NCBI GenBank assembly: GCA_903925685.1 | Contig: CAIYGI010000154.1 | Location: 1 to 50,147 of the forward strand | Length of the DNA: 50,147 nucleotides | Direction of reading: 5' to 3' | DNA from: an uncultured bacterium | GTDB lineage: Bacteria; Verrucomicrobiota; Kiritimatiellia; CAIKKV01; CAIYGI01 | In this document: in pieces, positions 1 through 50,147 of the stretch | Layout of the letters: the number at the start of each line of letters is the position of its first letter | Numbering within the stretch: the stretch's first letter is position 1 | The notes under the pieces: generated by a model | Databases searched by the model: none | What the model saw: only the letters and a program-made list of their open reading frames with translations | Told to the model about the DNA's origin: nothing | Made by a program: the position numbers and the translations under genes

Positions 1-213
1 ATCCTTTGTGGGACCGTTTGTTCGCCCCAAAGAATTCACCACGCCGCTTTACTTGTCACGCGTCAAAAAGTGCCATGTCATTTTCCGGGCAGTTCGCAAA
101 AACATGCGTAATTACAGCACGGGATCAGGAAGTGTGAATTTAAAACGCGGCGCGATTCGATTCTCAACGGCGATGTAAATCCGGAGTGGTCAAAACCAGT
201 GCGCACAAATATC
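1..213. other. gene-free left edge of window
   Basis: I see no supported gene here. The 14-bp word CACGGGATCAGGAA at 118-131 recurs exactly at 692-705. In both places it lies shortly before the promoter of an antitoxin gene, so it looks like a shared module boundary of the toxin-antitoxin island. The duplicated AbrB block begins at about 139. Confidence 0.5.
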
Positions 214-241
214 TTGCATTGTGGGAACCCACTGTTATGAT
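214..241 (+). promoter_or_regulatory. promoter with inverted-repeat operator of AbrB antitoxin 1
   Basis: TTGCAT (214-219), a 16-bp spacer, then TATGAT (236-241). The spacer contains GTGGG-AA-CCCAC (221-232), a five-base inverted repeat between the two promoter boxes. It is kept in copy 2, as expected for an autoregulatory site of an AbrB-type antitoxin. A Shine-Dalgarno AGGAG at 261-265 serves the ATG at 272. Confidence 0.55.
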
Positions 242-271
242 GGTGGTACAACTTTCTTACAGGAGATAACC

Positions 272-547
272 ATGAGTACGATTGAAGTCACGCGCATGTC
301 CTCCAAGGGCCAGGTGGTTATCCCTGGCTCCATACGGAGCAGTCTGGGGATCAAAAGCGGGACCAAATTTGCCGTCATCACGGATGGCGAGAGTATCCTG
401 ATGAAGCCGATGGAGTCCCCGAAACTGGCCGCGTTCAAAGAACTTATTGCCGAGAGCCGGGCCTGCGTACGCCGCACCGGGTTGACGCTATCCGATGTAC
501 CCAAGGCGATTCGGAAAGTCCGCGATGCGAATCGTTATAGACGCTAA
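272..547 (+). CDS. AbrB/MazE-type (SpoVT-AbrB fold) antitoxin, copy 1
   Basis: A 91-residue protein with the N-terminal swapped-hairpin signature SSKGQVVIPGSIRSSLGI (about residues 9-26), typical of AbrB-like antitoxins that bind DNA as dimers and neutralise PIN ribonucleases. The start at 272 follows AGGAG with good spacing; the upstream in-frame extension reads through the promoter and is rejected. The gene ends by overlapping a second reading frame beginning at 525 that encodes MRIVIDAN, the first strand of a PIN toxin, which stops after 13 codons. It is therefore an antitoxin whose toxin is gone. It differs from copy 2 by three residues. The family is secure; the partner loss is read directly from sequence. 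Confidence 0.85.
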   Translation: MSTIEVTRMSSKGQVVIPGSIRSSLGIKSGTKFAVITDGESILMKPMESPKLAAFKELIAESRACVRRTGLTLSDVPKAIRKVRDANRYRR

Positions 548-566
548 TGGCTCGCCTATAACCTAG
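525..566 (+). pseudogene. PIN toxin 5' stub (13 codons)
   Basis: Overlapping the antitoxin end, the frame reads MRIVIDANGSPIT then TAG. MRIVIDAN is the usual opening beta-strand of a VapC-type PIN domain with the first catalytic aspartate. After eight codons the similarity ends and a stop follows, so the ribonuclease is deleted. The same stub, with one changed residue, occurs in the other copy at 4630-4671, so the deletion predates the duplication. Confidence 0.7.
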
Positions 567-713
567 CCTAAAACTCCAAAAAGTGTTCCGAAGTGTTCTA
601 AAGTGTTCCGTTTTTGCCGGAAGGGATTCGGGGCAACCATGAATGGCGTTATGTTCAGACTGCAACTTTCCGAATACATGAACAATTTCCACACGGGATC
701 AGGAAATTTGGCC

Positions 714-742
714 TTTACACGCCATAAGAATATGGCTATGTT
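714..742 (+). promoter_or_regulatory. promoter of Phd antitoxin, predicted leaderless
   Basis: TTTACA (714-719), 17 bp, TATGTT (737-742), then only 6 nt to the ATG at 749. Transcription would begin at or next to the start codon. There is no Shine-Dalgarno sequence in front of 749. Confidence 0.5.
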
Positions 743-748
743 GGCGCT

Positions 749-1060
749 ATGAATACTGCCAACGTATCCTATACTCGGAACCATTTCAGCCGGTTACTTG
801 CCCTGGTCCGGGAGGGCAAGACAGTGCTGATCTTGGATCGAAATCAGCCCGTGGCCCGGCTGGAGCCCGCGATGAATTCAGAAACGGAAGTCCCCGAATG
901 GAAATCCTCTCTGGTGCGGCGGGGTATCCTCCACCCGGCACGACGGCAGTTGAATCCCAAGACCTTTTGTGCCCTGCCGGAAGTCCGTCCAGTCAAGGGT
1001 GGCGACATTCTGAAGGCACTGCTTGCAAATCGGGATGTTGTTGCGTCAGGGTTGGGATGA
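749..1060 (+). CDS. Phd/YefM-type antitoxin
   Basis: A 103-residue protein with the Phd start NVSYTRNHFSRLLALVREG and VLILDRNQPVARLEP, the DNA-binding N-domain of Phd/YefM antitoxins. The C-terminal part (PEVRPVKGGDILKALLANR) is the usual toxin-wrapping tail of this subfamily. The last eight residues look foreign because the reading frame runs into a deleted PIN gene (1035-1268). It probably still binds its operator, but has no functional toxin here. A 37-codon frame at 639-752 ends with an ATGA overlap on this start; I do not consider that frame a gene. Confidence 0.8.
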   Translation: MNTANVSYTRNHFSRLLALVREGKTVLILDRNQPVARLEPAMNSETEVPEWKSSLVRRGILHPARRQLNPKTFCALPEVRPVKGGDILKALLANRDVVASGLG

Positions 1061-1268
1061 GGTGCTGCCAGGAGAGGTGTGCCGTCGGGTTGCCGAGCGT
1101 CTGCTGCGCGTCCATCCCCTGCGAGCCGCCGACGCCCTGCAACTGGCCGCGGCCCTGCTGGCTTCGGATCATGAGCCGCAGCGGATGGAGGTAGTCTGCT
1201 TGGACGAGCGGCTTTCGGAAGCCGCCAGAATCGAGGGTTTCACGGTTCTGCCGCAGCCTTCGCCTTAA
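1035..1268 (+). pseudogene. PIN-domain toxin remnant, C-terminal half
   Basis: In the frame offset from the antitoxin, about 75 codons encode the distal half of a PIN ribonuclease: RVHPLRAADALQLAAALLAS, then VVCLDERLSEAARIEGFTVLP. This keeps the ADAL aspartate helix and the final LDERL acidic motif. Roughly the first half of the toxin and the last few antitoxin residues are missing, so a single internal deletion joined the two genes. The first catalytic aspartate is gone; activity is not expected. Confidence 0.75.
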
Positions 1269-1343
1269 TCACGGCCTTATATCTATCCGTGCGATCAGGC
1301 AATTCATTTGCGTTTTTCCCGCGCATCGCGCATTATTCCGCCA
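1268..1343. repeat. 76-bp dispersed repeat, copy A
   Basis: From ATCACGGC to ATTCCGCCA this segment matches 4947-5020 with a 2-bp length difference and few substitutions. Both copies sit directly after the last gene of their AbrB-led group. Partial matches in swapped order occur at 29566-29613 (ATCATTCCGCCA and TTTGCGTTTTTC), so the unit may be commoner in the genome. No coding potential is seen. Confidence 0.75.
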
Positions 1344-1388
1344 ACGCGATCATGTAAGTCTGTAGCATCGGCGCATTTCGCAATAGGC

Positions 1389-1400
1389 TCAATTAATTGA
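1389..1400. promoter_or_regulatory. palindrome before MazEF-like operon
   Basis: TCAATTAATTGA is a perfect 12-bp palindrome ending 13 bp before the antitoxin ATG. Its position suggests an operator for the antitoxin; this is an inference from symmetry only. Confidence 0.35.
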
Positions 1401-1413
1401 TGAGGGTTTGAAC

Positions 1414-1650
1414 ATGGTGCTGGTCGAAGCAAGAGTAATGGATTCCACCCATCTGGAGCTCTCCAGACCCATCGCTGCAAGTCGGGGCAAGATGGTCTTC
1501 GTCTCTGTCGCCGAGTCCGCGGAGAGGAATGCGGAGCGGCGGCAGTGGCTCGCTGGCTCGGTTGCGTCGTTGCAGGTAGCCTACGGCGATTCCGAGCCAG
1601 AGTACACCGCTGCCATGGTCAGGGAGAGCAACCCGGATTACGGCACATGA
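1414..1650 (+). CDS. antitoxin of a MazF-like toxin (small, unnamed family)
   Basis: A 78-residue protein starting MVLVEARVMDSTHLELSRPI. The ATG at 1414 is preceded by GAGGG with a 7-nt gap; the upstream TTG at 1408 lies too close to that site. It overlaps the downstream MazF-like gene by ATGA, the usual tight coupling of antitoxin and toxin. A short N-terminal beta-rich part and an acidic C-terminus (residues about 45-78) fit an antitoxin that wraps a toxin. I infer the role from context; I cannot assign the family with certainty. Confidence 0.7.
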   Translation: MVLVEARVMDSTHLELSRPIAASRGKMVFVSVAESAERNAERRQWLAGSVASLQVAYGDSEPEYTAAMVRESNPDYGT

Positions 1651-1997
1651 AAGAAGGTGACATCGTTCTAACGCCCCTGCCGCAGACCGACGGCGCTATG
1701 AAGAACCGTCCCGCACTTCTGCTCCGGGAACTTCCACCGTTCGGCGACTACCTCGCCTGTGGCATCAGCACGCAACTTCGCCAAACCGTGCCGGGGTTCG
1801 ATGACACTATTTCAAAGGCCGACCCGGATTTCGCGGCGTCCGGTCTGCTTGCCGATTCCGTGATTCGCCTCGGATTCCTTGCCGTGCTGCCGCGCCAGAG
1901 AATCCTTGGATCCATTGGTGAGATTGCAGCCACGCGTCGTGCCCATCTGCTCAGGAGACTGAGCAAGCATCTGACGGCAGATTTGGGGCGAGATTGA
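1647..1997 (+). CDS. MazF/PemK-family toxin
   Basis: A 116-residue protein beginning MKEGDIVLTPLPQTDG with KNRPALLL, the standard opening of MazF/PemK endoribonucleases (GDIV...P..G..K.RPALVL). Length and the final LLADSVIRLGFLAVLP strand pattern also fit. Such toxins cleave single-stranded mRNA. The start at 1647 is set by the ATGA overlap with the antitoxin. This TA pair looks intact. Directly after its stop comes an AACGATG-type heptad tract (2001-2024). Confidence 0.8.
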   Translation: MKEGDIVLTPLPQTDGAMKNRPALLLRELPPFGDYLACGISTQLRQTVPGFDDTISKADPDFAASGLLADSVIRLGFLAVLPRQRILGSIGEIAATRRAHLLRRLSKHLTADLGRD

Positions 1998-2000
1998 AAA

Positions 2001-2024
2001 AAGATGAATGATGAACGATGAACG
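2001..2024. repeat. short heptad tract, AACGATG type
   Basis: About three units of AA(C/T)GATG start three bases after the MazF-like stop. The same heptad forms the inverted repeats around the S23-type gene at 5023-5477. Confidence 0.7.
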
Positions 2025-2260
2025 GGTTGGGAGACACCGATTGTTCAGAATAACTTGACATTATTACCGAAAATGCGATTATTACAACCGAGTAATAAAG
2101 AACCTTGCAGTGAAAGCGCAGATTATCCAAACCGAGGCTGAACGGCGGGATAACCGCTGCCCATCAATCAATCCCTGATTGTCCCTATGCGGTTAGTTTG
2201 CGCCACGACTGGACGGCCCAAGAACGCCCGTTCTTTTCAATTAAAACCGATTAAATCCGA
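2025..2260. other. gene-free region before hicA
   Basis: No gene is seen. It is more AT-rich than its surroundings. TTGACA at 2055-2060 is followed by two direct copies of ATTATTAC (2060-2067, 2078-2085) and one inverted GTAATAA (2092-2098). This has the look of a regulated promoter, yet no reading frame follows until hicA, which has its own closer promoter. An unannotated small RNA or a long hicAB leader is possible. Confidence 0.35.
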
Positions 2261-2289
2261 TTGCCGATAATAGGGCGGTGTGATAGATT
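2261..2289 (+). promoter_or_regulatory. promoter of hicAB, predicted leaderless
   Basis: TTGCCG (2261-2266), 17 bp, TAGATT (2284-2289), then 7 nt to the hicA ATG. There is no Shine-Dalgarno sequence. The boxes are imperfect, so the call rests mainly on the spacing shared with other genes in the window. Confidence 0.4.
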
Positions 2290-2296
2290 CCAAAGA

Positions 2297-2545
2297 ATGA
2301 GCAAATCCGACAAGGTGTTGGAGCAGGTCCTGAGCGGCAGATCCGACGCGAATCTCCGTTTCGAAGACTTGCGCAATCTGCTTCTTCGACTCGGATTTGA
2401 AATGCGAACCAGTGGAAGTCACCACGTTTTTCGCATGACTGGAGTAGAAGAAAAAATCAACCTTCAGAAGGACGGGAATAAGGCGAAACCATATCAGGTG
2501 AAACAGGTGCGCGCCGTGATTCTGAAGTATCGGCTTGGAGATTAA
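2297..2545 (+). CDS. hicA: HicA mRNA interferase toxin
   Basis: An 82-residue protein with the HicA double-stranded-RNA-binding fold: FEDLRNLLLRLGFEMRTSGSHHVFRM carries the G-S-H-H-x-x-F motif with the catalytic histidine. HicA cleaves mRNA and is held by HicB. Start 2297 is the first ATG; the upstream TTG at 2261 lies in the predicted promoter. hicB follows after 2 nt. HicA proteins are usually 60-85 residues, so the toxin looks complete. Confidence 0.9.
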   Translation: MSKSDKVLEQVLSGRSDANLRFEDLRNLLLRLGFEMRTSGSHHVFRMTGVEEKINLQKDGNKAKPYQVKQVRAVILKYRLGD

Positions 2546-2547
2546 CC

Positions 2548-2760
2548 ATGAGCAAGTATGAAGTGATTATTTACTGGAGCGACGAGGACAAGGCTTTTGT
2601 CGCTGAAGTACCGGAACTTCCAGGTTGCGTTACGCATGGAAAAACGCAGACTGAAGCCTTGGTTAATGCACGAGAAGCCATGACCCTGTGGGTTCGGACT
2701 GCGAAGGAATTCGGGGATGCGATCCCTGAACCGAAGGGACGGCGGCTGGTCTACGCGTGA
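2548..2760 (+). CDS. hicB: HicB antitoxin
   Basis: A 70-residue protein with the partial RNase H-like HicB fold: YEVIIYWSDEDKAFVAEVPELPGC (split as YEVIIYWSDEDKAF and VPELPGCVTHG), then TQTEALVNAREAM. These are the strand and helix signatures of HicB. It lacks the extra C-terminal DNA-binding domain of long HicB proteins, so repression may depend on another module or the toxin complex. It is translationally linked to hicA (2-nt gap, GGAG inside the hicA end). Confidence 0.88.
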   Translation: MSKYEVIIYWSDEDKAFVAEVPELPGCVTHGKTQTEALVNAREAMTLWVRTAKEFGDAIPEPKGRRLVYA

Positions 2761-3240
2761 TTTGAAGCCTTTGCGCCAACCTCTGACCGCCGACCTCGGA
2801 TTCCCCACTGATCACTGTTGACTCTTCGCTGACCTCCGCTTTTCTCCCTGCCGGTCTCACGCCATCCACCATGCCCCATGCGCTCTGCGCTTTGCCTCCC
2901 GCACCCGCCGCTTTTTCGCGCACCCCCGCCAAAACACCCAAACTTCCCAAACAAACTCGCCTCTTTTCGCTTTCCGAAGTCCGCCACACCCCCTCAATTT
3001 CCCGCCACTTTTAAATCCTCACCCTGTAGCCCGCACCGTAACCGCGCGGCTGCGCCGCGTGGGCCCTTGGCCTGCCGATCTCCGCCCTCTGACCTCAGAT
3101 ATTTACGGAAAGCGACTATGGAGACGACACGAGGTGGCTCACGCCCTGGGAGATATTCGGGCGGGCGGAAGCGCAGACGGCGTTGGGTCAGGCAGAGCAA
3201 GCCGTGAGGAACATGTCCATGGGTTCTCTAGTGTGTTGAC
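2761..3240. other. gene-free region with degenerate heptad repeats
   Basis: No supported gene. Two pyrimidine-rich stretches (2781-2838 and 2861-2905) and a short one at 3078-3101 can be cut into 7-bp units such as CTCTGAC, CGCCGAC, CCATCCA, CCATGCC, CCATGCG. The units are far more diverged than in the other heptad tracts, and the call is correspondingly weaker. Short frames on either strand here look like by-products of the repeats. Confidence 0.45.
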
Positions 3241-3477
3241 CTATAAGGCATCGTCTTCCGCCGGGGGCGCGTCCGGCACGGCAGCGAGTGCGTCCGCGAA
3301 TGCTTTCGGGTCGAAGCGGGAGACCGCCTTGCGGAAAAAATCCCGTGTTTCCTCCCTTACGATTTCGTTCGACACCGAAGTAACTATGAACTGGTTGAGC
3401 GAAATCCCTTCCTCACGGGACAGACGCGTGACTCGGCCATGCACGTTCTCCGGCAGTCTCACTTGCAGTGTTTTCAT
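3241..3477 (-). CDS. ribbon-helix-helix antitoxin of a PIN toxin
   Basis: A 78-residue protein: KTLQVRLPENVHGRVTRLS, then EGISLNQFIVTSVSNEI. This is a beta-strand followed by two helices, the ribbon-helix-helix DNA-binding fold common in HicB/VapB-type antitoxins. The C-terminus is acidic (PPAEDDAL). It is second in its operon, starting inside the stop of the PIN gene (ATGA overlap), with AGGAGG just before the ATG. Toxin-first order is less common for VapBC but usual for this PIN subgroup. Confidence 0.75.
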   Translation of the reverse strand: MKTLQVRLPENVHGRVTRLSREEGISLNQFIVTSVSNEIVREETRDFFRKAVSRFDPKAFADALAAVPDAPPAEDDAL

Positions 3478-3905
3478 TCAGTCCTCCTGATCCGTCGCAG
3501 GAATTCCCCGGGTCTGAGAATCTCAATACCGTAGCCGCGGAGTTCCGGCTCCCGAAAATCCCTCACGTTGTGCGTCACAATCGCTTCAGCTCCAAAATTA
3601 GCGGCACATTCGAAAACCATGTTGTCGTTCTCATCCTTCAAGTTCGGCCGCAGGTTAAAGTAGACGGGCACCTCTGTGCCGTAATGAGCTAGCGCCGCGA
3701 GAATCGCAGCGGCCTGTTTCCTAGTCAACGGCACGGCCCGCGTCGCGACAGTTGCCATTACGCTGGCCTGGTATTCGAGATAAAGAGGCACGGACACCCC
3801 AAATCTAAACCTGCCGTGCGATATCTCGGAGAGTATCGCGAAACTCGCTCCCCGCCGGCTACGCACGGCCGCAACCCATACGCATGTGTCGATCACGACT
3901 CTCAT
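3474..3905 (-). CDS. PIN-domain toxin (COG1569-like)
   Basis: A 143-residue PIN ribonuclease: MRVVIDTCVWVAAVRS gives the first aspartate, LYLEYQASV an acidic helix residue, LKDENDNMVFECA and AIVTHNVRDF the later acidic residues. All expected catalytic positions are visible, so the toxin looks active. It belongs to the putative PIN toxin group with a long loop before the NDN motif. It is upstream of its RHH antitoxin. Its promoter region carries two copies of a 10-bp direct repeat, suggesting autoregulation. Confidence 0.8.
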   Translation of the reverse strand: MRVVIDTCVWVAAVRSRRGASFAILSEISHGRFRFGVSVPLYLEYQASVMATVATRAVPLTRKQAAAILAALAHYGTEVPVYFNLRPNLKDENDNMVFECAANFGAEAIVTHNVRDFREPELRGYGIEILRPGEFLRRIRRTE

Positions 3906-3942
3906 AGGTGCATATGTAACTCTATAGGTGCATTGCCGTCAA
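3904..3942 (-). promoter_or_regulatory. promoter and direct-repeat operator of PIN/RHH operon
   Basis: On the minus strand: TTGACG (3942-3937), 18 bp, TACATA (3918-3913), 7 nt to the ATG at 3905. The word ATGCACCTAT occurs twice, starting 20 bp apart (3924-3933 and 3904-3913), one in the spacer and one overlapping the start codon. A 20-bp step puts both copies on the same DNA face, as for a cooperatively bound RHH repressor. Confidence 0.5.
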
Positions 3943-4235
3943 TGCCAAAGTGCGGATCGTTGAATATCACGCGCTGGCGCTGCTCGCAGACGGTCGAGTA
4001 GCGACATTCAGGAGGCGTGTCCCGCCGTCGGAATCGATCTAATCCGCCGCATTCTGATGCAGCAAAAGCAGGCGGGTGCCATTGAATGCCTGGGGCGAGT
4101 CCCGGATGTCCGGTGGCGCAGGATATAGGTACGATGCGCGATAAATAGGTATTGCTCCGTCAATAATACCTATACAGGCGCTTTGGAACGATGGATTTGT
4201 AAACTCCAAGTGTACATTGGCGGCACGAACTCAAA
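3943..4235. other. gene-free region with a 9-bp hairpin
   Basis: No recognisable gene. ATAGGTATT (4145-4153) and AATACCTAT (4165-4173) form a perfect 9-bp stem with an 11-nt loop. Without a T-run on either side it may be an operator rather than a terminator. An open frame from 4020 to about 4126 is too short and unfamiliar to call. Confidence 0.35.
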
Positions 4236-4318
4236 CTTAAAACTCGGCGCGATTCGATTCTCAACGACGATGTAAATCCGGAGTGGTCAAAAGGTCAAAA
4301 CCAGTGCGCACAAATGTC

Positions 4319-4346
4319 TTGAACTGTGGGAACCCACTGTTATGAT
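4319..4346 (+). promoter_or_regulatory. promoter with inverted-repeat operator of AbrB antitoxin 2
   Basis: TTGAAC (4319-4324), 16 bp, TATGAT (4341-4346). The GTGGG-AA-CCCAC element (4326-4337) is identical to copy 1 and again fills the spacer, while the -35 box has drifted. Conservation of the symmetric part supports a binding site. Confidence 0.55.
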
Positions 4347-4376
4347 GGCGGTACAACTTTCTTACAGGAGATAGCC

Positions 4377-4652
4377 ATGAGTACGATGGAAGTCACGCGC
4401 ATGTCCTCCAAGGGCCAGGTGGTCATCCCTGGCTCCATACGGAGCAGTCTGGGGATCAAAAGCGGGACCAAATTTGCCGTCATCACGGATGGCGAGAGTA
4501 TCTTGATGAAGCCGATGGAGTCCCCGAAACTGGCCGCGTTCAAAGAACTTATTGCCGAGAGCCGGGCCTGCGTACGCAGCACCGGGTTGACGCTATCCGA
4601 TGTACCCAAGGCGATTCGGAGAGTCCGCGATGCAAATCGTTATAGACGCTAA
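4377..4652 (+). CDS. AbrB/MazE-type antitoxin, copy 2
   Basis: A 91-residue paralogue of the protein at 272-547, differing at three positions (Ile4 to Met, one Arg to Ser, one Lys to Arg). It has the same SSKGQVVIPGSIR fold signature, the same AGGAG-preceded start and the same overlap with a broken PIN frame. Both copies stay open, so the antitoxin may still be selected, for instance as a repressor or to counter related PIN toxins elsewhere. That role is inference. Confidence 0.85.
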   Translation: MSTMEVTRMSSKGQVVIPGSIRSSLGIKSGTKFAVITDGESILMKPMESPKLAAFKELIAESRACVRSTGLTLSDVPKAIRRVRDANRYRR

Positions 4653-4671
4653 TGGCGTGCCTATAGCCTAG
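4630..4671 (+). pseudogene. PIN toxin 5' stub, copy 2
   Basis: Reads MQIVIDANGVPIA then TAG, overlapping the antitoxin end. It corresponds to the stub at 525-566: first PIN strand with catalytic Asp, then loss of similarity. Confidence 0.7.
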
Positions 4672-4723
4672 CCTAAAACTCCAAAAAGTGTTCCGTTTTT
4701 GCCGGAAGGGATTCTGGTCAACC

Positions 4724-4936
4724 ATGAATGCCGAACACTACAATGTCACACTGGTTGAATCCGACGAAGGTTTTGCCGTTTGGTGCGACGCCTTGCCAGG
4801 GTGTTGTTCGCAAGGCGCAACACGCGAAGAAGCCTTGGCGAACATCCGTGGCGCCATCCGCGACTATCTTGACGCACGGCCTGAAATCGAGGCGCACTTC
4901 GGAACCCGGATCCAACACGCTGAAGTCGCGGTGTAA
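4724..4936 (+). CDS. solo HicB-like antitoxin
   Basis: A 70-residue HicB-fold protein: YNVTLVESDEGFAVWCDALPGCCSQG, best seen as YNVTLVESDEGFAVWC and ALPGC, then TREEALANIRGAIRDYL. No HicA gene lies on either side: upstream is the AbrB/PIN stub block and downstream the 74-bp repeat. Its ATG is exactly where the duplicated block ends. It may be an orphan antitoxin carried along by recombination, or paired with a HicA outside the window. An upstream 12-codon extension is possible but crosses the duplicated tail. Confidence 0.8.
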   Translation: MNAEHYNVTLVESDEGFAVWCDALPGCCSQGATREEALANIRGAIRDYLDARPEIEAHFGTRIQHAEVAV

Positions 4937-4946
4937 CGGCCATTTC

Positions 4947-5020
4947 ATCACGGCATTGTATATCCGTGCGCTCAGGCAATTCGTTTGCGTTTTTCCCCCG
5001 CATCGCGCATTATTCCGCCA
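4947..5020. repeat. 74-bp dispersed repeat, copy B
   Basis: Matches 1268-1343. It ends two bases before the AACGATG heptad tract that forms the left arm of the S23-type cassette. Confidence 0.75.
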
Positions 5021-5022
5021 CG

Positions 5023-5059
5023 TGATGAACGATGAACGATGAATGATGAACGATGAATG
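5023..5059. repeat. left heptad arm of S23-type cassette
   Basis: Units of AA(C/T)GATG. Positions 5028-5057 (four heptads plus AA) are a perfect 30-bp reverse complement of 5448-5477. The start codon of the enclosed gene (5053) lies inside this arm. Confidence 0.95.
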
Positions 5060-5427
5060 CGGAAAAACAGAAACCTTGGGATTTGAAGGAGCGGCTGAAG
5101 GAGTATTCGCTCCGAATTATCCGGATGTATTGCTGTTTGCCGAGAGCGGACGTGGCCCATGTCCTGGGGAAGCAAGTGCTGCGAAGCGGAACGTCAGTGG
5201 GAGCGCACCATCGGGAGGCGTCCCGGGCGCGATCCACGGCCGAGTTCATCAGCAAGATGGAGGGCGGCCTGCAGGAGTTGGATGAGACCGCATACTGGCT
5301 GGAACTGCTGGTCGGCAGCAAAACCGTTCCGCCAGACGAGATGCAAGGGCTGTTTGACGAAACGGAAGAACTCATAGCAATCTTCACCGCTTCCGTCATT
5401 ACCGTGAAAAAAAGGAAACAGCAATGA
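5053..5427 (+). CDS. S23-type four-helix-bundle protein (23S rRNA intervening-sequence family)
   Basis: A 124-residue helical protein with the family signature: RLKEYSLRIIRMYCCLP, GKQVLRSGTSVGAHHREA, RARSTAEFISKMEGGLQELD, ETAYWLELLV. These proteins were first found encoded in intervening sequences of bacterial 23S rRNA and are structurally related to Avd of diversity-generating retroelements. They form basic pentamers; their function is not settled. The ATG lies inside a 30-bp arm that is exactly repeated, inverted, 20 nt after the stop. Transcription across the unit would give an RNA with a 30-bp terminal stem, as in true rRNA intervening sequences, but here next to carB. No Shine-Dalgarno site is visible. 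Confidence 0.85.
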   Translation: MNAEKQKPWDLKERLKEYSLRIIRMYCCLPRADVAHVLGKQVLRSGTSVGAHHREASRARSTAEFISKMEGGLQELDETAYWLELLVGSKTVPPDEMQGLFDETEELIAIFTASVITVKKRKQQ

Positions 5428-5447
5428 AATCGTCTTTCTTTAGTTTC

Positions 5448-5477
5448 TTCATCGTTCATCATTCATCGTTCATCGTT
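5448..5477. repeat. right heptad arm of S23-type cassette
   Basis: Perfect inverted copy of 5028-5057, consisting of TTCATCG/TTCATCA heptads. It ends 8 bp before the carB ATG and thus forms the whole carB leader. Confidence 0.95.
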
Positions 5478-5485
5478 TGATTAAA

Positions 5486-8400
5486 ATGCCAAAAAGAACC
5501 GATATTAAGAAGGTCATGCTGATCGGCTCGGGGCCGATCGTGATCGGTCAGGCCTGCGAGTTCGACTACTCTGGCGTACAGGCATGCAAGGCGCTGCGCG
5601 AAGAGGGCTACGAGGTGGTGCTGGTCAACAGCAATCCGGCCACGATCATGACCGATCCGGAGTTCGCCGACCGCACCTACATCGAACCGCTGACCTGCGA
5701 TATTCTGCGCGAGATCATCCGACGCGAGCGGCCAGACGCGCTGCTGCCGACGCTGGGCGGACAGACGGCGCTCAACCTGGCGATCGAACTCTGGGACAAG
5801 GGCATTCTCCAGCGTTATGGCGTGGAGATGATCGGCGCCAGCGCCGAGGCGATCCGCAAGGCCGAGGATCGGCAACTGTTCAAGCAGGCCATGATCAAGA
5901 TCGGTCTCGAAGTTCCGGTCAGCGGCGTGGCGCACACCATCGAGGAAGCGCGCCTGGTGCGCGATACGATCGGACGCTATCCGTTGATCATCCGTCCGGG
6001 CTTCACCCTCGGCGGCACCGGCGGCGGGATTGCCTACAACGAGGCCGATTTCGACGAGATCAGCCAGCGCGGTATTTTTTACAGCCCGACTTCCGAGATC
6101 CTGATCGAGGAGTCGGTGCTGGGCTGGAAGGAATTCGAACTCGAGGTCATGCGCGACCGCAAGGACAACTGCGTGATCGTGTGTTCGATCGAAAACGTGG
6201 ATCCCATGGGTGTGCATACCGGCGACAGCATCACTGTGGCGCCGGCGCAGACGCTCACCGACCGCGAGTATCAGCGCATGCGCGACAGTTCGCTGGCCGT
6301 GATGCGCGAAATCGGCGTCGACACCGGCGGATCGAACGTACAGTGGGCGATCGATCCCGCCAACGGGCGCATGGTGATCGTCGAAATGAACCCGCGCGTT
6401 TCGCGATCGAGCGCGCTGGCCTCCAAGGCCACCGGCTTCCCGATCGCCAAGATCGCCGCCAAACTCGCCATTGGATACACCCTGGACGAGCTGCGCAACG
6501 ACATCACGCGCGAAACGCCCGCCTGCTTCGAACCGACAATCGATTACGTTGTCGTCAAGATCCCCCGCTTCACCTTTGAAAAGTTTCCCGGCATCGACAC
6601 CACGCTCGGCACGCAGATGAAGTCCGTGGGCGAGGCCATGAGCATCGGCAAGACCTTCAAGCAGTCGCTGCAGAAGGCCTGCCGTTCGCTCGAAACGGGC
6701 CGTTTCGGTTTCGGCGCGGATGGCAAGGATGCCGGTTGCGAGGCCCTGACCGACCAGCAATTGGAGGCCGAACTGAAACGGCCCAATGCCGAGCGCCTGT
6801 TCCAGGTGCGCGCCGCCTTGCGGCGCGGCTGGACGGTGGAAAGATTGTTTGGCTTGACCAAAATCGACCCCTGGTTCCTGCGCCAATTCGAAGAACTGGC
6901 CGCCTACGAGGATGAAATCCGCGGCGCCGGTTCTCTCGAAGGGCTGGTGCGCGATGCGCCGCTTTTCCGGCAGGCCAAGCAATTCGGCTATTCCGACCGG
7001 CAGATATCGTGGCTGCTGAACACGCAGGAGGCTGCGGTGCGCGCGGCGCGCGAAAAGACGGGGTTGCTGCCGGTGTACGGACTGGTTGACACCTGTGCGG
7101 CCGAATTCGCGGCCTTGACGCCTTACTATTATTCGAGTTACGGCATGCTGGACGAGGTGCGTCCGAGCGCGGGCAGGAAGATCATGATCCTGGGCGGCGG
7201 ACCGAACCGGATCGGGCAGGGGATCGAATTCGACTACTGCTGCGTGCATGCCGCCTTTGCGCTGCATGATGCCGGCTTCGAGACCATCATGGTCAACAGC
7301 AACCCGGAAACGGTCAGCACCGACTACGACACCAGCGACAGGCTTTACTTCGAGCCGCTGACGCTGGAGGACGTGCTCAGCATCTACCGCCGCGAACAGT
7401 GCGAAGGGGTGATCGTGCAGTTCGGCGGACAGACGCCGCTCAAACTGGCCAAGGGGCTGGAGGCCAACGGCGTTCACATCATCGGCACATCGCCCGCCAA
7501 CATCGAAGTGGCGGAGGACCGCAATCTTTTCCAACTGATGCTGCGCCGCCTTGGTCTGCGCCAGCCGGACAACGGCATCGCCACGAACGCGCTCCAGGCC
7601 GAGGCGATCGCCGAGAAAATCGGCTATCCGGTGCTGATGCGGCCTTCGTTCGTTCTCGGCGGGCGCGCCATGGTGATCGTGTACAACGTCGAGATGCTGC
7701 GCCGCTACATGGCGGAGGCGGTGCTGGTCTCCGATGACCGTCCGGTGCTGGTGGACCGCTATCTTGAGAATGCCGTCGAGGTGGATGTGGACTGCATCTC
7801 CGACGGAGAGACTTCGGTGATCGGCGCGATCATGGAGCACGTCGAACTGGCCGGCATTCACTCCGGCGACAGCGCCTGTTCGATTCCTTCGCCGACGCTG
7901 ACAGAGGATGTCAAAAAAGAGATCCGGCGTATGACGCTGGCGATGGCCAAAGAACTCCAGGTCTGCGGACTGATGAACGTACAGTATGCCATCAAGGCCG
8001 GCGAGGTTTATGTGCTCGAGGTGAACCCTCGCGCTTCGCGGACCGTGCCTTTTGTGAGCAAGGCGATCGGCGTGCCGCTGGCCAAACTGGCGGCGCTCGT
8101 GATGGCCGGCCACAAACTGAAGGATTTGGGCTTCACCAGCGAGGCGCATCCGCGCCACTACTCGGTCAAGGAGGCGGTTTTCCCATTTGCCCGCTTCCCC
8201 GGCGCCGATGTGGTGCTGAGTCCGGAGATGAAGTCCACCGGCGAGGTCATGGGCATAGACAGTTCCGCCGAAATGGCCTTTCTCAAAAGCCAGGTGGCCG
8301 CGGGCAACCCGCTGCCGCTCTCCGGCAACGTTTTCCTGAGTATTCGCGAAGAGGACAAGCAGGAGGTGATTCCTCTGGCGCAAAGGCTGACCAAACTGGG

Positions 8401-8773
8401 GTACGGCATTTATGCGACCGCCGGCACCAGCACGCTGCTGCGTAACAACGGCATCAAGACCCAGGCGGTGTTCCGCATTTCCGACGGCCGTCCGAACGTG
8501 ATCGATCTGATCGAGGAGAAGCAGATTCAGTGGATCGTGAACACCCCATCCAGCGGCGCCACGCCGCGCATGGACGAGGTGCGCATGCGATCGCACGCGG
8601 TGATCCGCGGCATTCCGATCACGACCACGATCCACGGCTGGCGCTATGCCCTGGGCGGTCTCGAATGCATGCGCCAGGCCGGACGCATGGAAGTGTGCAG
8701 CATACAGGAATACCATCGCCATTCCCCGCGTCTGAAACTTCCCCGCCTCGCCGCCGAGGGTATGCGAGTCTGA
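5486..8773 (+). CDS. carB: carbamoyl-phosphate synthase large subunit
   Basis: A 1095-residue protein close to the usual 1070-1080. It makes carbamoyl phosphate from ammonia (supplied by CarA), bicarbonate and two ATP, for pyrimidine and arginine synthesis. It opens [20 protein letters not shown] and [13 protein letters not shown], the canonical CarB N-terminus. Two ATP-grasp halves follow (about 1-400 and 560-930), each with its own GGxPNRIGQG- or GSGPIVIGQ-type opening and MNPRxSRSSAL or [11 protein letters not shown] motif, then a C-terminal MGS-like regulatory domain (about 940-1095). I chose ATG 5486 because it gives the conserved N-terminus; the upstream TTG lies in the heptad arm. carA is not in the window, and no Shine-Dalgarno site precedes the gene. 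Confidence 0.97.
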
Positions 8774-8839
8774 GTTGCCGCGGGTTTGCGGCGTACGGCA
8801 GCCGGCGTTCGATATGAAGATTGAATCTATCGAATATCA

Positions 8840-11821
8840 GTGCGGATCAAAACGTTAATGCTGCGTAACAATCGGATACTCCTGCAAGATGTCGTGGAAA
8901 TCAGCGCCGATCGGGTGCTGAATCCGGGCGCGCTTTCCAACCATGGTGGCGTTCGCAAGGCGGACTGCGTGCTGGTAGTTCTTGCCGCCGGCAAGGGAAC
9001 CCGTTTCGGCACGGCGCCCAAGTGCGTGCAGCCGGTGCGTGGATTGCCGCTGGGCCGCCATTCGATCGACGCTTTTCGCAGCCTGTTTCAAGCCCCCTGC
9101 ATTGGCCTCGTGGGCTATGCGCACGAAGCGGTGATGGCCGGTCTGGGCGCCGACAATATCTACGTTATGAGCGGGAATCCGACGGGCGGCACCGCTTATG
9201 CCGCGCTTGAAGCGTTGTGCGTTCCTGAATTGGAAGAATCCAATGCACTGCTTGTAATCAGCATGGGCGATCGCATCGTGCCGGCATCCATATTTCAGCG
9301 TCTTCTGGAATCGCATCGCGGCGGCGGACGGGAGGCGGACCTGACGCTGCTGTCGCTTCGTTACGAGCCGCCCGCGCAGCACGGCAAGGGGCGCATTGTG
9401 CGCGATCCGGACGGATTGGTCAGGAAGATCGTGGAGCAGCGGGACATCGACGATATCCCAGACCCCGAGGAACGGCGGCAACTGGAGGAGTTGGTGGAGG
9501 GCAACTGTCCGCTTTACGCGGTTCGGGCCCGCACCCTGCGGGAAGGTCTGGGAAAACTCTCCAACCACAACGCGCAGGGCCAGTACTACTTTACGGATCT
9601 GGTGGAATCCATACGCCGCGCTGGCGGTATTGTGCGTGCCGTTACAGCCGGGGAAGAGGATCCCGAATACATAATCTTGTGTTCGGATGTCACACGCCCG
9701 GCTGACCTCGCCCGCCTGGAGTCCATTGTCGCGGCGTTTCCGCTTGGAACCGGAAGCGCGGGGGGGACCGCCGCGGCGGCGGCGGAGGCGATCATGGCTG
9801 AGCGATCAGCCGGGCAGATCGCGTCGATCGCCTGTCAACTGCGCGAGTTGCTGACGTCTGTACACGGCGAGGAGATGGGCTTCATTCCTGGTCGCGCTCT
9901 GGCCATTGGAATATCCGGCGGACGATTCCGCATTGCCTTTATGCATCCCGACATGGGCCGGTTCTATGGGCCGGCCTGGCAGATGCCGACCGGCGCGCTG
10001 GACGCGAATGGCCGGGAACAGATCGTGCTCCTTGCCCAGGTTTCCGAGGATGGACAGATCCACCACTTTCCAGCCAATCCGAAATTCCGCGAGAAAATCG
10101 ATTCGGTCCCGGCGGACGATCCCCAGATGTATCCGGACGAAGCCGTCAACGACGTGTATAAATATGAAGCGTTCGGCACCCGCATGGCGGAGAAGCTGCT
10201 GCTCTCGCTGGGATACTTTTCCGACAATGAAATCCGGACCCGCGAAAAAGATGGCGTCCCGCTGCCGCCGCGTTGCTTGTGGGTTGGGACGAGCATGCGC
10301 CGTCCGTTTTCGCTTATTTGCAATGCCATCGCTTCGCTGCGGACGATGCGCAGCGGTCCGGCAGGCGACCGGATCCAGCGTGCTCTGGGCCGAGACGGCT
10401 TTCGCGGGTTGCGCATTGCTTCCACGGGGAATGTTCCGCAGGGCGGATTTTCAAGTTCCTCCGCCTTGACGGTCGCGGTGAAGAACGCCATCAATGTTCT
10501 GTTTGGGTTGGGCCTGCCCGCCGACACGCTGGTGCATCTGGCCTGCCAGGCCGAATATGGGACCGGCGTCCGGGCCGGCTCGCTCGATCAGGCCACGGAA
10601 CAAAAGGGCAAGTACGGGCAGGGCGCGCTCATTTCATCGAATCCCCGCGACAATTACCGGCTGATCGGTGTCTTTCCGGTGCCCACGGAACGCTTCCGCT
10701 TTCTTTTCCCATACAGCGTGGATCGCGATCAGGAGGCCTGGAAATGGTCGGCCGGTGTGTATGCCGGAACCCCGCATGCGGATCTTCCGACCACGGCGGA
10801 GATGCGTAAACTGACGGGCAAGGCGGCGGAAATCGCCGCCATACTGTGCCGCCTGCCCGCCAACGCCGATTTCTTTTCGCAAATCGAGGAAGATCTGGTT
10901 CGTGACGGGTGTTTGGGCCCTGATGCGGAAGGTTTTGTCCTCAACTCGCTGCGTTGTCTGCCCCTGCTTATTTCCCGCGAAGCGTTACGGGAACGGGTGG
11001 AGGATAATCGCGATTGGTGGAGCGGAGAGCTGCAATCCGTATATGCAATTTCGACAGCACAAGCGCGGGTTCAGACCGATGAATTATTCAAGGCCCTGTT
11101 CTCGGGATGGCGGGAGCCCATGCTGCGCCGGGGGCTGCCTGACGGTTCAATCGCCGAGGAACGGGGAATTCCGCTGCGTGCGATGGTGGCGTATCTGTTC
11201 GTGGAAGTGGCGCGTAATTTCCAGCTCATTCATCATCCCGAGCGCTGGATCGAGACCGTTACCAGATCCCAGCGGGGAGATTGCTGCTATGTCATCGATC
11301 CGTGCCGCCTGCCATCGCGAGTCGAAATGATGCGCGAGCACCCTTGGGACAATGGAAAGGCGGAATTCGAGCGCCTGTCCGCGTGGATCCGTGAAGTTGG
11401 CGCCGCGCCATTCGATTATAACCGCGGACTGGACGACGCATCGCTTGCCGCGCCCGGCAATTTTTCCCTGCATGCGATCGAGGGCGGAAATTTCTTTCGC
11501 GGCCTGGCACTGATTGACCTGGTGGAAGCGATGCTGAAGCGGGCCTTTGGCGCCGAGGCGGTCGCGGTGCGGGTCAACGCCGCCGGACAGGGCGACTACT
11601 TTCAGGTTCATGTGGATTCCAGTCTCGCGGACATGGACGAGGTCAAACATTTCATCCGCAAAGCCTTTTATGAGAGATTCGGGCTCTCGCCTCAGCCGGA
11701 ATTCGTCCAGCCCCATCCCGGGGGCGGCGCCATCGGCGTACGCCTGGATCGTTTGGACGAATTACCGGCCTTGATCGCCCGGCTCGATCACGCAATGCCC
11801 AGCACGGCGCCCTTGAGATAG
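8840..11821 (+). CDS. fused sugar nucleotidyltransferase and GHMP-family sugar kinase
   Basis: A 993-residue two-domain protein. Residues about 42-300 are a GlmU/IspD-like nucleotidyltransferase with VLVVLAAGKGTRFG and a nearby lysine, and the ISMGDRIV strand. Residues about 440-960 are a GHMP kinase with GNVPQGGFSSSSALTVA (about 530-546, ATP loop) and GSLDQATEQKGKYGQG (about 579-594), which resembles galactokinases and fucokinases. Together they could phosphorylate a free sugar at C1 and activate it to an NDP-sugar, analogous to FKP, although FKP has an unrelated nucleotidyltransferase. The substrate is unknown. GTG 8840 and ATG 8858 are both possible starts. The last 34 bp overlap the convergent methyltransferase gene. 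Confidence 0.75.
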   Translation: MRIKTLMLRNNRILLQDVVEISADRVLNPGALSNHGGVRKADCVLVVLAAGKGTRFGTAPKCVQPVRGLPLGRHSIDAFRSLFQAPCIGLVGYAHEAVMAGLGADNIYVMSGNPTGGTAYAALEALCVPELEESNALLVISMGDRIVPASIFQRLLESHRGGGREADLTLLSLRYEPPAQHGKGRIVRDPDGLVRKIVEQRDIDDIPDPEERRQLEELVEGNCPLYAVRARTLREGLGKLSNHNAQGQYYFTDLVESIRRAGGIVRAVTAGEEDPEYIILCSDVTRPADLARLESIVAAFPLGTGSAGGTAAAAAEAIMAERSAGQIASIACQLRELLTSVHGEEMGFIPGRALAIGISGGRFRIAFMHPDMGRFYGPAWQMPTGALDANGREQIVLLAQVSEDGQIHHFPANPKFREKIDSVPADDPQMYPDEAVNDVYKYEAFGTRMAEKLLLSLGYFSDNEIRTREKDGVPLPPRCLWVGTSMRRPFSLICNAIASLRTMRSGPAGDRIQRALGRDGFRGLRIASTGNVPQGGFSSSSALTVAVKNAINVLFGLGLPADTLVHLACQAEYGTGVRAGSLDQATEQKGKYGQGALISSNPRDNYRLIGVFPVPTERFRFLFPYSVDRDQEAWKWSAGVYAGTPHADLPTTAEMRKLTGKAAEIAAILCRLPANADFFSQIEEDLVRDGCLGPDAEGFVLNSLRCLPLLISREALRERVEDNRDWWSGELQSVYAISTAQARVQTDELFKALFSGWREPMLRRGLPDGSIAEERGIPLRAMVAYLFVEVARNFQLIHHPERWIETVTRSQRGDCCYVIDPCRLPSRVEMMREHPWDNGKAEFERLSAWIREVGAAPFDYNRGLDDASLAAPGNFSLHAIEGGNFFRGLALIDLVEAMLKRAFGAEAVAVRVNAAGQGDYFQVHVDSSLADMDEVKHFIRKAFYERFGLSPQPEFVQPHPGGGAIGVRLDRLDELPALIARLDHAMPSTAPLR

Positions 11822-12987
11822 TCGGATTCGGGGAAACCCAGACGGCGGGGATGATCGGGTGGGGCATCGAGGGTTTCGATCAACTGCGCCTCACGTCCGC
11901 TGTCGCGCACGGCGCCTTCCAGCACTTTGGTGAACAGTTCGCGCTCGACCAGTCCGCTGCATGAGAATGTCAGCAGTACGCCGCCGGGGCGGGTCAGTTT
12001 GATTGCGAAAAGGTTGGCGTCTTTGTAGGCGCGCAGGCCCTCCTGCATGCGGTCCTTGCGTGTCACAAGGCGGGGTGGGTCCAGGATCACGAGGTCGAAC
12101 AGTTCGCCGGCCTGATGCAGTTCGCGCAACGCGCTGAAGGCGTCGCCCACGATTGTGCGGTGTCGCGCTGGATCGCAGCCGGGATTGAGCGCCAATTGCG
12201 CGGCGGCCAGCGGCTGCGCCTTGAGCGCGGAGTCCACGGCGACCACTTCCCGCGCGCCGGCGGCCAGGGCCGCAATGCCGAAGGCGTCGGTATAGGCGAA
12301 GACGTTGAGCACCCGCGGCGCACCCAGGCGGCGCACCCAGGCGGCGGCGCGCTGGCGGTTGGCGCTTTGGTCGAGGTAAAAACCGGTCTTATGTCCGTGG
12401 ATGACATCGGCCAGAAACCGGCAGCCGTTTTCGGAAAAGGGCACGCCGCTCTCGGGCGGCGCGGCGCCCCAGAGCAGTCCCTGGCGCGGTTCCAATTCCT
12501 CGTGCCGGCGGACATCCAGATCCGAACGTTCATAAACGGTACGCGGATTGAGCAATGCGACGAGGGCTTCGACGAGCGCGTCGCGCCGCGATTCCCATGG
12601 CGCCGTCGAGCACTGAATCACCACCGTGTCGGCGTAGCGGTCCACAATCAGTCCGGGCAGGCCATCGCTCTCCGAGAACACCAATCGCATGGCTTCGGCA
12701 TCGGCGGGCATCCACTGCCGGCGGCGCTCGATCGCGGCGGCCAGTCGCGCGCGGATGGTTTCGGCGTTCAGCTGCACTCCGGGGCGGTTGGAAAACAAGC
12801 GTGCGCGAATGGAGGACTGGGGGTGTACGGTGGCGCAACCCAGGCAACGGCCGTTGGCGGCGACGATTTCGGCTTCGTCGCACGCGAGGTCCCCTTCAGT
12901 GCGCGCGATGGCGCCTGAGAGAATCCAGGGATGACCGCGGATGATGGGGATGTCACGCGCGGGTTTGAGGTGCAGGGTAAGTTTCAT
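11788..12987 (-). CDS. class I SAM-dependent rRNA (cytosine-C5) methyltransferase, RlmI-like
   Basis: A 399-residue protein. The N-terminus (about 1-75) is a PUA domain (RGHPWILSGAIARTEG). A middle domain has SDGLPGLIVDRYADTVVIQ, and the C-terminal Rossmann domain has FYLDQSANR, VLNVFAYTDAFGIAALAAGA (motif I), LVILDPPRL (motif IV) and TFSCSG with the cysteine expected for m5C chemistry. This is the RlmI/RlmO architecture that methylates 23S rRNA. ATG 12987 is preferred over the TTG 12 bp upstream. It converges on and overlaps the kinase-fusion gene by 34 bp. Confidence 0.9.
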   Translation of the reverse strand: MKLTLHLKPARDIPIIRGHPWILSGAIARTEGDLACDEAEIVAANGRCLGCATVHPQSSIRARLFSNRPGVQLNAETIRARLAAAIERRRQWMPADAEAMRLVFSESDGLPGLIVDRYADTVVIQCSTAPWESRRDALVEALVALLNPRTVYERSDLDVRRHEELEPRQGLLWGAAPPESGVPFSENGCRFLADVIHGHKTGFYLDQSANRQRAAAWVRRLGAPRVLNVFAYTDAFGIAALAAGAREVVAVDSALKAQPLAAAQLALNPGCDPARHRTIVGDAFSALRELHQAGELFDLVILDPPRLVTRKDRMQEGLRAYKDANLFAIKLTRPGGVLLTFSCSGLVERELFTKVLEGAVRDSGREAQLIETLDAPPDHPRRLGFPESDYLKGAVLGIA

Positions 12988-13026
12988 AGGGCGAGTCAAG
13001 CAGATACCGCCCCGCGCGTCAACGTA

Positions 13027-14052
13027 TCACGGATTATCGCGCGCGGATCGCGCGCGGCGGTCGGCCAGAAAGCCGGGCAGGACCATCAGGGCGCCGGGGA
13101 TCTGCGCGCCGAAGACCAGCAGGTAAGATAGCAGCGAAACGCCCAGACTGACCGGCGCGGGCACGCCGGCGCGGCCGAAGAAGTAGAGGAATGCGCCCTC
13201 CTTGATGCCCAGACCGAAGAAGGAAATCGGCAGCAGCGTCATGAAAACGATCATCGGGACGAAGGCGATCTCGCTCATCCACGGCACCGGGTAATGCACG
13301 GCACGGAAGAGGCAGTGGAAGGAAAAAATTCGCAGTCCCTGTACGCCAAAATTAAGCAACATCACCCAGGCCAGCGTGCGGGGCCGGCGGCGATATTCGA
13401 CGATGGCGGCGTGAATCTCGGTCAATTTCAGCAATATCTTGTCGAATAAGTTCCCCAACCGCGGCTGGTGACGTGCCAGCCAGGGGCTCAGCGCGCGCTG
13501 CGCATAGGGCGCCAGGCGCACAGGAAGCGGGGAGAGCGCCAACGCGAGCGCCAGCAGCATGCCGCCGGCCAGCCCCACCACGGTGGCCACCACGGCGCGG
13601 TCGGCCAGCGTGGGGCCGATCCACAATGTGGCCGCGAGCGAGAGCGTCATCAGCGACAGTACGCCGAGGACGCGGTCGGCCAAAAGCGCCCCGGCGGCGT
13701 TGGCCAGGCTGAAGCGTTCCTTGCTCATCAGCCATACGCGCACGGCGTCCGCTCCGAAGCTGGTGGGAATCAGCGCCGCCATGAAGTTGCTTGTGAAAAT
13801 AATGCGCACCACGCGTCCCAGCCTGATGGGCGTGCCCTTGTCGAGCAGCAAAAGTCTCCACTTCAGCGCCATCACCACAGGCTCCGAAAGCACCGCCAGA
13901 AAGGCGGCGGCAAACCAGAATGGGGATACGGAACTGACCTGGCGAACCACATCCTGCCATGGGACGCGGTGGAAGATAAAGACGAAGCAGGCGGCGATAA
14001 ACGCCAGCTTCGCCATGGTGGTCATGGCCTGTTTTAATCTGTGGTGCAACAT
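13027..14052 (-). CDS. lysylphosphatidylglycerol-synthase-TM / flippase-like integral membrane protein
   Basis: A 341-residue polytopic protein of the LPG_synthase_TM (UPF0104, AglD-like) family: AFLAVLSEPVVMALKWRLLL, then FTSNFMAALIPTSFGADAVRVW, listed here as ALIPTSFGADAVRVW, and ISFFGLGIKEGAFLYFF. Around seven to eight membrane segments are visible. Members occur in lipid-linked sugar and aminoacyl-lipid pathways, often as proposed flippases. The neighbouring divergent deacetylase and glycosyltransferase support a surface-glycan role. ATG 14052 is chosen; an in-frame extension to 14139 would cross the divergent promoter. Confidence 0.75.
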   Translation of the reverse strand: MLHHRLKQAMTTMAKLAFIAACFVFIFHRVPWQDVVRQVSSVSPFWFAAAFLAVLSEPVVMALKWRLLLLDKGTPIRLGRVVRIIFTSNFMAALIPTSFGADAVRVWLMSKERFSLANAAGALLADRVLGVLSLMTLSLAATLWIGPTLADRAVVATVVGLAGGMLLALALALSPLPVRLAPYAQRALSPWLARHQPRLGNLFDKILLKLTEIHAAIVEYRRRPRTLAWVMLLNFGVQGLRIFSFHCLFRAVHYPVPWMSEIAFVPMIVFMTLLPISFFGLGIKEGAFLYFFGRAGVPAPVSLGVSLLSYLLVFGAQIPGALMVLPGFLADRRARSARDNP

Positions 14053-14069
14053 GGCTTTCGAACACTTTG

Positions 14070-14099
14070 TTGGATTTTCGAGAATTAATGAAGTAAAAT
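14070..14099 (+). promoter_or_regulatory. promoter of deacetylase gene, predicted leaderless
   Basis: TTGGAT (14070-14075), 18 bp, TAAAAT (14094-14099), then 7 nt to the ATG at 14107. There is no Shine-Dalgarno site. It lies in the 54-bp gap between divergent start codons. Confidence 0.5.
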
Positions 14100-14106
14100 C
14101 GCACGC

Positions 14107-15426
14107 ATGAAAGATGTGCGACGGATTATTGAAGGGCATTTTGCCTCTGCGAGCAAGTTTTGCACGCTGTCAGCTTCGATCGTTAGCGCTGTATTTGCGC
14201 TGGCAGGATGTCGTGGACCGGAACTGCTGCCGTTCCGGCCTCAAGCGGGCGATCTTGTAAGTTATGTGCCTGTCTCAGGGCGCGTGGTGGCGCTTACCTT
14301 CGACGATGGTCCGAACGAGCCCTATACCTCGCAGGTGCTCGACGTTCTCGACCGCGAGTCGGTGCGGGCGACTTTTTTCCTCGTCGGCACCAACGTTGAA
14401 CGCAGTCCTGACACCGTGCGGCGGATGGTTCAGGCCGGCCATGCCATCGGCAACCATTCCTACGACCATCCGCGCTTCGATCAGATTTCGTATGCGGCGC
14501 GGCGTGACGAAATTCGCCGCGGCGCCGACGCCATCGCCGCCGTGACGGGTGTGCGTCCGGTATTGTTTCGCGATCCATTCGGCATCTTCGGACCGGATGA
14601 GGAGTCGGGCACCAACGCTGTTGGAGTCACAGCCTCCGACCGCCGTTATCGTGGGTTGGCCGGACTGTGCCGGGCAGAGAACCAGATCAATGTGGGCGTC
14701 TCGGTGCATGCCTACGACTGGCATAACGATCCGCCGGAAGTCATGTCGGAGTACATGCTGCGGCGGGTGAGTCCGGGCGCCATTCTCTTGCTGCACGATG
14801 GACACGATGTCCAGTTGGGATTCAACCGCGCCGTGGCGGTCAAGGTTTTGGAACAGGTGCTGGCGGCGCTCAAGGCGCGCGGTTACACCTTTGTCACCGT
14901 GCCGGAGTTGATCGCCCGCGCCGAGGCGCCGCAGGCGGCCTTCGATCGCGGCGTCTCGCTGCTGGGAATCGGCGCGCCGGACGGCGCCGTAGCGCCGGGC
15001 GGACGTCTGCTGCTGCGGTGTTACTGGTCTGTGCCCGCGGAGGCGGAGTCTTCCGCGTTGGTCGGATTCGTCCACCTGCGCCAGCGCGGACACATGCTGG
15101 CGCAGTCCGATAATGTTCTTTCGGACGGGTCGGACATGTGGGCGCAGGTTTTGGAAGTGCCGCTGGTCGTTCCCGACCGCGCCGCGCCGGGCGCATGTGA
15201 ATTGTCGGTGGGCGCGACCTGGCGCGAGGGCACGGGCTCCGCCCGCCGTCTGGCGGTGAGCAGTTCCCTGTCCGTGCATCGCCGCGCCGTTCTGCTTCCC
15301 TATGCCGTGCGCATCGCCGCGCCGTCCCCGAACACAGCCGGAACCGATTCGTCTTCCACCCTCCACCCTCCAACTTCCACCCTCCACCTTCCCGCGCCGA
15401 CCGCGGCCGGAGCCGGTCGGTCATGA
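14107..15426 (+). CDS. NodB-type polysaccharide deacetylase lipoprotein with C-terminal accessory domain
   Basis: A 439-residue protein. Residues 1-35 are a lipoprotein signal with lipobox FALAGC. Residues about 55-275 are a carbohydrate esterase family 4 domain: VVALTFDDGPNEPYTSQVL, the HSYDHPRF histidine pair, FRDPFGIF and the ILLLHDGHD histidine. It would remove acetyl groups from peptidoglycan or an exported polymer. The usual R-P-P-Y is DPFG here. Residues about 285-420 form a separate beta-rich domain. The last 25 residues come from six CTCCACC/TTCCACC heptads read in frame, followed by an ATGA overlap with the glycosyltransferase. Outer-membrane anchoring is inferred. Confidence 0.85.
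   Translation: MKDVRRIIEGHFASASKFCTLSASIVSAVFALAGCRGPELLPFRPQAGDLVSYVPVSGRVVALTFDDGPNEPYTSQVLDVLDRESVRATFFLVGTNVERSPDTVRRMVQAGHAIGNHSYDHPRFDQISYAARRDEIRRGADAIAAVTGVRPVLFRDPFGIFGPDEESGTNAVGVTASDRRYRGLAGLCRAENQINVGVSVHAYDWHNDPPEVMSEYMLRRVSPGAILLLHDGHDVQLGFNRAVAVKVLEQVLAALKARGYTFVTVPELIARAEAPQAAFDRGVSLLGIGAPDGAVAPGGRLLLRCYWSVPAEAESSALVGFVHLRQRGHMLAQSDNVLSDGSDMWAQVLEVPLVVPDRAAPGACELSVGATWREGTGSARRLAVSSSLSVHRRAVLLPYAVRIAAPSPNTAGTDSSSTLHPPTSTLHLPAPTAAGAGRS
15354..15395. repeat. heptad tract inside a coding sequence
   Basis: Six units, TTCCACC CTCCACC CTCCAAC TTCCACC..., without interruption. They encode a Ser/Thr/Leu/Pro-rich tail of the deacetylase. The same unit occurs at 20274-20301 and 30042-30062. 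Confidence 0.95.
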
Positions 15427-16448
15427 CCTCCGCTGCCGCCGGTATCACCGTCGCGGTGATCAACTACAACGGCGAAGCCGTGCTCGGGCCAACCCTCGAT
15501 TCCGTGCTGGCCCAGAACGGCATCGTTTTGCACGCGATTCTGACGGTCGACAACCATTCCTCCGACGATTCGCTGGCGCTGCTGCGCGCGCGCTATGCCG
15601 GGCGGGTCGGTGTGATCGAAATGCCCGATAACCGCGGTCCGAATCCGGCGCGCAACGCGGCGCTGCGCGCGGCGGAAACGGATCTTGTGCTGATCATGGA
15701 TAACGACCTCGTGCTGGCGCCGGATTACGCGCAACGGCTGGCGGCGGTTTTTGCGGCGCAGCCCGCCGCGGGCGCGGTGACGGGCCAGATCCGGCTGCAT
15801 GCCGAACCCCAAACGATGCAGTACTGCGGGGCCTTCCTGCACTACGCCGCCGAGGTGGTGGTGTACCGTCCCGGCGGCGCTACGCCCGTGCGGGTCGGGA
15901 CGGTTTCCGCGGGCGCGACGCTTTACAACCGGGCGGCGGCCCTGGCTGCCGATGCTTTTGACGAGGATCTGTTTTTCGGGTGGGAAGATGGAGACTTGGC
16001 ATTCCGTATGGCGGCCTTGGGTCATCCCTGCTACGCGGCGCCGGCGGCGTTGGCCTATCATATGGCCCGCCCGCGCGGGAAGCGCTGGATCGCGTTGCAG
16101 ACCCGCAACCGCTGGTGGTTCGTTGTGCGCCATTACAATGCCAGAACCTTCTGGCTTGCGTTGCCCGCGCTGATCTTTTATCAGGCCTGTGCCGGCGTAT
16201 TCTTCCTGTTCAAGGGGCAGGGCGGAGATTTTGCGCGCGGCACCTGGCAGGCGCTGTGCGGGCTTTCCAAGGCGCTGCGCAAGCGGCGCGCCTTCGTTCC
16301 TCGAAAGCTCGTTTCGGACAGGGAGCTGCTGTGCGGCGGCCGCCCTGATCCGCCACCCGGCGTGCGCGGCGGCCTATCCGCGCGCCTGGCGTCCCTGGCC
16401 GGCGTCGTGCTGGCCGGATACTGGCGATTGATTGCGTGGATGTTGTAA
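15423..16448 (+). CDS. family 2 glycosyltransferase
   Basis: A 341-residue GT-A glycosyltransferase: TVAVINYNGEAVLGPTLDSV, LTVDNHSSDDS, PARNAALRAA, LIMDNDLVLAPDY (the DxD-like DND) and FDEDLFFGWEDGDLAFRM (the acidic ED motif of rhamnosyltransferase-like members). The C-terminus has a hydrophobic segment (LALPALIFYQACAGVFFLF), so it probably sits at the inner membrane. It is translationally coupled to the deacetylase by ATGA. The sugar donor cannot be read from sequence. Its stop codon lies in the first unit of a 13-bp tandem duplication at 16441-16466. Confidence 0.88.
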   Translation: MTSAAAGITVAVINYNGEAVLGPTLDSVLAQNGIVLHAILTVDNHSSDDSLALLRARYAGRVGVIEMPDNRGPNPARNAALRAAETDLVLIMDNDLVLAPDYAQRLAAVFAAQPAAGAVTGQIRLHAEPQTMQYCGAFLHYAAEVVVYRPGGATPVRVGTVSAGATLYNRAAALAADAFDEDLFFGWEDGDLAFRMAALGHPCYAAPAALAYHMARPRGKRWIALQTRNRWWFVVRHYNARTFWLALPALIFYQACAGVFFLFKGQGGDFARGTWQALCGLSKALRKRRAFVPRKLVSDRELLCGGRPDPPPGVRGGLSARLASLAGVVLAGYWRLIAWML

Positions 16449-16466
16449 TAAGGTGTTGTAATAAGG
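16441..16466. repeat. 13-bp perfect tandem duplication at glycosyltransferase stop
   Basis: TGTTGTAATAAGG occurs twice back to back. The first copy contains the TAA stop of the glycosyltransferase. It marks the left edge of the restriction-modification unit and may be an insertion scar. Confidence 0.9.
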
Positions 16467-16556
16467 TTTGGATGGTTCGGGGTTCAAGTTTATACTGGCG
16501 GCAAAGCGATTTTTTGTAGTTATTTATAACTCCACCGGCAAAGGAGTAAAACAGAG

Positions 16557-17435
16557 ATGCATTTGCAACAAACTAAAGCCGGAAGTCGCAAGACCGGAGG
16601 ACCACAGTACTATTTTCATGACTTGGCGGAACCTATCAAACACTATCTGCGCAGGAAGGGCGCGTGCCCGGTCGTTCTACAGACTCCGTACGGCATAGCA
16701 GAAAGTCCGTTTGTAGCTGTGGGGCGGGATCACAAACTGTTGACGAATGGGCACGTTGTGTCCGGCCGAGTGGGGCATGATCGTGTTCAGCAATCGATAG
16801 GCGCGGACGAATCCATCGGCGAGGCAATCAGGTGCTGGTATAACCTGGCCCGCGGGTGTGACTTCGAGCGCATTGAGGTGGATGTCAGGATCGACAAATT
16901 GGGCCAGTTCATCCTCGCACCGCTCAAGTTTCATTTCCGAGGCAAGTCGCGAACGGCGGAATTGGCGCTGCTTGACCGACCGCTTTCTTTTACGCGTCGT
17001 TATCAGAGCCCGTTATGGGTGCAACAGATCGATGCCGTTGCGACCGCCAATCCTGCCGCGATCAGGTGGGTCATGCAAGAGACGACCCGCGTGGCCCGCG
17101 AACATCTCGATCCAAATACACGCAATGTTCACGAGGTGGATTTACTTCGCACGGCTGGGGCGTTTTCACGACTGGGGGTTACGTTTAGCCCATACTCGGT
17201 GCGCTACTACGACTGCAATCGAAGCGTTTTCCGTTTTTTGAAATTCCCCGCCTACTCCTGCCCCATAGAGATCAAGAAGGCTTCCCGAGGGTTCAAATAC
17301 CAGATAGAACGCTACAAGCCACTTCTGAGAGCCGTTGTATTCTGTGTCAAAGACAATCTGCTGAACGCGCCCGAACACGTTGATGTGATCGAACTGGGCT
17401 ATTTGGCTGAACATCTTAATAAACTACTTAACTGA
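16557..17435 (+). CDS. putative type II restriction endonuclease (PD-(D/E)XK-like)
   Basis: A 292-residue protein placed 10 nt before a DNA methyltransferase gene. I do not recognise a named family. Near residue 236 it reads FPAYSCPIEIKKASRGF, an E-x-K with preceding acidic and hydrophobic residues, as in the PD-(D/E)XK nuclease core; the aspartate could be in SVRYYDCNRS about 20 residues earlier. The N-terminal half (VLLTNGHVVSG region: DHKLLTNGHVVSGRVGHDR) could be a recognition part. AGGAG precedes the ATG by 10 nt. Pairing with the methyltransferase is the main argument for a restriction enzyme. Confidence 0.6.
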   Translation: MHLQQTKAGSRKTGGPQYYFHDLAEPIKHYLRRKGACPVVLQTPYGIAESPFVAVGRDHKLLTNGHVVSGRVGHDRVQQSIGADESIGEAIRCWYNLARGCDFERIEVDVRIDKLGQFILAPLKFHFRGKSRTAELALLDRPLSFTRRYQSPLWVQQIDAVATANPAAIRWVMQETTRVAREHLDPNTRNVHEVDLLRTAGAFSRLGVTFSPYSVRYYDCNRSVFRFLKFPAYSCPIEIKKASRGFKYQIERYKPLLRAVVFCVKDNLLNAPEHVDVIELGYLAEHLNKLLN

Positions 17436-17445
17436 GCAGCCGACC

Positions 17446-19017
17446 ATGCAATACCGCGCGAACATCGAACCCATTGCCGCTACGATACCGGACGAACGCC
17501 AGAAACTGGCCCGCTATTACGGCGTCCATCCCTATTTTACCAGGAGGTCGGCCAACTTGATTCAAACTTATATCCGACGCTTTACCGAGGATGGCGACAC
17601 GGTGATTGATCCTTTCGGGGGATCGGGGGTGACGGCCGTTGAGGCGCTCCTTTTGGGACGGCGCGGGATACAGAACGACGTTAACCCATTGGCGAACTTT
17701 ATTACGCGAACGATTGGGGATACCACGCTTGCCTCGACAGCCGTTCTCAATAACGCTTTCGAACGTGTCGAGTCGGCGTGCCGCCAGCAGGTCGAAAGAA
17801 TCGACAGTTCGTCGGAAGCCGAAGCGCACGAATTGTTGAAGAACATCGCATTACCAAAGAATATCCGCCTTCCCCGCAGTTCCGATGCGGAGTTTTTTTT
17901 CGATCTGTTCACCAACAAGCAGTTGGCCGCGCTCGCCATCGTCAAACGTGCCATTGACGAGGAGCATGATACGGTTGTTCGCGATTCGCTTTTACTGGCG
18001 TGGTCAGCGGCCACGGCGAAGCTCAATAAGACATTCATTTCCACCAAAGGGCGGGCAGAAAGCCGCGGTGGATCGAGCATCTTCAGCATTTATCGGTACA
18101 AGATCGCAAAGGAAGTTATCGAATTGCCCCTTTGGGAGACATTCCGCGGGCGTTTTCTGAACGTCCTGGCGGCGCGGAAGGAAGTGCTGGATGCCCGGGA
18201 TCATTTCAATTCCGTTCGCAAAGAAACCGCTCTCTGCGTGGATAGTCGCGAGAACCTGATCGTTCTTCAAGAAGATGCATCACGATTAGCCGAGACACTC
18301 GGCGACGGAACAGTTGACTATGTGTTTACCGATCCGCCTTATGGCGCGCATATTGCGTATCTGGATCTCTCGATCCTCTGGAACCATTGGCTCGGTTTCG
18401 ATGTTAGCGAAGAACTGCGCGCGGCTGAAACTATTGTAGGCGGGGAAAAACGGCTCTCGGAAGATCATTATAAGCAGGGCCTCGCCGCGAGCATCCGTTC
18501 GTCCGTTCGCCTGCTCAAACCGGATCGTTGGATGTCGGTCGTTTTTCAGCACTGGGATATCACTTACTTCAGGGCCATACTTGAGGCCGCTGCCGGTGAA
18601 GGAGCGGAACTCAAAGCGGCCATTACCCAGGAACGTGAAGTCATCTGGTCTATGCACAAGAAAAAGCATTCCGAGAACGTGATCGGCGGCGAGATGATCC
18701 TGACTTTTTACAAATCTGCGCGCGAGGGATGGGCCGGCAATGCGGTGCGCGAAGGTTCACCCCGCTTATTCGTTGAATTGCTCGATGTGCTTCTCAAGTC
18801 TGAAGTCAACCGAACCGAAGTCACCAGCCAATACCTGTTTAACAAACTCATTCTGCTTGCTTGGCGGAGCAATTCATTGTCGGAGTTGGCCGTCACCCGT
18901 CAGGATTTTGCCGTGGCGTTACGGTTGAGGGGATGGGTGTACGACGATGCAAAACATTTGTGGCGTAAAGGTGCGCCTCAAAAAGAGGAATCTCTCTTTG
19001 CCGTGCGCAACGCCTAA
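17446..19017 (+). CDS. DNA methyltransferase (amino-methylating) of a restriction-modification unit
   Basis: A 523-residue protein with VIDPFGGSGVTAVEALLLGR (about residues 55-74, SAM-binding motif I) and VFTDPPYGAHIAYLDLS (about 292-308, catalytic DPPY motif IV). The roughly 230 residues between them may hold target recognition. DPPY indicates N6-adenine or N4-cytosine methylation. It starts HPYFTRRSANLIQTYI, common in stand-alone or type II-like modification enzymes. With the upstream gene it would protect against and cleave unmodified DNA. Together they interrupt a run of glycan genes and have lower GC than those neighbours, which suggests acquisition. Confidence 0.85.
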   Translation: MQYRANIEPIAATIPDERQKLARYYGVHPYFTRRSANLIQTYIRRFTEDGDTVIDPFGGSGVTAVEALLLGRRGIQNDVNPLANFITRTIGDTTLASTAVLNNAFERVESACRQQVERIDSSSEAEAHELLKNIALPKNIRLPRSSDAEFFFDLFTNKQLAALAIVKRAIDEEHDTVVRDSLLLAWSAATAKLNKTFISTKGRAESRGGSSIFSIYRYKIAKEVIELPLWETFRGRFLNVLAARKEVLDARDHFNSVRKETALCVDSRENLIVLQEDASRLAETLGDGTVDYVFTDPPYGAHIAYLDLSILWNHWLGFDVSEELRAAETIVGGEKRLSEDHYKQGLAASIRSSVRLLKPDRWMSVVFQHWDITYFRAILEAAAGEGAELKAAITQEREVIWSMHKKKHSENVIGGEMILTFYKSAREGWAGNAVREGSPRLFVELLDVLLKSEVNRTEVTSQYLFNKLILLAWRSNSLSELAVTRQDFAVALRLRGWVYDDAKHLWRKGAPQKEESLFAVRNA

Positions 19018-19073
19018 CAAGATTTGCGCCCGCGAAACGAGAGTGAATTTTCGGAACCAAGGTCAAGTTAACC

Positions 19074-20255
19074 ATGGAACAAACGGCCTTCATCTGTTTC
19101 GCCGTGTCGGCGTTCTTCGCCGGTTTCTCGCTGCCTTTGGGACGGGTGATGCTGGCGGCGACCTTGCTGATGTTCGTCGTGGATCGCGTGAGAAGGCGCG
19201 CGGTCGTGAAGCTGGCCCCGAGCGGCTGGCTGTATCTCGCATTTCTGGCCTGGGCCGTGGGCGTGACGGTCTATGGCGTCGATCCGTACCGCGGTGTGCC
19301 TTGTTTGACAAAACTGTTCTGGTTTGCGGGCGTGCTGGCCGGCGGCTGGCTGGTGACGACTTCAGACCGGCTGGCAACCGTGCTGGGGGCATATACGATC
19401 GGCACGTCGCTGGTGGCGCTGCGCACGCTGGCGATGGCGCCGTGGCAGGCTTGGAAAACCTTGCATGCCGGTTTACAGCCCGACTTCATGACGGCACTGG
19501 TGAACACAGGCTCTATGTCAGACAGTCAGCGCTGCATGGTGGGGTTGATTCTGGCGCTGGGATTCATCATGGCGGTGCGGCGGCTGGGCGGTCGTGCGGC
19601 GTGGTGGTGGGTTGTGGCGGGGCTTGCGGGACTGGCACTGGCGCTGAGTTTCAAACGCGGCGCCTGGTTTGCAACCGTTGCCGTGCTGGCGGTCCTGCTG
19701 GCCGTGCGCGGCGGCTGGAAAGCCTGGCTTGGCCTGGCGGCGGCGCTAGTGGTGCTGCTGTCGCTGCCGCCGATGCAGCACCGTCTGCAGGCTTTGGCGG
19801 ACGAGTTCGATGCGGGGCGGGGCGGACGCATGACGATGTGGACGAAGGTGGCCCCTGCGCTGGTGCGCGAACACCCCTGGTGCGGGGTGGGGTACCGTTC
19901 GCTCACCAACGAGGACTTTCGCCGCATCGCCCCGGAAATCGAGCCGGACCGCGACCACCTGCATTCCAACGTGGTTGAAATGGTGGTTTCCACCGGCTGG
20001 ATCGGCTTCGCGCTTTACCTGGCCTGGATGGGCGCGGCACTGCTGGAAGCAGTCGGTCTGGTCCGGCGCACCCGCCGTTCCGCGGGCGCGGAAGGCATGC
20101 TCTCGCTGGTGCTGCTGCTTGGTTTTTGCGCGCTGCTGTTGAACGGATTGGTCGAATATAATTTTGGCGACGCCAAACTGGTGCTGGTCTACGGGCTGTT
20201 GATGGGCTGCGCGGCCGGACTGCGAAACGATGGAAGGTTGATGTTGAAAGGTTGA
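19074..20255 (+). CDS. O-antigen ligase / polymerase (Wzy/WaaL-like) membrane protein
   Basis: A 393-residue protein with about ten to eleven hydrophobic segments. It has the Wzy_C signature: a periplasmic loop with GRGGRMTMWTKVAPALVREH, PWCGVGYRS, and DHLHSNVVEMVVSTGWIGF containing the H-x-H-S-N motif. Such proteins join undecaprenyl-linked glycan to lipid A core, or polymerise repeat units. It lies downstream of the deacetylase and glycosyltransferase, separated from them by the restriction-modification genes. The last codons (DGRLMLKG) are encoded by GGTTGAA-type heptads running past the stop. Confidence 0.85.
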   Translation: MEQTAFICFAVSAFFAGFSLPLGRVMLAATLLMFVVDRVRRRAVVKLAPSGWLYLAFLAWAVGVTVYGVDPYRGVPCLTKLFWFAGVLAGGWLVTTSDRLATVLGAYTIGTSLVALRTLAMAPWQAWKTLHAGLQPDFMTALVNTGSMSDSQRCMVGLILALGFIMAVRRLGGRAAWWWVVAGLAGLALALSFKRGAWFATVAVLAVLLAVRGGWKAWLGLAAALVVLLSLPPMQHRLQALADEFDAGRGGRMTMWTKVAPALVREHPWCGVGYRSLTNEDFRRIAPEIEPDRDHLHSNVVEMVVSTGWIGFALYLAWMGAALLEAVGLVRRTRRSAGAEGMLSLVLLLGFCALLLNGLVEYNFGDAKLVLVYGLLMGCAAGLRNDGRLMLKG

Positions 20256-20301
20256 ATGTGGAATATGCCTTCCCTCCACCCTCCACCCTCCACCCTCCAC
20301 C
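20229..20301. repeat. facing heptad tracts at end of O-antigen ligase gene
   Basis: 20229-20263 reads as five heptads of GATGGAA/GGTTGAT/GGTTGAA type. 20274-20301 is four exact CTCCACC units. The first is approximately the reverse complement of the CTCCACC/TTCAACC family, so the two face each other across 10 bp. The first overlaps the last eight codons of the ligase gene. Confidence 0.8.
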
Positions 20302-20351
20302 CTGTGCATAGTAGCGTTCCACGTAAGAATCCAGCGAAGAAAACCCCCTGC

Positions 20352-21056
20352 TCAGTGCCCGTAAATGCGCCGGTTGCTCGTATCGCCGCCTGCCTGCATC
20401 CAGCGGTTGACGCCATCGAAGACATCCTTGCTGATAGTGTTCAAATACTGCCAGGCATCCAAACCGAAGGCCAAAGCCAGTGCTGCCATGATGGCGCGCA
20501 ACAAATGTTCGTCTGATAAACTGAACAGGTAATAGAGCGAATAGCCTGGGACCAAGAGGCACAGTATTCCTTGAAACGTCTCGTCCGAAAACGCCGAGAT
20601 GATGATCGTGATGTGACAGGCCAGCAGCCCCATGGCGCCCCAATATCGCAGCTCGCCGTGAACTGCGGCGGACAACGGCGCAAAGAAACGGAAGTAGATG
20701 CCGACCCCGGCGAGTATAATGAAGATCGCCCAATTCAACCATGTTGAGGAATTGAGACGAGTCAGGAGCGATAGATGGCGGCGCGAGGATTTTTTTTTGG
20801 CGTTTTGTTGCCGACGGCGCATCCATGCCTGGGTAACGGTCAGTTCCGCGCTCGGCGGCTGAACAACGGGCGTCATGGGTGGTTGGGCGGTGGCGAGGCG
20901 CAGTCTGGGCGCAGGCGCTTCCGCAGTCACCGCCTGCGGTTCTGAAGCCGGAATGGCCGCGCCGCATTTGGCGCAAACCAAATTATCCCGATCCGCGTAT
21001 TCCGAGACGTGGAACTGATTGCTGCACGCGGGACATTGCACGGGAATATCGGACAT
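20352..21056 (-). CDS. zinc-ribbon membrane protein of unknown function
   Basis: A 234-residue protein. An N-terminal zinc ribbon of two CxxC pairs (QCPACSNQF and VCAKCGAAI, residues 7-35) is followed by a Pro/Ala-rich linker and a basic stretch (RRRQQNAKKKSSRR), then four membrane segments from about residue 107 (LNWAIFIILAGVGIYFRFF first). The ribbon should face the cytoplasm. GGAG precedes the ATG. The gene stands alone, converging on the ligase gene. I cannot assign a function; ribbons of this type often bind proteins or nucleic acid. Confidence 0.7.
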   Translation of the reverse strand: MSDIPVQCPACSNQFHVSEYADRDNLVCAKCGAAIPASEPQAVTAEAPAPRLRLATAQPPMTPVVQPPSAELTVTQAWMRRRQQNAKKKSSRRHLSLLTRLNSSTWLNWAIFIILAGVGIYFRFFAPLSAAVHGELRYWGAMGLLACHITIIISAFSDETFQGILCLLVPGYSLYYLFSLSDEHLLRAIMAALALAFGLDAWQYLNTISKDVFDGVNRWMQAGGDTSNRRIYGH

Positions 21057-21253
21057 GAACGATGCTCCAAATTAGGTTGATTGGGCTGAAGACTGAAGGC
21101 TGTTAGTCAGTGTGCATCGAACATTTATGACACTTCATCATCCTGCTCAAACGATTCGAATTTCGTGTGGGCGCGCGCATGTATTTCGACTACAGTATAC
21201 CAGAATGCAGTGTGACAACCTATCTGCGTATTTCCGGATGCGAAGGGTGAGTT

Positions 21254-22300
21254 ATGAATTCTGAAACCGCACAAGTCATGGAGCCGGAGGCGGAGTATGC
21301 GCAAGCGCTGGAGGACGGACGAATCGAGTGCCGTCTATGTCCGCACCACTGCGTTATGATTGAAGGAAAGTCGGGACGTTGCCATGTACGCGGTGTGCGC
21401 GGTGGACGGTTGCGCGCATTGGGGTACGGAGCGCTCTCGGCGGTGCATGTGGATCCAGTTGAAAAAAAGCCGCTTTATCACTTTCTGCCCGGCGAACCGG
21501 TTTTCAGCATCGGCGCCTGGGGCTGCAACTTTGCCTGCGCGTTTTGCCAGAACTGGGAGATTTCGCAGCAGTTTCCCCCCAACGTATCGTCAAGAACAAC
21601 CCCGGCCGCGGTCGTCGCAAATGCGCAGGCATCAGGCTGCCGGATGATCGCCTACACCTATAACGAACCGCTGACGGGCTTCGAATTTGTACGCGACTGC
21701 GCCCGGCTGGCCCGTCAGGCGGGACTCAAGAACGTGTTGGTGACGAATGGTTACGTTGAGGAGGACCCTGCCGCCGAATTGCTGCCGCTATTGGATGCAC
21801 TCAATGTGGACGTCAAAAGCATGGAAGACACATTTTACCGGCAACAATGTCACGCCACCTTGGAACCGGTGCTGCGTTTCTGTCGCCAGGCGAGAACGGC
21901 GGGATGTCATCTGGAACTCACGAACCTCGTGATTCCCGGACTAAACGACCGCCCGGAACTTTTCGACCGGCTGGCGGACTGGGTGGCGGAGACATTGGGG
22001 CCGAAGACGCCGCTGCACCTGAGCGCCTATCATCCCGACTTTCGCACCTCTGAACCGCCCACGCCGATTGGAACGCTGATCGATGCGCAGGCGCGCTGTC
22101 GCGCTAAATTGTCGTATGTCTATGTCGGCAATGTCGCATCCGACCAGGGACATGACACAATTTGTCCCGACTGCGGCGCCACACTGGTAACGCGGAGCGG
22201 ATATCGAACCAAAATGACGGGAATTCGCTCCGGCGCCTGCGCAGGATGTAAACGGGCGGTGGATCTGGTGTTATTCGCCGGGACGAAGCATCTTTCGTAG
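21254..22300 (+). CDS. amrS: AmmeMemoRadiSam-system radical SAM enzyme
   Basis: A 348-residue radical SAM enzyme. It begins CRLCPHHCVMIEGKSGRCHVR, shown as CRLCPHHC and GRCHVR, the N-terminal cysteine motif of AmrS. It then has GCNFACAFCQNWEISQ, the CxxxCxxC cluster that binds [4Fe-4S]-SAM, and closes with a second cysteine set (CPDCGATL, GACAGCKR). AmrS is usually genomically linked to AmrA/AmrB (Memo and AMMECR1 families), neither of which is visible here. The substrate is not established from sequence. It ends 8 bp from the convergent beta-CASP gene, with no terminator between them. Confidence 0.88.
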   Translation: MNSETAQVMEPEAEYAQALEDGRIECRLCPHHCVMIEGKSGRCHVRGVRGGRLRALGYGALSAVHVDPVEKKPLYHFLPGEPVFSIGAWGCNFACAFCQNWEISQQFPPNVSSRTTPAAVVANAQASGCRMIAYTYNEPLTGFEFVRDCARLARQAGLKNVLVTNGYVEEDPAAELLPLLDALNVDVKSMEDTFYRQQCHATLEPVLRFCRQARTAGCHLELTNLVIPGLNDRPELFDRLADWVAETLGPKTPLHLSAYHPDFRTSEPPTPIGTLIDAQARCRAKLSYVYVGNVASDQGHDTICPDCGATLVTRSGYRTKMTGIRSGACAGCKRAVDLVLFAGTKHLS

Positions 22301-22308
22301 CAGGCTTC

Positions 22309-23712
22309 TCAAAGAGTTGCGGTGTCGCCGTAGGCGGGGACGGAAACAGGCCAGCCATGCGCGGCGCCGATTGCCGCGGAAAACGCCGTGGCGGCGGCGG
22401 GTTCGCCGTGCGTGACGAAGATGTGCCGCGGCGGCTTGCTCGCGCCGCCCAGCCAGCGCAGGAGTTCGTCGCGGTCGGCGTGGCCTGAAAAGCCCTCGAT
22501 CCGCTCGACATGGGCGCGCACTTTGTAGGGCTGGCCATAGATGCGGACCTCCTTGTCGCCCTCCGCAATCTGACGGCCGAGCGTGCCTTGAGCCTGGTAG
22601 CCCACGAAGAGAATCGTGCTGTCGCGCCGGCCGAGGTGCTGGACCAGGTGGTGCTTGATGCGCCCGCCGGTGCACATTCCGGCGCCTGCCATGATCACCG
22701 CCGTGCCGCGCACATGGTTGATGGCCTTGGACTGCGGTACCGAGCGCGTCATGGTCAGTCCGGAAAATTCGAACGGTGAATGTCCTTCGGCCAGCATTTG
22801 CTTGGTCTCGGCGTCGAGCAGGCCGCCGTATTTGGCAAAAAGCTCCGTGACTTGGATGGCCATCGGACTGTCTAGGAAGGTCACCAGATGCGGAACACGA
22901 TTAGCGCGCAGCAGGCGGCTCAGGTAGAAGAGCACTTCCTGCGCGCGCTCTATGGCGAAGGTCGGGATCAGCAGGTTGCCGCCGCGGCGCAGTGTGTCGG
23001 TGATGACATTCGCCAGACGCTCCTGAATGTCCGCCGCCGATTCGTGGATACGGTCGCCGTAGGTGGACTCGATAACCACATAATCCGCATCCGGGCAGAG
23101 ATCGGGGTCTTTCAAAAGCGGTTTATCCCAGCGTCCCAGGTCGCCGGAAAAAACCACCGTGCGCGGATCGCCGCCGTTGGCCACGCGCAGAACAACCGAG
23201 ACCGCCCCGAGAATGTGACCGGCTTCGCGAAAGCGCAGCTCCACGCCGTCTCCGAGGTCCAGCGGTCCGAAGCCCGCGACCGGCGTGAACTGGGCGCAGC
23301 ACGCCTCGACATCGGCGACCGTGTACATCGGCGTGTAAGGGTAGGGGCCCGTGCGGCCTTCGCGTGCATGGCGGGCCTGCTTGAACGCCGCGTCTTCCTC
23401 CTGCAACCTGGCGGAGTCGAGCAGCGAGATGCGGGCAAGATCGGCCGTGGCGGCCGTGGCGCGCACGCGGCCGCGAAAGCCCTGGCGCGTGAGCGCCGGA
23501 AGCCAGCCGCAATGATCCAGGTGCGCGTGGGTAAGGATGACATCCGTAATCGTTGCGGGCGGCACGGGAAAGGGCTCCCAGTTCCGCGCCATGAAATCGC
23601 GTTCCTGGTAAAGACCGCAGTCCACCAGAATGCGGCGTGCGCCGGTGTCGAGCAGATATCGCGAACCGGTGACGGTTTGGGCGGCGCCGAGAAAACGCAA
23701 GGTCATGCTCAT
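22309..23712 (-). CDS. metallo-beta-lactamase/beta-CASP ribonuclease-like hydrolase
   Basis: A 467-residue protein of the RNA-specific MBL/beta-CASP type (CPSF73/YSH1-like; TTHA0252 group). Metal motifs are visible: HAHLDHCGW (motif 2), EAGHILGA (motif 3), FSGDLGRWDKP (motif 4). Beta-CASP motifs follow: IESTYGDR, NLLIPTFAIERAQEVL and the final GFSGHADRDELL, then FVTHGEP. It is expected to cut or trim RNA in the cytoplasm. It follows the OlsF-like gene by 38 bp on the same strand, so they may share a transcript. Either the first Met or the Met two codons later may be the start. Confidence 0.88.
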   Translation of the reverse strand: MSMTLRFLGAAQTVTGSRYLLDTGARRILVDCGLYQERDFMARNWEPFPVPPATITDVILTHAHLDHCGWLPALTRQGFRGRVRATAATADLARISLLDSARLQEEDAAFKQARHAREGRTGPYPYTPMYTVADVEACCAQFTPVAGFGPLDLGDGVELRFREAGHILGAVSVVLRVANGGDPRTVVFSGDLGRWDKPLLKDPDLCPDADYVVIESTYGDRIHESAADIQERLANVITDTLRRGGNLLIPTFAIERAQEVLFYLSRLLRANRVPHLVTFLDSPMAIQVTELFAKYGGLLDAETKQMLAEGHSPFEFSGLTMTRSVPQSKAINHVRGTAVIMAGAGMCTGGRIKHHLVQHLGRRDSTILFVGYQAQGTLGRQIAEGDKEVRIYGQPYKVRAHVERIEGFSGHADRDELLRWLGGASKPPRHIFVTHGEPAAATAFSAAIGAAHGWPVSVPAYGDTATL

Positions 23713-23750
23713 GAATTTCTCCTACGGTCCAAGTCGCTGTTTCCAGGCAT

Positions 23751-25613
23751 TTATGTGGCCCGGTCGCCGTCAGGCAAAAGTTCGGGCGGCAATTTCAGGC
23801 CGTGGTAGTTAAGTAAACCGGCGGCGTCATCCTTGCCCAGGTAGCGCGCCAGCATGCGCGGCTCAGTCTTGCGCAGATCCACCATGATCAGTCCGTCGAG
23901 GCAGTCGCCGAATTTCGGATCGAGATTGAAGCCCAGCATTCGCCCGCCGAGGCGCAGGTACTGTTTGAGCAGGATCGGCACCCCCTTTTCGTCGCTCTCG
24001 ATATCCGCGAGCAGCGCGGCCAGATCGTCGAGGTCGGTCACCATGGCGCTGGTCAGGTTCGGGTCGAGTCCGCCGCGGAAACGCCGCCGCCGCAGCGGTT
24101 TGCGGGCGCGCACCAGCCGCGACAGGTCGGGCAGGAAGTTGTTGACGCTGAGAAAGGCCGCGATCAGGTAGCGCGAGAAGGAGAGGTAGTCGTTGGAAAT
24201 ACTGACCGGCCCAAAAAGAATCGCGTAGCGCGGATGCAGGCCGATGTAGTGCCCAAGTCCCTTCCAGAGCAGCAGCAGCGGCGTGTAGCTCTTCTGGTAC
24301 TCGACCCGCACGAACGAACGGCCGAGTTCCAGCGCGGGATTCAACTGGTTGAGCATGCTGGGTTTGAAAACGAAGAGCGAGCGCGTATAGAGTCCCTTGG
24401 CGCCCATGCGGGCCAGAATTTCGTCAGTCCTTCCAAGGCGGTAGGCGCCGACCACTTCATGTGTCGTGTCGTTCCAGATGAAGAGGTGGCTGTAGTAGGC
24501 GTCATAGGCGTCCAGATCGGCACACAGCCCGGTGCCCTCGCCGACCATGCGGAAGGTGGTTTCGCGCAGGCGTCCGATCTCGCGCAGGATGCAGGGAATC
24601 TGCGCCGATTCGCCAATCAGCACGCGCAACTCGTTGCTTTTCATGAGCATCTGCTCGGGCGGCAGCGCCGCGACTTCGGACGCCATGGCGGCGGGCGATT
24701 CGGCAGCGTTCAGCGGCGCCTCGATCCGTGGTCGCGGTCGCGGCTTCCAAAGCATGCGGCGGGAGGGTTTGCCGCCGGCGCGGTTCGAGAGCAGGTAGGT
24801 TCGCAATCGCAGATAGGCCGTAATTTCAGCCCCCGAGGAAAACTCGCCGAGCTTCTCCGGCGGGATTACATGACCCACCTTGATCTTGATCGTGCGGTTG
24901 GCTTTGTTCAATATTTCCCGCGGGAGCATGGCGGTGCGCAAACGCGGGTGCACCAAACCCATGATCTGGAAAAAAACGGAATTCATCCCTTCGAAAAACA
25001 TCGGCAGCACGGGCGCGCCCGTGATCTGCGCCAGACGTCCAATGCTATCGGACCACTTGGGATCGGTAATGCAGCGCGTGCGCATATCCAGGTGGGAAAC
25101 CTCGCCGGAAGGGAATACGCCCAGCATGTGTCCATCGCGCAACCACTTGATCGCCTCCTTCATTGGGCGGATATTCGCACGGGTCGCCGTCTCGGTGCCA
25201 AAGGGATCCACGGCGATCATGAGTTCGCGCATTTCCGGAATGCGGCGCAGCAGATAATTGGAGAGCAATTTGACGTCCGGACGCACCGAGCGCATCACCG
25301 AGACCAGCACGATGCCTTCGATGCCTCCGAAGGGATGGTTGGCGACGACGATCACCGGTCCCGTGCGCGGAATGCGCTCCCATTCCGTCGAGGTCATGTC
25401 GTAGCCGACATTGCAGACTTCCAGGGCCTTCTCGGGAAAACCTTTCGTGCCGCCGCGATCCAGAATGTCGGAATAGATCTTTTCGAGATGATGCAGCGAC
25501 AGCATCCGTTCGATCTGGGAGCCGACGAGCGCAAAAAGGCGGTTGGCCAGCGGATCGCTGGCCTTCAGGTTCAATTTAAAAATTCTACGTTCGGGAGCTA
25601 CGTGTTCACGCAT
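23751..25613 (-). CDS. olsF: OlsF-like bifunctional acyltransferase (ornithine lipid synthesis)
   Basis: A 620-residue fusion. Residues about 60-290 are a PlsC-type O-acyltransferase: VVANHPFGGIEGIVL (here H-P-F-G-G in place of HxxxxD) and LGVFPSGEVSHLD. Residues about 320-560 are a GNAT/OlsB-like N-acyltransferase (LRETTFRMVGEGTG, VGAYRLGRTDEI, LGRSFVRVEYQ). OlsF proteins of Serratia and Flavobacterium combine the same two activities and acylate ornithine twice to make a phosphorus-free membrane lipid. ATG 25613 is used because upstream frame extends over the divergent promoter and gene. Substrate amino acid is inferred from family. Confidence 0.78.
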   Translation of the reverse strand: MREHVAPERRIFKLNLKASDPLANRLFALVGSQIERMLSLHHLEKIYSDILDRGGTKGFPEKALEVCNVGYDMTSTEWERIPRTGPVIVVANHPFGGIEGIVLVSVMRSVRPDVKLLSNYLLRRIPEMRELMIAVDPFGTETATRANIRPMKEAIKWLRDGHMLGVFPSGEVSHLDMRTRCITDPKWSDSIGRLAQITGAPVLPMFFEGMNSVFFQIMGLVHPRLRTAMLPREILNKANRTIKIKVGHVIPPEKLGEFSSGAEITAYLRLRTYLLSNRAGGKPSRRMLWKPRPRPRIEAPLNAAESPAAMASEVAALPPEQMLMKSNELRVLIGESAQIPCILREIGRLRETTFRMVGEGTGLCADLDAYDAYYSHLFIWNDTTHEVVGAYRLGRTDEILARMGAKGLYTRSLFVFKPSMLNQLNPALELGRSFVRVEYQKSYTPLLLLWKGLGHYIGLHPRYAILFGPVSISNDYLSFSRYLIAAFLSVNNFLPDLSRLVRARKPLRRRRFRGGLDPNLTSAMVTDLDDLAALLADIESDEKGVPILLKQYLRLGGRMLGFNLDPKFGDCLDGLIMVDLRKTEPRMLARYLGKDDAAGLLNYHGLKLPPELLPDGDRAT

Positions 25614-25769
25614 ACTTTCGGCGACCGCGGAAAATGGGTCCCACGGCACCGTCGCAGCAGTATGGGTAAGAGCTTCGCTAAAAGCAAGCGGTCGTAAAAA
25701 GCCCAAAATCTGCGCCTTAAACCGCCTGACCGTTTTATCGGCGGGACGCGCCAGACGAGATTTTGGCGC

Positions 25770-25799
25770 TGACTTATCTGCGCGCCGATATGATACAAT
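25770..25799 (+). promoter_or_regulatory. promoter of nucleotidyltransferase module, predicted leaderless
   Basis: TGACTT (25770-25775), 18 bp, TACAAT (25794-25799), then 6 nt to the ATG at 25806. A second -10-like TATGAT overlaps at 25789. There is no Shine-Dalgarno site. Confidence 0.5.
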
Positions 25800-25805
25800 A
25801 AAACC

Positions 25806-26021
25806 ATGCGTCCTTTCTTTAACCCGCGCGCAAATGCATCCACCACCGCGACGTTGGTGGAGGCGGGCATTGCGTTGATGAGTCAGAACCTGCGGCGGCG
25901 TTATCCGGTCGAGAATGAAGAACAGATCGACGCCCGTCTCCAAGTTTGGCTGCACCGTGCGGATGAACCGGTGCAAGGCGATATCGCCGGAATGGTGCGT
26001 CAGAGGGAACGGCTGTCATGA
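25806..26021 (+). CDS. small protein upstream of a nucleotidyltransferase, possible antitoxin
   Basis: A 71-residue protein, MRPFFNPRANASTTATLVEAG at its start in two parts (MRPFFNPRAN, TATLVEAGIAL), with a long amphipathic helix (IALMSQNLRRRYP) and a charged C-terminus. I do not recognise the family. It overlaps the next gene by ATGA, and size and arrangement are those of the first gene of a TA pair. A role as antitoxin or adaptor for the nucleotidyltransferase is inference. Confidence 0.65.
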   Translation: MRPFFNPRANASTTATLVEAGIALMSQNLRRRYPVENEEQIDARLQVWLHRADEPVQGDIAGMVRQRERLS

Positions 26022-26626
26022 ATGCCCTGGAGAACGTGTTGCGTCTAGTGACGGGGCTGTTTGCCCGCCAGCGCCAGGCATGGGCGTTGGTGGGCGGTCT
26101 GGCTGTGTCCGTGCGCGCCGAGCCGCGTTTCACGCGCGATGTGGATTTGGCGGTGGCCGTTTCCGACGACGCCGCGGCTGAAGCGCTTGTACACCAGTTG
26201 CGGAATGCCGGCTTCCGTACGCAAGCCGTGCTTGAACAGAGTGCCACCGGGCGGCTGGCCACGGCGCGTCTCGCGCCCAAGGAAGGCCGTACCGCCGGGT
26301 TGATGCTGGATCTCCTGTTTGCATCGTCCGGCATCGAACCGGAGATCTGCCAGGCGGCCGAAGCGCTCGATGTTTTCCCCGGTCTGTCCGTGCCCATCGC
26401 GCGACTGCATCATCTGCTCGTCCTGAAGGTGCTAGCGCGCGATGACCGGAATCGACCACAAGATGCCGCCGACCTTCGAGCCTTGGTGGCTGTAGCCATG
26501 CCGGAGGATCTTCGTTCTGCGCTCGCCGCGGCTGAACTGGTCACACAGCGCGGATTCAATCGTTCCCGTGATTTGTCCGCCGCCCTGACGGACGCGTGGG
26601 AAACATTTGGTGGATCCCTATCATAA
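26018..26626 (+). CDS. AbiEii/AbiGii-like nucleotidyltransferase
   Basis: A 202-residue protein with a Pol-beta-type nucleotidyltransferase core: WALVGGLAVSVRAEPRFTRD then DVDLAVAV. G-G, an R and the D-x-D metal ligands are in the right spacing. A third acidic residue lies in LMLDLLFAS. HHLLVLKVLARDDRNRPQD (a helix ending RxxD) matches the distal motif of AbiEii/AbiGii proteins. AbiEii toxins act on tRNA or GTP in phage-abortive TA systems. It is coupled to a 71-residue gene. The family is fairly clear; toxin activity is inferred. Confidence 0.78.
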   Translation: MNALENVLRLVTGLFARQRQAWALVGGLAVSVRAEPRFTRDVDLAVAVSDDAAAEALVHQLRNAGFRTQAVLEQSATGRLATARLAPKEGRTAGLMLDLLFASSGIEPEICQAAEALDVFPGLSVPIARLHHLLVLKVLARDDRNRPQDAADLRALVAVAMPEDLRSALAAAELVTQRGFNRSRDLSAALTDAWETFGGSLS

Positions 26627-26720
26627 GTACGGCAGACAAGATCATGGCGTGCCGTAACGCCAAGTTCCGCCGTATAGGCTGCCCGGCCAACTTCCAGATG
26701 CCAAGTGGTTACGTCATCGT

Positions 26721-26749
26721 TTGAGTCTGCCCCCGGTTTGTGGCATATT
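26721..26749 (+). promoter_or_regulatory. promoter of NamZ gene, predicted leaderless
   Basis: TTGAGT (26721-26726), 17 bp, CATATT (26744-26749), then 6 nt to the ATG at 26756. The geometry is the same as at 749 and 36657. Confidence 0.5.
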
Positions 26750-26755
26750 CCGCGC

Positions 26756-27922
26756 ATGTCCATTGGCGTTGGTTTTCAACCGGGTATCGAAACGCTGCTT
26801 GCCGATCACGGCGACTGGCTGGCCGGGCGGCGCATCGGGCTTGTGAGCCATCTGGCGGCGGTGGACAAGGATGGCGTCAGCAGTGCCGAGCGGCTGTGGC
26901 ATGCGCCAGGCGTGCGTTTGAAGGCCCTGTTCGGCCCGGAACATGGTTTCGTTGGCGCGGCTGGCGCGGGCGAGAAATGCGCCGACGCGCTGCATCCGGT
27001 CTGGCGCATTCCGATCCATTCGCTCTACGGCGTGACCCGTGCCCCAACGTCGGCCATGCTGGCTGACATCGATACGCTGGTGGTCGACCTGCAGGATCTG
27101 GGGTGTCGCTGCTACACTTACATCGCCACGCTTTGCGGCGTGCTGGAAGCGGCGGCGGCGGCGGGCAGGCAGGTCATTGTCGCCGATCGTCCGATTCCTC
27201 TGCCGCGCGTGGTCGATGGCCCCGTCACGGAGTCGGCCTTTCGGAGTTTCGTTGCCTGCCTGGATGTTCCGTTCAGCTACGGGATGACGCCTGGGGAAAC
27301 CGCCCTTTGGTTCCAGCGCCGCCATCTCCCTGAGCTGGAGTTACGCGTTGCGGCGCTGCGCGGTTACCGACGCCCCGCCGCGCGCGGCACGCACTGGCCG
27401 CCCTGGCGCCGCCCTTCGCCCGCCATCGTCTCCTGGTCCGCCGCCCAGTCATATCCCGCACTGGTCGCCTTCGAAGCGCTCGGAGCCTTGGATCACGGCC
27501 GTAAAACCGTCCGCCCTTTTTCCGTTTTTGGCGCGGCCTGGATCAGGGGCGAGCCGATTGCCCGGCGCTTGTCAGCCGCCGGACTGCCGGGTGTCGAATT
27601 CCGGCCTTGCCGCTACGCCAGCCATCCTGGACATGCCGACGACGTCGCAATTGACGGCGTGCGCCTGCGTGTCACCCGGCCTCATGATTTTCGGCCCGCT
27701 TTCACCGCCGTTTCGCTCATTCACACAATCCAAGAGTTGTATGGGATCGAACGCGTCTGGGAGCCGGCGCAAAGCCGTCCCGAATTTTTCGACAAACTGT
27801 TCGGGACCGACACTGTCCGCAAAGCGCTGCTGGCCGGCGACGCCCCCTCGGTCATCGCCGCCCGCTGGACCATCGCCCTGCGCGACTTCTCCGAAACCCG
27901 CCAGGACAGCCTGCTTTATTGA
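26756..27922 (+). CDS. namZ: NamZ-like exo-beta-N-acetylmuramidase (DUF1343)
   Basis: A 388-residue DUF1343 protein: GRRIGLVSHLAAVDKDG, ALFGPEHGFVGAAGAG, VVDLQDLGCRCYTYIATL, VIVADRPIPLPR, DVPFSYGMTPGETALWF. These match the catalytic (about 1-230) and C-terminal auxiliary parts of NamZ, which removes terminal MurNAc from peptidoglycan fragments. No signal peptide is visible in this start, unlike exported homologues, so it may act on imported muropeptides. The ATG is chosen because upstream codons lie in the predicted promoter. A MurU-AmgK fusion that would use its product lies 2.1 kb downstream. Confidence 0.85.
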   Translation: MSIGVGFQPGIETLLADHGDWLAGRRIGLVSHLAAVDKDGVSSAERLWHAPGVRLKALFGPEHGFVGAAGAGEKCADALHPVWRIPIHSLYGVTRAPTSAMLADIDTLVVDLQDLGCRCYTYIATLCGVLEAAAAAGRQVIVADRPIPLPRVVDGPVTESAFRSFVACLDVPFSYGMTPGETALWFQRRHLPELELRVAALRGYRRPAARGTHWPPWRRPSPAIVSWSAAQSYPALVAFEALGALDHGRKTVRPFSVFGAAWIRGEPIARRLSAAGLPGVEFRPCRYASHPGHADDVAIDGVRLRVTRPHDFRPAFTAVSLIHTIQELYGIERVWEPAQSRPEFFDKLFGTDTVRKALLAGDAPSVIAARWTIALRDFSETRQDSLLY

Positions 27923-27935
27923 GCGGCCTTTGCGG

Positions 27936-27954
27936 AAGGCGCTGCAAGCGCCTT
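27936..27954. terminator. hairpin between convergent genes
   Basis: AAGGCGCT-GCA-AGCGCCTT is a perfect 8-bp stem with a 3-nt loop in the 47-bp gap between namZ and the convergent TAXI gene. No T-run follows on either strand, so termination could need Rho or the stem could stabilise 3' ends. Confidence 0.4.
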
Positions 27955-27969
27955 GGGTCAGTGTCGGCG

Positions 27970-29313
27970 CTATGGGAGGCTGTTTTGCAGGCGGCCACGC
28001 ACAAAAGCTATATGGCCGCGCAGGCCGTAGAATTGATCGGCAAAAGAGGCCGGTACCTTCATCTTGTTGACCGCCTCCTCGATTTGATTCAGACGTTTTA
28101 GAAACTCATCCTTCTTGTGGTGCGCGTCCTGCCGGAAGATTTCGCGTTCCAGAGACAGCAGCGCCCGATACCATCGATATATGCCAAGGGTGATCCTCCA
28201 TTTGTAAAGCGCCGGTATCAATCGCAGGCCGGGGATCAACAACACCAGCATAGGCACAAACACCACCAGCATCCGATTGGCCAGGCTGGCCAGTCCAAAT
28301 GGCAGGAAACGATAAAAGAAACTCTTGCCCGTGGTGAAATACCTGCGGGCATCGGCGCTGATCTGAAACTCGCGTTCCAGTGGCGCTGGAAATGCCCCGC
28401 GGATATGGAACAAGGTCGCGTTGCCGTGAACTTCCCGGGCTGCGTCCAGCAATAAATAGGTCAAGGCTGGATGCAGGTCGGGCCGCGCAATCAGTTCCAC
28501 CGTGGGACCGATCAATTGCATATCGTGCGCAGGGAGATTTTTCCCGAAGTCCAGGCAGCCCTTCGGCAGCTCCAGTTTATCCAGATAAACGATGCGGCGC
28601 GTATAGGCATCGGCTTGCGTGAAATCGTACATCTGAATGCCTTCCGTCCGTACCATTTTGCGGATCACCTGCGTGGAGGCGGAATCCCCCATCAGGAACA
28701 CGGCGTCAACCTTGCCGTCCACCAGCGCGCTTGCCGCAGCCTCCCCCTCCAAGTCCAGCAACTCGGTAGTTCCGCCGGGTTCGATGCCATTGGCAGACAG
28801 CAACCTTAACGACAGCGCCCGTGTGCCGCTGCCCACGGAACCGATGGTCAGCCGTTTGCCGGCCAGTCCGGAAAGCAATTCGACGGTCCCCGTGCCGCGA
28901 TAGAACACCAATATGGGTTGGTAAAAGACGCTCCCAAGCGAAACCAGCTCTGCCATATTAGCGCCATTGGTCACACCGCCTTGAACGAAGCCAATATCGA
29001 CACGATAGGTTGGATCGCCCAGCCGCGCGAGATTCTCCGTCGAACCTTGCGAGGTCAAAATTTTCAAAGTCACACCGTTGCGCGCAAGAATCGCGGCATA
29101 CTTGACGGCATTGGAATAAAAGATGCTGCCCTCGGGTCCGCTCGTGATGACGATGGTATGCGGCGGCGCGAAATGGACAAACTCAATAACGAGCACCAGT
29201 ATAAACACCGCAACGAAAATCAAGGCGGTGGCCGCCACTTTACGGCTGAACCCGAAGGTCTCCGTGCAGGTCGTCATCATTTTCGGGATGCCAAACTTAT
29301 TGGTGATTTTCAT
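27970..29313 (-). CDS. TAXI-family solute-binding protein with N- and C-terminal membrane anchors
   Basis: A 447-residue protein. A single N-terminal membrane segment (ALIFVAVFILVLVIEFVHF) is followed by a TAXI/TRAP-type binding domain: ITSGPEGSIFYSNAVKYAAI, VDIGFVQGGVTNGANMAELV in parts, RLTIGSVGSGTRALSLRLL and VDAVFLMGDSAS. A second membrane segment (about 340-372, RMLVVFVPMLVLLIPGLRLI) and a charged helical tail of some 75 residues follow. Ordinary TAXI proteins are free periplasmic receptors of TRAP transporters; no TRAP permease genes are nearby. It may be a membrane-bound sensor or receptor. ATG 29313 is preferred over a TTG 12 bp upstream. Confidence 0.78.
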   Translation of the reverse strand: MKITNKFGIPKMMTTCTETFGFSRKVAATALIFVAVFILVLVIEFVHFAPPHTIVITSGPEGSIFYSNAVKYAAILARNGVTLKILTSQGSTENLARLGDPTYRVDIGFVQGGVTNGANMAELVSLGSVFYQPILVFYRGTGTVELLSGLAGKRLTIGSVGSGTRALSLRLLSANGIEPGGTTELLDLEGEAAASALVDGKVDAVFLMGDSASTQVIRKMVRTEGIQMYDFTQADAYTRRIVYLDKLELPKGCLDFGKNLPAHDMQLIGPTVELIARPDLHPALTYLLLDAAREVHGNATLFHIRGAFPAPLEREFQISADARRYFTTGKSFFYRFLPFGLASLANRMLVVFVPMLVLLIPGLRLIPALYKWRITLGIYRWYRALLSLEREIFRQDAHHKKDEFLKRLNQIEEAVNKMKVPASFADQFYGLRGHIAFVRGRLQNSLP

Positions 29314-29671
29314 GATTTGAAACAATCCTGTTTGCTTGTTGATTAACGCCGGCTTAAGGCTGGCTGCATACCTTCCAGTCGTGTTGCTTACGTTATACGA
29401 CAGGTTGATCCGTTCAAAGTAGGGTAAAACCCTACCGCCGAATAGAAATCACCGCCAACCTGACGTCGCCCTGTCAAAGCAGCGATGCTCAAGCAGACGC
29501 ACCCCTTCGTCAAGCTGAATCGGCGCGCACCTGCAGTTGAGAGTTTGCGTTACGCCCGGGAAGTGTGCATCATTCCGCCAGCCATGAATTCGAGGTCATT
29601 GCGTTTGCGTTTTTCGCGCACGGTTCGAAATCGGGGTTTGTTCAGAAATCAGAAAAGGCAGGAGGTGTGCT
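29314..29671. other. gene-free region with a 17-bp palindrome
   Basis: No supported gene. GTAGGGT-AAA-ACCCTAC (29419-29435) is a perfect 7-bp stem, possibly an operator for the divergent TAXI gene. Around 29566-29613 two short pieces of the 74-bp TA-island repeat appear in swapped order. A 66-codon frame at 29485 has no recognisable features. Confidence 0.35.
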
Positions 29672-30040
29672 TTGCCGACATATGAACTTACGGGAACGGT
29701 TAAAGTTGTAATGGATGTAATGAAGTTCGATAGCGGATTCAGCAAACGTGAGTTTGTCGTGACAACCGTCGAAGATCGCTTTCCACAAGACATCAAGTGC
29801 GAGTGCTTGAAGGACCGCTGCGCCCTCCTCAACGACATCAAGCCCGGCCAGCGGGTGACGGTGTCTTTCGACCTGCGCGGCAATGAAAACAAGGGACGGT
29901 ACTTCGTGAGTTTGGCGGCATGGAAAATCGAGGCCGCAAAGCAACCCGGCGCCACGCCTGATGCTTCCGATGAAAGTTCGCCTTTCGACCAGCGCACTCC
30001 CCCAGGCGACCAACACGATGAAGGAACCGACTTTCCTTGA
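29672..30040 (+). CDS. DUF3127 (OB-fold, single-strand-binding-like) protein
   Basis: A 122-residue protein with the DUF3127 pattern: YELTGTVKVVMDVMKFDSGF, then KREFVVTTVEDRFPQDIKCE, and NENKGRYFVSLAAWKIE. The fold resembles single-stranded-DNA-binding or replication-accessory OB domains; function is uncertain. The TTG start at 29672 is supported by AGGAGG six bases upstream, and the protein begins at the conserved strand. The tail (about residues 90-122) is acidic and disordered. The stop overlaps the TTG of the next gene. Confidence 0.8.
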   Translation: MPTYELTGTVKVVMDVMKFDSGFSKREFVVTTVEDRFPQDIKCECLKDRCALLNDIKPGQRVTVSFDLRGNENKGRYFVSLAAWKIEAAKQPGATPDASDESSPFDQRTPPGDQHDEGTDFP

Positions 30041-31974
30041 CCTCCATACTCCACCTTCCACCTGAGCCGTTGCCGCCCTCCAAGGCTTTTATCCTTGCCG
30101 CGGGTCTTGGCACGCGCATGCGGCCTTTGACCGATTTGCTGCCGAAGCCGCTTTTGCCGCTTTGGGGACGGACGCTGATCGAGCATTTGATCGCGCTGCT
30201 CGCGGACTGGGGCGTGACGGATATCAGGATCAACCTTCATCACCACGTCGGCGTGCTGCGCGCCGCGCTGGAAAAGACAGCCGCCGTCATGCCGGGGCTG
30301 CGGCTCAGTTTTGCCGAAGAGCCGGAAATTCTCGGCACCGGCGGTCCGCTGGCGCCGGCGCGCGCGTGGCTGGGCGACGCGCCGTTCTGGCTGGTCAATG
30401 CCGACATCGCGGCCGACCTCGATCCAGCCCCTCTGCTTAGGGAGTACGCGCGCCTTCGTCCCGTGGCCGTACTCTGGCTCGATCCGCGCCGGGGGCCGCG
30501 CACTGTGCGCATACGCGGCAACCGCATCGTGAATTTTCGCGATGCGCGCCCAGGTTCGCCGGGCACCGCCACTTTTTGCGGGCTGCATCTGATAGCGCCT
30601 GCTATTTTCGACTATCTGCCCGCCGCCGGGCCAGCCTCGATCATTGACGCCTACCGCGCTGCCATGCTGGCTGGCAAGCGTATTTCCGGCGTGGCGGTTG
30701 AAGGTTCGTTTTGGGCCGATCTTGGCACGCCGGAGCGTTACATTCAGGCGCATCGCGACGTGCGCGACGCAGCCCGCCGCAAGATGTCCGGAGCGCGTTT
30801 GTTTTCCAGGACGGCTGTCAGCGCTGTGCCGGCGCTGCGCGGAACTTTCGCGGCGGTTGGACGCCGCGCCCGTGTGGCGTCCGGCGCGCAGCTCGCCAAC
30901 TGCGTGGTCTGGGATGGCGCGCATATCGGTCCGCATGTCGTCCTGCGCGATGCCATTGTGGCGGAGGGCGTTCTCGCCAACGCCGCCGGGGCGCAGATTG
31001 CGCTGCGCGCCGGTTCGATCGTATCCAACCCTGCGATCCCGGCGGCGGTTCGGGCGTTGGGCTGGTCGGCGGCGAAAACGATGGCCTTATATCTGCCGCC
31101 GCGCGCGTCGGGACGTTCGTTTGTGCGCCTGGTTTGCGGCGCGCGCCGGGCGCTCTTGATTTGCGACACCGGCGAGCGTGACGAAAACAGGCGCTACGCC
31201 GGCCACGCGCGCTTTCTGATTGCGCATGGCATCCCGGTGGCGCGCGTGCTGGCCGACCGTCCCGGCGAGCATTTTTTGGTCGTCGAGGATTTGGGTGCCT
31301 TAAGTCTTGAACAACTCGCCCCACGCTCCGCCCCGGCGGCCTTGGAGGCGCTTTACCGGCGCGTGCTTGACGGGGCGATCAAACTGCACGCCATTCCCGC
31401 GGCGGCCGTAACGGCAGCCGGACTGGTTTTGCAGCCGGCCTTTGGACCGGAACTGTACAAATGGGAACGGGAATATTTCGCCGAGCACTATCTGCGTGGT
31501 CTGCGCGCCATGAATAGCGCGGCTGTCCGACCAGTGTTGATTGAACTGCAGGATGTCGCCGCGAGGCTGAACCAGGCCCCCTTTGTCCTGCTGCATCGCG
31601 ACCTGCAATCCAGCAATCTGCTGCTGCGCGGCGGTCAACCGCACTTGATCGATTTTCAGGGCATGCGTTTTGGGCCTGCCGTTTACGACCTGGCCTCTTT
31701 GCTGGCCGATCCCTACGTGATGCTGCCCGAGAACATGCAACGGCGACTGCTGGCGCATTACGTCCGGCGCGGCGGCGTTGCAATAAACGAAACTTTGTTC
31801 TGGTTCGGCGCGGTCGAGCGGCTGGCCCAGGCGCTTGGCGCCTTCGCGCGGCTGAGCGGCCTGCCCGGCATGGCGCATTTTCACGCCTACCTGCCGCGCG
31901 GCGAGCGCATGCTTCGCCGTGCGCTGCGCCACACGCCTGGGCTGTCAAGGCTCCGCGACTTGATGGAAAAGTGA
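30037..31974 (+). CDS. fused MurU-like nucleotidyltransferase and AmgK-like sugar kinase
   Basis: A 645-residue fusion. Residues about 15-240: FILAAGLGTRMRPLTDLLPK, PEILGTGGPLAPARAWLG, WLVNADIAADLD and SFWADLGTPERY, as in MurU (MurNAc-1-phosphate uridylyltransferase). Residues about 265-335 show hexapeptide-like repeats not present in MurU. Residues about 345-630 are an APH-type kinase with LLHRDLQSSNLLL (about 517) and LIDFQGMRFGPAVYDLASLL (about 537), matching AmgK, the anomeric MurNAc kinase. One protein could thus turn MurNAc into UDP-MurNAc. The start must be the TTG at 30037, because the next Met lies inside the G-T-R-M motif. Heptads CTCCATA/CTCCACC/TTCCACC encode its first residues. 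Confidence 0.82.
   Translation: MTSILHLPPEPLPPSKAFILAAGLGTRMRPLTDLLPKPLLPLWGRTLIEHLIALLADWGVTDIRINLHHHVGVLRAALEKTAAVMPGLRLSFAEEPEILGTGGPLAPARAWLGDAPFWLVNADIAADLDPAPLLREYARLRPVAVLWLDPRRGPRTVRIRGNRIVNFRDARPGSPGTATFCGLHLIAPAIFDYLPAAGPASIIDAYRAAMLAGKRISGVAVEGSFWADLGTPERYIQAHRDVRDAARRKMSGARLFSRTAVSAVPALRGTFAAVGRRARVASGAQLANCVVWDGAHIGPHVVLRDAIVAEGVLANAAGAQIALRAGSIVSNPAIPAAVRALGWSAAKTMALYLPPRASGRSFVRLVCGARRALLICDTGERDENRRYAGHARFLIAHGIPVARVLADRPGEHFLVVEDLGALSLEQLAPRSAPAALEALYRRVLDGAIKLHAIPAAAVTAAGLVLQPAFGPELYKWEREYFAEHYLRGLRAMNSAAVRPVLIELQDVAARLNQAPFVLLHRDLQSSNLLLRGGQPHLIDFQGMRFGPAVYDLASLLADPYVMLPENMQRRLLAHYVRRGGVAINETLFWFGAVERLAQALGAFARLSGLPGMAHFHAYLPRGERMLRRALRHTPGLSRLRDLMEK
30042..30062. repeat. 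heptad tract at start of MurU-AmgK gene
   Basis: CTCCATA CTCCACC TTCCACC, the same family as 15354-15395 and 20274-20301, read in frame as residues 3-9 of the fusion protein. Confidence 0.75.
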
Positions 31975-31998
31975 ACAGTAAACAGTGAACGGTAAACC
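31971..31998. repeat. heptad tract, GTRAAC type, left of MFS gene
   Basis: GTGAACA GTAAACA GTGAACG GTAAACC. The TGA stop of the MurU-AmgK gene is part of the first unit. A related tract in the same orientation lies at 33229-33256. Confidence 0.9.
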
Positions 31999-32016
31999 GT
32001 GGAGATACAGAGGACG

Positions 32017-33246
32017 ATGCACATGGATGGGAAATCGCAGGGGCGCGGGCAGGCAGTTTTGATCTATATTCTGCCGGCATTGCTGGACATGGTTTTGTCG
32101 TTGGTGCTGTTCGTGGGAACGGTGCGCGTGATCAAAATGGGGGGCGATGCCACCCGGGCGGCTTCCGTGCTGGCGGTTTGGAGCATCGTCTACGTAGTGA
32201 CCAGTCCGCTGATCGGACGGCTGGTGAATTCCGGTAATGCGCGCCGTTTCATTCTGGGTGGCTGCCTGCTGTTTGCGCTGTCGTCCGGATTGCTTGCGGT
32301 GGCCACGGGATATTCCGCGATGCTGGCGCTGGTGGGAGTTTGCGCCGTTGCAACGGCGCTTTTTTTTACGCCATTTCAGGTATTCATGAAGGATGTGGAT
32401 TCCGCCGGCGGCCGTTCGGTGGCCTACTCCACGGGACTCTACACATTTTCGTGGAGCACGGGTTCTGCCTGCGGACCGTTCGTTGCCGGGTTCCTGTTAC
32501 AGCTCGGGAAGCCGGCCACGGCGGGCGGTGAAGGACCGGGCTGGCGCTATGCGTTTTTGTTCGGCGCGGCGGTTTGTCTCCTGATGCCGGTGGTGCTGGC
32601 GTTCGTTTCCGGCGGCCGGACCCGGCGCCCAGCCGCACCGGCGGCAACGCCGACCCCGACGGCCAACGCGCGTTACAGTTCCATGCCCGATCTGGCATGG
32701 CTTGGATGGATCGGCGCCGTGGCGGGTTTTGCCGCGCTCTCCATCGTCCGCGCCATTTTTCCGGCGCGGGCAATGGGGCCCCTGCATCTCTCGGAAAGCA
32801 CGCTCGGCTCGATTTTCTTCGTGCTGAGCATGACGCAGGCGCTTTTGGGCCTGGCTTTGATGCGCAGCCGTTACTGGATGTACCGTGCGCTGCCTGTGGC
32901 GGCGTTTGCGGTGGCAGGGATTATCGGCATGCTCTGCCTTGGGTTCGGCAATACTCCGCTCATGCTTATCGCCGGCGCGGCGTTTTTCGGGATTTATTCG
33001 GGGGCGTTTTGTTTTTACATGGTTTTTCATGCGCTTGTGCATCCGAAGCGGGCGGGACATTATGTGGCCGTCAATGAAAGTCTGGTAGGCATCACAGGTT
33101 TTCTGGCGCCGTTGCTCGGAGGAGTCATGGCCGATGCGTGGGGAATCCATTTTCCGTATCTGGTGGCCGCCTTGCTAACATTGGCGGCAATGACGTTCCA
33201 GGTCTGGATCCACGGGAAGACCAAGCTTGTAAACAGCGAACAGTAG
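32017..33246 (+). CDS. major facilitator superfamily transporter
   Basis: A 409-residue protein with about twelve hydrophobic segments and the MFS inter-helix pattern VTSPLIGRLVNSGNARRFI, a loop 2-3 motif with G-R and basic residues. The central cytoplasmic loop is Pro/Ala/Thr-rich (about 200-225). Substrate cannot be deduced. It directly follows the MurU-AmgK gene, so uptake of a cell-wall sugar or anhydro-muropeptide, as by AmpG, is a plausible inference. ATG 32017 follows AGAGG; 32023 is an alternative. It is flanked by direct heptad tracts, and its final residues (VNSEQ) are encoded by the right tract. Confidence 0.8.
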   Translation: MHMDGKSQGRGQAVLIYILPALLDMVLSLVLFVGTVRVIKMGGDATRAASVLAVWSIVYVVTSPLIGRLVNSGNARRFILGGCLLFALSSGLLAVATGYSAMLALVGVCAVATALFFTPFQVFMKDVDSAGGRSVAYSTGLYTFSWSTGSACGPFVAGFLLQLGKPATAGGEGPGWRYAFLFGAAVCLLMPVVLAFVSGGRTRRPAAPAATPTPTANARYSSMPDLAWLGWIGAVAGFAALSIVRAIFPARAMGPLHLSESTLGSIFFVLSMTQALLGLALMRSRYWMYRALPVAAFAVAGIIGMLCLGFGNTPLMLIAGAAFFGIYSGAFCFYMVFHALVHPKRAGHYVAVNESLVGITGFLAPLLGGVMADAWGIHFPYLVAALLTLAAMTFQVWIHGKTKLVNSEQ

Positions 33247-33256
33247 ACGGTGAACA
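33229..33256. repeat. heptad tract, GTRAAC type, right of MFS gene
   Basis: GTAAACA GCGAACA GTAGACG GTGAACA. It encodes the last five MFS residues and supplies the TAG stop. Confidence 0.9.
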
Positions 33257-33313
33257 GCGCTTCGGCGCCAGCCGCAGAGTTGCGATTGACGAACCCTTGC
33301 CGGTTTCGACACT

Positions 33314-34786
33314 ATGCTTGCCATGCATGATGCGCCGTCGCCAGCCACGTTCACGGCATCCGCCGCCGCGCCGCTGCGGAGTTGGCGCCTTAAACGCGGG
33401 GAACGCATTGTGCTGGCCGTCGTGCTCGCCGCCCTGGTTGTTTTTGGCTTCGTGCACGAACGGCGCACGGCCTTGCGCAACCAGCCCATGACCGACCTTG
33501 GTGTTTTCGCCTGTGCCGCCTGGGCGGTTGCATCGGACGCCAACCTGTATGCCATCAGCGACTGGCATGGCTGGCACTACCACTACCCGCCGCTGATGGC
33601 GATTCTGATGCGCCCATTCGCCCATCCGCTGCCGGAACCATTTCCGGAACTGTCGCCCGGCGTGGCGCGCACAGCCGCCAATACGCCATGGGGCTATAAT
33701 TTGACCGGGGTGTCCAGCCAGTACTGCCCGCTGGGCGCGCGCAACGCGCGGTTTTTCTGGATTGTCGCCGGATGGTACCTGCTCAGTGTCGCGCTGCTGC
33801 TGCTTTCCCTGCACACGCTGGCATGTGGACTGGAGGGCGCTCCGTTGTCCGACGGGCCGCCGGAGGAAGCCGTGGTGCGGCGCCGCTGGTGGCTGCGGCG
33901 GCTTCTGCCCATGCTCATAGTCGTAACCTCGATCGGATCGGAGTTGTCGCGCGGCCAGGTGGATCTGACGCTGCTGGCGGCCATCTCCTTCGCGCTCTAC
34001 TTCGCCGTACGCGGCCGCCCATGGGTGGCAGGCATATGCCTGGTCTTCCCAGCCTGCGTGAAACTCTTCCCTGCGCTGCTCGGTTTCTGGCCGCTCTGGC
34101 GCCGGCGCTGGACGATGATCGGCGGCATGATGGCGGGCGCGCTCTTGGGGCTGGTTGCGATACCGGCGCTGACCTGCGGACCAACGCGCACTGTCGCGCT
34201 TTATCGGGACTGGGTGAATGTGTTGCTTTTGCCTGGCCTGGGCGCGGGCAACGACGCCTCACGCGCCGCGGAGCTGACAGGAATGAACTCCACCGACAAT
34301 CAGTCGCTGCTGGCATTTATTCATAACTGGTCGCACCGCGGAATGACGCTTGAAGCGCGCCGCCAGCCCGCCTCCGCCGCAGCCCGCGCCGCCGCGGCGC
34401 TGGCCGGCCTCGCCATGCTGGCCGCCGCCTGCTGGGCCGCACGCTGGCGCCGCAACGAAAACACTCGGTCCGCCTACGGTTTTGCGGGGATGCTGACCGG
34501 CATCATGCTGCTGATGAGCCCGGTCACGCACAGTTTTTATCTGGTATTGCTGATTCCGCTGCTGATGGCGCTGGTGGATTCCGGCCTGGACGTCCGCATC
34601 ACGCCCCGGCACCGCTGCGCGCTGGCGACAATTCTGGGCCTTTTCTGGATTGTCGATTTGATCATTCGCCTGGTTCCCAAGAACGGTGTTGTGCCGACCC
34701 TTGGTCTGCCGACGCTGACCGTTTTGATGCTCCTGACCGCGGGCGCCTGGATGCTGCACGGAGACACCAAGGGGAGCGACGCATGA
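33314..34786 (+). CDS. family 87 glycosyltransferase (DUF2029), polyprenyl-phosphate-sugar dependent
   Basis: A 490-residue integral membrane protein with about eleven to twelve segments. It has the GT-C features of DUF2029/GT87: an early periplasmic TDLGVFACAAWAVASDANLY with the catalytic-type aspartate, then HYHYPPLMAIL, RGQVDLTLL and a VFPACVKLFPALL segment. Mycobacterial relatives transfer mannose from polyprenyl-phosphate. The next gene encodes a DPM1-type synthase that could make that donor. The two genes overlap by ATGA. The acceptor is unknown. Confidence 0.8.
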   Translation: MLAMHDAPSPATFTASAAAPLRSWRLKRGERIVLAVVLAALVVFGFVHERRTALRNQPMTDLGVFACAAWAVASDANLYAISDWHGWHYHYPPLMAILMRPFAHPLPEPFPELSPGVARTAANTPWGYNLTGVSSQYCPLGARNARFFWIVAGWYLLSVALLLLSLHTLACGLEGAPLSDGPPEEAVVRRRWWLRRLLPMLIVVTSIGSELSRGQVDLTLLAAISFALYFAVRGRPWVAGICLVFPACVKLFPALLGFWPLWRRRWTMIGGMMAGALLGLVAIPALTCGPTRTVALYRDWVNVLLLPGLGAGNDASRAAELTGMNSTDNQSLLAFIHNWSHRGMTLEARRQPASAAARAAAALAGLAMLAAACWAARWRRNENTRSAYGFAGMLTGIMLLMSPVTHSFYLVLLIPLLMALVDSGLDVRITPRHRCALATILGLFWIVDLIIRLVPKNGVVPTLGLPTLTVLMLLTAGAWMLHGDTKGSDA

Positions 34787-35514
34787 TTACGCCCACGCTC
34801 GGAATCGTGCTGCCGCTATACAACGAACGCAGCCGTGTCGCGCGCACTTTCGACGAGGTGCTGCTTTGGGCGCACCGCAAACCGCATTGGCGGTTTCTGC
34901 TGGTGGATGACGGTTCGCTTGACGGGGGCGGCGACGAATTGCGCCGCCTGCACCAGGAACGCCCGGCTGTCAATACCGAGATACTTGTATTGCCCGCCAA
35001 TCTCGGCAAGTGCGGCGCCATACGGCGCGGTTTCCAGCAACTCCAAACCGACCTGCTCTGCTTCACCGACGGCGATCTGGCCTTTTCCCTCGATCACGTC
35101 GAACGTCTTGAGCTCGCGCTGGAGCATTTCGATGTCGTCATCGGCAACCGCAATCTCGTGATTCAGCACGAAAACACCAGCCTCCGCCGCCGCCTGATGG
35201 GCGGTGTCTTCAACCGGCTCGTGCGCGTGCTTCTGAGCCTGCCTTACCACGATACGCAAGCCGGGCTGAAGGGCTTCCGCGCGTCCGCCGCGCGCGCGAT
35301 CTTCGCCCGGCAGCGCATCGCCAGTTTCGGCTTCGACGCGGAACTGCTCTGCATCGCGCGCTCGCTTGGTTTGACCATCGGGGAAATTCCCGCGCGCGTG
35401 CTCGATGACCACAACTACAAACTGGGCAAGGTCAAACTGCTCAAGGACAGCCTGCTGATGCTGGGCGATATCTTCCGCATCCGCTCTAATCTCCGGCGTC
35501 GCCTCTACGTTTGA
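34783..35514 (+). CDS. dolichyl/polyprenyl-phosphate mannose (glucose) synthase-like GT2
   Basis: A 243-residue GT-A enzyme: LGIVLPLYNERSRVARTFDE, FLLVDDGSLDGGGDEL, LPANLGKCGAIRRGFQ, CFTDGDLAFSLDH (catalytic D-x-D type), DTQAGLKGFRASAA and FDAELLCIARSLG. This is the DPM1/polyprenyl-phosphate sugar synthase pattern without C-terminal membrane helices. It should load a hexose from an NDP-sugar on undecaprenyl phosphate at the inner membrane. Coupling with the GT87 gene suggests donor synthesis for it. Confidence 0.88.
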   Translation: MITPTLGIVLPLYNERSRVARTFDEVLLWAHRKPHWRFLLVDDGSLDGGGDELRRLHQERPAVNTEILVLPANLGKCGAIRRGFQQLQTDLLCFTDGDLAFSLDHVERLELALEHFDVVIGNRNLVIQHENTSLRRRLMGGVFNRLVRVLLSLPYHDTQAGLKGFRASAARAIFARQRIASFGFDAELLCIARSLGLTIGEIPARVLDDHNYKLGKVKLLKDSLLMLGDIFRIRSNLRRRLYV

Positions 35515-35525
35515 TCCCCCGCGCC

Positions 35526-36602
35526 ATGTCGTTGCTCCAATTCAGTTCCATTGCGATAGCGTGCATGGCAGGCGCGGCCATATTCCTGATGCTTTACAAC
35601 CGCGTTTTCCTGCAATTCAAACACAACCGCGCCAAGCTCGCCGTGAGTGTCTTATCGTTGCTGGGGATGCTCGCGGTTTCCGCGCTTGCGGGTTATATCT
35701 GGGCCGGCTACCGCAGCCTGCTGCCTGCCGTTGCCGTATTGCTCGCGATGGGCACAGGCGAAGGCTTGCGCCTGATGCGCCGGCGGCGCTGCCGGGGCTC
35801 CGCGCCTGTGGCGGACACGCATCACTTCATTCGCCTGATGCAGCCCTTGACCACGCTGGATCTGGCGGTGCGCCGCTATCGAATTCCACTGCCCGGATGG
35901 CCGGGCGGCAACTTTCGCATCGTCCAGCTCAGCGATCTTCACATAAGCGACCGCCTGCCGGCCGCCTACTATGAACGCGTCGCCGACGAGGCCACCGCCG
36001 CCGGAGGCGATCTGCTGATCATAACCGGCGACATGATCAGCGACCTCCAATATCTGCCTTTGCTGGCCCCCTTCCTGCGCCGTCTGCAAGCTCGCCTCGG
36101 GGTCTACGCCGTTCTCGGCAATCACGATTGGTGGAGCGATCCGATCGCCGTACAGAGCGCGCTGGCCTCCGCCGGCGTCGTCTGGCTGGCTAACAGTTAC
36201 CGGTCGCTGCCCGCCGCCAACTGCGCCCGCGTACGGCTCGGCGGCTGCGAACGGCCCTGGTCCAAAGGGCTGGCTCCCTGGGAGGCGCCGCCGGAGAATC
36301 CTTCCGAGCCGCTGATTTTACTGACCCATACGCCCGACAACATTTTTCACATCGCGCGCCATGCGCCGCCTGACACCCTGGTTTTCGCCGGCCACTATCA
36401 CGGCGGCCAGATTCGCGTTCCATGGCTGGGCTCTCTGCTTGTGCCCTCCATTCACGGCCGGTTATTCGACCATGGCCACTTTGTGGTGCACGGCATCCAC
36501 CTTTTCGTCAACGCCGGCATCGGCGCCGCCATGCCCCGCCTGCGCATTTATTGTAATCCGGAGATCACGATCGTGGATTTGCAGGGTGGGGGAGGTAAAT
36601 AA
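35526..36602 (+). CDS. membrane-anchored metallophosphoesterase (YkuE/YaeI-like)
   Basis: A 358-residue protein. Three to four N-terminal membrane segments (residues 1-85) precede a calcineurin-like domain: VQLSDLHISDRLP (D-x-H), LLIITGDMISD (G-D), VLGNHDWWSD (G-N-H-D), LTHTPD and FAGHYHGGQIRVP (G-H-x-H-G-G-Q). The last motif is typical of the YaeI/LpxG-related subgroup that works on lipid substrates or phosphodiesters at the membrane. An in-frame TTG at 35511 overlaps the previous stop; ATG 35526 gives a normal signal-like start. It probably belongs to the preceding glycosyltransferase operon. Confidence 0.85.
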   Translation: MSLLQFSSIAIACMAGAAIFLMLYNRVFLQFKHNRAKLAVSVLSLLGMLAVSALAGYIWAGYRSLLPAVAVLLAMGTGEGLRLMRRRRCRGSAPVADTHHFIRLMQPLTTLDLAVRRYRIPLPGWPGGNFRIVQLSDLHISDRLPAAYYERVADEATAAGGDLLIITGDMISDLQYLPLLAPFLRRLQARLGVYAVLGNHDWWSDPIAVQSALASAGVVWLANSYRSLPAANCARVRLGGCERPWSKGLAPWEAPPENPSEPLILLTHTPDNIFHIARHAPPDTLVFAGHYHGGQIRVPWLGSLLVPSIHGRLFDHGHFVVHGIHLFVNAGIGAAMPRLRIYCNPEITIVDLQGGGGK

Positions 36603-36621
36603 GTTTTTTCACGCGATGATC

Positions 36622-36650
36622 TTGACAATGTGACCTCGTGTGACTACATT
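36622..36650 (+). promoter_or_regulatory. promoter of Phd/PIN operon, predicted leaderless
   Basis: A consensus TTGACA (36622-36627), 17 bp, TACATT (36645-36650), 6 nt, ATG 36657. This is the strongest example of the short-spacing pattern in the window. Confidence 0.65.
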
Positions 36651-36656
36651 ATCTTC

Positions 36657-36938
36657 ATGAACCGCGCGAAAAAAAACTTTGCTTATCCGATTATCGATGG
36701 CGGGGCCATTTCGGTCCGCGAGGCCAAGGCGCAGTTTTCCACCCTGCTTGGCCGGGCGGCGGCGGGTGAAGAGATCACCATTACCTGGCACGGCCAACCG
36801 CGGGCCCGGCTTGTGCCCGTCAAGGTCGAAGGGGCGTTGCTTCTTTTGGACCGTGCCTGGCTGAAATCCATGACCGTACGAAAACAGGGACTCAATGCGG
36901 AGAAACTCGTGCGCGCCGACCGGGACGCCAGGGGCTGA
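36657..36938 (+). CDS. Phd/YefM-type antitoxin
   Basis: A 93-residue protein: ISVREAKAQFSTLLGRAAAG, EEITITWHGQPRARLVPVK. This is the Phd antitoxin DNA-binding domain, followed by a C-terminal helix that would mask the PIN toxin encoded 2 nt downstream. ATG 36657 is the first Met after the promoter; a GTG frame start at 36630 lies inside the promoter and is rejected. Confidence 0.82.
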   Translation: MNRAKKNFAYPIIDGGAISVREAKAQFSTLLGRAAAGEEITITWHGQPRARLVPVKVEGALLLLDRAWLKSMTVRKQGLNAEKLVRADRDARG

Positions 36939-36940
36939 GC

Positions 36941-37372
36941 ATGTATCTGGACAGCGCCATTCTGGTCAAATTGGTCGTACGAGAACCAGATAGCGATTTC
37001 TACGCGGATCTGGTTGACGGCCAGCCCTCTGTGCGCTCCTCCGAATTGGCGATGCCGGAATGTCGCTCGGCGCTGTTGAGAAAATGGAGACAGGGGCAGA
37101 TCGACGCCTGGACGCATGACATGGCTTGGACGCGCCTGCAAACTCTTTGGTCGGGCGGCGGTTTGGTGCTTCATCCCGTCACTAGAGGCATCCTGTTAGA
37201 GGCTGCCAGGGACATTGAAAAGTGTATGGCGCGTGCGCCGCTACGCACGCTCGACGCCATTCATATTGCCACTTGTCTGCTTTTTAGGGAGTATCCATTG
37301 ATAACGAACGATCGGGTCATGCGCGTGGCCGCCGAAACGCTTCATTTGCCGTTGGGCGCCCTCCCGCGTTGA
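36941..37372 (+). CDS. PIN-domain toxin (VapC-like)
   Basis: A 143-residue PIN ribonuclease with complete acidic residues: MYLDSAILVKLVV (Asp), SELAMPECRSALL (Glu), RTLDAIHIATCLL (Asp) and ITNDRVMRVAAETLHLPL (Asp). It starts 2 nt after the Phd-type antitoxin. In contrast to the broken PIN genes at the left end, this pair looks functional. VapC toxins cut tRNA or rRNA. Confidence 0.85.
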   Translation: MYLDSAILVKLVVREPDSDFYADLVDGQPSVRSSELAMPECRSALLRKWRQGQIDAWTHDMAWTRLQTLWSGGGLVLHPVTRGILLEAARDIEKCMARAPLRTLDAIHIATCLLFREYPLITNDRVMRVAAETLHLPLGALPR

Positions 37373-37429
37373 CGCGTACCGTGAAAACTGTAGTCTGGGG
37401 TTGGTGTTGAACCTAAAAAGGAAGAAATC

Positions 37430-38443
37430 GTGCGCATACTGACAACCGGCGGAGCCGGATATATCGGCAGCCATACCTGCGTGGAACTGCTCAATGCGGG
37501 CCATGACGTGGTGGTGGTGGACAATTTGATCAACAGCAAGGAGGAGGCGCTCCGGCGGGTCGAAGCCATCACCGGACGGAAACTGCACTTCCACCGTGTC
37601 GATCTGCTCGATCAGGCCGGGTTGACCGAAGTCTTCGACCGCCACGCCATCGATGCCGTAATTCACTTCGCCGGGCTGAAGGCGGTGGGCGAGTCCGGCA
37701 AGATACCGCTCAGCTACTATCACAACAACATCGGCGGGAGCTTGATCCTGCTTAAAGTAATGCAGGCTTTCAATGTGCGCCGCCTGGTGTTCAGTTCCTC
37801 CGCCACCGTTTACGGCAATCCGCGCTCCGTGCCGATCGTCGAGGATTTTCCGCTTTCCGCCACCAATCCCTACGGCCGGACGAAGTTGATGATCGAGGAG
37901 ATTTTGCGCGACCTGTGCGCTTCGGATTCCGCCTGGCGAGTCGCCCTGCTGCGCTATTTCAACCCCGTCGGCGCGCACCCGAGCGGCCGGATCGGCGAGG
38001 ATCCCAACGACATCCCCAATAATCTTTTCCCCTTCATGGCCCAGGTGGCCGTCGGCAAACTCAAGCAACTGTCGGTCTTCGGCAATGACTATCCCACCAG
38101 GGATGGCACGGGTGTGCGCGATTATATCCATGTGGTCGATCTGGCGCTTGGCCATCTCAAAGCCCTCGACGTGTTGCGTGAAAAGTCTGGGATTGCCGCC
38201 TACAACCTCGGCACGGGCGAGGGCTACAGCGTTTTGGAATCCGTGGCGGCGTTTTCCAAAGCCTGCGGCAAAGCCATTCCTTATCGAATCGCGCCCCGCC
38301 GTCCGGGCGACATCGCCGCCTGCTATGCCGATCCCGCCAAGGCCAATCGCGAACTTGGCTGGAAGGCCACGCGCAACATCGCGGAAATGTGCGCCGACGC
38401 CTGGCGCTGGCAGTCGCAAAATCCAAACGGCTACTCGGAATGA
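37430..38443 (+). CDS. galE: UDP-glucose 4-epimerase
   Basis: A 337-residue short-chain-dehydrogenase-like epimerase: ILTTGGAGYIGSHTCVELL (NAD site), FAGLKAVGESGKIPLSYY, VFSSSATVYGNP and NPYGRTKLMIE with catalytic Tyr-x-x-x-Lys (about 147-151), then GTGVRDYIHVVDLA. It interconverts UDP-glucose and UDP-galactose (or the GlcNAc forms) in the cytoplasm, supplying the glycan genes. The GTG start is supported by AAGGAAG about 8 nt upstream and by the conserved N-terminus. Confidence 0.95.
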   Translation: MRILTTGGAGYIGSHTCVELLNAGHDVVVVDNLINSKEEALRRVEAITGRKLHFHRVDLLDQAGLTEVFDRHAIDAVIHFAGLKAVGESGKIPLSYYHNNIGGSLILLKVMQAFNVRRLVFSSSATVYGNPRSVPIVEDFPLSATNPYGRTKLMIEEILRDLCASDSAWRVALLRYFNPVGAHPSGRIGEDPNDIPNNLFPFMAQVAVGKLKQLSVFGNDYPTRDGTGVRDYIHVVDLALGHLKALDVLREKSGIAAYNLGTGEGYSVLESVAAFSKACGKAIPYRIAPRRPGDIAACYADPAKANRELGWKATRNIAEMCADAWRWQSQNPNGYSE

Positions 38444-38471
38444 TTCCAACGGCGCTGGCAATCACAACCTT

Positions 38472-38492
38472 CTGAAACCTGAACACTGAACA
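38472..38492. repeat. short heptad tract, CTGAACA type
   Basis: CTGAAAC CTGAACA CTGAACA between galE and the lipoprotein gene. Confidence 0.7.
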
Positions 38493-38511
38493 CCTTTGAT
38501 GCGTCGATACG

Positions 38512-39096
38512 ATGAGTGCATTTCTCACATGTTCCCGTCTGCTGCTGGCCGGTCTGGCCGCTCTGACGCTGGCCGGTTGCGCTTCAACGCCGCCCTTGTC
38601 GCTGCCCACGCTCGGAACTGACATGCCTGATCCCGCACACGCTTCCGCGATTCACACTCCGGGCGCGGTGCCGGCGCACGACCTGATCGGCGTGGTTGCC
38701 GACCAAATCGTGCGCGCTCCGTTTTCCACCGAAACCGGATCATCGATGCTTGTGCTTCCGCTTCGCAATGCCACGGGCCGTCCTCTGGATGTCGCGGGCT
38801 TGAGCTCCGCTCTTGGTCAGGCGTTGAGCGCGACCGGCCGGTTTACGCTGGTCCAGCTTCCGCCATCGTCGGCTGCCGTGCCGTCGGTGTACCGCGAACA
38901 GCGGCTGCTCAACGCCCGGTCCATCGGCGCGCGCTATCTCGTGCAGGGTGTGCTGGAATTGGATGAAACCCCGCACGCAAATGCCGATATGGTTGTCTTG
39001 CTTGTGGAAGTGACCGATCTTTCGACCAGTCTGGTTGTATGGATGGTGCGTCAGCCCGGACAACTGCCCGTGCTCGCCCCTAACGCCAAACCCTGA
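38512..39096 (+). CDS. lipoprotein, LpoB/FlgP-like fold suspected
   Basis: A 194-residue protein with a clear lipoprotein signal (LAALTLAGC, Cys at about 22). The mature part has SMLVLPLRNATGRPLDVAGL, then LGQALSATGRFTLVQLP and NARSIGARYLVQGVLELDE, the strand-helix pattern of LpoB/CsgG-type lipoproteins (N-R-T/A-T loop, long helix, GR-F strand). LpoB activates a penicillin-binding protein from the outer membrane. Similarity is by pattern only. The 3' end overlaps the convergent gene by 17 bp. Confidence 0.68.
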   Translation: MSAFLTCSRLLLAGLAALTLAGCASTPPLSLPTLGTDMPDPAHASAIHTPGAVPAHDLIGVVADQIVRAPFSTETGSSMLVLPLRNATGRPLDVAGLSSALGQALSATGRFTLVQLPPSSAAVPSVYREQRLLNARSIGARYLVQGVLELDETPHANADMVVLLVEVTDLSTSLVVWMVRQPGQLPVLAPNAKP

Positions 39097-39634
39097 AAAC
39101 CAGCTGTAGCACACTCACTAGCACCACAACAAAAAAAATCAGCGCCACGATCGTGCGGTTACGCTGCGTGCGCCGCTCGCGACGCAGGGGCCGCAGGGCC
39201 TGCAAACTGCCGGTGGTGAAATAGCTGGCAAAGCGCTCGTGATCCCGCGGATCGCGCGTCATGAGTTCAGGTTGCGCCTGTTCGCCGGCCGCCGGTGGAA
39301 CTCCCGTTTGATCCGTCCTCGGAATCGCCGCCGCGGCATCCCGGCCTTTCGATAGCGGCCGCCGCACGGCCACCAAGGGACGCCGATCGGCAGGTGCGGC
39401 AGGTTCTTCCTGGCGCGCGATTGCCGGACTGGGCTCGGAGGCTCCCGGCGCCTGCGCGACACGGGCGCGATACTGAGGATAAATATCGCTCCGCTCAGGT
39501 TTGTCCACCACCCGCCGCAGCAATTGCATGTCATCGTGGACGTTGTCCAGTTCGGCCTCGATCTCGCGAATACGCGCTTCGAGCTGACTTGCGCGCGAGG
39601 AAGAAGGCGTGGATATATCGCGACGACCGGTCAT
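39080..39634 (-). CDS. tail-anchored coiled-coil protein, unknown
   Basis: A 184-residue protein: an N-terminal coiled coil (SQLEARIREIEAELDNVHDD), a Pro/Ala-rich middle (about 55-130) and one C-terminal membrane segment (TIVALIFFVVVLVSVLQLVF) with a four-residue tail. No family is recognised. It follows by about 22 bp a gene with the same plan (coiled coil plus C-terminal anchor), so the two may form one membrane-attached assembly. Confidence 0.65.
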   Translation of the reverse strand: MTGRRDISTPSSSRASQLEARIREIEAELDNVHDDMQLLRRVVDKPERSDIYPQYRARVAQAPGASEPSPAIARQEEPAAPADRRPLVAVRRPLSKGRDAAAAIPRTDQTGVPPAAGEQAQPELMTRDPRDHERFASYFTTGSLQALRPLRRERRTQRNRTIVALIFFVVVLVSVLQLVFRVWR

Positions 39635-39655
39635 ATCCAAATCCCGTCCCGCCGC

Positions 39656-40384
39656 CTACGGCGCATGCCGGACAGTCATGACCACCATCAGCGCGGCCAG
39701 CAACAACGCCACGATCAAAGGCAGGCAAAATGCCAGACCGCGCTGTAGCCACACGCCGAAGCCCGCCGCCGCCAGCGTCTCATTCGGGCCCGCGCCTGCC
39801 GCTGGAGCGCTCTCCTTGAACGCTTCCGAAGGTCCGCCCGCGGCCTCGATCACGGCCTGTGTGCGTACGTACTCCTTGCGAATGTCGTCCATGCGCACCA
39901 GCGCTTTGCCCAATTCCTGCCTGAAGTTCTGGTCCGACCAGGTTTCGTCGTTGATGCCATGCACTTCCTTGCGCATTTCGCCGAACCGTTCGCGGGCGCC
40001 CGCATACAGTTCTGACATGCGCACCGCCTGCGCTTCGAGGGTTTCGAGCGATACCAGACTGGCTGACAGACGATCGATCAACTGCTGCTTGCCTTCTTCG
40101 TAAAGCGCCTGCTGTTGTCCCAGCTCCTCGACGCTCTGCTTCTCGCGTTCCAGCGCGTTCTGACGCAGTTTCAGCTTCTCGATTTCCAGCTTCGCGCCGG
40201 CCACCTGGGCGTTCATCTCCTCGCGGTGCCGCGTCATGCGCGTCAGGTTAAGGTCCGAAACGGGCCGGTTCGGCATGGCTTCCGCCCCGACCGGACGCAC
40301 CACATCCATGGCCGCGGGACCCCCGGCGCCCTTTGTTGACCGCCTATCGACGACATTTTGCTCGAAGAAATCCGTGCTGCTCAT
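39656..40384 (-). CDS. tail-anchored coiled-coil protein, unknown
   Basis: A 242-residue protein. A long coiled coil spans about residues 45-170 (EIEKLKLRQNALEREKQSVE, then repeated SVEELGQQQALYEEGKQQLI), followed by an Ala/Gly/Pro linker and a C-terminal membrane segment (LAFCLPLIVALLLAALMVVM). ATG 40384 has GGAGGT just upstream; the frame continues upstream to 40444 without support. It is first in an apparent two-gene operon with the gene at 39080. Function unknown; a scaffold or envelope-tether role is only a guess. Confidence 0.7.
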   Translation of the reverse strand: MSSTDFFEQNVVDRRSTKGAGGPAAMDVVRPVGAEAMPNRPVSDLNLTRMTRHREEMNAQVAGAKLEIEKLKLRQNALEREKQSVEELGQQQALYEEGKQQLIDRLSASLVSLETLEAQAVRMSELYAGARERFGEMRKEVHGINDETWSDQNFRQELGKALVRMDDIRKEYVRTQAVIEAAGGPSEAFKESAPAAGAGPNETLAAAGFGVWLQRGLAFCLPLIVALLLAALMVVMTVRHAP

Positions 40385-40525
40385 CACTGACCTCCCATTC
40401 CGCGCGCGCCACCACTCCAGAAACTTCGAGTGTGCGACATGCAACTTGAAATCCTACCTTCACGCTCTTGGTTCTGACAAGCACGAAAATGTACGAAAAG
40501 TAATGGGTCGGTTGGTCGGTTTCTG

Positions 40526-40734
40526 GTGAAATATGTAGGCTTGACCCAACGGGAGGCAGCGGTAAAGATGGAGGCGTCAGCGGCGGTGCGGTAAGCGGGC
40601 AGATGCGCAAGGTGCGGGAGTTATTGGAGAACGATCAGACCTTGCGCCGACTGGTGGAGCGGGCCGAGGTCCCGATGGAAAATTCGCGGCAATCCATGCT
40701 TAAGCCGCAAGGAACGATTAAAGGAGCAAAATGA
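40526..40734 (+). pseudogene. C-terminal remnant of a REP-associated tyrosine transposase
   Basis: Two consecutive frames give KYVGLTQREAAVKMEASAAV, then a stop, and QMRKVRELLENDQTLRRLVE in another frame. Together they match the C-terminal helix-turn-helix of IS200-like (Y1) REP-associated transposases, where GLTQREAA...GAAVS is followed by a helix with R-K-L/V-R-E. The frameshift and the missing catalytic part show it is dead. An N-terminal remnant of the same type lies at 43048. Confidence 0.6.
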
Positions 40735-40773
40735 GGCTAAGTGCTATTTCGAGGGCTGACCCTCACCGCTTCC

Positions 40774-41105
40774 TCACCGCTTCCGAACGTCCGCCTCTCC
40801 GTTTGCGAAACCGTTGCGGGTAAGTAATACGAGGGCAGGCGGTTGTTCGAGGCGGCCTTTTCCGTCCGCGCTTTCGACAAAACAGTCGTGGCCCTTCCAT
40901 GTCAGAGTGTAGGTCATCTCGTACTTGAAACCACCGACCAGTGGGGCTTATCCTTGCCGTGGAAGTACTGCGTGATGTACACGCCGTCAAGCAACAGCCC
41001 AAGGTGATAGTCTGCCTGCTCGCCAGTAAACCTACCGCGAAGGTCGTGAGTCTCCCCCTCGATATTCAGGAGAAACTCCCGCATCAGTTCCATCTCTCGC
41101 TTCAT
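40774..41105 (-). pseudogene. DUF2513-like gene with frameshift
   Basis: The first part (41105 to about 40930) reads MKREMELMREFLLNIEGETH and GEQADYHLGLLLDGVYI, the start of DUF2513 proteins found in phages and islands. The frame then runs into a stop at 40914, but a different frame continues with FKYEMTYTLTWKGHDCFVE, the usual DUF2513 ending, to a stop at 40774. One frameshift near 40930 accounts for this, unless it is a sequencing error. The start overlaps the preceding stop. Confidence 0.6.
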
Positions 41106-41686
41106 CAATCGTACTTCCCGTTCCCGGTGTTACCGTAAATGATCTTTTCCGGATACTTACCTTCGGTATACCAGTCTGGAGGAATGCCCAGTTGTTTTGC
41201 TTGGATCGCTGAGACGGAATCAAAAGACCCAGCCAGAAGGCCGTCGATCCACAGCTCGCATCGGAAGGCGAGTATCTTGTTCTTGCCTGGGGAACTGAAC
41301 GACCATGACTGCTCTCCGGTCGTCTGAAAGCGTCGGTATTTCTCCAGATCGACCTCAGCCTGACTGGCTGACTGATCGACAATGTCAGTGATCTTGCGGA
41401 TGTTCGCCGTTCGATCGCTGTCATCGGCGAGACACGCCTTGTAGCGCCACGCCCCGTCATCTTCACGGAGGAAGATTAAGAGTACGAGTGGCTTCTTGAT
41501 GCGTTTCTTTACTGTTGAAATATCGCAGGCAAAACTGATCTTCGTCTCATGCCAAGTATCGTTGATTTTCTTCAGGGTTGCCGAAGCCCGGCTGACTGTC
41601 ACCTTGGTGATAGGACTGCCACCAGAGCAAAGCCAGGCAGACATGAGCAACATCACGCTGATAGCAAGTCTTTGGGAACGTTTCAT
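41105..41686 (-). CDS. secreted or lipoprotein-like protein, unknown
   Basis: A 193-residue protein with an N-terminal signal (RLAISVMLLMSAWLCSGGSP; the cysteine could be a lipobox Cys or lie near a signal-peptidase site). The mature part is beta-rich and contains VKKRIKKPLVLLIFLREDDG, then SWSFSSPGKNKILAFRCELW. I do not recognise the family. ATG 41686 is supported by AGGA. It lies between an unknown 351-residue gene and the DUF2513 fragment, on the same strand, in a lower-GC island bounded by transposase remnants. Confidence 0.7.
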   Translation of the reverse strand: MKRSQRLAISVMLLMSAWLCSGGSPITKVTVSRASATLKKINDTWHETKISFACDISTVKKRIKKPLVLLIFLREDDGAWRYKACLADDSDRTANIRKITDIVDQSASQAEVDLEKYRRFQTTGEQSWSFSSPGKNKILAFRCELWIDGLLAGSFDSVSAIQAKQLGIPPDWYTEGKYPEKIIYGNTGNGKYD

Positions 41687-41788
41687 TGTTATCCTTTCCA
41701 TGCGAACGACTGAACTCACCCTTTTCGAGTCCGCCGGAGCGAGGAATACAGTGCGGTTCATGGTCCGGCGATTCCTGACACATCGACA

Positions 41789-42844
41789 TCAGATGAAATC
41801 GGCGAGAACATTACGCGCCTTGTGCCAGTCGGCCAGTCGCTCGCAAATGCCCTGTTTGGCTTCGCGTTCAAGTTTTTCTTCTTCCCCTGCGTTCAGCCAC
41901 ATGCGCGCACACTTCCCCCCACGCGTTTGCTCAAAAAGCATGATTTTGCCAGATGGTGGCAACGCATCGGGGAGACCCTCACTTAACGCGGCACGAAACA
42001 AGGGCAGTTCCACCGGGCCAAGCGGGATGAATAGTGGATGAAACTCCTTTGAGCCGTCCTCCACCACAGTGCCGAGAACCTCGCCAGCAGCCCCGGCGAG
42101 ACCCCATGTGCCGGCTGCATCAACAGCCGTGGTTGCCAGTTTGAGAAGAGGTTTGACCGTTGGGGTTCTCATAAGGCGCCGCAGTTTGTCACAAACGCGG
42201 CGTAACCCAAGAAGCGGGTGTCTCAGGTAACCAATACGACCGGACGCGACCACGACGGCGCGGAATTCAGCCATGTTGAGAATGTCCCATGCACCCTCCC
42301 CATTGTCTTTACGGGCGTCCACGATGAACTGCCCATGGTCAACTACGCCCGGTTCGTAACAGCAGAGCGTACGATAGATCTCTACCAAGCGAAACCGAGC
42401 CTCTCCACTGAAACAAGACGGATCAACAAGAGGAACAAATTCTCGCAAGGTCGAGGCGGAATCAGAAATGATCCCCGCTCTTTGCGATGTCGCGATAAGG
42501 ACCTCATAGAGAAAGTCCTCGGCGAACGCTACGAACGCGTCTTCTGGCCATTTCCGGGCCTTTCGGCGTAACGGTTCTAGGTAATCCCGAACACGTGCGA
42601 GCGTGTTTCCGTGTGTGTCGCATAAGGACACGAATGCCCGCCTTTCGGGCGGGAGTCGGGCAATTCCTGCCTCAGCGCGTTCGCGATCAATGGCGTGCGG
42701 AGCAGGAATAATGAGACGGTCAGAACCTCTCGCCACAAGAAGAACGGCAAGCGATGGAACGACTGAAGTGCTCACACGGCGACCATTCTTGACTCCGCAA
42801 GCATCCATTTGCTGAAAGACTACAGGGAACTTTGCCATATTCAT
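41789..42844 (-). CDS. protein of unknown function in degraded island
   Basis: A 351-residue protein (starting MNMAKFPVV). No membrane segment, signal or familiar motif is evident. Visible features are an N-terminal half with VVPSLAVLLVARGSDRLIIP, a helical centre (LLKLATTAVDAAGTWGLAGA) and a charged C-terminus (EEEKLEREAKQGICERLADW). The Met two codons later is an equally good start. It has its own TATAAT promoter lying inside a 20-bp inverted repeat. It heads a three-gene strand-wise group with the secreted protein and DUF2513. No function can be offered. Confidence 0.65.
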   Translation of the reverse strand: MNMAKFPVVFQQMDACGVKNGRRVSTSVVPSLAVLLVARGSDRLIIPAPHAIDRERAEAGIARLPPERRAFVSLCDTHGNTLARVRDYLEPLRRKARKWPEDAFVAFAEDFLYEVLIATSQRAGIISDSASTLREFVPLVDPSCFSGEARFRLVEIYRTLCCYEPGVVDHGQFIVDARKDNGEGAWDILNMAEFRAVVVASGRIGYLRHPLLGLRRVCDKLRRLMRTPTVKPLLKLATTAVDAAGTWGLAGAAGEVLGTVVEDGSKEFHPLFIPLGPVELPLFRAALSEGLPDALPPSGKIMLFEQTRGGKCARMWLNAGEEEKLEREAKQGICERLADWHKARNVLADFI

Positions 42845-42867
42845 GTTTGCTGGCCGAACGAATAGCG

Positions 42868-42943
42868 TTTTAGCCCTCGTGCGGCGATTATACAAGGCTG
42901 GAACGGTGGGACAAGCGCGGTTTTCGCCGCATGAGGGCTAAAA
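42868..42943 (-). promoter_or_regulatory. promoter enclosed by 20-bp inverted repeat
   Basis: On the minus strand TTGTCC, 16 bp, TATAAT (42893-42888) precede the unknown gene. The arms at 42868-42887 and 42924-42943 (TTTTAGCCCTCGTGCGGCGA and its complement) match at 19 of 20 positions and bracket the promoter. They could be repressor half-sites or ends of a small element. Confidence 0.55.
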
Positions 42944-43047
42944 TGTGTTGAGCGGAGCTGCGGTAGCTATGGGGTAAAGCGCTCGGGCGGAGGGGGTCAC
43001 TCGAAATAGAACTTTACAAACGAGATTGATGATGACATGGCGTCGGC

Positions 43048-43445
43048 ATGGCAAGACACTTGGGAGTTGAGTTTCCTGGAGCGATTTATCACGTCACCTG
43101 CCGGATGATCGGCGACCGCCGGTTGGAACAAAGCCGGTTGTTTGCGTATTCAGGCCTAAATCGGCCACCGATTCCGGCCACCAAAAAAAGTGGCCGGTTT
43201 AATCCCGGATTGCCCGGCCGATTTATCCCGGTTTGGGTGGCCGATTTAGGCCGGAATACGCACATCCGTGGAGCACGTATCTGAGTTACATTGGCAGGCG
43301 TAAAGCCTTCGGCTTTGTCGAGTACGCTCAGATACTGGCGGAAATGAGCGGGAAGCGACGGGACAGGCCGAAGCGCTATCGGGAATTTGTGGAGACGGGG
43401 CTGGCAAAGGTCGAGTGGTGTCGTATATGGAAAATAGACAAATAG
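43048..43445 (+). pseudogene. REP-associated tyrosine transposase, core replaced by a palindromic element
   Basis: The frame opens MARHLGVEFPGAIYHVTCRM, GDRRLEQSRLF, the N-terminus of IS200-like REP-associated transposases. After 43143 it enters a palindrome. From about 43262 another frame gives PWSTYLSYIGRRKAFGFVEY, AQILAEMSGKRRDRPKRYRE, FVETGLAK, the post-catalytic part of the same family. About 100 residues with the H-x-H metal site and the catalytic tyrosine are missing and are replaced by the 120-bp element. Confidence 0.75.
43143..43262. mobile_element. 120-bp REP/BIME-like or MITE-like palindromic element
   Basis: Outer arms of 27 bp (43143-43169 and 43236-43262, from TGCGTATTC to GGCCACC) are inverted repeats with one mismatch. 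Inside, CCGGCCAC (43174-43181) and GTGGCCGG (43190-43197) form an 8-bp stem around CAAAAAAA. Further GGCCGATTT/CCCGG words repeat in the centre. REP-associated transposases are thought to mobilise such palindromes, and this one sits inside a remnant of exactly that enzyme type. Confidence 0.8.
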
Positions 43446-43711
43446 TTTTGCGCTGGACCAAGATATGGACCGGCTTCGACGGAATCAATTTCCCCGTCTG
43501 GCATAAAACAACCACCGACCTCCTCGGGCACCCCATCCGCACCGAACACCCCGGCTTTGGCGGTGTCACGCTTGCCACCGAAAACACATAGGACGCCTTA
43601 TCCCATCTGTGTTCATCCGCGTCCATCAGCGGTTCCACTCTTCTCTCCCAAACCCTCTACTGTGTCGTTGTCCAAGGAGGAACGCGGCATGATCGATAAG
43701 CGGAAAATAAG
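43446..43711. other. gene-free degraded region
   Basis: No supported gene. A frame at 43427-43591 (NFPVWHKTTTDLLGHPIRTE) has no recognisable family and looks like a fragment. At 43604-43634 three decamers, CATCTGTGTT CATCCGCGTC CATCAGCGGT, form a 10-bp-period tract unlike the usual 7-bp ones. Confidence 0.4.
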
Positions 43712-43835
43712 CGACTAAGTGTGTGGGACTAAGCGTAACCGACTAAGAATGGGACTAAGTGTGGGGGAGGCAGCGTAACTGTTGACACTTAGTCCCACAC
43801 TTAATCGGCTACACTTAGTCGACTCGCTTAGGCGT
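43712..43835. repeat. palindromic heptad array, GACTAAG/CTTAGTC type
   Basis: The left half carries CGACTAA, GGACTAA and GTGTGGG units, and the right half their complements. The centre forms a perfect 13-bp stem, TGGGACTAAGTGT (43750-43762) with 43785-43797, loop 22 nt. It lies downstream of mscL but has no T-run on that strand. Confidence 0.85.
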
Positions 43836-43900
43836 TGGCTTCGCTTCACATGTAGTAGCAAAGGCCAATGAATATTCACACGGAAAACCCGGAAGAGCCA

Positions 43901-44290
43901 CTATTTCTTTAGTAAATCGCGGATTTCTGTGAGAAGTTTTTCGCTGGTGGTCGGTGCGGTTGGCGCGGTTTCCTGCTTTTTGCGCAGGGCATTCATGCCT
44001 TTGATGACCAGGAAGATCGCGAAGGCCACGATCGTGAAGTCCACAATGGTGTTGATGAACGCGCCGTACTTGAGAACCACCGCGGGTGTCTTGTCAATCG
44101 CGGCGCGCAACACGATGGCTTTGTCGGAAAAATCCACGCCGCCGATCAATAAACCCAACGGCGGCATGATCACGTCGTTGACCACGGAGGTGACGATTTT
44201 GCCGAACGCCGCGCCAATGATGATGCCGATGGCCATATCGGCGACGTTGCCCTTCATCGCGAACTCTTTGAATTCCTGTAGCAGGCTCAT
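43901..44290 (-). CDS. mscL: large-conductance mechanosensitive channel
   Basis: A 129-residue protein of normal MscL length: [40 protein letters not shown] (first pore helix and loop), then a second helix [17 protein letters not shown] and a cytoplasmic helix ([14 protein letters not shown]). It forms the pentameric safety valve of the inner membrane that opens on hypo-osmotic shock. A purine-rich AAAGGAAAAAG lies just before the ATG. The gene is single, with heptad repeats on both sides. Confidence 0.96.
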
Positions 44291-44336
44291 CTTTTTCCTT
44301 TTTGTTTCGTTGTTGTTTCGTAACTACTCAGGTATC

Positions 44337-44491
44337 CAGAATTCAGGATTCAGAATTCAGAATAGCAGCCTTTGACAACTTACTGACTTCCACCCACTCT
44401 GTCCACAACTCGGGATCTGGCAAACCGCCAAATCTTCGAATGTCTTAACTGGTCTCTCATTCTGACTCCTGAATTCTGACTCCTGACTACA
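44337..44491. repeat. facing heptad tracts between mscL and the next gene
   Basis: Left tract 44337-44364: CAGAATT CAGGATT CAGAATT CAGAATA. Right tract 44461-44491: TCT GACTCCT GAATTCT GACTCCT GACTACA. They are imperfect reverse complements enclosing about 95 bp without a gene. The same design appears at 46474-46629 and 47313-47654. Confidence 0.88.
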
Positions 44492-44508
44492 TGAATTGTA
44501 ACGTTGTT

Positions 44509-45513
44509 TCAGCGAAAATTGCCGGGAAAATAGCGTTTTAGTAATACCTGTGCTTCGGCGGCCGCGGCGGTATGGCCCGCGGTTGTCAGGAAGCCTTGAC
44601 CCTCAGTCAGCACACGGCCAATCCAGGCGCGGGTTGGGTCTTCGTTCGTCATATTAGCCAAGGCGTCGGCGCACTGACGAATCAGGGCCGGCCAGATTTG
44701 CGGCAGCGGAGAAGCGACAAAAGCGCCGGTCAACGCTTCACGTCTCAAACGCCCATGTTGAGTCAGAATGAACAGGTTGTGCAACACCAGGCGTTCGCAG
44801 GTCGGATGCCGCTGCGTTCCGGACATTCTCAATCCCTGCCAGGCCCAGTACAGGGCATGCGCCTCGGGTTCGCGCCAGTCGAGAGTTCCTGTTTGCACTT
44901 CCAGCGTCCGCACTTTAACGGGATCGAGACCGAGCGGTTGCCCTGCCTCTTCGCTATCCACGCGTCCGTCGGGGGCTACCGCCTCAACTTGCTCCGCCCA
45001 AAACCGGCGGTAGGCCGCCGCATAGGGATCGTTTGGCAGCCCGCCCACGCGGTCGGCGTACAGCCATGCCAGTTCGCTGTACATTCGCGGGTCGCCCGCC
45101 GCCGCGGGCAGGCCGCGGTCGCGCAACAGGCGCAGGCCGCTCTCGATCCAGCGCCAGCGATCGGGTGGATCGGGAAACATCACGCTGATGTTGTAGGCCA
45201 GGTTCCAGGCCTGATAGCTCCAGACCCCGGCGTCGTGCGGTTGCAGCGCGGCGATCCATTCGGACAATTCCACAAGTTCCACATAACGTCCCTCATCCTG
45301 CATCCTCGCCGCCCGCACCCATAACAGGTCGCCCACCAGACCGCGGAAGGGACCGAGGCCCACCGCCGTAAACTGGATCAGCGGCGACATGCCGGATCGC
45401 GCCATGGCTTCGTTTGGTCCGACCGCCGTTGCCAGGCGCTGCGCAATCCAGCCGGCCGCAACGAAACAGACAGCCGCGCCCGCCGTCAGCCAAAAACCGT
45501 TGCGACCCTTCAT
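44509..45513 (-). CDS. membrane-anchored TPR-like protein, unknown
   Basis: A 334-residue protein with an N-terminal membrane segment (FWLTAGAAVCFVAAGWIAQRL) and a helical periplasmic part containing GLGPFRGLVGDLLWVRAARM, YVELVELSEWIAALQPHD and VWSYQAWNLAYNISVMFPDP, which resemble tetratricopeptide helices. This pattern is seen in hypothetical envelope proteins downstream of secretion or export genes; no specific role is known. It starts within the prmC stop (ATGA overlap), so it is translated after prmC. Confidence 0.72.
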   Translation of the reverse strand: MKGRNGFWLTAGAAVCFVAAGWIAQRLATAVGPNEAMARSGMSPLIQFTAVGLGPFRGLVGDLLWVRAARMQDEGRYVELVELSEWIAALQPHDAGVWSYQAWNLAYNISVMFPDPPDRWRWIESGLRLLRDRGLPAAAGDPRMYSELAWLYADRVGGLPNDPYAAAYRRFWAEQVEAVAPDGRVDSEEAGQPLGLDPVKVRTLEVQTGTLDWREPEAHALYWAWQGLRMSGTQRHPTCERLVLHNLFILTQHGRLRREALTGAFVASPLPQIWPALIRQCADALANMTNEDPTRAWIGRVLTEGQGFLTTAGHTAAAAEAQVLLKRYFPGNFR

Positions 45514-46439
45514 GTGGCCGTCCCCGCGGCGCCCGGCGTCCGCGCGATCGCCACCCGCGCACGTCCCGCCAGATCCGGCTTGATCTCTACATCCACATAT
45601 CCCAGCGCGGTCAGGCATTCAGTAGTCATCGGGCCCTGCGCCGCGCCGATTTCGAGAAAGATCCAGCCGCCAGGCTGCAGCGCCGTGCGCGCCTGTCCTG
45701 CCAGACGGCGCACGAGATTGAGTCCATCGGCGCCACCGTCGAGAGCGCTTTCCGGCTCGTAAGCCCGCACCGTTTTCGGTAGACCGGCCAGATCGCCACG
45801 CGCAATATATGGGAGATTCGCCGCCACGCCGTCCAGGCTTGCACCGGCTAGGCCTTCCAGCAAGTCGCGTTGTTCAAACCGCACACGCGCCCCGAGTTCC
45901 AGGCGTTCGGCATTGCCGCGCGCCACCTTCAGCGCCGCCTCGCTCAAGTCCACCGCCAGGACCACCGCCGCCGGCCGCTCGGCCGCCAGCGTGAGCGCGA
46001 TGCAGCCGCTGCCCGTGCCAACGTCCGCCAGCGCCGGCGCCGGGATTTGCCAGAGCGGTGCGCAGGCCAGCACGTGGCCGACCAGTTCCTCGGTTTCGGG
46101 ACGCGGAATCAAAACCCGCCGGTCCACGACGAATCGCCGCCCCATGAAATCGGCATCACCAAGCACGTATGCCAGCGGTTCGCCCGCCGCCATCCGTCGC
46201 ATACCGTCGCGCAACATTACAAGTTGCGATTCGGTTAAAATCGTTTCGAAGCGCAGATAAAGCTCCAGCCGTTTACAACCGAGCGCGCGCGCCGCCAGCC
46301 ACTCGAACGACAGCCGGGGATGCTCCACGCCGCGCGTTTCCATCCACGCCGCCCCGCTTTGCAGCACGTCCAATAGGCGGCGTCCCTGCGTGGGAATCGC
46401 CGTCGCATTGGGAGAATCGGATTTAACTTCGGTTGTCAT
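45510..46439 (-). CDS. prmC: peptide chain release factor N5-glutamine methyltransferase
   Basis: A 309-residue HemK/PrmC protein: EWLAARALGCKRLELYLRFE and EPLAYVLGDADFMGRRFVVD (N-terminal release-factor-binding helices), RVLIPRPETEELV, LADVGTGSGCIALTLAAERP (SAM motif I). It methylates the glutamine of the GGQ motif in release factors. The catalytic motif, N-P-P-Y in most PrmC, reads ANLPYIA here, which is more like N6-adenine or rRNA dimethyltransferases; the rest, including PESALDGGADGL, is ordinary PrmC. ATG 46439 is chosen over an upstream GTG. Confidence 0.88.
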   Translation of the reverse strand: MTTEVKSDSPNATAIPTQGRRLLDVLQSGAAWMETRGVEHPRLSFEWLAARALGCKRLELYLRFETILTESQLVMLRDGMRRMAAGEPLAYVLGDADFMGRRFVVDRRVLIPRPETEELVGHVLACAPLWQIPAPALADVGTGSGCIALTLAAERPAAVVLAVDLSEAALKVARGNAERLELGARVRFEQRDLLEGLAGASLDGVAANLPYIARGDLAGLPKTVRAYEPESALDGGADGLNLVRRLAGQARTALQPGGWIFLEIGAAQGPMTTECLTALGYVDVEIKPDLAGRARVAIARTPGAAGTAT

Positions 46440-46473
46440 GTTTAGCGCCACATTATTGAAAATCCCGAGTAAT

Positions 46474-46629
46474 CAGAAGACAGGAGTCAGGATTCAGAAT
46501 GAAATACCAAAGCGTCTACCATGCCATGAGGAAAGACGAAGGCCAGAAAACGGAGGTGAATGAAACATTTTTTCATCCCAAGTTCCTCAATTAAGCATTC
46601 TGACTTCTGGATTCTGACTCCTGACTTCT
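46474..46629. repeat. facing heptad tracts between prmC and the HAD gene
   Basis: Left tract 46474-46501: CAGAAGA CAGGAGT CAGGATT CAGAATG. Right tract 46596-46629: CATTCT GACTTCT GGATTCT GACTCCT GACTTCT. They align as inverted repeats with about 24 of 27 matches if one heptad is gapped, enclosing about 95 bp without a gene. Confidence 0.88.
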
Positions 46630-46637
46630 TTCTTTCC

Positions 46638-47291
46638 TTATCCGACTTCCCCGAGCGTTGCCGCCGTCGCATCCGCGCCGGCCGCGCGCAGCACGGCCGC
46701 CTCAACGCTGGTCGTCAGTCCCAGGCAACGCATGCCGGCCGCTTTTGCGGCGCGCACGCCCTGCGGCGCATCTTCGATCACCAGTATGCAGGCGGGCCTT
46801 ATGCCGAGCTTTCCCGCCGCCGCCAGGAATATATCGGGAGCCGGCTTCTTGTGCTCAACCTCGGAGCCGGTGACCGCGGCATCGAAGGCTGACTCCGGCA
46901 GACCGATCTCGCGCAGATTACCATCGAGCTTCACGCGATCGGCGCTCGTTGCCAAGGCCGTCTTCCAGCCGCGCCCGCGACAGGCACGAACGAATTCCAG
47001 TGCGCCCGCGAAGGGTTTCAGCCGGCCGCGGATGATTTCCAGGTAGATGGCGCAGGTGCGATCCTTGTCCGCCGGCATCTGCAGTGTCACGCCGTGCTTC
47101 GCGGCGACGCCGCCGATAAATTGGTTTTCGCCCGTGCCGATAAATGGTTGGAATTCTTCGGCAATCACCTTGACTCCGTGGCATTCCGCGAACATGCGGC
47201 AGGCTGCCTCGGCGATGAACGGCTCCGAATCGCAAAGCACACCATCCATGTCGAACACAACGGCGGTCAAATTTGAGAACAGCTCATGCAT
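46638..47291 (-). CDS. HAD-superfamily phosphatase (beta-phosphoglucomutase-like)
   Basis: A 217-residue subfamily IA HAD enzyme: VVFDMDGVLCDSEPFIAEAA (nucleophile and acid/base Asp, D-x-D), a cap domain, TALATSADRVKLDGNL (motif II Ser/Thr), EHKKPAPDIFLAA (motif III Lys) and CILVIEDAPQGVRAAKAAGM (motif IV acidic pair). It removes phosphate from, or moves it within, a small sugar phosphate; the substrate is not evident. ATG 47291 is preferred over an in-frame GTG at 47300. Confidence 0.9.
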   Translation of the reverse strand: MHELFSNLTAVVFDMDGVLCDSEPFIAEAACRMFAECHGVKVIAEEFQPFIGTGENQFIGGVAAKHGVTLQMPADKDRTCAIYLEIIRGRLKPFAGALEFVRACRGRGWKTALATSADRVKLDGNLREIGLPESAFDAAVTGSEVEHKKPAPDIFLAAAGKLGIRPACILVIEDAPQGVRAAKAAGMRCLGLTTSVEAAVLRAAGADATAATLGEVG

Positions 47292-47312
47292 GGAAACCAC
47301 TCGAGCGAAGAT

Positions 47313-47654
47313 AGAATTCAGAAGTCAGAATTCAGAAGTCAGAATAATGCTTAATATTTTGAAACCCTTTCGACTAGCATATCAGGCGTGAGTCATCATC
47401 ACTATTGGCAACTGCACTGGGAGGTATTATAGTCATTTCCTTCATGTACGAAAGAGGGAATCGCAAAAGCGGCCTGAATGGGCGCATTTGCAAATCGTTA
47501 CCTGAATTTGGGAAGCAATGCAGAAGCGAACCGCGATTTTGGAGGGACGACCTCCGTGGCGTCCGTGAATCGGCGAAAGCGGGAGGAGCGGACGGGACAG
47601 AGCCCGTCCCTCCAGAAGGTTGTTCTGACTTCTGAATTCTGACTCCTGAGTTCT
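47313..47654. repeat. facing heptad tracts before ilvD
   Basis: Left arm 47313-47344: AGAATTC AGAAGTC AGAATTC AGAAGTC AGAA. Right arm 47623-47654 is its reverse complement at 30 of 32 positions. They enclose 278 bp without a gene but with a REP-like hairpin (47541-47613). This gene-free stretch otherwise shows nothing. Confidence 0.93.
47541..47613. repeat. REP-like hairpin element
   Basis: GGAGGGACG (47541-47549) pairs with CGTCCCTCC (47605-47613). Inside lies a second stem, GACGGG-ACAGAG-CCCGTC (47591-47608). A GC-rich nested palindrome in an intergenic space is typical of REP elements. Confidence 0.6.
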
Positions 47655-47705
47655 TGCAACATGTGAGTTATCAATGAGGAAAAGAACTGGAAAAAGGAAA
47701 CAACC

Positions 47706-49379
47706 ATGATCAGCGATGCCATCAAACAGGGTCTGGAACGCGCGCCGCACCGCAGTCTGCTGCGGGCCACCGGCAAGGTAAAGCCTGGGGACATGCAGAA
47801 ACCCTTCATCGCGGTCTGCAATTCGTTCGACGAAATCATTCCCGGCCATGTTCACCTAAACAAGGTGGCCGCGCTGATCAAGCGCGAGATCGTCAAGGCC
47901 GGCGGCGTGCCGTTCGAGTTCAATACGATCGGCATCTGCGACGGCATTGCCATGGGGCACATCGGCATGAAGTATTCGCTGCCCAGCCGTGAACTGATCG
48001 CCGATTCGGTCGAATCCATGCTCAAGGCGCACTGCTTCGACGCCGTGATCTGCATCCCGAACTGCGACAAGATCGTCCCCGGCATGCTGATGGGCGCCCT
48101 GCGGGCCAATATTCCTACAATCATGATGAGCGGCGGCCCCATGGCGGCGGGTCAGCTTCCCGACGGACGGGCGGCCGACCTGATCACGGTCTTCGAAGGC
48201 GTGGCCGCAAAAGTCCAGGGCAAGATCAGCGATAAGGAATTGGAAACGATTGAAGCCTGCGCCTGCCCCGGCTGCGGCTCATGTTCGGGCATGTTCACCG
48301 CCAACTCGATGAACTGTTTGTGCGAGGCCATGGGTCTGTCCCTGCCCGGCAGCGGCACGGTGCTGGCCAACGATCCGCGCCGCAAGACGCTGTACCGCAA
48401 GGCCGCCCGCCGCATCGTCGAAATGGCCCGCGCCGGCGCTCCGCTGCCGCGCGATCTGGTCACAGCCGAATCGCTCGACAACGCCTTCATCGTGGACATG
48501 GCCATGGGCGGCAGCACCAACACCGTGCTGCACGCGCTGGCCATCGCGCACGAAGCGGGGGTGGCCTACGACCTTGACCGCATCAACCGCATCTCCCAGA
48601 AATGTCCGAACATTTGCAAGGTGGCGCCATCGTCGAAATGGCACATGCAGGACGTGGACCGGGCCGGCGGCATTTCCGCCATCGTCCGTGAGATCGGACA
48701 GATCAAAGGACTGCTCAACCGTGACGCGCCCACCGTCACGGGAAAGACGCTCTGGCAGAATACCCGCAGCGCCGCGATCCGCGATCCAGAGGTCATTCAC
48801 AAGTTGGACAATCCCTATTCCTCCGACGGCGGGCTCACGATTCTTCACGGCAATCTTGCCGAGGGCGGCGCGGTTGTCAAGAAGGCCGGCGTTGCCGCGG
48901 CCATGCTGACCTTCCGCGGACCCGCGGTGATTTTCGAGTCGCAGGAAGATTCCTGCGCCGGCATTCTGGCCGGCAAGGTCAAGGCCGGCGACTGCGTGGT
49001 CATTCGCAACGAAGGTCCGCGCGGCGGCCCGGGCATGCAGGAGATGCTTGGACCGACCTCTTACATAATGGGGCAGGGGCTGGGCGAAAGTGTCGCGCTG
49101 ATAACCGACGGCCGTTTCTCGGGCGGCACGCGGGGCGCCTGTATCGGCCATGTTTCGCCCGAGGCGGCGGCCGGCGGCGTGATTGGTTTGCTAAAAAATG
49201 GCGACATGATCCGGCTCGACATTCCGAATCGACTGCTGGAAGTTGAGCTCGACGCCGGCGAGATCGCCCGTCGCCGGGCCGCCCAGCCGCCGTGGCAGCC
49301 GCGCACCGCGTTCACCGGCTGGCTGCGCCGCTACGCCCGCCAGGTCACCAGCGCCGGCACCGGGGCCGTGATGGAATAA
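47706..49379 (+). CDS. ilvD: dihydroxy-acid dehydratase
   Basis: A 557-residue Ilv[77 protein letters not shown] and [20 protein letters not shown]. The three cluster cysteines are visible in AVCNS, PNCDK and ACPGCGSC. It dehydrates dihydroxy-isovalerate and the methyl homologue, the third common step of valine, isoleucine and leucine synthesis, in the cytoplasm. AAGGAAAC precedes the ATG. The long 5' region holds heptad arms and a REP-like hairpin; no leader-peptide attenuator is apparent. Confidence 0.97.
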
Positions 49380-49431
49380 TTCCCCCGAGCCGTTAGCTTT
49401 TCAGACCACCGATTTCAGCGAAGAAACTGCC

Positions 49432-49460
49432 TTGCTTTGAATGGACGCCGCCGGTATAGT
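49432..49460 (+). promoter_or_regulatory. promoter upstream of tRNA-Lys
   Basis: TTGCTT (49432-49437), 17 bp, TATAGT (49455-49460). A start near 49467 would transcribe through the terminator-like hairpin at 49482-49523 before reaching the tRNA at 49541. Confidence 0.5.
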
Positions 49461-49481
49461 AACGGGCCGCACGCGCGAGGC

Positions 49482-49523
49482 AACGGGCGGGAGCCGGGTG
49501 TTATCACGATGCCCGTTTTTTTT
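49482..49523 (+). terminator. rho-independent terminator
   Basis: AACGGGC (49482-49488) pairs with GCCCGTT (49511-49517) over a 22-nt loop, and the stem ends in an eight-T run (49516-49523). It could end ilvD transcripts, or stop RNA from the promoter at 49432 after roughly 55 nt. Confidence 0.65.
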
Positions 49524-49540
49524 GAGAAGCCTGTTCGTAT

Positions 49541-49613
49541 GGGCCGTTAGCTCAGTTGGTAGAGCACGTGACTTTTAATCATGGGGTCGCGGGTCCGAGT
49601 CCCGCACGGCCTA
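49541..49613 (+). tRNA. tRNA-Lys (anticodon TTT)
   Basis: A 73-nt cloverleaf: acceptor GGGCCGT with ACGGCCT (one G-T pair), D-arm AGCTCAGTTGGTAGAGC, anticodon stem CGTGA/TCATG with loop CTTTTAA (anticodon TTT at 49574-49576), T-arm GCGGGTCCGAGTCCCGC. The CCA end is not encoded. It reads lysine AAA/AAG codons. The tRNA lies at a change from core to unusual DNA, a typical integration site, but no repeat of its 3' end is found in the remaining 530 bp. Confidence 0.95.
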
Positions 49614-50090
49614 CACCCATAAAACATTGATTTTGCTAATGAATAAGGCCAATTTAACCCGTTTCCGGTCTTCCGCGCGTTTCCTCCATTATGCCCATTC
49701 GGTGTCATAAAAGGGCATAAAGTACCATCATTTGTGACACTAATATGACACTGGAAAAGGCTACAATTCCAAAACGGCGGGGTGTTGGGGTGTCAGAATG
49801 CCCGTAGCGGCCTCCGGTTGCCGGGGTGGTATTCACCCTCGGGCGGGGTGCCGGTCGGGGCGGGGCGTGGCGCTGGCGCTTGACGGTTGACGCGGTAGTT
49901 ATCCGTCACGGATCGCCCGCGCGCGCGTAGGATCGCCGGAGGGTGACAGGGTATGGGTCCGGCGCGATAGGCGGCAGCGTCAAGGCGTGGCATAGGGCGG
50001 CGCGTGTCCATGATCCGCGCGTAGAGAGCGGGCAGGGAGTGCGCAGGTGTAAATTTCCTAGATGAATCTGAAAAAAGATGTAATTTGGTC
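49614..50090. other. gene-free region after the tRNA
   Basis: An AT-rich part holds a hairpin, TTATGCCC (49689-49696) with GGGCATAA (49713-49720), and TGACAC words in both orientations (GTGTCA, TGTGACAC, ATGACAC, about 49700-49750), suggestive of a regulator binding region. The following block, about 49775-50035, is very GC-rich. A 72-codon minus-strand frame in it (49793-50011) is Pro/Arg-rich and unfamiliar, and I do not call it. Confidence 0.4.
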
Positions 50091-50118
50091 TTGACAGGCG
50101 ATATATTGGTGGTATATC
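50091..50118 (+). promoter_or_regulatory. promoter at right edge
   Basis: TTGACA (50091-50096), 16 bp, TATATC (50113-50118). GATATA and TATATC form an inverted repeat around TTGGTGG inside the promoter, a likely repressor site. The ATG at 50131 is 12 nt away, so the leader would be very short. Confidence 0.55.
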
Positions 50119-50130
50119 ACTATATTCATT

Positions 50131-50147
50131 ATGTCCGCTCGCATTCC
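50131..50147 (+). CDS. start of a gene cut by the window edge
   Basis: Only MSARI is visible, directly after a strong promoter with an internal palindrome. The arrangement suits a self-regulated small DNA-binding protein, such as an antitoxin or phage-type regulator, but five residues cannot identify it. No Shine-Dalgarno site is seen. Confidence 0.4.

Follow-up and report, generated by a model that had tools for sequence, protein, structure and literature searches.

The unit at positions 5023–5477 of the window (the whole 50,147-nt stretch of bacterial DNA that was analysed) is probably a compact mobile cassette whose ends are inverted tracts of a tandem heptad and whose sole gene encodes an S23 protein, the four-helix-bundle family also called 23S rRNA-intervening-sequence protein (IVP). 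Its sequence supports the view that it is related to the intervening sequences (IVSs) of 23S rRNA but free-standing; because it lies outside rRNA, it is not classed as a member of that group. Below, G000 is the genome of the window, which is 96% complete, and G001 is a sister species of the same genus.

The S23 unit upstream of carB

We examined the unit and its immediate neighbors (Table 1) and found the arrangement given in the preliminary description. The two arms are 100% complementary over 30 nt, with 390 nt between them, and the ATG of the S23 gene falls inside the last heptad of the left arm. Profile search bore out the family assignment, matching residues 16–111 of the ORF to PF05635 (23S_rRNA_IVP) at E = 1.6e-14; 2RLD is a PDB relative (E = 1.4e-20). 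Between the arms only this ORF has a family match, and neither a transposase nor a reverse transcriptase gene is encoded within the unit. The right arm starts 21 nt past the S23 stop, and the carB ATG stands 9 nt past its end, so that the arm is the carB leader, as had been described; the other neighbor is a HicB-like gene. An Rfam search of the window gave a single tRNA as its sole match and no rRNA, which agrees with the earlier placement of the unit outside rRNA. The RNA of 5015–5490 is predicted to fold at −188 kcal/mol (z = −5.5 versus shuffles) with a long terminal stem. The unit carries terminal inverted repeats, a criterion for classical insertion sequences, and an intergenic tandem 7-mer tract, a criterion for STRR-like repeats.

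Table 1. Features of the window discussed in the text
Feature	Position	Strand	Remarks
Solo tract of the unit's heptad (GATGAAC/T)	2001–2024	+	Unpaired
Left (upstream) tract	5023–5057	+	Five heptads GATGAAC/T, period 7; G-rich strand is the coding strand
Left inverted arm	5028–5057	+	Perfect, 30 nt, inside the left tract
S23/IVP gene	5053–5427	+	124 aa; four-helix bundle; PF05635
Right (downstream) tract	5448–5477	−	Perfect reverse complement of 5028–5057
carB	5486–8773	+	Neighbor outside the element; carbamoyl-phosphate synthase large chain, named from translated sequence
Gene-less inverted pair, CAGGAGT/CAGAATT	46474–46629	+	Spacer 97 nt; other heptad family than GATGAAC/T
Second inverted pair, CAGAATT/CAGGAGT	47313–47649		Spacer 278 nt; S23 not recognized

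G001 carries an S23 gene with arms at the same place before carB, and arm units have been gained and lost between the two species. The window copy is therefore old and long-resident, and a fresh insertion at carB is ruled out. The preliminary description had named an old fixed feature shared by relatives at carB as the contrary case; for the window copy, G001 does share the site. Signs of movement and replacement are seen elsewhere (below).

The window also holds near-identical duplicated ORFs for a MazE-like antitoxin (221–547 and 4326–4652, 108 aa each), in a stretch with abundant HicB-like and PIN toxin-antitoxin genes.

Flanks of S23 genes across phyla

The arrangement, first described at one gene, recurs at other S23 genes. 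The check that the preliminary description set for itself, whether such genes lack flanking inverted repeats, comes out in its favor. PF05635 has 17 matches in G000, 10 of them over the curated cut-off, and all ten of these have short-period tracts around them that are inverted or oppositely oriented; the weak, longer matches below the cut-off in G000 have no such tract setting. At one G000 locus, L006, both flanks carry very long tracts whose orientation is mixed, and its automatic score is low. Each of the ten genes has its own unit (TTAGGCTG, CGGTGAGT, GAGGTCA, AGGTGGT, AGGTGGA, GATGAAC, CGAACAT and others). The link that had been drawn between S23 and the repeat tracts of the genome thus holds in the form of a free-standing element with heptad arms, but the GATGAAC unit itself is not shared.

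We then scored the flanks of S23 loci at which these were usable, with orientation corrected, from the same phylum, G001, other phyla and plasmids (PVC bacteria, Cyanobacteria, Chloroflexota, Calditrichota, Bacteroidota, Spirochaetota and Bacillota). Among these 108 loci, which are partly non-independent in that they include orthologous groups, are dominated by one broad clade and come mostly from metagenome assemblies, 83 (77%) reach an inverted flank score of 20 or more, and a quarter fall below 20. The same score is reached by 4.3% of cross-locus pairs of left and right flanks and by 0.9% of shuffled flanks, and the maximum for control PIN-domain genes of G000 is 16. Scored in direct orientation, 17% of S23 flanks reach at least 20, with values up to 124 at some loci; some tracts are therefore also directly repeated.

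At the 83 inverted-flank loci, the best among periods from 3 to 13 is 7 in 72 cases and 8 in the other 11. The left arm ends a median of 9 nt before the S23 start codon and the right arm starts a median of 2 nt after the stop; and G exceeds C on the coding strand of the left arm at 73 loci. Median tract lengths are 4.7 and 4.6 units. The repeat unit is private to each locus and matched between its two arms. Perfect arms of AATTCGT or AATTCGC heptads occur at S23 genes on Nostoc and Dolichospermum plasmids, and the pattern was also found in Chloroflexota, Treponema, Bernardetia, Calditrichota and Phycisphaerales, more weakly in Bacillota.

On plasmids (loci L365, L373, L376 and L364, L366, L368, L371, L377), S23 genes adjoin cas1 and other cas genes or lie between them, and they also occur within operons of the helicase/methylase, DUF1156/Swt1-HEPN and type I restriction kinds. 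The presence of S23 genes at cas loci has been noted before (PMC3936711).

Co-evolution of the arms was measured in 120-nt flanks of 103 loci, with no selection on score. For pairs of loci whose proteins are 60–80% identical, the median left-left arm score is 12 (background 9), while the median score of a locus's own left and right arms is 20. Own arms match while related arms diverge, and the tracts therefore turn over much faster than the gene and stay complementary; this implies either selection acting on the stem or copying of one arm from the other. Unit sequence likewise changes much faster than the S23 protein. On the protein tree the period switches between 7 and 8 nine times (shuffled mean 9.6), period 8 being scattered, which rules out that the protein dictates unit length. 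Free switching of period and fast change of the unit speak against a strict pairing in which one protein recognizes one sequence.

Movement, replacement and decay between related genomes

Sequence comparison of related genomes indicates that the S23 element moves or has moved. One G000 element (L001) matches two in G001 (L301 and L304) from arm to arm, at 84% and 78% identity over 402–411 bp, with no further match in about 9 kb of surroundings. At a site between polysaccharide-type genes, G000 and G001 carry different S23 elements (L006/L310), between flanks that are 95% and 92% identical. Members of one genus of the window's phylum differ in what precedes a sugar-kinase gene, which may be S23 of type A, S23 of type B or no S23 at all; the two types are 53% identical and have different heptads. 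At two other sites, where one species has S23, the other has a GxxExxY gene or an antitoxin-PIN pair. One gene pair occurs with and without S23 in G129 and G142, and the heptads of both arms change in concert (GTGACGA versus GTGACAA). The S23 genes of G000 are spread over the whole S23 tree.

Decay was also seen. Relative to an S23 element of G000 (C317), G001 (C92) has kept both tracts and deleted most of the gene, so that some 100 nt now separate the tracts; decay of S23 elements therefore accounts for at least some of the gene-less inverted pairs. Upstream of the kinase in a further genome (G163, locus L192), gene-less inverted CACAGATT-type repeats stand where other species have S23.

The compared loci yielded neither a clean empty site at base level nor an established target-site duplication, and transposition was not observed. 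An apparent S23 insertion at L097, with a 7-bp target-site duplication (TCGCCGG) and an in-frame joined ORF, was rejected because the homologues are two separate adjacent genes.

Heptad tracts away from S23 genes

The tract at 2001–2024 carries the heptad of the window unit and is unpaired, as the preliminary description had stated; it is one of solo tracts of this heptad at about ten other places in G000. The pattern GATGAAYGATGAAYGATGAA occurs 27 times in the G000 genome and its backwards-read version 0 times, so the heptad pattern is not due to chance. Gene-less inverted pairs were common in the 978 kb sampled, and those with the G-rich arm on the left all have spacers below 110 nt, except one of 278 nt. 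The pair at 46474–46629 is built like the internal-deletion derivative of the S23 element in G001. The pair at 47313–47649 is not taken for an S23 remnant, since visual inspection of its six-frame translation gave nothing S23-like.

S23 presence predicts tract density only in part. Three S23-poor genomes had 0 tracts in about 80–100 kb sampled each, and G104, with no S23 match, has period-7 tracts at five per 100 kb sampled. One G104 locus (L296) has two gene-less inverted heptad pairs (230–429 and 1988–2152) with similar spacers, which are dispersed miniature elements. At a G000 locus (L317, contig C191), a gene for a 515-aa AAA-ATPase has near-identical hairpins on both sides (3600–3720 and 5370–5520), built of CGAACGT/CGAACAT heptads and in direct orientation relative to each other.

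Intergenic period-7 tracts have been described from Nostoc and Xanthomonas (STRR, GGGAATC) and from Beggiatoaceae (TAACTGA), with inverted pairs (70–75 of them in Xanthomonas) and with seven-nt indels between strains; heptads are over-represented in many bacteria, for which polymerase slippage was proposed, with no link to S23 in the passages concerned (PMC4692102, PMC4679880). Unlike the STRR-type heptads so described, the tracts studied here are the ends of S23 cassettes, those on Nostoc plasmids included.

The over-representation and the slippage proposed for it would fit a passive origin, in which slippage makes the heptads, template switching perfects inverted pairs, and S23 merely persists in spots that tolerate it. 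The abundance of gene-less inverted pairs, and the gain and loss of arm units between sister species, would fit as well. We nevertheless think this unlikely: the PIN control genes show no such flanks, the arms stop within a few nt of the S23 start and stop, homology between elements stops at the arms and leaves unrelated flanks, deletion within an S23 element gave rise to at least one gene-less pair, and the spacers of pairs with a G-rich left arm keep to the narrow range given above.

GxxExxY genes as a second family with inverted short-period flanks

The inverted-tract architecture is not exclusive to S23. Genes of the GxxExxY family (PDDEXK_3, PF13366) often have a similar one, with an inverted flank score of at least 18 at 20 of 27 loci and units other than those of S23 (e.g., GGCGCGGA, AGGCGCAA, ACAGGATTA and CACGGATGA; loci L332, L333 and L334 of G000, and L335–L363), some of these inverted repeats not being tandem tracts. 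S23 therefore cannot be the sole driver. The sampled arms enclose mainly these two small gene families rather than random genes.

A mover acting in trans, such as a REP-type Y1 transposase or single-strand annealing, could have captured S23 and GxxExxY genes as passengers of the tracts. This would account for inverted short-period flanks at so unrelated a family, of nuclease-like fold, for S23 or GxxExxY at one and the same site, and for tracts in G104, which has no S23. We give it little credence. REP-type Y1 transposase (PF01797) has no match at the window locus and two weak matches genome-wide in G000 (C94 and C15), on which ground we rejected it as the mover; a general mover would not be expected to leave mainly two small gene families between the arms, and the units are private to their loci instead of coming from a common pool.

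In REPIN/RAYT systems a single gene lies beside short inverted repeats, and gene-less inverted pairs and solo repeats are scattered genome-wide. By analogy, S23 units are similar in having one gene by inverted repeats, plus gene-less pairs and solo repeats. They differ in that the gene is S23 rather than a Y1 tyrosine transposase, that the ends are tandem 7/8-mer tracts, and that units vary from locus to locus within one genome.

Relation to rRNA intervening sequences and RNA processing

That the unit shares its plan with true 23S rRNA IVSs, as had been proposed, is upheld by the Coxiella IVS, which has GACAGAT heptads before the S23 ATG, in numbers that vary among strains, and a 28-bp terminal stem, and which RNase III cleaves at the first repeat (PMC4990558). 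Like the S23-bearing IVSs of Leptospira and Coxiella, the free-standing units have one S23 gene, inverted stem-forming ends and a total length of about 430–500 nt. Unlike them, they sit between protein genes outside rRNA, are numerous within a genome, every copy having a heptad or octad of its own, and show presence/absence and replacement between sister genomes. Part of the picture was thus known before, in the Coxiella heptads next to S23; we found no earlier report of S23 cassettes with heptad ends in the open-access literature.

The cassette that we propose would end in two inverted tracts, each with a unit of 7 nt, or sometimes 8, in about 4–5 copies, and would contain almost nothing else besides its gene. 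By analogy with the Coxiella rRNA element, its arms would form in RNA a long stem cleavable by RNase III, and free-standing units may be cut out of transcripts in the same way. Such cutting would limit the harm done by an element in an operon leader such as that of carB.

Processing might also be all that the unit does, an RNase III stem parting the S23 message from its neighbors in a domesticated regulatory insert that is no longer mobile. The strong predicted terminal stem, the excision of the Coxiella element by RNase III within its stem (PMC4990558), the position in operon leaders such as that of carB and the fixation at the carB site in two species all favor such a role, which may hold alongside mobility, and for the window copy. 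As the whole explanation it is improbable, since it leaves unaccounted for the copies at unrelated sites, the replacement at one site and the solo tracts throughout the genome.

A possible role for the S23 protein

More speculatively, the S23 protein, a pentameric ring in solved relatives, might bind the tract, each subunit taking about one heptad, whether in single-stranded RNA or DNA or in the stem. Binding might then drive copying and spreading of the element, and solo tracts and gene-less pairs would be its non-autonomous or decayed by-products. One heptad per subunit would be a natural idea, because the tracts have medians of 4.7 and 4.6 units and solved S23 proteins are five-membered. 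The structure of 2RLD has five chains. Five bundles make up Xcc0516, going by the title of a work that PMC3936711 and PMC10053308 both cite.

Avd of diversity-generating retroelements belongs to the S23 fold family and is a pentamer. The structural relationship and homology of the two proteins (PMC10053308) would suit a retroelement in which S23, like Avd, acts in trans for a reverse transcriptase, a link raised in the preliminary description that we consider highly improbable and have dropped, since RVT_1 (PF00078) has no match in the 96% complete G000, which thereby differs from Avd systems, or in the S23-rich G001, G022, G032, G049 and G055.

A bolder version of the cassette reading is that S23 elements form a class of mobile DNA of their own, lacking a transposase, in which a pentameric S23 recognizes some five heptads at both ends, one for each subunit, and creates, homogenizes and disperses the tracts so over-represented in many bacteria, with rRNA IVSs as the special case of a landing in rRNA and the nuclease-like GxxExxY genes as a parallel class. 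We put this forward tentatively, as possible but doubtful.

Significance

To our knowledge, the S23/IVP family has been known for over 30 years without a function. The present results join this family with another puzzle, the over-abundance of 7-nt repeat tracts across bacterial genomes, and heptad-ended S23 cassettes may account for the origin of many of those tracts. The results also give annotators a reading of very common intergenic clutter, among it the S23 genes that lie within CRISPR and restriction operons. If the proposal is true, the sporadic intervening sequences of rRNA would be one landing site of a wider mobile element, and both a definite gene for deletion and a definite nucleic acid for binding tests would be at hand.

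Follow-up and report, generated by a model that had tools for sequence, protein, structure and literature searches.

An uncultured bacterium of the class Kiritimatiellia, and most of the relatives sampled from that class, appear to recycle MurNAc with only two proteins. We consider it quite probable that a cytoplasmic NamZ and a single MurU-AmgK chain form a two-gene anabolic route to UDP-MurNAc, the activities of both being predicted from family and fold. The window (the whole stretch of DNA analysed, 50,147 nucleotides of contig CAIYGI010000154.1) carries NamZ, the single-chain fusion and an MFS gene where an earlier note had placed them, as confirmed by Pfam profiles, NCBIfam models and a predicted structure (Table 1). 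The interpretation in that note stood in part: enzyme identities, domain order and pathway link gained support, the role given to the MFS gene was weak, and the argument from fosfomycin did not hold. The start of the fusion gene overlaps the end of the DUF3127 gene by 4 bases, an arrangement also present in the sister species; in the window, NamZ and the fusion are separated by other genes and do not form one operon.

Table 1. Features of the NamZ and MurU-AmgK region, in window coordinates.
Feature	Position	Strand	Remarks
NamZ, exo-beta-N-acetylmuramidase family, without signal peptide	26756-27922	+	388 aa; PF07075 + PF20732
TAXI-type binding-protein gene	27970-29325	opposite	between NamZ and fusion
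DUF3127 protein	29672-30040	+	PF11325, E 2.3e-23; between NamZ and fusion
MurU-AmgK fusion	30037-31974	+	645 aa, TTG start
MurU-like nucleotidyltransferase domain of fusion	30037-30750	+	residues about 14-250
Short left-handed beta-helix (hexapeptide-like) linker of fusion	30751-31032	+	residues about 260-332
AmgK-like kinase domain of fusion	31033-31974 (stop included)	+	residues 333-645
MFS transporter	31999-33246	+	PF07690; 24 bases 3' of fusion

The window NamZ matched both family profiles over their full length (NamZ_N, PF07075, E 3.9e-58 and 196.6 bits against a gathering threshold of 26.9; NamZ_C, PF20732, E 5.1e-32 and 112.2 bits against 25) and matched the solved NamZ-family structures 4k05 and 4jja. 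The GPEHG motif with E62 was conserved among the 31 distinct NamZ of the class (97% threshold). The N-termini were examined for a signal peptide by a simple hydrophobic-core check, and no signal-like core was found in 33 of 34 class rows, corresponding to 30 of 31 distinct genes; the single exception needs an upstream TTG start to acquire one. By the same check, such a core was present in 17 of 20 NamZ of the phylum's other classes. This difference makes the cytoplasm the most likely location of NamZ in the class, a possibility raised in the earlier note; it is a general feature, not one due to a mis-called start, and the lack of a signal peptide remarked upon earlier for the window protein was thus borne out across the class. 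A signal sequence is present on the NamZ of Bacillus subtilis (PMC10559633), an enzyme described elsewhere as extracellular (PMC13204101).

An AlphaFold model of the fusion, built on a 30-sequence alignment (pLDDT 93, pTM 0.89), comprised a nucleotidyltransferase domain, a short left-handed beta-helix and a kinase. Pfam placed NTP_transferase (PF00483) at residues 16-243 and APH (PF01636) at residues 369-577. AlphaFold, Pfam and NCBIfam together upheld the order MurU, hexapeptide-like linker, AmgK in one chain, and the term "hexapeptide-like" is right because the model has the beta-helix; the linker gave a weak LbH_EIF2B match, and the alignment shows it shortened, or all but missing, in some relatives. 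For the N-terminal part the best NCBIfam model was MurU (119.3 bits, below the equivalog cut-off of 250), which matched all 30 class members. Residues 15-247 superimposed on Pseudomonas putida MurU (4y7t) with Z 27.2 and 2.0 A over 218 residues at 38% identity, and the identity to PaMurU (8hhd) was 33%. In a tree of nucleotidyltransferase domains the fusion domain and the reference MurU proteins fell within a 32-row clade, apart from RmlA, GlmU, GMPP and paralogues, with support of only 90/55.

The kinase half was likewise best matched by the NCBIfam AmgK model (57.2 bits, below the equivalog cut-off of 550; next SrkA, 23.8), the only APH-family model to match it strongly. Its motifs, HRDLQSSN (520) and DFQGMR (539), fit HxDxxxxN and D(F/Y)Q, and H520, R521, D522, N527, D539 and Q541 were invariant in the alignment of 30 fusion members. 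Folded alone (pLDDT 96), the domain was closest to 3csv (Z 28.2, 23% identity), deposited as a putative aminoglycoside phosphotransferase, which we take to be an AmgK. Behind it (next Z 22.4) came corramycin phosphotransferase and choline, homoserine and aminoglycoside kinases at Z 19-22 and 10-19% identity; LicA, ChoK and APH themselves gave Z 19-21 and 10-15%. A profile made from the class kinases gave 95-137 bits for the AmgK-type proteins of Sphingomonas, Acinetobacter, Parabacteroides and Neisseria, and E. coli ThiK and SrkA were not matched. A choline or aminoglycoside kinase was accordingly rejected, AmgK being the best NCBIfam model and 3csv standing at Z 28.2 against 19-22; the earlier note had itself named a grouping with such kinases as evidence against its reading, and when the comparison was run this grouping did not appear. 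The best NCBIfam models and the closest folds thus support the predicted MurU and AmgK identities of the two halves. Since both scores lie below the equivalog cut-offs, a preference for MurNAc above GlcNAc or other hexosamines can be argued only from gene context.

We examined that context in 58 genomes. In 18 genomes from 9 families NamZ is the gene directly upstream of the fusion, in the same orientation, and the two genes abut or overlap in several relatives; in the genus of the window they are 2.6 to 4 kb apart, counting from where the NamZ N-domain ends. Both genes were present in 44 genomes and neither in 9, with the fusion only in 2 and NamZ only in 3, and these last five may be explained in part by incomplete assemblies. 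The co-occurrence gave a Fisher p of 1e-6, or 0.002 by family, in tests that ignore shared ancestry. The pathway link between NamZ and the fusion, first offered as an inference, is therefore supported by adjacency in 18 relatives and by strong co-occurrence.

In the proposed route, imported peptidoglycan fragments would be attacked in the cytoplasm by NamZ, which would hydrolyse MurNAc off the non-reducing end. The C-terminal kinase domain would phosphorylate the free MurNAc (perhaps GlcNAc also) at C1, the N-terminal MurU domain would convert MurNAc-1-phosphate and UTP to UDP-MurNAc, and this would re-enter wall synthesis past the MurA and MurB steps. The fused order could help MurNAc-1-phosphate to pass between the two sites. 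AnmK, MupP and MurQ would not be needed, because the product expected of NamZ is unmodified MurNAc rather than its anhydro or 6-phosphate form.

Other uses of the fusion were weighed. It might turn salvaged GlcNAc into UDP-GlcNAc or a different UDP-hexosamine, the link to NamZ then reflecting the release of both sugars: the NCBIfam AmgK model is named MurNAc/GlcNAc kinase, GlcNAc is a known substrate of AmgK, and no residues of the fusion could be assigned to the lactyl group. We regard this as unlikely, since the nucleotidyltransferase domain has MurU as its nearest relative and lies far from GlmU, and since the conserved partner is NamZ and not the GlcNAc-releasing NagZ. A role in some other nucleotide-sugar pathway (GDP-mannose- or heptose-like) for a surface polysaccharide, with NamZ an unrelated neighbour, is the least probable of the readings and a very improbable one; the nucleotidyltransferase domain and beta-helix together do resemble the GDP-mannose pyrophosphorylases, eukaryotic GMPP included (Z about 30), but at 23-26% identity as against 38% for MurU, and the partner kinase is of AmgK type, with NamZ adjacent in 9 families and co-occurring.

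The place of NamZ was also considered. Were it to reach the periplasm by a non-classical route, the fusion would use MurNAc monosaccharide taken up by the MFS protein or another carrier, and an MFS gene does stand 24 bases 3' of the fusion in the genus. This, too, seems highly unlikely, given that the MFS gene is not conserved beyond the genus and that 30 of the 31 distinct class NamZ, unlike those in the rest of the phylum, are without a signal peptide. A cytoplasmic NamZ feeding the MurU-AmgK chain therefore remains the preferred reading.

The genes of other recycling routes were largely missing. AnmK (PF03702) was absent from the 58 genomes except for two weak partial matches; NagZ was rejected as a partner, with none above cut-off in 20 genomes; and AmpG was rejected as the importer, TIGR00901 having no real match in 58 genomes. 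The check for murQ absence proposed in the earlier note came out as expected there: none was found in the genome of the window, where the lone weak match was rejected as GlmS by sequence, and true MurQ exceeded the cut-off in only 2 of 58 genomes. Proteins of MurQ/GKRP type were present in 7 of 12 genomes that lack the fusion versus 2 of 46 with it (p 8e-5), as if two MurNAc routes, by the fusion and by a MurQ-type protein, replaced each other. As to import, an MFS gene (PF07690) does follow the fusion, as had been said, but its link to the route is weak: the synteny holds only within the genus, no MFS neighbour cluster was seen around the fusion in other families, and the MFS protein was rejected as a conserved importer. 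It could import or export something. The wider proposal, that the whole class recycles without AmpG, NagZ, AnmK, MupP or MurQ, that MurNAc-terminated fragments enter through some other transporter, that the class NamZ lost the export signal and works in the cytoplasm, and that the single chain channels MurNAc-1-phosphate to UDP-MurNAc, is put forward tentatively, with doubt slightly outweighing belief.

The MurQ-like proteins of the relatives, mostly those lacking the fusion, are long (most 520-820 residues), with SIS domains like those of the glucokinase regulatory protein; they occur at L131:1119-2909 and L133:778-2496, and also in G009, G020, G029, G037 and G055. At L134:1551-3613, in a relative without the fusion, MurQ adjoins a gene for a BadF-type (MurK-like) kinase, which would be a catabolic alternative.

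AmgK/MurU routes bypass MurA and so protect Pseudomonas from fosfomycin (PMC5371409), and tolerance by the same bypass had been predicted for the window's organism. This was not supported in the form given. MurA was found nearly everywhere among the relatives, so de novo synthesis is intact, and in 20 of 20 genomes checked, that of the window included (L158-L177), MurA has Asp at the position of E. coli Cys115, within PPGGD[VIL]IGRRR in most of the 20. A MurA with Asp115 is active and fosfomycin-insensitive (PMC4790336). The argument is thus largely moot, since the MurA of the class is by its sequence already of the insensitive type; the predicted tolerance would add little, which indicates that fosfomycin protection by itself does not explain why the route persists.

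The fusion was present in 46 of 58 relatives of the same order and class (in this count, G039 is cut by a contig end and G048 is apparently frame-shifted). In other classes of the phylum the arrangement varies by family: the two enzymes may be joined in a single chain, encoded by two neighbouring genes in the order of the fusion, or encoded by separate genes. In the nucleotidyltransferase tree the class fusions made one supported clade, adjoined by the single chains of other classes (82/88), and the two-gene forms made a separate clade; this suggests one fusion event, not strongly supported. A search of genome contigs returned only the sister species, whose MAG contig JANYBP010000043.1 has the gene order of the window, and one match confined to the nucleotidyltransferase. 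In plasmid records, amgK- and murU-type genes were separate at all places inspected.

Anabolic MurNAc recycling of the Pseudomonas type proceeds by AnmK, MupP, AmgK and MurU. The route proposed here would share with it, by homology, the AmgK and MurU chemistry and the bypass of MurA/MurB, but joins the two enzymes in one chain with MurU first, lacks AnmK and, being fed by NamZ, would not require the HAD-family phosphatase MupP. Bacillus subtilis, with a NamZ of the same family, uses it with NagZ and MurQ, whereas here NamZ is predicted to be cytoplasmic and to feed an anabolic enzyme. Tannerella forsythia, which has NamZ1 and NamZ2, likewise combines NamZ with AmgK-MurU; there, however, AmpG is the importer, MurQ and MurK are present and MurA/MurB are lacking, whereas the present system has MurA and a fused enzyme pair but neither AmpG nor MurQ. 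Two papers give its salvage as AmgK-MurU, AmpG and MurK-MurQ, with NamZ1/NamZ2 (PMC7670621, PMC10465942). The tsaE-amgK-murU cluster of Sphingomonas and the RapZ-annotated AmgK with murU of Parabacteroides are encoded together as here, but as separate proteins with the kinase gene first. In Parabacteroides distasonis (L119:3932-6096) the AmgK-type gene annotated as RNase adapter RapZ adjoins murU; its product, at about 476 residues, exceeds the kinase match in length.

AmgK, MurU and NamZ are already known, and all three occur in T. forsythia; within the open literature searched, no report was found of the fused chain, the signal-less NamZ or their operon. A set of two genes, shared across a class, would represent a third way of recycling cell-wall sugars, for which other bacteria use four or more separate proteins. 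NamZ would gain an intracellular anabolic role, and the fusion would offer a naturally bifunctional catalyst for UDP-MurNAc synthesis or for peptidoglycan labelling from MurNAc probes. The question is also raised of how fragments enter without AmpG.

In three families (f4, f5, f6) the gene upstream of NamZ encodes a hybrid histidine kinase that has receiver and PAS domains; a hybrid histidine kinase gene abuts or overlaps the start of NamZ at L037:5617-7719, L044:12154-14094 and others (also L137:5108-6769); in L037 and L044 the architecture is receiver-PAS-kinase-receiver. Through this neighbour of NamZ, a signalling protein may be coupled to wall recycling.
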